Positions 1 to 24,414 of a stretch of DNA of 24,414 bases are shown piece after piece. Position 1 is the stretch's first letter. Every line of letters starts with the position of its first letter. Both the position numbers and the translations under genes were made by a program. The stretch is from a virus. The notes below the pieces were generated by a model that worked only from the letters and a program-made list of their open reading frames with translations, was not told where the DNA came from and did no database searches. Location: positions 1-24,414 of the IMG/VR virus record IMGVR_UViG_3300048573_000078; one strand, written 5' to 3'.

Positions 1-891
1 GACATTTTGTTCATGGAAAACCGTGATCGTGTGTATGACACAACTGTTTACGAATTGCGTGGCACTTACAACGTAAGCGACCAGGACTTTGACCTGAGCC
101 AATTTGGTTTGTTCTTAAATGCCGACACGCTGTTCATCACGTTCCACACCAATGAAATGGTAGAACGTCTTGGACGTAAACTTATGGCAGGTGACGTACT
201 TGAACTACCTCACTTGAATGATGACTTGCTACTCGATGCTAACGCAAAGAGCATTAACAAATTTTATGCCGTACAAGATGCGTCACGCTCAGCTGAAGGT
301 TTTGGTCCAACTTGGTGGCCGCACTTGTGGCGCATCAAAGCAGCACCTATCAATGACGCACAAGAATATCGTAGCTTGCTAGGTGACCCCGAAGACGAAG
401 ACAGCTTGAAAAACGCACTCAGTACATACAACAAAGAAATTGCAATTTCAAATGCTATTGTTGCAAGTGCAGAAGCAATTACACCAGCTGCTGGTTATAA
501 AGACACTGAATTTACTGATGCAACTTATGCTCCTGTTATTGAAGGATTTGACGGCTCTGGTAAATCAAATATTTCTGTTAACACTACTGAAAATGTAGCA
601 CAAGGCGGCGACACTAGTAATATCCCAACTGGGTTGACATTTCCTATTGCACCAGCACAAGGCGAATTGTTTGTTAGAACTGACTTCCAACCACAACGAC
701 TATTTGTATATCGCGGCAACAAGTGGCATCGACTAGCCGACAACTCTGCGGCAAATGGCTGGGCAACTACTGCAACAAATGCAGGACCGTATATCAATAA
801 CACAGCAACCACTACCACCGCAGACGGCACAACTATTGCACAACGTCAAGCACTAAGTGGTGTATTTGTAAAACCCAAGGCAGACAATTAA
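1..891 (+). CDS. 14: Neck protein, gp14-like (5' end outside window)
   Basis: The frame is open to the left edge, so only the C-terminal 296 residues are seen; an internal ATG at 13 is not taken as the start. The segment with the QFGLFLNADTLFITFH motif, followed by a GDVLELPHL motif and a WWPHLWRIKAAP stretch, resembles the 'FGxxxxDxxT ... GDLIYFP ... F-x-C' pattern of T4-type neck protein gp14 and its longer cyanophage versions. The C-terminal third is Thr/Asn-rich and carries an RTDFQPQRLFVYRGNKW motif of a kind common in phage virion proteins. In T4, gp14 with gp13 closes the filled head and docks the tail. The next structural gene is gp15, which fits the T4 order 13-14-15. The stop codon overlaps the ATG of the following endonuclease (TAATG). 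The assignment rests on weak motif similarity plus position; another large neck or head-completion protein is possible. Confidence 0.6.
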   Translation, partial: DILFMENRDRVYDTTVYELRGTYNVSDQDFDLSQFGLFLNADTLFITFHTNEMVERLGRKLMAGDVLELPHLNDDLLLDANAKSINKFYAVQDASRSAEGFGPTWWPHLWRIKAAPINDAQEYRSLLGDPEDEDSLKNALSTYNKEIAISNAIVASAEAITPAAGYKDTEFTDATYAPVIEGFDGSGKSNISVNTTENVAQGGDTSNIPTGLTFPIAPAQGELFVRTDFQPQRLFVYRGNKWHRLADNSAANGWATTATNAGPYINNTATTTTADGTTIAQRQALSGVFVKPKADN

Positions 892-1487
892 TGCACATTT
901 ATAAGATTACCAATTTAACCAATGGCAAACTATACATCGGTCAAACTGCGCAACGGAATCCCAAGATGCGCTGGTACGGGCATTTAGCAGATATGCGTAG
1001 TGGCAAGAAACTGCATTTATATAATAGCATGAGAAAATATGGGATTGAAATGTTTACCTGGGAAGTAATTGACTCTGCAAGTGACTTAAATGAACTGAAT
1101 CACAAGGAGCAGTATTGGCTAAACCAGTATAGAACGACCCATGCTGTATATAACTTAAGAGAGGCCGGGGACAATAAGACGCATAGTGCAGAGTCAATTG
1201 AAAAGATGCGTAATTCACAAAGAGCGGCTCATGCCAGGCGCAGGAATAACGGTGGCGATGGTGGATGGGCTCGACGGGACGGAGGACCTATGCTTGGAAA
1301 GCCCCATCCAAAAAAAGGCAAGCCATCTACTAAATGGTCAGACGAAGATAAACAGAGACATTCAGAAACCTGCTTAAATCGTAAGCAACGGGAAATAACT
1401 CCTGAGCTTAAGGAAAAGCTAGCCAACTCTAAAGGTAAAACTTGGAAGCTAGTTGATGGTAAGCGTGTTTGGATAGAAAAGGAATAA
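891..1487 (+). CDS. GIY-YIG homing endonuclease, free-standing
   Basis: A 198-residue protein. The N-terminal GIY-YIG nuclease domain spans about residues 1-95: IYKITN at 3-8, YIG at 15-17, the expected catalytic Arg at 27 with His31, the conserved Glu in HKEQYW at residue 73, and the closing YNLREAG motif. The remainder is basic and holds a NUMOD3-type DNA-binding helix (HSAESIEKMRNSQ, about 99-111) and a second related segment near 149-185. This is the layout of the Seg/I-TevI-type free-standing enzymes of T4-like phages, which cut a cognate allele and are copied in by repair. The ATG overlaps the stop of the gp14-like gene, and the stop lies 1 nt before gp15, so it is inserted exactly between two essential late genes and translated with them. 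No promoter of its own is visible. Confidence 0.9.
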   Translation: MHIYKITNLTNGKLYIGQTAQRNPKMRWYGHLADMRSGKKLHLYNSMRKYGIEMFTWEVIDSASDLNELNHKEQYWLNQYRTTHAVYNLREAGDNKTHSAESIEKMRNSQRAAHARRRNNGGDGGWARRDGGPMLGKPHPKKGKPSTKWSDEDKQRHSETCLNRKQREITPELKEKLANSKGKTWKLVDGKRVWIEKE

Positions 1488-1488
1488 C

Positions 1489-2841
1489 ATGCAACAATAT
1501 TTTTATGACAATCAAATCCGTCGATGGCTACTACAGTTCATGCGACTATTTGGTGGCTTCTCTGTAAAGATGGGCAAGGATGCAACTGGTGCAGACAACT
1601 ATCATCAAGTGCCTGTCCGTTATGGCGATACAACTCGTATGAGCCAACACATTCTTCGTTCCAACAGTGAAAACACAATCCTAAGTGTGCCTGCTATCAG
1701 TTGCTATATTGCAGAGCTTGTGCCTAATGCAGAAAGACGTATGACTCCTGCGTTTGAAGACAGTGTGCAGATTTACGAAAAAGCATATGATCCTGTTGCA
1801 CAGTCATTTACTGACAAGGTTGCCGAAACATATACGTTAGAACGTCATGCTCCAATCCCGTTTGATTTAACCATCAACGTAGACGTATGGACCAGTAATA
1901 CGGAACAAAAGCTACAACTACTTGAGCAGATTTTATTATTGTTCAATCCGTCTGTAAACTTACAAAGCAGTCAAAATCCATACGACTGGACCAGTCTGGC
2001 TGTTGTAGAATTGATCAACGTGACATGGACTGCTCGTAGTATTCCGCAGGGCACTGACGACATCATTGATGTTGCAAGTTTGATCTTCTCGTTGCCAATC
2101 TTCTTGACACCACCTGCCAAAGTTAAACGTCAAGTTCTTATCCACAGTATCTTAAACAACATCAGCGGCGACTATCAGTTCATTGATGACATTACCATTG
2201 GTGTTAATAACAATCCTATTGCGTCACGTCAATGGATTACGTTTAAAGATCGACACATTCGTGTCACTGGTGACTCTATACAACTGCTAACAAGCAACAA
2301 CACTACCACTGACACAGAAAATGTAGTGCCAGCACTGTTACGTTGGAACGAGCACTTTGCCAATTACGATGGACTTAAAAATGGTATTACTGAAATTAGA
2401 CTAAAGCTAGGTAATCCTGCGGACCCGCATGAAGTAATTTTAAAGGTTACCGAAAACACAAACAACGAGAATTTACTATTTTACACCATTGACAATGCTA
2501 CGCTTCCTAACGATACTATCACCATGATCAACGGTATCATTGACCCAACACGAAGCGCACCGGGTAATGGTAATATCCCTGGGGTGCAAGCAGGTCAGCG
2601 ATACTTGCTAACTGACTCTATTCCGCAAACAGGCTTATGGGGTACAGTTGTTGCCGATGCCAATGATATTATTGAATACAACGGTAGCGATTGGATTGTT
2701 AGTTTTGACGCAAGTGCTGTTAACGCGCCTGCGTATACTACCAATGCAAATACAATGGTCAAGTTATACTATACTGGCGCTGACTGGGTAGTAGCTATCG
2801 AAGGCGTATTTGAACAAGGCTACTGGCGCATTGTGAATTGA
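1489..2841 (+). CDS. 15: Tail sheath stabiliser/completion protein gp15
   Basis: A 450-residue protein. The start YFYDNQIRRWLLQFMRLF, followed by VKMGKD and a QVPVRYGD motif, matches the opening of T4 gp15 (YFYNSSFRR..., RVPITYA). Next come the 'P.ISCYIAEL', 'PFDLTINVDVWTSN.EQ..QLLEQIL..FNP' and 'IIDVASLIFSLPIFLTPPA' segments typical of this family. Gp15 caps the tube and sheath at the top of the tail and joins tail to neck. T4 gp15 is 272 residues; this protein has an added C-terminal region (about 300-450) ending in a YNGSDWIVSFDA / EGYWRI-like beta domain seen in some cyanophage gp15 proteins. The ribosome site AAAAGGA lies about 6 nt before the ATG, inside the end of the upstream endonuclease gene. 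Confidence 0.88.
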   Translation: MQQYFYDNQIRRWLLQFMRLFGGFSVKMGKDATGADNYHQVPVRYGDTTRMSQHILRSNSENTILSVPAISCYIAELVPNAERRMTPAFEDSVQIYEKAYDPVAQSFTDKVAETYTLERHAPIPFDLTINVDVWTSNTEQKLQLLEQILLLFNPSVNLQSSQNPYDWTSLAVVELINVTWTARSIPQGTDDIIDVASLIFSLPIFLTPPAKVKRQVLIHSILNNISGDYQFIDDITIGVNNNPIASRQWITFKDRHIRVTGDSIQLLTSNNTTTDTENVVPALLRWNEHFANYDGLKNGITEIRLKLGNPADPHEVILKVTENTNNENLLFYTIDNATLPNDTITMINGIIDPTRSAPGNGNIPGVQAGQRYLLTDSIPQTGLWGTVVADANDIIEYNGSDWIVSFDASAVNAPAYTTNANTMVKLYYTGADWVVAIEGVFEQGYWRIVN

Positions 2842-2910
2842 CGGCTCGCTAGTCATAAGTAATAGTGCAGATCACGGAATTACTAGTTCCTACCTGCTTT
2901 AACCATCAAC
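2842..2910 (+). other. Short gap between gp15 and second endonuclease
   Basis: These 69 bases between the gp15 stop and the next ATG hold no convincing promoter, terminator hairpin or Shine-Dalgarno sequence. The absence of a ribosome site before the 2911 ATG suggests that the endonuclease is poorly translated. Confidence 0.4.
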
Positions 2911-3351
2911 ATGATTATTTATCTATACGTCAAGACACATAATATCACTGGGCTAAAATACCTCGGCAAGACTATCAACAAAGATCCATACAAGTATCCC
3001 GGTTCTGGCACATATTGGAAACTGCACCTGAAAGTACGGGGAGATAATTGCAAAACTGAGATTCTTAAGGAATGCACCTCAAAAGAAGAAGTGGCAGAAC
3101 TTGGAATATATTACAGTGAATTATGGAATATAGTTGAAAGTGATGATTGGGCTAATCTGATAGCAGAAAATGGTGATGGTGGTGGACACAAGCATACTAA
3201 GGAATCAATTGAAAAGACGCTAGCTACTAAAAAGGCAAATGGTACGATGAAGACTAATACGCTAGAATCAATTGCAAAGATGGTTGCTACACGACGGGCA
3301 AACGGTTCTTATAAACAATCACCAGACACTATTAAAAAATGCGCGCCGTAG
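2911..3351 (+). CDS. GIY-YIG-like homing endonuclease with NUMOD3 repeats
   Basis: A 146-residue protein. The N-terminus LYVKTHNITGLKYLGKT is a divergent GIY-YIG core in which YIG is replaced by YLG (residues 17-19). It is followed by a DPYKYPGSGTYWKLHL segment and a Glu in YYSELWNI (residue 70), the pattern of a small phage endonuclease family. The C-terminus has three related units of about 24 residues (HTKESIEKTLATKKANG, NTLESIAKMVATRRANG, QSPDTIKK), which read as NUMOD3 DNA-binding repeats; the third is cut short by the stop codon. There is no good ribosome site before the ATG. The last 13 nt overlap the Nudix gene start, so the reading frame ends inside its neighbour. The truncated last repeat may be the scar of insertion next to the Nudix gene. 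Active-site completeness is uncertain. Confidence 0.75.
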   Translation: MIIYLYVKTHNITGLKYLGKTINKDPYKYPGSGTYWKLHLKVRGDNCKTEILKECTSKEEVAELGIYYSELWNIVESDDWANLIAENGDGGGHKHTKESIEKTLATKKANGTMKTNTLESIAKMVATRRANGSYKQSPDTIKKCAP

Positions 3352-3770
3352 GAGCTTTGATCGTAAGTAAGAATACCGGAAGAGCAATGATGCAGCTTCG
3401 TAGTCCTTCGGAAACTCGTGGCATGTGTTGGGGACTCTGGGGCGGCAAGCTAGATGGTAACGAAGGCGACCTCGAAGGACTAAAGCGCGAGCTATGTGAA
3501 GAACTTGGGTTTCCGGGTGTGCCTAACACCATTGCCATGAGTCATGTTTATACTTTTATTACTCGCGACAAACGTTTTAGACATGTTAGTTATCTAATCT
3601 TGTGTGAAGATGAATTCGTCCCTACAATAGATGAAGAAAGCGCCGGCTACTGCTGGGTCAACTTGTGGGAATGGCCGCAACCGCTGCATCGTAATACTGC
3701 CAAGATGTTTAACAGTCGTGGATTTCGAGAAGCATTAGAAGGTTTGTTAGATGGCGTTAAAAGTAATTAA
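3339..3770 (+). CDS. Nudix hydrolase
   Basis: A 143-residue protein with a perfect Nudix box (GX5EX7REUXEEXGU): GKLDGNE, seven residues, then RELCEELGF, at about residues 38-60. This binds divalent metal and hydrolyses a nucleoside diphosphate linked to another moiety. The N-terminus MRAVGALIVSKNTGRAMMQL and the later EFVPTIDEESAGYCWVNL / WPQPLHRN segments are typical of small phage Nudix proteins. Substrate cannot be assigned; candidates in phages include oxidised or unwanted dNTPs, ADP-ribose or NAD-type compounds and capped RNA. The start overlaps the end of the endonuclease gene by 13 nt, and the end overlaps the next gene by 20 nt, so the three are translated together. It lies in a structural-gene block, not in a nucleotide-metabolism block. 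Confidence 0.92.
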   Translation: MRAVGALIVSKNTGRAMMQLRSPSETRGMCWGLWGGKLDGNEGDLEGLKRELCEELGFPGVPNTIAMSHVYTFITRDKRFRHVSYLILCEDEFVPTIDEESAGYCWVNLWEWPQPLHRNTAKMFNSRGFREALEGLLDGVKSN

Positions 3771-4170
3771 AAACACTTTAGGACAGCCTGAGATATATGC
3801 AGGGCCCCACTGTCAAGTTAATATGCAACAGTGCTGGCACTACCGTTTGCAAAATCCACTATTAAACACACTGTACAAAGATTCAATATCATATACAGAA
3901 AGATGGTATTTGGAAACTAGACGCTTGATCAATGAAGGACTGTGGGGTCACCCGTTGTTAGCCAGTTTGCTAGCTGACCCAGTTATAAAGTCCACCCTGA
4001 TCAATAGCACTGTGGTTGATAGCGCTACTATGCTGAGTATAATTAATAATCCACAACAGCCAGAATATCAGACATCTGCTGCAATCAATTTAAGAAAATT
4101 AAAAAAATGGCATGCTTTTTTTGTTAGTCTGCCGCCGGCTTTGCATTTGCTAATTGAAGCCAACAGCTAA
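3751..4170 (+). CDS. Hypothetical protein, 139 aa
   Basis: I do not recognise this protein. It starts at an ATG 20 nt before the Nudix stop, with an AGAAGG ribosome site 8-9 nt upstream inside the Nudix gene, which supports both the start and co-expression. The sequence looks soluble and mostly helical, with several Trp and Tyr in the first half (CWHYRL, SYTERWYLETRRL), a middle segment rich in Leu and Ile, and a basic patch NLRKLKKWHAFF near the C-terminus followed by a hydrophobic end. No signal peptide, clear transmembrane helix or metal motif is visible. It is the last gene of the + strand block and is followed directly by two strong hairpins. Confidence 0.75.
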   Translation: MALKVIKNTLGQPEIYAGPHCQVNMQQCWHYRLQNPLLNTLYKDSISYTERWYLETRRLINEGLWGHPLLASLLADPVIKSTLINSTVVDSATMLSIINNPQQPEYQTSAAINLRKLKKWHAFFVSLPPALHLLIEANS

Positions 4171-4182
4171 TCTAAATGTTTC

Positions 4183-4216
4183 CAATGGAAAAGGTGCTTT
4201 CGCACCTTTTCCATTG
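4183..4216. terminator. Strong hairpin at convergent gene ends
   Basis: A perfect 15-bp stem (4183-4197 with 4202-4216) closed by a 4-nt loop. Read on the - strand the loop is GAAA, a stable GNRA tetraloop. It lies 12 nt after the last + strand gene and 49 nt beyond the last - strand stop, so it can end transcripts from both directions. The right arm contains a TTTT run in its stem, but there is no long U tract after it. Confidence 0.7.
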
Positions 4217-4233
4217 TATCAACATGTACCAAT

Positions 4234-4258
4234 CAAAGGGAGACATTGTCTCCCTTTG
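4234..4258. terminator. Second hairpin at convergent gene ends
   Basis: An 11-bp perfect stem (4234-4244 with 4248-4258) with a 3-nt loop. On the + strand it is followed by TTTT, so it looks like an intrinsic terminator for the + strand block. It ends only 7 nt before the stop codon of the convergent fibre gene and may also protect that mRNA's 3' end. Confidence 0.7.
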
Positions 4259-4264
4259 TTTTGA

Positions 4265-5413
4265 TTATTGACCGCTCATTTTTGCAACTTGAGCTGTTAA
4301 GGCTTCAATTTGCATTTGTTGAGCTTTTACTGCTTCCAACAACAATGCTGTCAGTTTGTCATATTTAACAGTCTTGTAACCGTCAAACGCCGATGGGCAC
4401 ACCAACTGTGGCAATACTGCTTCGACTTCTTGCGCAATAACACCAACTTCGTCTTTGTCTGTTACACCTAAATCTAACGCTGTTTGGTTTGGACGGTATG
4501 TTACACCACGCAATGCCATTACCTTGGCGATTGGATCTGTGATTTCTACAATATCCTTCTTCAAGTTAACGTCAGAGTAGTAAGCTGTAACTTCGCCTGT
4601 GGCAGTGATGTTACCAGTTACTGTCAAGCCAGCATTCATAGCAACTGGACCTGTAAATGTGCCGCCACTGAATGGGTCACCAGATGGGCCTCGTGGACCT
4701 GTAGCACCTGCTGGGCCTTGTGGACCTGTAGCACCTGCTGGGCCTTGTGGACCAGCAACACCGGTTGCCCATGTACCGTCGCCGCGCCAGAATGTTTCTG
4801 CTGTGGCATTGGTACCGCTGTTCAAATTGCTTACTGGTAAATTACCAGCAATACCAGCGTGTGTTAGACCAGAGATAGCCGATGCTAATTCAGGGTCAGT
4901 GGCCATTGCATCTTGAATTTCTTTCAATGTATCAAACGCTGCGCCAGCGCCGTTTGTTACTGCGGCAATAGCTGCGTCTTTAGCTGCATTTGCTTTAGTA
5001 GTTGCGTCAGTTGCTGCGGCAGAAATCGCTTCGTTCTTAGCAGTAGCAATAGCACTTGCATTAGCAGAAACTGCCAACGCATCGGTATACTGACTAATAG
5101 TGTTAGTGATGTTACCAGTTGTGCTGTTATAGATAATACCTGTTCCGGCACTTAATGCTGTACGAGCGCGAGCTGTTGTGAAGTATTGATTAGAACCTTC
5201 GGCAACATCCGATGTTGACAATACAACATCGCCTGTTTGTGTGTTAACACTTGTAACACCACCAATTTCAACAACAGCAGGTACGCCGTCATCTTTCTTG
5301 ATAAAAATCTTGCCATCGTGTGTGTTGATAGCAATTTCGCCTAACGCCAACTGAGCTGTAGTTGGGGCTTTGCCAGCAGTTGAACTGCGCTTTAAAATGA
5401 TTTGATTAGCCAT
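4265..5413 (-). CDS. Tail fibre with collagen-like repeats and S74 chaperone
   Basis: A 382-residue protein. Residues 1-50 ([27 protein letters not shown]) form an Mtd_N-like domain found at the start of many phage fibres. Then comes an [16 protein letters not shown] beta repeat, an Ala-rich helical section (about 110-185), and eight Gly-X-Y triplets (about 221-245, [11 protein letters not shown] type) that should form a collagen-like triple helix. The C-terminus (280-382) is a peptidase S74 / endosialidase-type intramolecular chaperone: [11 protein letters not shown] with the catalytic Ser at 280, [15 protein letters not shown], and a final coiled coil. In this family the domain trimerises the fibre and then cuts itself off before the Ser. 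It has its own late promoter and 5' hairpin. The receptor-binding part must be small, lying around 186-279. Confidence 0.9.
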
Positions 5414-5436
5414 TTTGAGTATGTACTCCCTTAAGG

Positions 5437-5461
5437 GACAAGAGCTGTTCGGTCTCTTGTC
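5437..5461 (-). promoter_or_regulatory. 5'-leader hairpin of the S74 fibre mRNA
   Basis: A perfect 8-bp stem (5437-5444 with 5454-5461) and a 9-nt loop. It begins about where transcription from the late promoter at 5468-5475 should start and ends before the ribosome site (GGGAG, about 12 nt from the ATG at 5413). By analogy with 5' stem-loops that block 5'-end-dependent decay it could stabilise the transcript; this role is inferred. Confidence 0.6.
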
Positions 5462-5467
5462 TAACTA

Positions 5468-5475
5468 TATTTATC
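5468..5475 (-). promoter_or_regulatory. T4-type late promoter (GATAAATA)
   Basis: On the - strand this reads GATAAATA, 7 of 8 matches to the T4 late -10 element TATAAATA, which is read by the phage sigma factor gp55. It lies 55 nt upstream of the fibre ATG. The element is part of an inverted repeat (5470-5476 with 5483-5489). Confidence 0.7.
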
Positions 5476-5496
5476 CAATCGCGGATAAAAGAATTT

Positions 5497-5523
5497 AGTA
5501 ACCTGTGTATTTTACAAGTTACT
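5497..5523 (-). terminator. Probable terminator after the chaperone gene
   Basis: An interrupted stem: 6 bp (5497-5502 with 5518-5523), one mismatch, then 3 bp, with a 7-nt loop. On the - strand it is followed by an AAATTCTTTTA stretch. It lies 22 nt after the chaperone stop and just before the promoter of the next fibre gene, which separates the two transcription units. Confidence 0.5.
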
Positions 5524-5544
5524 TTGTGCTGTCAGCGACAATAA

Positions 5545-5994
5545 TCACGGGGCGATTGGCCATTCAACAGAAAACGGAAATCCGTTTTGACTAGTTAAAT
5601 CTCGTAATTGTTGTCTATATCCCTGCCATACCAACGATACGGAATCTGGAATGTCTTTGCCTTGTGTCCAATCGCACTCTGTTAATTTAATGTTACGAAT
5701 GTTTCTTATTTCTGCGCATTGAGATTCGTATCTATCCTGAACAATTTCTGCACTAGCATTGGTTACTAGCCAATGCTGTACCCACTGTCCGTTTTTAAAT
5801 ACCGGATCCTGGCGTGTTGCGTCTTGTTGGTATGTAGTTTCCGGCATTGCATCAATATGCACTTGGAAAACTTGATACTCGTTAAGAAGCTCTTCTGAAA
5901 TAGTTTCAGGAAAACTTGTGCCCGATTCATCTGCACGTAATGCAGCTGGGGTATATGGCCAAGTTGGTTGGTTGTTAATGATTCGTGTATACAT
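5545..5994 (-). CDS. Tail fibre assembly chaperone-like protein
   Basis: A 149-residue protein. The C-terminal 50 residues (RNIKLTECDWTQ ... YRQQLRDLTSQNGFPF ... EWP, about 100-147) match the phage tail assembly chaperone domain (Phage_tail_APC type: RN..L..tDWTQ..D.p......YRq.LRDl....gfP....WP). Such proteins are usually encoded right after a fibre or adhesin and help it fold or trimerise. Here the gene starts 15 nt after the glycine-rich adhesin stop, with an AAGG ribosome site 8 nt before the ATG. The likely clients are therefore the adhesin or the 737-aa fibre. The N-terminal half is not recognised. Confidence 0.8.
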   Translation of the reverse strand: MYTRIINNQPTWPYTPAALRADESGTSFPETISEELLNEYQVFQVHIDAMPETTYQQDATRQDPVFKNGQWVQHWLVTNASAEIVQDRYESQCAEIRNIRNIKLTECDWTQGKDIPDSVSLVWQGYRQQLRDLTSQNGFPFSVEWPIAP

Positions 5995-6009
5995 TATGTT
6001 TACCTTATG

Positions 6010-7608
6010 TTAAAAGAATTTGGTTACCCAAAAATTATAGGTGTTAGTACCTAAATTTGAAGTTGCAACAGGAATACTAAGATTTGCAGTTGTCTGCTGA
6101 TATGCTTGTATCTTGACATATGTGTTTTCGTCAGGCCCTGGCAACGTAATAGAATCTGCAAATGTCATATCAGTGGCTGCATTGATAGGACTAGTAGAAT
6201 TAAAGAACAAGAACCCAACCGATGAGCCTTGTGCATATCCATCTACGTTAGACTCTGTGTATGTGTAAGAATATGATGTTGCCGATCCCACAGCTCCGTT
6301 ACCAACAGTAGTTGTGCCACGCGGAGAATAACTTGCTCCACGAGTACCAGATATAACAATAACAAACTTGGCATTTTTGGCAGTGCCGTTTGCACAGGTT
6401 AATACAGTGTTACTTTCAGTCGACGACAATATTTGACGAGTATATGTAGTAAGTCTGCGAGTACCTGTTGTAGTGTTCAGCCTGATAGCAAAACCTGCCG
6501 GAGTCACTGCCGTAGGTGCACCTGTGGTATTTTCTGCGTAATCAATAATAATTACTGTGTCCCCTAATTTAACTTGCGGTAACGTAATAGTATTTGTAGC
6601 ACTGGTCGTATACCTAGAGAATGATATAGTATTGCTAGAAACAGCTGATGAAGGATTTACAAAATCAAACGTATCTCCCCACAAAATTCTTACCGCCCCT
6701 CCAGCGCCTTTCATGCCGTTGTATGCCGGGGCTCCGCCTGATGGGGCGCCAGCGCCGCCGCCGCCAGGGAGACCAACGTTATTCACACTGCCAGCAGACA
6801 CAGTCGGTGTAATTAGTGCAGTTTCGCTTCCGCCCAAGGACGAACCTAAGTTTCCGTCCTTGATTGTTTGTGTGGCGCTATTCGTGCCGCCGGCACCGTT
6901 AGCCCCTTGTCCATACCACAAAGTGCCGCCACCCGAGCCACCAATAGTGACACCGTTGTACGATGCGCCGCCGCCACCACCGCCGCCTGCGCCCGCCGCC
7001 CCGGGACCGCCATTACCGGTGCCGCCTTGCCCACCGTTGCCTGAATAGCCAGCAGCACCACCACCGCCGCCACCATTGTCTGTTGCTGCATTACCAGCGC
7101 CGCCGGCGCCACCCGAATACTTAACAGTACCCACACCGGATGCGGCTGCACCGCCGGCGCCGCCTGGACGGGCAGCGGAACCAGTTGCCCCAAGTCCGGG
7201 ACCTCCGCCAGCTGCACTTAGCAAAACAGTGGTGCCTCGTTGTATCTGTGCAGCCAGGCCAGCAAGACCTGGACCGCCAGTTGTGCCGCCATGCGTAGAG
7301 TTGTTAGGTACTAATACCGTCAATGTTTCACCAGGAGTCACAGCAATATCGTTTGTATACGACAATGCGCCGCCACCACCACCACCAGCAGCGGCCGATG
7401 CTCCTGTGGAAGCACCGCCACCGCCACCACCTGCACCAATTGCTAGCCCAGCAATGGAAGTAACTCCGGCTGGAACTTGAATTGAATATGTTGTTTGGGT
7501 GTTCTGTGTCGCGTCTGGCTGACAATACAACACTATGCCGCCACCAATCTCAGCGTCAACGCCGCCGAGATTTTTGTTTTTACTTCTTAAACGATGTTGT
7601 AATAACAT
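6010..7608 (-). CDS. Glycine-rich receptor-binding adhesin
   Basis: A 532-residue protein starting at the ATG whose A overlaps the stop of the upstream fibre (TAATG), with an AGGA ribosome site 8 nt before. An in-frame ATG 48 nt upstream lies inside the fibre gene and lacks such a site. Residues about 57-304 are extremely Gly-rich, with several runs of four to seven glycines separated by short variable loops, ending in GAGGAVRILWG, a known end of phage Gly-rich domains. Such polyglycine stretches can form a sandwich of type II helices that displays variable loops at the fibre tip, as in the gp38 adhesin of phage S16. The region 320-532 is Thr/Ser/Asn-rich, probably beta, and unrecognised. It is the best candidate in the window for the host-range determinant. 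Confidence 0.75.
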   Translation of the reverse strand: MLLQHRLRSKNKNLGGVDAEIGGGIVLYCQPDATQNTQTTYSIQVPAGVTSIAGLAIGAGGGGGGASTGASAAAGGGGGGALSYTNDIAVTPGETLTVLVPNNSTHGGTTGGPGLAGLAAQIQRGTTVLLSAAGGGPGLGATGSAARPGGAGGAAASGVGTVKYSGGAGGAGNAATDNGGGGGGAAGYSGNGGQGGTGNGGPGAAGAGGGGGGGASYNGVTIGGSGGGTLWYGQGANGAGGTNSATQTIKDGNLGSSLGGSETALITPTVSAGSVNNVGLPGGGGAGAPSGGAPAYNGMKGAGGAVRILWGDTFDFVNPSSAVSSNTISFSRYTTSATNTITLPQVKLGDTVIIIDYAENTTGAPTAVTPAGFAIRLNTTTGTRRLTTYTRQILSSTESNTVLTCANGTAKNAKFVIVISGTRGASYSPRGTTTVGNGAVGSATSYSYTYTESNVDGYAQGSSVGFLFFNSTSPINAATDMTFADSITLPGPDENTYVKIQAYQQTTANLSIPVATSNLGTNTYNFWVTKFF

Positions 7609-9821
7609 TATACAGTTCCTATAAATGCGCCATATATTACGGCACCAACTTTCCACAACTCTACAACATTAAATCCAGTGCTGAATGTAGGAGCAGTTAC
7701 TCCTATCCATGACACTGGAATATTTGTCCAGGTTACTGTATATACTCCGCTGTTTATCATCAATGTCACCGATTGACCTGACGCAAAATTAACAGCCGCT
7801 GGAGTCCTGTTGGCATTCAGTGTCCACGTTTGTACTGTACCATTTAATGGATTAATATCAACTGACGAATTATCAGTTATATTATAAACAGTTTCTTTAA
7901 AGGCGCCCTGTAATGTAATGTTATCCGCAGTCAGCGTCGATGACGAGTTATCAAATGTCAATCCGTTGCTAGCACCTATTTCCCCTGCATTATTGAATAA
8001 AACTTGTGTATCACTTCCGCTAATCAACGTTTTAGAATCAGTGTATGCATTTGCACTGGCTAATACTGTAACATCAGCAGCAATACGAGCTGCGGTTTCA
8101 GTGGCAAGGGCAGCAGTTGCACCAGAAGATAATGCAGTGATAGCATTATTCATGTTGCCATCGGCTTCTTGAAATGCTGCAACTATTTCTGTTAAACTAT
8201 CCAATGCCTGAGAATCAGTATTACTAATGATATCATCGACACGATTATTAACTGCGGTAACCGCAGCAGCGCGATCAGCTACTTCGTCGGCCACCAACGA
8301 CCTGGCTTCGATAACTGCTAGGCTTGCAGCTGATTGTGATGCAGTATTTGCGTAAGTCTGCGCCTGTGACAGTATCAACTGGTCTTTTTGGTCAGCATAG
8401 ACTTTTGCCTGTGCCAATTGAGTATCACCTGCAATTGCAGCAGCAACGTGGCTGTCAGTATAGGACTTGGCTTCTGCCAAACTAGAAGTGACTCTACCAT
8501 TTACAGTTGATACATCGTCATTGGTATTACCAATTGCAGCATAAATCTGGCCAGCTGTGGTGCTTAATGCGCTGCGGATACTAGTTTCTCTATTATCCAG
8601 TGCTGTTTTAGTTGCATATATTCCTGCAACATAGCTTTTGGTACTAGCAGTTTCAGAATCGGTATATGTATTTGCTTGTGTAACAGCATCGGTTACTGCG
8701 TTTACAGTGATATCAGCAACAGCCACATTTGTGTAATTATTTGCTGTGGCAATAGCAGCCACTACAGAATCGGCAAAACCATCGCCAATGCCCTGCAATA
8801 CTGTGATATCTGCTCTTAATCCGGCATCAACTGCGGTAAATGCATTGGTTAAATTGGTGTTAAGGGTGTTGATTGCATTGTTTACCGTGTTGGTAATTGC
8901 AGCAGTACGAGCAGCAGCTTCAGCAGCCACTCCTGTGTCAGTGTATGAATTAGCTTCGGCCAAAATAGTTTCGCCTACTACGCCAGACGCATCAAGCACA
9001 ATTTCTGTTATCTTATCATCTATTTCAGTTGTAATCAACCCACGGGCAGCAGCTATAGATGCAGCAGTTTCTGAATTGATTGTGTTGTGTAAAGAATCGT
9101 TGGCGTTATTTGTATAAGTTCTTAAATTTTCGATGCTGCTTGTCAGCGTGTCCAAAATTGACTCACGTGATCCAGCCGCAGCAGTCTTGGTTTGATATCC
9201 AGTTTCTGAATTAGTTAAAATTGAATTAACTTCAGACAACGATTGACTTACTGCCTGGTCTACCGCTGAATCGATTGCTCCGGCTGTCACACCATCTATA
9301 GCAGTGTCAGTATAGGCTTTTGCAGAATTTAAAACTACAGTATCGTTATCAATTCGTGCATTTCTTTCAGCTGCAAATTTGGAATCAGTGTATGTATTTA
9401 CAGTTTGAATTGCGTCAGACACTGCAATAGTTCTAGATGCTGCTTCATCCAACAATCCATTTTGCAGTGTAACAGTTGTCGATGCTAAATTTGAAGTTGC
9501 AGAGTTAAGCTGCGTTTGTAATGTTAATAACGAGGAGTTGGTAAAATCAATGCTTAATTTGTAGAAATCATCAAAGTCATTTGTACTTAGACCTTTACCT
9601 TCAACTTTATCAACTTTAAGGTCAAGTAGGGCGGAATCTATTCCAGTGCCGCCGCTTCCACTGGTGCCTAATTCAATAATTTCAGGGCCAAAGCCGTTGT
9701 CTCTTTTAAAATAAACTTTGCCGTCGTGTGTATTGACTGCAAGTTCGCCGAATTCTAATTGACTTACCGTTGGGATTCTACCCGGTACACTAGTACGTCT
9801 TAATATGATTTGATTTGCCAT
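7608..9821 (-). CDS. Tail fibre, 737 aa, MANQII type
   Basis: The start is set at 9821: AGGAG lies 10 nt upstream, and MANQIILRR matches the start of the S74 fibre. The ATG at 9860 would begin at or before the predicted transcript start. Residues 1-50 are the Mtd_N-like domain (GELAVNTHDGKVYFKRD). Residues about 60-640 are Ala/Thr/Ser/Asn-rich helical repeats with recurrent 'ANxYTDS/T' units and one ALDSLTEIVAAF cassette, probably a trimeric coiled-coil shaft. The last about 90 residues (VYNITDNSSVDINPLNGTVQTW ... GAVIYGAFIGTV, given here in parts) look like a beta-structured tip typical of phage fibres. It is the first gene of a fibre-adhesin-chaperone unit driven by the late promoter at 9869. 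It presumably carries the adhesin encoded next. Confidence 0.85.
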   Translation of the reverse strand: MANQIILRRTSVPGRIPTVSQLEFGELAVNTHDGKVYFKRDNGFGPEIIELGTSGSGGTGIDSALLDLKVDKVEGKGLSTNDFDDFYKLSIDFTNSSLLTLQTQLNSATSNLASTTVTLQNGLLDEAASRTIAVSDAIQTVNTYTDSKFAAERNARIDNDTVVLNSAKAYTDTAIDGVTAGAIDSAVDQAVSQSLSEVNSILTNSETGYQTKTAAAGSRESILDTLTSSIENLRTYTNNANDSLHNTINSETAASIAAARGLITTEIDDKITEIVLDASGVVGETILAEANSYTDTGVAAEAAARTAAITNTVNNAINTLNTNLTNAFTAVDAGLRADITVLQGIGDGFADSVVAAIATANNYTNVAVADITVNAVTDAVTQANTYTDSETASTKSYVAGIYATKTALDNRETSIRSALSTTAGQIYAAIGNTNDDVSTVNGRVTSSLAEAKSYTDSHVAAAIAGDTQLAQAKVYADQKDQLILSQAQTYANTASQSAASLAVIEARSLVADEVADRAAAVTAVNNRVDDIISNTDSQALDSLTEIVAAFQEADGNMNNAITALSSGATAALATETAARIAADVTVLASANAYTDSKTLISGSDTQVLFNNAGEIGASNGLTFDNSSSTLTADNITLQGAFKETVYNITDNSSVDINPLNGTVQTWTLNANRTPAAVNFASGQSVTLMINSGVYTVTWTNIPVSWIGVTAPTFSTGFNVVELWKVGAVIYGAFIGTV

Positions 9822-9841
9822 TGAGTATTTACTCCTGTATG

Positions 9842-9860
9842 ATGATGGTACTTCCATCAT
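9842..9860 (-). promoter_or_regulatory. 5'-leader hairpin of the 737-aa fibre mRNA
   Basis: A 7-bp perfect stem (9842-9848 with 9854-9860) with a 5-nt loop. It starts at the predicted 5' end of the late transcript and ends just before the AGGAG ribosome site. It matches the arrangement in front of the S74 fibre, although the sequences differ. Confidence 0.55.
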
Positions 9861-9868
9861 TCAGCTAT

Positions 9869-9875
9869 TATTTAG
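9869..9875 (-). promoter_or_regulatory. T4-type late promoter (CTAAATA)
   Basis: On the - strand CTAAATA agrees with the phage late -10 core (TATAAATA) at all but the T/C position. It sits 48 nt upstream of the ATG at 9821, within a perfect 6-bp inverted repeat (9862-9867 with 9873-9878). No other promoter candidate is visible in this gap. Confidence 0.55.
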
Positions 9876-9954
9876 CTGTGCAGAAACTAGTATTAAATGT
9901 ACACACAATTAAAAATCCAGTATTCAATGATATTTCCATTTGTTATATAGAACA

Positions 9955-9979
9955 GAAAGGGCTCCGTCGGAGCCCTTTC
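9955..9979 (-). terminator. Terminator after the giant fibre gene
   Basis: An 11-bp perfect stem (9955-9965 with 9969-9979), GC-rich at the loop end, with a 3-nt loop. It lies 21 nt beyond the stop of the 1652-aa fibre gene and is followed on the - strand by TGTTCT, so it is the likely end of the upstream late transcript. Confidence 0.7.
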
Positions 9980-9999
9980 ATTTGGTTTCTAAATAATAT

Positions 10000-12900
10000 T
10001 TAGAATGTGCCGCCGTCAATATTGCTAGACTGATTCAACAAGCCGCCAGCACTTAGAGTAGCTGTTGGAGTTAAACGAACCATAACAAAGTCGTTGGCTT
10101 CTGGTGCTGCATCAAACACAATGCTTGATACGCCATCAACTGTACTCAATGTGTAAGAGTATGTTGGAGCTTGTACCAAACCGTTAACGAAAACTTGTGT
10201 GTTTTCGATGCTAGATACTTCAACGCCTGTGTCGAAACTTGAAGTTGTACCGTCACCAGTAAAGTTCATAGTTACAACAACAGTTGCAATTTGCTGCGGG
10301 AAGAACTTCTGTGCAGCACTGTTCCAGACCAATGTGTAACCATCGCTGATAATGCCGTCAAATTCAACGTCAGCTAAATCGCTTACGCTTGCAGCAGCAA
10401 TACGAGCGTCGGCGCGTGAGTCTGTGTAGTACTTGTTGATTTCCCCTTCGCTGATTGCATCAGTTGTAGGAACAGCAAATGTAAACACACCAGTACCTGC
10501 GCTGTAGCTCAAGATGTCAGTGTTGCCACTTGTCAACGAAACAGCACCACGAGCTTGTGCATTTGTAAAGTACTTGTTGGTTGCTGTAGCATCAGATACG
10601 TTGTCGGTAGTTAATGTAACAACACCGTCTTGTCCGTTTACGCTTTGAACAGCAGCCAATGTGCTAATAACACCTGTTGAGCTGTTGTATTGAATGTTTG
10701 CACCACCACTGATGGACGCTTTTGCACGACCTTCTGTGAAGAACAAGTTCAACGAACCTTCAGCAACATCATCTGTGCTCAAGTTGTCGATGCGTTCACC
10801 CAATGCTGTTTCGGCAGCAGTTGCACGGCCAATTTCAGTTGTCAAGTTGCCTTGAACAGCCAAATCACCTGCAACACGAGCAGCAGCTTCAATAACATCA
10901 GCAGCAGCATTTGCAGCTTCAGCAGCGGTTGCGCGGCTTACTTCAGCAGCAATAGCAGCAGCATTTGCAACTTCGGCAGCAGTAGCACGAGTAGCTTCAG
11001 CAGCAACAGCAGCAGTCAATACACCTTCAGCAGCAAGAGCACGAGCAGCTTCTGCATCAATGTTGGCTTGCAATGTGGTATCGGCACTAGTACGTGCTGC
11101 AACTTCACCACTGATGTTTGTTGCGTTTACAGCTTCAGCAGAGCTGGCGCGAGCAATCTCGGCAGCTAATGCAGTCGACAATGCGTTGTCTGCAACTAAA
11201 CGTGCAGCAGCTTCGTTTGCTACAGCAGTTGCGCTGGCGCCGGCCAAGTCACTGATAGCTTGAGTCAAGCTAGAATCAGCAGCGTTGTAAGCGTCGATGA
11301 TTTCTGTCAACGAATCCAATGCAGCAGGATCAATGTTGCTCAAGACATTGTCAATACGTGCGTCCAATGCAGTATCAGCAGCGACACGAGCAGCAGATTC
11401 TGAAGAAATTGCAGAAATGCGTGCAGTTTCTTCTGCAACCACAGCAGCAGCAACGGCTTGTTCTGCAGCAGTAGCACGAGCAACTTCAGTAGCCAAAGCG
11501 CTTGCAGCAGCAACATCAGCAGCTGAACGTGTAGCAGCTTCGGCAGCAATAGCAGCAGCGTTAGCTTGTTCAGCGGCACGAGCAGTTGTGGCTTCTGCGT
11601 CAATAGCAGCAGTCAATACGCCCTCGGCAGCAGTAGCACGAGTGCTTTCTGTAAGGATCGCAGTTGCATTTGCAACATCAGCAGCTGAACGTGTAGCAGC
11701 TTCGGCAGCAATAGCAGCAGCGTTAGCTTGTTCAGCGGCACGAGCAGTTGTGGCTTCGGCAGCAATAGCAGTTGCGTTTGCGGCTTCAGCAGCAAGAGCA
11801 CGAGTAGCTTCGGCTGTGATAGCAGCAGCGTTAGTAGCATCACCTGCGATACGAGCATCTTGTTCTGTTTCCAATGCTGTTTCTAATGCATCTTCGGCAG
11901 CAGTAGCACGAGTAACTTCGGCAGCAACAGCAGCAGCGTTAACAGCATCACCAGCGATGTGATGTGCGTGTTCTTCGGCAATGCCAGCAGCTAATTCGGC
12001 TTCGGCAGCAGTTGCGCGAGCAACTTCAGCAGCAATATCAGCAGCTAAATCTTCGTCGCCTGCAATACGAGCAGCAGTTTCGGCACTGTCAGCGGCAGCA
12101 CGAGCAGCTTCTTCAGCAGCAACAGCAGCAATACGAGCAGCAGTTTCAGCAGCAACAGCAGCAGTCAATACGCCTTCGGCAGCAGTTGCACGAGCAACTT
12201 CTGCATCAACGTCGACAGTAGCAGATGCAGCCAATGCCGTAATAGCGCCGTTAATTGTGTTGTCGGCATTTTGGAAAGCGCTAACGATTTCTGTCAACGA
12301 ATCCAATGCAGCAGGATCAATGTTGCTTAACACATTGTCAATACGTGCGCCCAATGCAGCGTCTGCGCTGGTACGAGCAGCAGTTTCAGCAGCAACAGCA
12401 TCAGTCAATACGCCTTCGGCAGCAGTAGCACGAGCTTCTTCTGCATCAACGTCAGCGGCACGAGCAGTAGCTTCAGCAGCAACAGCAGCAATACGAGCAG
12501 CTTCTTCGGTGGCCACCGCAGCAGTCAATACGCCTTCGGCAGCAGTTGCACGAGCAACTTCAGCAGCGATATCAGTGGAAAGAGCAGTGTCAGCGGCTAA
12601 GCGAGCAGCAGCTTCGGCACTAACAGCAACTGCACGAGCAGAAGCTTCGGCGCTAACAGCAGCGATACGAGCAGCTTCTTCGGCAGCAACAGCAGCAGTT
12701 AACACATTTTCAGCAGCAGTTGCACGAGCAACTTCAGCAGCGATAGCAGCAGCGTTTGCAGTTTCAGCGGCTGTAGCACGAGTAACTTCAGCAGCTAAAT
12801 TACCAGTCAATACGCCTTCGGCAGCAGCAGCACGAGTAGCTTCAGCAGCAACAGCAGCAGCGTTAGCTTGTTCAGCAGCAGTGGCACGAGTAACTTCAGC

Positions 12901-14958
12901 AGCTAAATTACCAGTCAATACGCCTTCGGCAGCAGTAGCACGAGTAGCTTCAGCAGCAACAGCAGCAGCGTTTGCAAGATCACCTGCTTCACGCAAACCA
13001 ACTTCGGTTGTTACACTGGCAGTAATAATTCCGTCAGCTGCGATGCGAGCAACAGTTTCAGCAGCCAAATCGCCAGTCAATACGCCTTCAGCAGCAGTTG
13101 CACGAGCAACTTCAGCAGCGATAGCGGTAGTCAATGCAGTGTCAGCAGCAGCACGAGCAGTGGCTTCTGCAACTACGCTAGCAGCAATAGTGTTGTCGCC
13201 AGCAATTCGAGCAGACTCTTCAGCAGCAACATCAATAGCAAATGCAGCGTCTGCGTCGGCGCGGGCCGTGGCTTCGGCAGTAACAGCAGCAGCGTTGGCA
13301 GCAGACAAGTCATTGATAGCTTGTTGCAAGTCTTGGTCGGCTGCGTCATAAGCAGCAATGATTTCTGTTAAGGAATCAAGAGCAGCAGGATCAATGTTGC
13401 TTAACACATTGTCAATGCGCTGACCTAATGCAGTGTCAGCAGCAGCACGAGCAGTGGCTTCAGCAGTAACAGCAGCAGCACGGGCAGTGGCTTCAGCAGT
13501 AACAGCAGCAGTCAATACGCCTTCGGCAGCAGTTGCACGAGCAACTTCAGTGGCCAAATCACCGGTTAATACGCCTTCGGCAGCAGTTGCACGAGCAACT
13601 TCAGCAGAGATAGCAGCAGCGTTGGCTTGTTCAGCACCAGCGGCACGAGCAGCTTCAGCAGCAACAGCAGCGGTCAATACGCCTTCAGCAGCAGTAGCAC
13701 GAGTAGCTTCGGCAGCAACAGCAGCCGCATTTGCAAGATCACCTGCAATACGAGCAGCTTCTTCGGCAGTTAAGTCAGATGCTAGCTCTGTTTCAGCAGC
13801 AGTGGCACGAGCAACTTCAGCAGCAACAGCAGCAGTCAATACGCCTTCGGCACCAGTTGCACGAGCAACTTCAGCAGCTAGATCGCTTGTCAATGTAGCA
13901 TCAGTAGCAGTGGCACGAGCAACTTCGGCAGCTAAGTTTGTTGACAATACGCCTTCGGCAGCAGTAGCACGAAAGGCTTCAGCTGACAAGTTAGCAGTCA
14001 ACGTGGCTTCAGCGGCACGAGCAGCTAAAGCTTCTGCGTCAACTGCGGCTTGAACAGCAGCAACAGCAGGAGCATTGGCAGCAATTGCGCGGCCAGCTGT
14101 AAAGTATTGGTTAGAACCTTCATCAATGTGCGATGTTGTTAAAACAACTACGCCAGTTTGACCATTAACGCTTTCAACTGTGGCAACAGAACTGATGATA
14201 CCAGTTGCAGAGTCATAGCTGATGTTTGAACCACCGCTTAAAGCAGCACGAGCACGAGCTGTTGTGAAGTATTGGTTAGTACCGCCTTCAACAATCTTGT
14301 CTGTGCTTGGGGTAACAAATGTAAACTGACCAGTTGAAGAACCGTAGCTTAAAATTTGTTGGTCATCGCTGTTTAAGCTGATGTCGTTACGAACAGCAGA
14401 TGTGTGGTAGTACTTGTTGGTTTGACCTTCTAAGATACCATCGCTTGTTGGGTGAACATACGTGAACAAACCAGTTGTAGAATTGTAGTTCAATACTGAT
14501 GTGTTGTCGCTTGCTAAACCAATGTCGCTGCGAACAGCAGCAGTGTGGTAGTACAAGTTTGTTATACCTTCTAGCACGTCATCTGTATTGTAGATCATCT
14601 GTGAGTTGATTTTTTCATCAACGTAACCCTTGGTCGATGCATGTAGATCGTCAGTTGGGTTGGCACTCAATGTCAAGAAGCCAGTCATTGTGTCGCCGTC
14701 TTTGGCAACTTTACCGGCTAACGATGTAGTTAGAGTAGCAGCAAAATTGGCATCATCGCCAATGGCTGCTGACAACTCGGCCAACGTATCTAATACTGCT
14801 GGTGCCGAGTTAATCAAATCGCTAACTGCTGAGCTTACGAAGCCAGTAGACGCGATTTGTGTTGTGTTGGTACCTGGGGCGGCTGTTACCGCTGTAGGTG
14901 TACCACGAAGATCAACTGAGTTAATAATCGAACTCGATCTTGCTTTGATAATAGGCAT
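10000..14958 (-). CDS. Giant tail fibre with 18-residue helical repeats
   Basis: A 1652-residue protein; ribosome site AGAGG lies about 9 nt before the ATG. Residues 1-125 include a GYVDEKIN fibre motif and an AVLDTLAELSAAIGDD helix. Residues 126-290 contain four beta repeats of about 50 residues (EGxTNxYYHTxAVRxDI, YxSxTGxFTxV). From about 292 to 1390 the chain is a very long Ala/Glu/Arg/Thr-rich helical shaft of 18-residue units such as AAEVARATAAEGVLTAAV, mixed with 11-residue units (TAEATARAAAV) and interrupted three times by an RIDNVLSNIDPAALDSLTEI cassette. The C-terminus returns to EGxxNxYF beta repeats, a GDGTTSSFD ... NGLVQAPTYSY beta module, and ends in NIDGGTF. It is likely a trimeric long tail fibre or one half of it. 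It may share a transcript with the 410-aa fibre, which ends 88 nt upstream. Confidence 0.88.
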   Translation of the reverse strand: MPIIKARSSSIINSVDLRGTPTAVTAAPGTNTTQIASTGFVSSAVSDLINSAPAVLDTLAELSAAIGDDANFAATLTTSLAGKVAKDGDTMTGFLTLSANPTDDLHASTKGYVDEKINSQMIYNTDDVLEGITNLYYHTAAVRSDIGLASDNTSVLNYNSTTGLFTYVHPTSDGILEGQTNKYYHTSAVRNDISLNSDDQQILSYGSSTGQFTFVTPSTDKIVEGGTNQYFTTARARAALSGGSNISYDSATGIISSVATVESVNGQTGVVVLTTSHIDEGSNQYFTAGRAIAANAPAVAAVQAAVDAEALAARAAEATLTANLSAEAFRATAAEGVLSTNLAAEVARATATDATLTSDLAAEVARATGAEGVLTAAVAAEVARATAAETELASDLTAEEAARIAGDLANAAAVAAEATRATAAEGVLTAAVAAEAARAAGAEQANAAAISAEVARATAAEGVLTGDLATEVARATAAEGVLTAAVTAEATARAAAVTAEATARAAADTALGQRIDNVLSNIDPAALDSLTEIIAAYDAADQDLQQAINDLSAANAAAVTAEATARADADAAFAIDVAAEESARIAGDNTIAASVVAEATARAAADTALTTAIAAEVARATAAEGVLTGDLAAETVARIAADGIITASVTTEVGLREAGDLANAAAVAAEATRATAAEGVLTGNLAAEVTRATAAEQANAAAVAAEATRAAAAEGVLTGNLAAEVTRATAAETANAAAIAAEVARATAAENVLTAAVAAEEAARIAAVSAEASARAVAVSAEAAARLAADTALSTDIAAEVARATAAEGVLTAAVATEEAARIAAVAAEATARAADVDAEEARATAAEGVLTDAVAAETAARTSADAALGARIDNVLSNIDPAALDSLTEIVSAFQNADNTINGAITALAASATVDVDAEVARATAAEGVLTAAVAAETAARIAAVAAEEAARAAADSAETAARIAGDEDLAADIAAEVARATAAEAELAAGIAEEHAHHIAGDAVNAAAVAAEVTRATAAEDALETALETEQDARIAGDATNAAAITAEATRALAAEAANATAIAAEATTARAAEQANAAAIAAEAATRSAADVANATAILTESTRATAAEGVLTAAIDAEATTARAAEQANAAAIAAEAATRSAADVAAASALATEVARATAAEQAVAAAVVAEETARISAISSESAARVAADTALDARIDNVLSNIDPAALDSLTEIIDAYNAADSSLTQAISDLAGASATAVANEAAARLVADNALSTALAAEIARASSAEAVNATNISGEVAARTSADTTLQANIDAEAARALAAEGVLTAAVAAEATRATAAEVANAAAIAAEVSRATAAEAANAAADVIEAAARVAGDLAVQGNLTTEIGRATAAETALGERIDNLSTDDVAEGSLNLFFTEGRAKASISGGANIQYNSSTGVISTLAAVQSVNGQDGVVTLTTDNVSDATATNKYFTNAQARGAVSLTSGNTDILSYSAGTGVFTFAVPTTDAISEGEINKYYTDSRADARIAAASVSDLADVEFDGIISDGYTLVWNSAAQKFFPQQIATVVVTMNFTGDGTTSSFDTGVEVSSIENTQVFVNGLVQAPTYSYTLSTVDGVSSIVFDAAPEANDFVMVRLTPTATLSAGGLLNQSSNIDGGTF
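11510..11595 (-). repeat. 86-bp perfect direct repeat, copy 1
   Basis: Identical over 86 bp to 11672-11757. The offset is 162 bp, exactly three 54-bp units, which points to a recent in-register duplication in the shaft. Confidence 0.9.
11672..11757 (-). repeat. 86-bp perfect direct repeat, copy 2
   Basis: Second copy of 11510-11595, in the same reading frame. It encodes the same segment with AAEQANAAAI and AEAATRSAADVA. Confidence 0.9.
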
Positions 14959-15046
14959 TTATTTTTCCTCTTAGAAAACTTCTAGTGAAGCTTTTTGTTC
15001 CTTTGACTTTTTAAGTATGGTGTCAAACCAACATGAGAAGATGATT
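14959..15046 (-). promoter_or_regulatory. Leader region of the giant fibre gene
   Basis: 88 nt between two fibre genes. It holds a 6-bp stem with a long loop (15002-15007 with 15022-15027) and a small hairpin (about 14975-14982 with 14987-14994, counting a G-U pair on the - strand) just before the ribosome site. I see no late promoter octamer, so the giant fibre may be transcribed from upstream. Confidence 0.35.
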
Positions 15047-16279
15047 TTAAATTACTAGTAACCAGTGGTTTTTCGTTATATCAACGCTACCGTTACTAGC
15101 TGTTACTTTGATTTCGTATCGACTGGGACTACTGTTTTGAGGAGCAGTGCCCACGATACTGGTTCCGCTTACTGACAACCAGCTAATTGCAGATTCACCT
15201 GCATTTGCAGGTTCAATTGTTATACTTGCAGCGTTATTTACACCTAAAGTAAAATTTATAGTGTCTCCACCTAAAAAACTTCCAATATATGAATTGGAGT
15301 TTGTCCAATAAGGCTTGGCAGTGCCTATGTTGATCAAGTTTGTAAAAACAAACTCGTTCCCACTGGTATCTACCAGTGTTAAATCTTGCGGATAAGACCA
15401 ACTTGATCCTACTATTTGACTTGTTTCCACCATCAACTGCATTGTATTTGCTGTTGGGTAATCAATGCGAGTAACTGCATGGCTCCCAATACGAGCGCCT
15501 GTACCAAAAGTAATATCTGTTGCTTCAATTGTGATTGTTGTATAATACGAAATTGTGCTATAACTAACTGCCGTTACTGTTGGCCGAGGTCGGTCACTAG
15601 TTGCGCTGCTTCGTAAAATTCGTACTTCGATTAAATCTCCGGCTTCGGGGACTCCATCAAATAACAAAATATTACTGTTAATAACAGAGTAACTGTAATT
15701 TGGTTGCTGCACGATACCGTTAATTGAAACTACCAAATTATTTGGGTTGGCAACACTTTCCAGTAATGTAAATGTTGATGTAGTCCCGTCTCCATAGTAA
15801 TTCTTAGTTGCAATACTTAGCTGGTGTGTTTTATTCTTAAACTGCCCAGTGATAGTTTCATAAGATAAAACTTGACCGTCGGTTGGTTCAACAATCGTTG
15901 CATCAGTTAAGTCACTTAACGATAAATTACTAACAATGCTGGCAAAGTTTGCAGTGTTGTTGGTCTGTTGTTGTACGATTTCTGTTAAGGAGTCGATTGC
16001 AGTTGAATCAATATTGCTTGCGATGTAATTAATCTGTTGTTGCAGACTTTGATCTTGTGCATCAACATAACTCAATGCAGCAAATGATTCCCAGTTATTA
16101 CCGCTGAAATACTCAGGCCTGACTGAAGTTTGATCAAATCTAACATGACCTGCCATTGGAGTCACTGGACGAGCAGTGTCTTTGCCAATTGGCAATGCTA
16201 ATGCGCCAGCAGCATCGATAATTAAAACTTCAGATGATGGCTTAATAGACTCAGTTACATGATTGATCTTAATTGACAT
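15047..16279 (-). CDS. Fibre/virion surface protein with Ig-like domain
   Basis: A 410-residue protein. The N-terminal 85 residues contain PMAGHVRFDQTSVRPEYFSG, a motif type found in phage fibre-associated proteins. Residues about 75-105 carry a copy of the helical cassette (YIASNIDSTAIDSLTEIV). Residues about 160-230 hold a beta module (YYGDGTTSTFTLL ... NGIVQQPNYSY) closely similar to one near the C-terminus of the giant fibre. The last about 100 residues resemble a He_PIG/cadherin-type Ig-like domain (ISWLSVSGTSIVGTAP ... YEIKVTASNGS). It starts 4 nt after the holin-like gene stop and precedes the giant fibre. It is probably a fibre hinge, collar or connector protein; the exact role is unknown. 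Confidence 0.75.
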   Translation of the reverse strand: MSIKINHVTESIKPSSEVLIIDAAGALALPIGKDTARPVTPMAGHVRFDQTSVRPEYFSGNNWESFAALSYVDAQDQSLQQQINYIASNIDSTAIDSLTEIVQQQTNNTANFASIVSNLSLSDLTDATIVEPTDGQVLSYETITGQFKNKTHQLSIATKNYYGDGTTSTFTLLESVANPNNLVVSINGIVQQPNYSYSVINSNILLFDGVPEAGDLIEVRILRSSATSDRPRPTVTAVSYSTISYYTTITIEATDITFGTGARIGSHAVTRIDYPTANTMQLMVETSQIVGSSWSYPQDLTLVDTSGNEFVFTNLINIGTAKPYWTNSNSYIGSFLGGDTINFTLGVNNAASITIEPANAGESAISWLSVSGTSIVGTAPQNSSPSRYEIKVTASNGSVDITKNHWLLVI

Positions 16280-16283
16280 TTAA

Positions 16284-16736
16284 TTACACTTTGCTTTCAA
16301 TTTTTTCTTTTGTCCGACCGTATGCTGCAACACCAAGTACTGCACCCATTGCAACATGGTACAAGCCTGCACCTTGCAGTGTCAAAGGTTGCCATTGTAA
16401 TTCCACTTTACCGCCGTTTCCTAATGCTTGCACAATGCTCCAGAGAATTGGTGCAACAACAAAATCAAACATACATGTCACCATATAAGTCCAGCCCATC
16501 ATTGGGCGCCATTTTTTGTTTATCCAATCTGTATTGTCATTTACAACAGTACTGTCAACTCCTCCCGCTGCAACCACAGCAGCCGCGTCGGCTGTGGCTT
16601 TTACACTTGCTGCATAGTCAACAGCGGTTGTATTTGCAAAACCCCCGTTTTGAATTTTGTCATTGATGTTTACTTGGGCCCCGCGTGTCAGCGGTGTAAA
16701 TGCGTCCGAGTCATCATAGTCTTCGAGTTTTGGCAT
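16284..16736 (-). CDS. Holin-like membrane protein
   Basis: A 150-residue protein. A polar, Ala-rich N-terminal half (1-70) is followed by KWRPMMGWTY, a long hydrophobic segment (79-105), a short polar loop containing W116, and a second hydrophobic segment (121-140), ending in a charged RTKEKIESK tail. The 'W-RP-x-x-GW ... P-L ... L..L...LG..A.GRT-E' pattern resembles the 3TM holin family first described in gene transfer agents (PF11351-like). Holins open the inner membrane for the endolysin at the time of lysis. No endolysin lies next to it here. AGGAG lies 10 nt before the ATG. A role as a membrane-bound virion protein is possible, but the family match makes holin the best call. Confidence 0.65.
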   Translation of the reverse strand: MPKLEDYDDSDAFTPLTRGAQVNINDKIQNGGFANTTAVDYAASVKATADAAAVVAAGGVDSTVVNDNTDWINKKWRPMMGWTYMVTCMFDFVVAPILWSIVQALGNGGKVELQWQPLTLQGAGLYHVAMGAVLGVAAYGRTKEKIESKV

Positions 16737-16758
16737 AATGATATGTCTCCTGAAACGC

Positions 16759-16766
16759 TATTTACC
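16759..16766 (-). promoter_or_regulatory. Weak candidate late promoter (GGTAAATA)
   Basis: 6 of 8 matches to TATAAATA on the - strand, 23 nt before the holin-like ATG and overlapping the end of the upstream gene. The spacing would give a leader of about 15-20 nt containing the AGGAG site. Weak evidence. Confidence 0.3.
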
Positions 16767-17001
16767 TTGAATTGCGTTTTAACTTTAGAAACTCTTGCAC
16801 TTTTGTGGCGACTGTGGACATAAAGTCTGTTCCTGGTTCAACTGCTTTCCATTTTCCCATTGGGCATTCTTCGGCAGCTATTGTTACTTTTAAATTAATC
16901 AAGCAACCGCATTGACGACACTGCTTTATAGACCGAGCATACCATTCGCATTTTTGGCAATGGCCTGCGCGTTCTAATCTAACTGGCATACTTGTAAACA
17001 T
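16762..17001 (-). CDS. Small Cys-rich protein, probable zinc ribbon
   Basis: 79 residues from the ATG at 17001; an ATG at 16989 (MPVRLERAGHC) is an equally good start. The open frame runs back to 17103, but that part lies inside the end of the endonuclease gene and the terminator hairpin and is unlikely to be translated. Cysteines are arranged as CxxC, then CxxCxC, then a CPMGKW motif (HCQKCEWY ... QCRQCGCLI ... EECPMGKW), a pattern seen in small T4-like and cyanophage proteins of unknown function. It probably binds one zinc ion. The 46-bp repeat copy ends 14 nt before its start, so it would originally have followed gp23 directly. Confidence 0.65.
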   Translation of the reverse strand: MFTSMPVRLERAGHCQKCEWYARSIKQCRQCGCLINLKVTIAAEECPMGKWKAVEPGTDFMSTVATKVQEFLKLKRNSR

Positions 17002-17014
17002 ACCATACTTAGCC

Positions 17015-17060
17015 ACAAGAAAAGGGCATAATGCCCTTTTCTTGGTTACATTCAACCAAC
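17015..17060 (-). repeat. 46-bp direct repeat, copy 2 (after endonuclease)
   Basis: Identical over all 46 bases to 18606-18651. This copy provides the last two codons and TGA stop of the endonuclease gene, followed by the hairpin. Confidence 0.95.
17016..17044 (-). terminator. Hairpin after the endonuclease gene
   Basis: A perfect 13-bp stem with a 3-nt loop (17016-17028 with 17032-17044), containing a TTTTC run in the 3' arm. It is the duplicate of the hairpin after gp23 and lies 8 nt after the endonuclease stop. Confidence 0.7.
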
Positions 17061-18554
17061 ATCGGCTGCGGTCCAAATCCACTTGGCATGCCCACAATCC
17101 CAAATTCGATATAACTTTTTATCTATCATCAATTGTCTTTCTGTTTTTAGCAAATCTAATTGATTTGTTATCAGTGATTTTTTGGTAAATTTTGATCGAT
17201 GAAATCGTTGTGTAAAATCCGTATACGAGTAACTTGGTTTAATAGCTTGTGCAGTTGCTAAAAATCCCAGTTTATTATAAACTTGGCCAGTGCCCCATCG
17301 TAAATCACAATAAGATACAATAGATGCTGGATTGTGTTCCTTGACAAATGCAGATAACAATTTACTTGCGCCGCCGATAACGTTGCCAGTACTACAGTAA
17401 CGAATCAATTCGTAATCAGCAGTGCGATCATATCTGGGCTTTCCAAATGTCATCACAGCCAGCAATTTTCCTTGGTAAAAGCAACCATACGCCACTTTAA
17501 AAACTGCATGCCCTTGGATGTGATGTTTTTCCACAAACTCTTTGGCCAAAGAGTGTGAAACTTTTTCAACTTTGCATTTTCTTGCCTGGTATCTGTCTGA
17601 TTCTCCTAATATGCTTTTGAGCCGACTAATAACTATACTGCGCTTGGTAAGCCACTCATCTTCAAATATGGTCACAAGACGATAGCCTTGTGCTTGACAT
17701 AATTTTAATTTGTTCAAATGATAAGCTGGCTCAATCTTATGCATCTCTGAATGCCAGTACAATCCGCAGTATTCTATTGCAATCTTAAGCGACGGGATTA
17801 GTATATCAATTTCATAAGGGTTAATTGTGGTGCGATCCGATTGAATCACTGTACAATCAACTGTGCTGCACACAAAGTCATAAACTTCTTGCTCTTGTGC
17901 ACTGGTATAAACAGGAATGTATGGGTTACATATTTTGCATTTGGGCACATGCCCGTTGTCAATGTAATCAGAAAATACATTATTGCAGCTATTGCAGTTG
18001 AATTTATAGTAAGTCTGGTTGCTTACTCCGGTGTATTCCTGTTCGCTTGTTGCAAACTCAATATTGGCCACTTGCTTGAATTTTTGATTCAGACGTTGGT
18101 AAGGAGTCTGCGCAGGCAACTTTACAGTTTTGATCTTTGAACTATAATACGTTGCATGCTGGGCCAATGCATGTGCAGTTTGTCCAGCATTTGTTACTCC
18201 ATAAGTCTGCAAGTTGGTTGCAGCACGTTTGTGATTGATTGCTAGTTGTTGTTCAGCGGTTAACTGACTCTTTGTCTCAGTTACTTTTGCACTAATTGCT
18301 GCATTGGCACATGCACATGTTGCGGCGCGGCCGCAAAATCCATATCCCTGCGTGATTGACTTGAATTTTTTGTTATTTCCATGTGTGCACTGCAATGACT
18401 CTGTGTGAATTGCATTGTATATGGTTTCAGACAGATTATCAGATGCATATAAAGTATTCTTCTGCACCCAAGTCCACAACTCTTGATTATTTTTTACAAT
18501 TTTGCCAAAATGCTTTGGTTTTTTGGCAATAAGTTCAACAATTTTATTTTTCAT
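17052..18554 (-). CDS. Large homing endonuclease, Vsr/EDxHD-like
   Basis: A 500-residue protein. The N-terminal third has scattered Cys/His (CTHGNN, CGRAATCACA) and a TNLQTYGVTNAGQ motif common in phage endonucleases. A zinc ribbon follows (C187, C190, C206, C209). Residues about 220-315 are a Vsr/PD-(D/E)XK-like nuclease: YEIDILIPSLKIAIEYCG with D250 and E261, YWHSE with H268, then HLNKLKLCQAQGYRLVTIFEDEW. Residues about 322-433 form an associated domain (KEFVEKHHIQGHA ... AVMTFGKPRY ... GGASKLL), and the end carries the family tail YRIWDCGHAKWIW. This is the architecture of phage EDxHD-type (I-Bth0305I-like) homing endonucleases. It lies just downstream of the capsid gene, bounded by a 46-bp direct repeat. 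No Shine-Dalgarno precedes the ATG. Confidence 0.85.
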   Translation of the reverse strand: MKNKIVELIAKKPKHFGKIVKNNQELWTWVQKNTLYASDNLSETIYNAIHTESLQCTHGNNKKFKSITQGYGFCGRAATCACANAAISAKVTETKSQLTAEQQLAINHKRAATNLQTYGVTNAGQTAHALAQHATYYSSKIKTVKLPAQTPYQRLNQKFKQVANIEFATSEQEYTGVSNQTYYKFNCNSCNNVFSDYIDNGHVPKCKICNPYIPVYTSAQEQEVYDFVCSTVDCTVIQSDRTTINPYEIDILIPSLKIAIEYCGLYWHSEMHKIEPAYHLNKLKLCQAQGYRLVTIFEDEWLTKRSIVISRLKSILGESDRYQARKCKVEKVSHSLAKEFVEKHHIQGHAVFKVAYGCFYQGKLLAVMTFGKPRYDRTADYELIRYCSTGNVIGGASKLLSAFVKEHNPASIVSYCDLRWGTGQVYNKLGFLATAQAIKPSYSYTDFTQRFHRSKFTKKSLITNQLDLLKTERQLMIDKKLYRIWDCGHAKWIWTAADVG

Positions 18555-18565
18555 TTAGATAGTTT

Positions 18566-18595
18566 AACATACGAGCATGTAAAAGTATATATCAA
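18566..18595 (-). promoter_or_regulatory. Possible sigma70-like promoter for the endonuclease
   Basis: TTGATA (18590-18595), an 18-nt spacer, then TATGTT (18566-18571) on the - strand, placing the transcript start only a few bases before the ATG at 18554. That would give an almost leaderless mRNA, consistent with the lack of a ribosome site. Weak consensus and no experimental support. Confidence 0.3.
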
Positions 18596-18605
18596 AATTT
18601 CTTCA

Positions 18606-18651
18606 ACAAGAAAAGGGCATAATGCCCTTTTCTTGGTTACATTCAACCAAC
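18606..18651 (-). repeat. 46-bp direct repeat, copy 1 (after gp23)
   Basis: First copy of the repeat that bounds the endonuclease gene, beginning 10 nt after the gp23 stop in transcription order. The two copies are 1591 bp apart and match without a single difference. Confidence 0.95.
18607..18635 (-). terminator. Hairpin after the major capsid gene
   Basis: A perfect 13-bp stem with a 3-nt loop (18607-18619 with 18623-18635). On the - strand it is followed by TTGAAGAAATTTT. It is the likely terminator or 3'-end stabiliser of the capsid mRNA. Confidence 0.75.
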
Positions 18652-18660
18652 CCTATTGGA

Positions 18661-19857
18661 TTAGATGAATGATAAGTTTGCTGCGTCAATAGCAATTGTG
18701 TTAACGTAGTCAGCAGCGTTACCCAAAGAAGATGCGCTGTTTGACAACTCAACATAGCCATAACGTGTCATGAAGCTAACTGTTGGTTCAAATGTGTTTG
18801 GATCTAAAACAACACCGCTGCTCATCAATGGAATGTATGGGCAGTAGAATGCTGGAGCGTCCATTTCGTTAGCACCTTTGTAACCGATAAGGATCGGAGC
18901 TGCATCGCCTGCATAGTGGTTAACGTAAACACGAACTGAACTGTTTAATGTACCAACGAACTTGGTGTTTGTTGGAGCTTCAAATGTACCTTCTGTTGTA
19001 CGAGCAAATGCGCTTGTAGTAGCAGATTGTAAGATTGTCAATGCTGTTGGAGAAACTACGATGTAGTTACCAGCACCACGACGTGTACGGCTAGCGATGT
19101 CGTTAGCAGCACGGTTAACCAATACGGCCAAAGCAGCGTGTTGGTCACCAACGAAGTTAGCAACGCCAGAAACAGCGGCTTGATCGTATGTACCGTAAGC
19201 TGTACCAGCCAAGCTGATCAACGAACCGATAACTTCTTGGTCGATTTCAGCTGTAATTTCTTGAGCCAATGCAGCCATGATTTCTGCTTCAACGTCAACA
19301 CCGTGGATAGCTTGTGCGTCTTGAGCAGCTTCAAATGTCCAACGAGCAGACAACTTACGGCTCTTAGCTTCAACAGTCTCTTTCAAGATCTGAATGTTCA
19401 TCTTCTTACCGCCAGCACCTTCTAGAGAAGCAGTAGAAGCACCTTTACCACCAGCACCAGAGTACTGAGTAGCAATGCTGAATGGGCTTAGAGCCTCGTC
19501 ACCAGCAGTTACGGCTTTACCGATGTTGCCAGATTCGTTTGTTGCAGCGTCTGCACCTTCAGCGTAACGAACGCGCAATGTGTGGATCTGAGAAACTGGA
19601 CCTTGCATTGGTTGAACACCAACTAATTCGTTAGCGATAGTTGTTGGCATAACGCGACGAATAACAGGTAAAATAACCTTGTTCAAAACTGCAATGTTAC
19701 CAGAAGCTGTACCGCCGGCTGTTGCTGTTTCTGTCAAATACTTCTTTGTATTTTCCAAGCAGACTTCCATTGTAGTCTTGCGTTGACCTTGTAGGCCTTC
19801 TGTAAGGGCTTGCTTGGTAGCAGACCAGTTTTTGCTTTCAAATAGAGCTTGTGACAT
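18661..19857 (-). CDS. 23: Major capsid protein gp23
   Basis: A 398-residue protein. The segment ILPVIRRVMPTTIANELVGV, followed by QPM.GPV..IHTLRVRY, is the hallmark of T4-type gp23. Gp23 hexamers build the shell. T4 gp23 is 521 residues; this is one of the shorter forms. T4 gp21 cleaves after L/I-x-E; LTE at 41-43, just before a TATAGGTAS linker, is a likely maturation site, with LTE at 18-20 as an alternative. A strong AGGAG lies 7 nt before the ATG, and the gene starts 14 nt after the scaffold stop. The hairpin beyond the stop isolates this highly expressed gene from the endonuclease. Confidence 0.97.
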   Translation of the reverse strand: MSQALFESKNWSATKQALTEGLQGQRKTTMEVCLENTKKYLTETATAGGTASGNIAVLNKVILPVIRRVMPTTIANELVGVQPMQGPVSQIHTLRVRYAEGADAATNESGNIGKAVTAGDEALSPFSIATQYSGAGGKGASTASLEGAGGKKMNIQILKETVEAKSRKLSARWTFEAAQDAQAIHGVDVEAEIMAALAQEITAEIDQEVIGSLISLAGTAYGTYDQAAVSGVANFVGDQHAALAVLVNRAANDIASRTRRGAGNYIVVSPTALTILQSATTSAFARTTEGTFEAPTNTKFVGTLNSSVRVYVNHYAGDAAPILIGYKGANEMDAPAFYCPYIPLMSSGVVLDPNTFEPTVSFMTRYGYVELSNSASSLGNAADYVNTIAIDAANLSFI

Positions 19858-19871
19858 ATAATGTCTCCTAA

Positions 19872-20984
19872 TTAAATCTTAATACCAGCGAGTTTACGAA
19901 GTTGTTGAATAGTTTCATCAGCTTCGGCTGGGGCGGCGTCAACAGTTTGAGCTGTCTTATCGCCTGTAACCACAGTCTTCTGTGATTGCTGTCCTTCAAC
20001 AAGTTGTTTCTTCTCACGACGAACTTCCTCGTTTAAAACAGATGGCAGGTACTTTTGGAATTGATCTTTTAGTTTAGCAGTATCAGTGCTTTCTAATAAC
20101 TCTTCCATAATGCCACGCTTGTCTTTGGACAATGGTGAGCATAGGTCCTGCATTACGCGAACTCGCTGTGCTTGATCTTCCGCAATGCGCTGACGACGAA
20201 GCGACTCGCTAATTTGTTGTTCTTTTTGTGTTAGTGTTTGTTGAGCTTCTGATAGTTGTGTGTTCATATCAGCTAACTTACGGTTCAATTCGCTAACGGC
20301 TGTGCCGTCTGCAAACTTACTTGCCATAAATTCCGCTGCGAAGGCTTCCATAATCTTGCGACCAAAGTTATTTTCTTTGGCTGTACGGATGTCTTCTTTT
20401 AATTGTGTTACTTCTTTCTTAAAAGATTCAGCAACCATTGTATTGATTTTCTCACTTGCTTTCTTAATGAAAGTACTACGAGCTTCAGCAATAGCCTTAC
20501 GACCTTCTGCAACTAATTTAACGCGAGCGTCAACCAATTGTTTGTGATCTTCGTGTAGTTCGCTTAGTTCAGAAGTCAACTTGCGCAATGCAAATTCTTC
20601 TAACTGGCCAACTGCATCTTTCTGTGATTGGCGATCAGACTTTAGTTCTGCAATTTCTTTTGCCAATGTTTCCATTACAAATTGTTGTAGTAACTTTGCG
20701 TCTTCGCTGATCTTGGCAGCATACTTTACACGTTGGGCAGCAGCTTCTTCGCGTAATGTTTTTAAATCGGCAGCACCTGCAGAGATTGTATCTTGCATTA
20801 GCTTGTCCATTGCTTCAATTAGCTGGTTTTTATCGTGTTCATAACGACCAGCAAATTCTTCGCGTAACTCAGCTGTAACTGATTCACGGCTTTCGGATAA
20901 GTGTTTTTCCCAAGCGGCGTTGATGTTCTCACGCACCTCTTCGGATAAAACCACTGAACCTAACATTTCTGTAAATTGTGTCAT
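19872..20984 (-). CDS. 22: Prohead scaffolding core protein gp22
   Basis: A 370-residue, highly charged, almost wholly helical protein with long coiled-coil heptads (about 25-270), as expected for a scaffold that is later degraded by gp21. The C-terminal part contains RVMQDLCSPLSKDKRGIMEELL, typical of cyanophage gp22, followed by a low-complexity tail with PAEADETIQQLRKLAG. T4 gp22 is 269 residues, so this is longer. It contains several L-x-E triplets that could be gp21 sites. GAGGAAAAAAC precedes the ATG. It lies between protease and capsid, as in T4. Confidence 0.92.
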   Translation of the reverse strand: MTQFTEMLGSVVLSEEVRENINAAWEKHLSESRESVTAELREEFAGRYEHDKNQLIEAMDKLMQDTISAGAADLKTLREEAAAQRVKYAAKISEDAKLLQQFVMETLAKEIAELKSDRQSQKDAVGQLEEFALRKLTSELSELHEDHKQLVDARVKLVAEGRKAIAEARSTFIKKASEKINTMVAESFKKEVTQLKEDIRTAKENNFGRKIMEAFAAEFMASKFADGTAVSELNRKLADMNTQLSEAQQTLTQKEQQISESLRRQRIAEDQAQRVRVMQDLCSPLSKDKRGIMEELLESTDTAKLKDQFQKYLPSVLNEEVRREKKQLVEGQQSQKTVVTGDKTAQTVDAAPAEADETIQQLRKLAGIKI

Positions 20985-20999
20985 GTTTTTTCCTCAGAC

Positions 21000-21632
21000 T
21001 TATTTCAGATTCTGAATGAATCTACGCATCTCTGCTTCGAGATGCTTTTGTGCGGACCTATCGTAGGTCGCCGCGTAGGCCACGTCCATCAGAGCGGCAC
21101 GTCTACGACTGCCCATTACTCGTTCATAAATTGCTGTTGGATAAGCATCAGGTGCGCTGGGTTGTGCAACAACGTCGACTGTAACGATTTCAAAGTCAGA
21201 AACTTTGCCGCTTTCAGTTACGTTGCCGGATCCACGGCTACTAACGCCTAATTTAACACCGCTTTCAAGTAATGTCTTAATAATGTTTCCCATTGGGGTT
21301 GGAATAAGTTTTAACTTACCATAACCGTTTTCGCCTTCCATCCACATGTCAGTAATCATATGACTTACTCGGTCAATGTTTACTTGCAAATCATCTGGAT
21401 GGTCTGCTTCTCCTAGTACTGAGAAACCTTTTTCTAGTCGAGACTTAATGCTCTCTACAGCACGGCTAATTTCATTAACTGGGTAAACACGACCGTTATG
21501 GTTTTGTTGTGCCCCTTGAATAAAAATACCCTTCATGTAGAGATCTTTACCGCCACTGGCTGACTCCTTTGACTCAAGCACCAAATTGGCTTGATCAAAA
21601 CTTAAATGTTCGCGTAGTGGCTGTATGTTCAT
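21000..21632 (-). CDS. 21: Prohead core protease gp21
   Basis: A 210-residue serine protease of the T4 gp21 type (MEROPS S77-like). The expected motifs are present: NHNGRVYP near residue 45, GEADHP with the catalytic His at 78, and GVSSRGSG with the catalytic Ser at 131 or 132, followed by the DFEIVTVDVVAQPSAPDA segment that closes the active-site fold. It degrades the scaffold and trims gp23 after head assembly. The length matches T4 gp21 (212). It starts 6 nt after the prohead core gene, so the two are translated together. Confidence 0.96.
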   Translation of the reverse strand: MNIQPLREHLSFDQANLVLESKESASGGKDLYMKGIFIQGAQQNHNGRVYPVNEISRAVESIKSRLEKGFSVLGEADHPDDLQVNIDRVSHMITDMWMEGENGYGKLKLIPTPMGNIIKTLLESGVKLGVSSRGSGNVTESGKVSDFEIVTVDVVAQPSAPDAYPTAIYERVMGSRRRAALMDVAYAATYDRSAQKHLEAEMRRFIQNLK

Positions 21633-21638
21633 GATGGT

Positions 21639-22304
21639 TTAAGCCTTAGTTGAAACTTTGCTGAGGGCTGGCTTAGTTGTACCACCCATGTCTTGTGCTT
21701 TAGGGGCTGTGCCACCTGCTTCACTGCCGCCACCAAATTTAACTGCTGGGCGGGCGCCCATTGGGTTTTTGCCTGCAACTGGACTGCGTTTTTCGTCTGC
21801 TTTGTCGCTGTTGTCTGGCTTGGATACTGCACTTAATTCTGCTGATTCTTCAATGCTTTCTGGCATTTCTTCTTCAGCTTCCATATCGTCCATTTCTTCG
21901 TCAGCACCAGAAACCATTTGTTCGAATTCTGCTTTTAATTTTGCCAATGCAGACTCAACGTCCATCATTGCATCTGCAACATCACCTGCATCGGCATCAA
22001 CTGCTTCTGCTCCTTGTTCATCGCTTAATTCAGCTTCTAAGTCGGCTGTTGCTGGCTCTTCTTCTGCGCCCATTTCAGGGGCAAATTCATCGTCGCCTTC
22101 TTCTGTTAAGTCGGATTCGACTTCGTCGATTGCACCGTCTAAATCTGTTGTGTCTTCGTCTTCGAAGGCCATGTCATCAGCCATAATGTCCTCATAGACT
22201 TTACGGCCAATACCTACATAGTAGTCATGTAACAATGCACTTGCTTGATCTTCTTCTTTGTTAAGAAGGTGAGCTAATGCTTGTTCTAAGATTGATTTAC
22301 TCAT
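21639..22304 (-). CDS. Acidic prohead core protein
   Basis: A 221-residue protein. The N-terminal 45 residues (SILEQALAHLLNKEEDQASALLHDYYVGIGRKVYEDIM) are helical and match the start of prohead core proteins placed before gp21 in cyanophages. Residues 45-160 are extremely acidic, with many Asp/Glu runs. The C-terminal 60 are Gly/Pro/Lys-rich. The position between the portal and gp21 corresponds to T4 gp67/gp68. An acidic internal core protein cut to peptides by gp21 is expected here. A strong AAGGAG lies 7 nt before the ATG. Confidence 0.75.
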   Translation of the reverse strand: MSKSILEQALAHLLNKEEDQASALLHDYYVGIGRKVYEDIMADDMAFEDEDTTDLDGAIDEVESDLTEEGDDEFAPEMGAEEEPATADLEAELSDEQGAEAVDADAGDVADAMMDVESALAKLKAEFEQMVSGADEEMDDMEAEEEMPESIEESAELSAVSKPDNSDKADEKRSPVAGKNPMGARPAVKFGGGSEAGGTAPKAQDMGGTTKPALSKVSTKA

Positions 22305-22336
22305 TTATTTCTCCTTGCGCTAAGGGGAAGGTATAT

Positions 22337-22344
22337 TATTTGAA
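22337..22344 (-). promoter_or_regulatory. Weak candidate late promoter for the core-to-capsid genes
   Basis: TTCAAATA on the - strand, 6 of 8 matches to the late octamer, 33 nt before the ATG at 22304. The gap also holds a terminator for upstream genes, so some promoter for the 21-22-23 unit is expected in or near here. Confidence 0.3.
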
Positions 22345-22394
22345 CATACCGCACCAATAACTACTTACTATTGACGTAGGAGAATATAGCGGAA

Positions 22395-22425
22395 ATGGCG
22401 GTAAAACAGGTGTTTTTACCGCCAT
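22395..22425 (-). terminator. Hairpin between small core gene and prohead core gene
   Basis: A 12-bp perfect stem (22395-22406 with 22414-22425) and a 7-nt loop, followed on the - strand by TTTCCGC. It lies 25 nt after the small core gene. It is probably an attenuator or terminator separating portal expression from the abundant core and capsid genes. Confidence 0.65.
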
Positions 22426-22450
22426 GGTGTGATGAAAATGTAAATTAGTA

Positions 22451-22657
22451 TTAGACTGGAGCTGGTCTAGCGTACATTTTTTTAACTAAATCCAGTCGCT
22501 TAGACTCTTCGTACTTTCTTAGATCACGTAGCTTTCTCAAACGATTCACGTGCTCAAGCGTTAAGCGCTTGCGGCGCATGTCGCCATAAAAAGCCACATC
22601 TGGATCGATTTCTGTTTCAATTTCATCTTCGATTTCTAATAAGTCGTTAAATCTCAT
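22451..22657 (-). CDS. Small prohead core-like protein (gp67 position)
   Basis: 68 residues starting MRFNDLLEIEDEIE; the longer open frame reaching into the portal gene is not used. The first 30 residues are acidic. The rest is strongly basic and helical (RRKRLTLEHVNRLRKLRDLRKYEESKRL). Small proteins of this shape follow the portal gene in T4-like cyanophages at the position of T4 gp67. It lies 25 nt after the portal stop. Function in head morphogenesis is inferred from position only. Confidence 0.65.
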   Translation of the reverse strand: MRFNDLLEIEDEIETEIDPDVAFYGDMRRKRLTLEHVNRLRKLRDLRKYEESKRLDLVKKMYARPAPV

Positions 22658-22682
22658 ACTCTTACTTAGTAAAAAGTGGAAT

Positions 22683-24371
22683 TTACGCTGCTGGCGGTGC
22701 AGTCGGGGCAGGTGCTTCTGTAGCAAGTTCGGCTCCGGGTTCTGCTACTCCACTACCTTCGGCTTCTAAGTCTTCCATGCCAATGCCAAGATCCAAATCG
22801 CTTTCGCCAGGGCCTTTGAGGCCAGTTGAGCCAAATCCTGCTGCTTCGTCGCCGCTGGTTGCCATTGCATCAGCTCCAGTGTTTTCTTCTTTCCACATGC
22901 GTTCGTTTTCTAAGATTTCATCTTCGGTTAGACCCAAGAATTTCTTTAATTTGAAACGATGTGCCAGGTATGGGATTTCAGATAGCTGGGTAAACACTGC
23001 TGAACGTGCATTGTTGATTTCAATTTCACGGTAGTCTGAGAAGTTTTGTGGTTCTAAGAAGTCAATATCAAACTCAGAACTGTCAATGTTAATACCACGT
23101 TGCTTCATAAAGACTTTAAACTCTTTGTCAAGCATAGGGGCAATTAAACCTTGTAGTCTGCGACAATAACGATTGAAACGGAACTCTTGAATTAGTGCTG
23201 TACCCATGCGGCCATCTGTAAATTGAGCAGCACTATCATCTGGTCCTGTTGGCAAGTAGCTGCTGGGAATACGTAGGCCACGAAGCATCTTGTTTGTAAA
23301 ATACTTTAAGTCGTCAATTTCTCCTAGCCCTTGTCCGCCAGGTAAGGTTTCAACTTTGGAACCGCGACCGTCTGCTGTTTGAGCAAAGAAGAAGTCTTCC
23401 ATAATGCTCAATGGGTTGTAGCTGGCATCGACTGCATTTGAGCCGCCTGCGCGAGTTGGAATACGTCGTTGATGAATTTCGTTCTTAACACGTTCAACAA
23501 ATGCCATGGCCTGGTGTGCTGGCAAGTTGCCTGTGTCAATGTAAAATACTCTGCGCTCTGGGGCACGTTGTACGCGATAGATAATAACAGCATCTTCAAG
23601 CATTTCTTTCTGCTTGTACACTTTAAACACACTGTCAAGAATACTTGGGCCAAATGGCCAGCTTGAGTCTAACCCTTCGTTCAAGCTGATATGAATAATA
23701 TTGTTGGCATCAATTGCAACTTCGCCGCCTTGCTGCCCGGGCTTTGAATAATTACTGGATTGAGAGAATGGACCGGCAGCATTTGTAACTGCGGCGCCTG
23801 GTAATGTTTGCACGTTGTCAATGGGTTGTGTTGCAACCTTTGCTGCCATGTTGGGGTGGATGTTGGCAATAACATACTGCTCGATTGCACGTCCTTCGGC
23901 TTCATTGATAACAGCCCGTTTGACGTCAACTGGATTTACCCAATACAGTTCAAATGTTTCTGGGTCACGCAAGAAGAAGTGATCGCCATATTTGATAGCA
24001 GAGCGAAACATGCGAAAAACTCGCTGATCCATTTTGTTAATGGCACACCACTTTTTAAGTGCTTCGTTGACTACTTTGCTTTCGCTATCAGTTGGAGTTT
24101 CTTTCCACATGATGCGGAATGGCAAGTTAGAGTCAATGTCTGCTTGTGTGCAGAATTCGGCAATAGTATCTAATGCTGCATTAACTTCGCTGTCAATATC
24201 CATTTGATCGTACTGGACATAACGGTCCGTACGGTTTGGTTGCCCAGTATAAACTTCTTGTAACCAAGAAGCAAACTTAGCTGACGTTGCTGATGCTCCG
24301 CCGCGTTGGCCCGTTGAAGTCTTTTCAACTTCCGGATCCCAAATTTTAAAGTGTTTTCTCCAACCGCTCAT
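22683..24371 (-). CDS. 20: Portal vertex protein gp20
   Basis: A 562-residue protein. The sequence DSEVNAALDTIAEFC, followed by FRIMWKET, KYGDHFFLRDPETF, HISLNEG.DSSWPFGPSILD.VF, RVQRAPERRVFYIDTGNLP and PGGQGLGEIDDLKYFTNKML, is diagnostic of T4-type portal protein. Twelve copies form the DNA entry ring and start head assembly. The C-terminal 60 residues are a Gly/Glu/Pro/Ala-rich tail not needed for the core fold. T4 gp20 is 524 residues. The start MSGWRKHFKIWDP is at 24371; AAGG lies about 13 nt upstream, rather far for a ribosome site. Confidence 0.96.
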   Translation of the reverse strand: MSGWRKHFKIWDPEVEKTSTGQRGGASATSAKFASWLQEVYTGQPNRTDRYVQYDQMDIDSEVNAALDTIAEFCTQADIDSNLPFRIMWKETPTDSESKVVNEALKKWCAINKMDQRVFRMFRSAIKYGDHFFLRDPETFELYWVNPVDVKRAVINEAEGRAIEQYVIANIHPNMAAKVATQPIDNVQTLPGAAVTNAAGPFSQSSNYSKPGQQGGEVAIDANNIIHISLNEGLDSSWPFGPSILDSVFKVYKQKEMLEDAVIIYRVQRAPERRVFYIDTGNLPAHQAMAFVERVKNEIHQRRIPTRAGGSNAVDASYNPLSIMEDFFFAQTADGRGSKVETLPGGQGLGEIDDLKYFTNKMLRGLRIPSSYLPTGPDDSAAQFTDGRMGTALIQEFRFNRYCRRLQGLIAPMLDKEFKVFMKQRGINIDSSEFDIDFLEPQNFSDYREIEINNARSAVFTQLSEIPYLAHRFKLKKFLGLTEDEILENERMWKEENTGADAMATSGDEAAGFGSTGLKGPGESDLDLGIGMEDLEAEGSGVAEPGAELATEAPAPTAPPAA

Positions 24372-24414
24372 AGTGTATTACTTACCTTAATTTTTACGCA
24401 AGTCTGACCGGACC

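What the first reader, a model, noticed from the sequence alone, without database searches (positions are those of the whole stretch)
17015..18651. Vsr-type homing endonuclease bounded by perfect 46-bp repeats that carry its stop codon and a terminator
Seen: 17015-17060 and 18606-18651 are identical over 46 bases in direct orientation. Copy 1 holds the hairpin after the capsid gene; copy 2 supplies the last codons and TGA of the endonuclease and the same hairpin. Recombination between the copies would remove the endonuclease exactly and leave gp23, one hairpin and the Cys-rich gene. Inference: the gene entered after gp23 and duplicated the terminator, so that gp23 keeps its 3' end and the endonuclease gains one. 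This is an economical, self-insulating insertion. Either target duplication during break repair or use of a common terminator as recombination homology could explain it.
Basis: partly seen in the sequence, partly recalled or inferred. Interest (0 to 1): 0.78.

Follow-up and report, generated by a model that had tools for sequence, protein, structure and literature searches.

The report
Homing gene duplicates capsid-gene terminator
A selfish DNA-cutting gene has settled directly behind a phage's capsid gene and left a displaced second copy of that gene's 'stop' signals, which it now uses as its own ending; the same trace recurs in related phages and mirrors a pattern known from fungal mitochondria.

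Summary
The 46-bp direct repeats are real and perfect. Genes run on the minus strand. The copy at 18606-18651 follows gp23; the copy at 17015-17060 supplies the endonuclease's last two codons, its TGA and its hairpin.

About 50 relatives with 84-98% identical gp23 carry one hairpin, no endonuclease, and the Cys-rich gene next. This is an insertion.

The endonuclease is EDxHD/Vsr-like (PDB 3r3p, E=3e-6) and belongs to a lineage tied to this locus: 32 of 36 full-length homologs lie beside gp23, against 2 of 42 partial ones.

Displaced gp23 3' ends recur: 6 of 40 endonuclease-bearing gp23 loci against 0 of 137 without. L137 keeps a fossil: 20 gp23 codons plus a different terminator, with 12 base changes, all synonymous. 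At tail-sheath loci (L094, L093/L351, L084) the endonuclease also takes its stop codon from the repeat.

Best reading: repair of a break near the target gene's 3' end inserted the endonuclease and displaced the native 3' end/terminator behind it. Known in fungal mitochondria (PMC3630166); I found no phage report. The cut site is undetermined.

The parts
18661..19857 (-). gp23 major capsid gene, 398 aa
   Evidence: Pfam Gp23 E=8e-97, phrog_138
18709..18723 (-). GGTAACGCTGCTGAC, last strongly conserved DNA block of gp23, starting 63 nt before the end of the stop codon; in L137 the displaced copy begins exactly here (candidate break region, inferred)
   Evidence: 1.52 bits mean conservation, falling to 0.63 downstream; L137 remnant. 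No convincing HEG+/HEG- base association found
18606..18651 (-). 46-bp repeat, gp23-proximal copy: 3' UTR plus hairpin (18607-18635)
17061..18605 (-). inserted segment between the copies (1545 bp): leader plus endonuclease ORF lacking its own stop codon
   Evidence: absent from about 50 relatives
18566..18595 (-). sigma-70-like TTGATA-18-TATGTT, possible endonuclease promoter (weak)
   Evidence: 9 of 12 consensus match, number of such sites not above shuffles
17052..18554 (-). free-standing EDxHD/Vsr-like homing endonuclease, 500 aa
   Evidence: phrog_3339 homing endonuclease E=1e-106; profile hit to I-Bth0305I 3r3p E=3e-6; AF2 pLDDT 88
17595..17909 (-). nuclease domain (residues 216-320)
   Evidence: 3r3p alignment; 3hrl Z 12.5 over residues 216-318
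17064..17588 (-). C-terminal GNAT/Mom-like domain (residues 323-497)
   Evidence: phage Mu Mom 8bv8 Foldseek E=6e-6, Z 13.1; phrog_1384
17015..17060 (-). 46-bp repeat, displaced copy: supplies GTT GGT TGA (17052-17060) and hairpin (17016-17044) to the endonuclease and abuts the native downstream gene
   Evidence: right flank matches empty sites
16762..17001 (-). Cys-rich small gene, direct downstream neighbour of gp23 in the close endonuclease-less relatives
   Evidence: phrog_13558 E=7e-11

Best explanation
A free-standing EDxHD (Vsr-like, Hef-like) homing endonuclease of a lineage specialised on the gp23 3' locus was inserted directly behind gp23's terminator during repair of a DNA break near the 3' end of gp23. 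The gp23 side of the break was rebuilt through its 3' UTR and terminator before joining the endonuclease DNA. The other side kept its original 3' UTR and terminator, which now lies displaced behind the endonuclease. The endonuclease DNA arrived without its own stop codon, so its frame runs into the displaced copy and uses that copy's TGA and hairpin. Shown: the repeats, the empty sites, recurrent displaced gp23 and tail-sheath 3' ends, stop codons supplied by the repeat. Inferred: a break made by this enzyme or a relative near the gp23 3' end, the order of repair steps, and that the 100% identity reflects either a near-identical template or later hairpin-to-hairpin conversion.
For: Empty single-hairpin alleles in about 50 relatives, alignable across the joined flanks. 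Same site occupied in PA5oct-like phages and in 32 of 36 full-length homologs. Displaced gp23 3' ends at E<=1e-8 in 6 of 40 loci with the endonuclease against 0 of 137 without, Fisher p=1e-4, cross-locus control 0 of 177. L137: displaced 20 gp23 codons identical in protein with 12 all-synonymous base changes and a distinct terminator (chance of all synonymous about 8e-9 on a single-change count). L128 (87 nt, from 29 nt before the end of gp23) and L111: the first of two tandem endonucleases ends in a displaced gp23 3' end/terminator that gives it its stop. L112: 77/77 nt. Second target gene: L094 endonuclease fused in frame to the duplicated last codons MNTGAIAAGL* of the tail sheath; L093, L351 and L084 take stop codons from duplicated hairpin or 3' sequence beside the sheath gene.
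Against: In the window the two copies are identical, so they do not show separate donor and recipient origins as L137 does. The window's copy contains no gp23 coding sequence; it begins 9 nt after the stop. Most endonuclease-bearing gp23 loci (at least 32 of 40) show no duplication. No base near the putative break convincingly distinguishes occupied from empty sites. No cleavage data exist.
Confidence: 0.62

Rival explanations
1. Terminator hairpins act as mobile or shared recombination homology: the endonuclease arrived already followed by a hairpin, or hairpins recombine with each other, as with T4-type promoter/stem-loop cassettes. The duplication then reflects hairpin exchange rather than a displaced gene end.
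For: In L351 the two 28-bp hairpins flanking the endonuclease are exact reverse complements; in L094 the two 29-bp hairpin cores also are, differing at one centre base; L093 has identical copies one base different from L351. So hairpin exchange or flipping seems to occur.
Against: The repeats extend beyond the hairpin into gene-specific 3' UTR (window, L112) and into coding sequence (L137, L128, L094). The window hairpin has no third copy in the window and no other exact match in viral contigs apart from the near-identical contig.
Confidence: 0.2
2. Target-site duplication: staggered nicks about 46 nt apart followed by fill-in, as in transposition.
For: Perfect direct repeats flank a precise insertion; L112 77/77 and L094 93/94 are also near-perfect.
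Against: Repeat lengths vary widely (23 to 94 nt). No homing endonuclease known to me makes so wide a stagger (own knowledge). L137's copies descend from two different gp23 lineages, not from one duplicated target.
Confidence: 0.13
3. The repeat is chance, an assembly artefact, or a duplication unrelated to the endonuclease.
For: None found; the identity alone cannot exclude a later unrelated duplication.
Against: Shuffle expectation 0; second contig with the same structure; statistical association with the endonuclease.
Confidence: 0.03

Closest known systems
Fungal mitochondrial mobile ORFs that duplicate a host gene's carboxy-terminal end (Allomyces atp6; Glomus atp6, atp9, cox2, nad3; PMC3630166)
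   Same: A homing endonuclease gene sits behind a host gene; a second copy of the host gene's 3' end lies behind the endonuclease; the copies can differ mainly at synonymous sites (as in L137).
   Different: Here in dsDNA phages, an EDxHD instead of LAGLIDADG or GIY-YIG enzyme; insertion is behind the terminator, the displaced piece is often only 3' UTR plus terminator, and the endonuclease takes its stop codon from it.
EDxHD homing endonuclease I-Bth0305I (PDB 3r3p)
   Same: Related nuclease domain (profile E=3e-6).
   Different: 3r3p is annotated as a mobile intron protein; the window enzyme is free-standing and carries a GNAT/Mom-like C-terminal domain.
Free-standing T4-type homing endonucleases (Seg, Mob, Hef; review PMC2988022)
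   Same: Free-standing genes beside conserved phage genes, spread by break repair with co-conversion of flanks.
   Different: The term search of that review found no passage on duplicated host-gene 3' ends or displaced terminators.
T4-type mobile promoter/stem-loop regulatory cassettes (PeSLs; recalled, paper not held)
   Same: Stem-loops in intergenic regions that can serve as recombination homology.
   Different: Here the repeated unit is gene-specific and includes 3' UTR or coding sequence.

Membership tests
EDxHD / Vsr-like homing endonuclease (I-Bth0305I family) | Nuclease domain homologous to I-Bth0305I | tested here: met
   Family profile A2 hits 3r3p at E=3e-6 over profile positions 251-326
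EDxHD / Vsr-like homing endonuclease (I-Bth0305I family) | Conserved acidic/His catalytic residues | tested here: inconclusive
   E221, D250, E261, W267, H268, H279 and K282 are invariant in 22 homologs but were not mapped residue by residue on a solved active site
EDxHD / Vsr-like homing endonuclease (I-Bth0305I family) | Site-specific cleavage of a long target | not testable with these tools
   needs purified enzyme
Free-standing homing endonuclease | Sporadic presence at one site with empty alleles in close relatives | tested here: met
Free-standing homing endonuclease | Demonstrated homing in co-infection | not testable with these tools
   needs phage crosses
Hef family | Sequence homology to Hef of phage U5 | not tested
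   Homologs are annotated 'Hef-like', but the U5 paper was not held and its sequence was not compared
Gene-end-displacing homing elements (fungal mORF type) | Duplicate of host gene 3' end behind the endonuclease | tested here: met
   Window: 3' UTR and terminator only; coding 3' end in L137, L128, L094
Gene-end-displacing homing elements (fungal mORF type) | Incoming host-gene end of foreign origin, native end displaced | tested here: inconclusive
   L137 copies come from two lineages (12 synonymous changes), but relatives do not clearly say which copy is native; window copies are identical
Intrinsic terminator | Stable GC-rich hairpin followed by a U-run | tested here: inconclusive
   Strong hairpin, z -5.9, short mixed U-tract; not listed by the terminator scan

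The most novel reading that the evidence does not exclude
A whole class of phage homing endonucleases invades by cutting conserved structural genes near their 3' ends and, at each landing, rebuilds the host gene's end in front and displaces the old end and terminator behind itself, using the displaced end as its own stop codon and terminator; duplicated terminators then stay alike by hairpin-to-hairpin conversion.
Probability: 0.35. Interest if true: 0.75.

Novelty: new variant of a known kind. Interest (0 to 1): 0.6.

Why it matters
How free-standing homing endonucleases land beside essential genes without harming them is poorly known. Displaced gene ends are fossils that record where the break was repaired and which phage lineages took part, so the invasion mechanism becomes testable from sequence and at the bench. 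It would also link phage and fungal mitochondrial homing elements through the same outcome, reached with different nucleases, and would explain why the C-terminal tails of these endonucleases and their terminators vary from locus to locus.

Tried and rejected
Search for an exact empty allele: the hairpin occurs in only one other IMG/VR contig, which carries the same insertion. Flanking repeats in PA5oct, MIJ3 and Callisto and in 11 other annotated phage loci: none convincing. A search for bases near the putative cut that separate occupied from empty gp23 genes gave nothing beyond what 300 tests and relatedness would give. Which L137 gp23 end is native: the displaced end's best match is L211 (91.8% over 61 nt) and the current end's matches in other phages are 84-89% (L216, L193); not decisive. 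Mosaic pattern along window gp23: the last block matches L011 (1 mismatch) better than the overall closer L004 (9), but L010 resembles the window throughout, so no co-conversion tract can be claimed. Codon composition does not mark the endonuclease as foreign (GC3 0.344 against 0.351 for gp23). The Pfam hit MTES_1575 is below its cut-off. 3r3p does not appear among the listed fold matches, which says nothing against the relation.

Full report
Observation. The two 46-bp copies are exact and direct and far beyond chance. The genes lie on the minus strand: gp23 (18661-19857), then one copy (18606-18651), a 51-nt leader, the endonuclease ORF (18554-17052), the second copy (17060-17015) and the Cys-rich gene. 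The last codons of the ORF, GTT GGT TGA, lie inside the second copy. A second contig, 99.95% identical over 8 kb with four differences, has the same structure.

Empty sites. In about 50 relatives with 84-98% identical gp23, the capsid gene is followed by one hairpin of variable sequence and then by the Cys-rich gene, with no endonuclease. Joining the window's flanks gives a sequence that aligns with these alleles from gp23 through the hairpin to the Cys-rich gene. The gp23-proximal copy is therefore in its native left context and the other copy in its native right context; the 1545 bp between them are the insert.

The protein. It matches the PHROG homing endonuclease family at E=1e-106, and a profile of 22 homologs matches the EDxHD enzyme I-Bth0305I (3r3p) at E=3e-6. 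The model (pLDDT 88) has an endonuclease-like domain at residues 216-318 (3hrl, Z 12.5) and a C-terminal GNAT fold resembling phage Mu Mom. 'Vsr-type' is a fair label.

A locus-bound lineage. The best annotated homologs, 36% identical over 98% of the length, are in Pseudomonas phage PA5oct and relatives, where the gene also lies about 120 nt behind gp23. In IMG/VR, 32 of 36 full-length homologs lie near gp23, against 2 of 42 homologs that share only the C-terminal part. Most start 93-137 nt after the gp23 stop, directly behind its hairpin. Three (L114-L116) and several others (L217, L224, L237, L239) are in opposite orientation at the same locus. This was not selected for: the search used the endonuclease only. 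The gp23 loci were fetched with gp23 and supply the endonuclease-less set.

Displaced gene ends. I compared each gp23 3' region (150 nt of gene plus 110 nt) with the following 3.4 kb. After removal of near-duplicates, 6 of 40 loci with the endonuclease and 0 of 137 without have a repeat at E<=1e-8 (Fisher p=1e-4; cross-locus control 0 of 177). L137 is the clearest: 2 kb behind the gp23 stop lies a second gp23 end, GNAADYLSKVGIDSSTLKFY*, followed by its own different terminator. Against the current gp23 end it has 12 base changes, all synonymous, which neutral decay of a duplicate would give with a chance of about 8e-9 on a simple single-change count. Both ends were most likely under selection as gp23 in different phage lineages. 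L112 has a 77/77 copy from the last codons of gp23 through the terminator. L128 and L111 carry two endonucleases in tandem; the first ends in a displaced gp23 3' end or terminator that supplies its stop codon.

Other targets. In L094 a related endonuclease behind a tail-sheath gene ends in frame with the sheath's own last codons, MNTGAIAAGL*, within a 94-nt repeat with one mismatch. L093, L351 and L084 have endonucleases beside the sheath gene whose stop codons lie in a duplicated hairpin or 3' sequence. The sheath identity rests on its sequence and position beside tail genes as I read them, not on a profile search. So the window is one of several cases in which the endonuclease borrows its stop codon from the displaced copy.

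Mechanism. Variable left ends (63 nt before to 9 nt after the gp23 stop) and a right end at or just behind the terminator fit repair of a break near the 3' end of the gene: one side is rebuilt through the terminator and joined to the endonuclease, the other side, more or less trimmed, keeps the native end (inference). The last conserved DNA block of gp23 (GGTAACGCTGCTGAC) is where the L137 copy starts, and is a candidate, not a demonstrated, cut region; no convincing immunity-like base difference was found.

Why identical copies. L093 and L351 share the same insertion site with about 80% identical flanks and 51% identical endonucleases. Within each genome the two hairpin cores are identical (direct in L093, inverted in L351), but they differ by one base between the genomes. 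In L094 the single mismatch is a flip of the palindrome's centre. Either hairpins are homogenised after insertion or insertions are repeated. Identity in the window therefore does not date the event, and it cannot be said whether the template was the same phage or a near-identical one.

Literature. Duplicated host-gene ends behind homing endonucleases are described in fungal mitochondria (PMC3630166, which cites the Allomyces atp6 case). Term searches inside two phage homing papers (PMC2988022; PMC10448857) and of the library gave no report of it in phages; subscription papers, and the Hef/SegH paper, were not held, so absence of a report is not certain.

Limits. The statistics rest on 40 occupied loci, some of which share ancestry. 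Cleavage, termination and homing were not tested. The cultured phages examined show the location but not the duplication.

Noticed in passing
window 891-1487 (+) and 2911-3351 (+): Two GIY-YIG-type homing endonuclease genes (phrog_314), so this 24-kb window holds three homing endonucleases of two classes.
   Followed up: partly
window 17064-17588 (-): The endonuclease's C-terminal domain is a GNAT fold like phage Mu Mom (8bv8 Z 13.1), with a conserved GGASKL loop; why a homing endonuclease carries an acyltransferase fold is open.
   Followed up: partly
L351 2910-2937 and 4528-4555; L094 hairpins: Duplicated hairpins are exact reverse complements of each other in their palindromic cores, suggesting hairpin flipping or conversion between copies.
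   Followed up: partly
L111 1136-4503; L128 1032-4563: Two different homing endonucleases in tandem behind gp23, separated by a displaced gp23 3' end or terminator: repeated invasion of one locus.
   Followed up: partly
L202 3188-3600: Endonuclease with a large internal deletion between N- and C-terminal parts, still followed by a duplicated terminator: a decaying insertion.
   Followed up: no
L360 (Campylobacter phage F352), L364 (Tenacibaculum phage PTm5), L359 (CP20): Distant homologs in cultured phages also sit directly behind the major capsid gene or converge on the tail-sheath gene, without repeats.
   Followed up: partly
window 17001-17014 and homologous sites in relatives: A TAAGTA(T) motif between terminator and Cys-rich gene is conserved in most close relatives and may be a late promoter.
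   Followed up: no
window 10000-14958 (-): Very long Ala-rich repetitive ORF (1652 aa), probably a tail fibre; relatives have many internal direct repeats in the same region.
   Followed up: no
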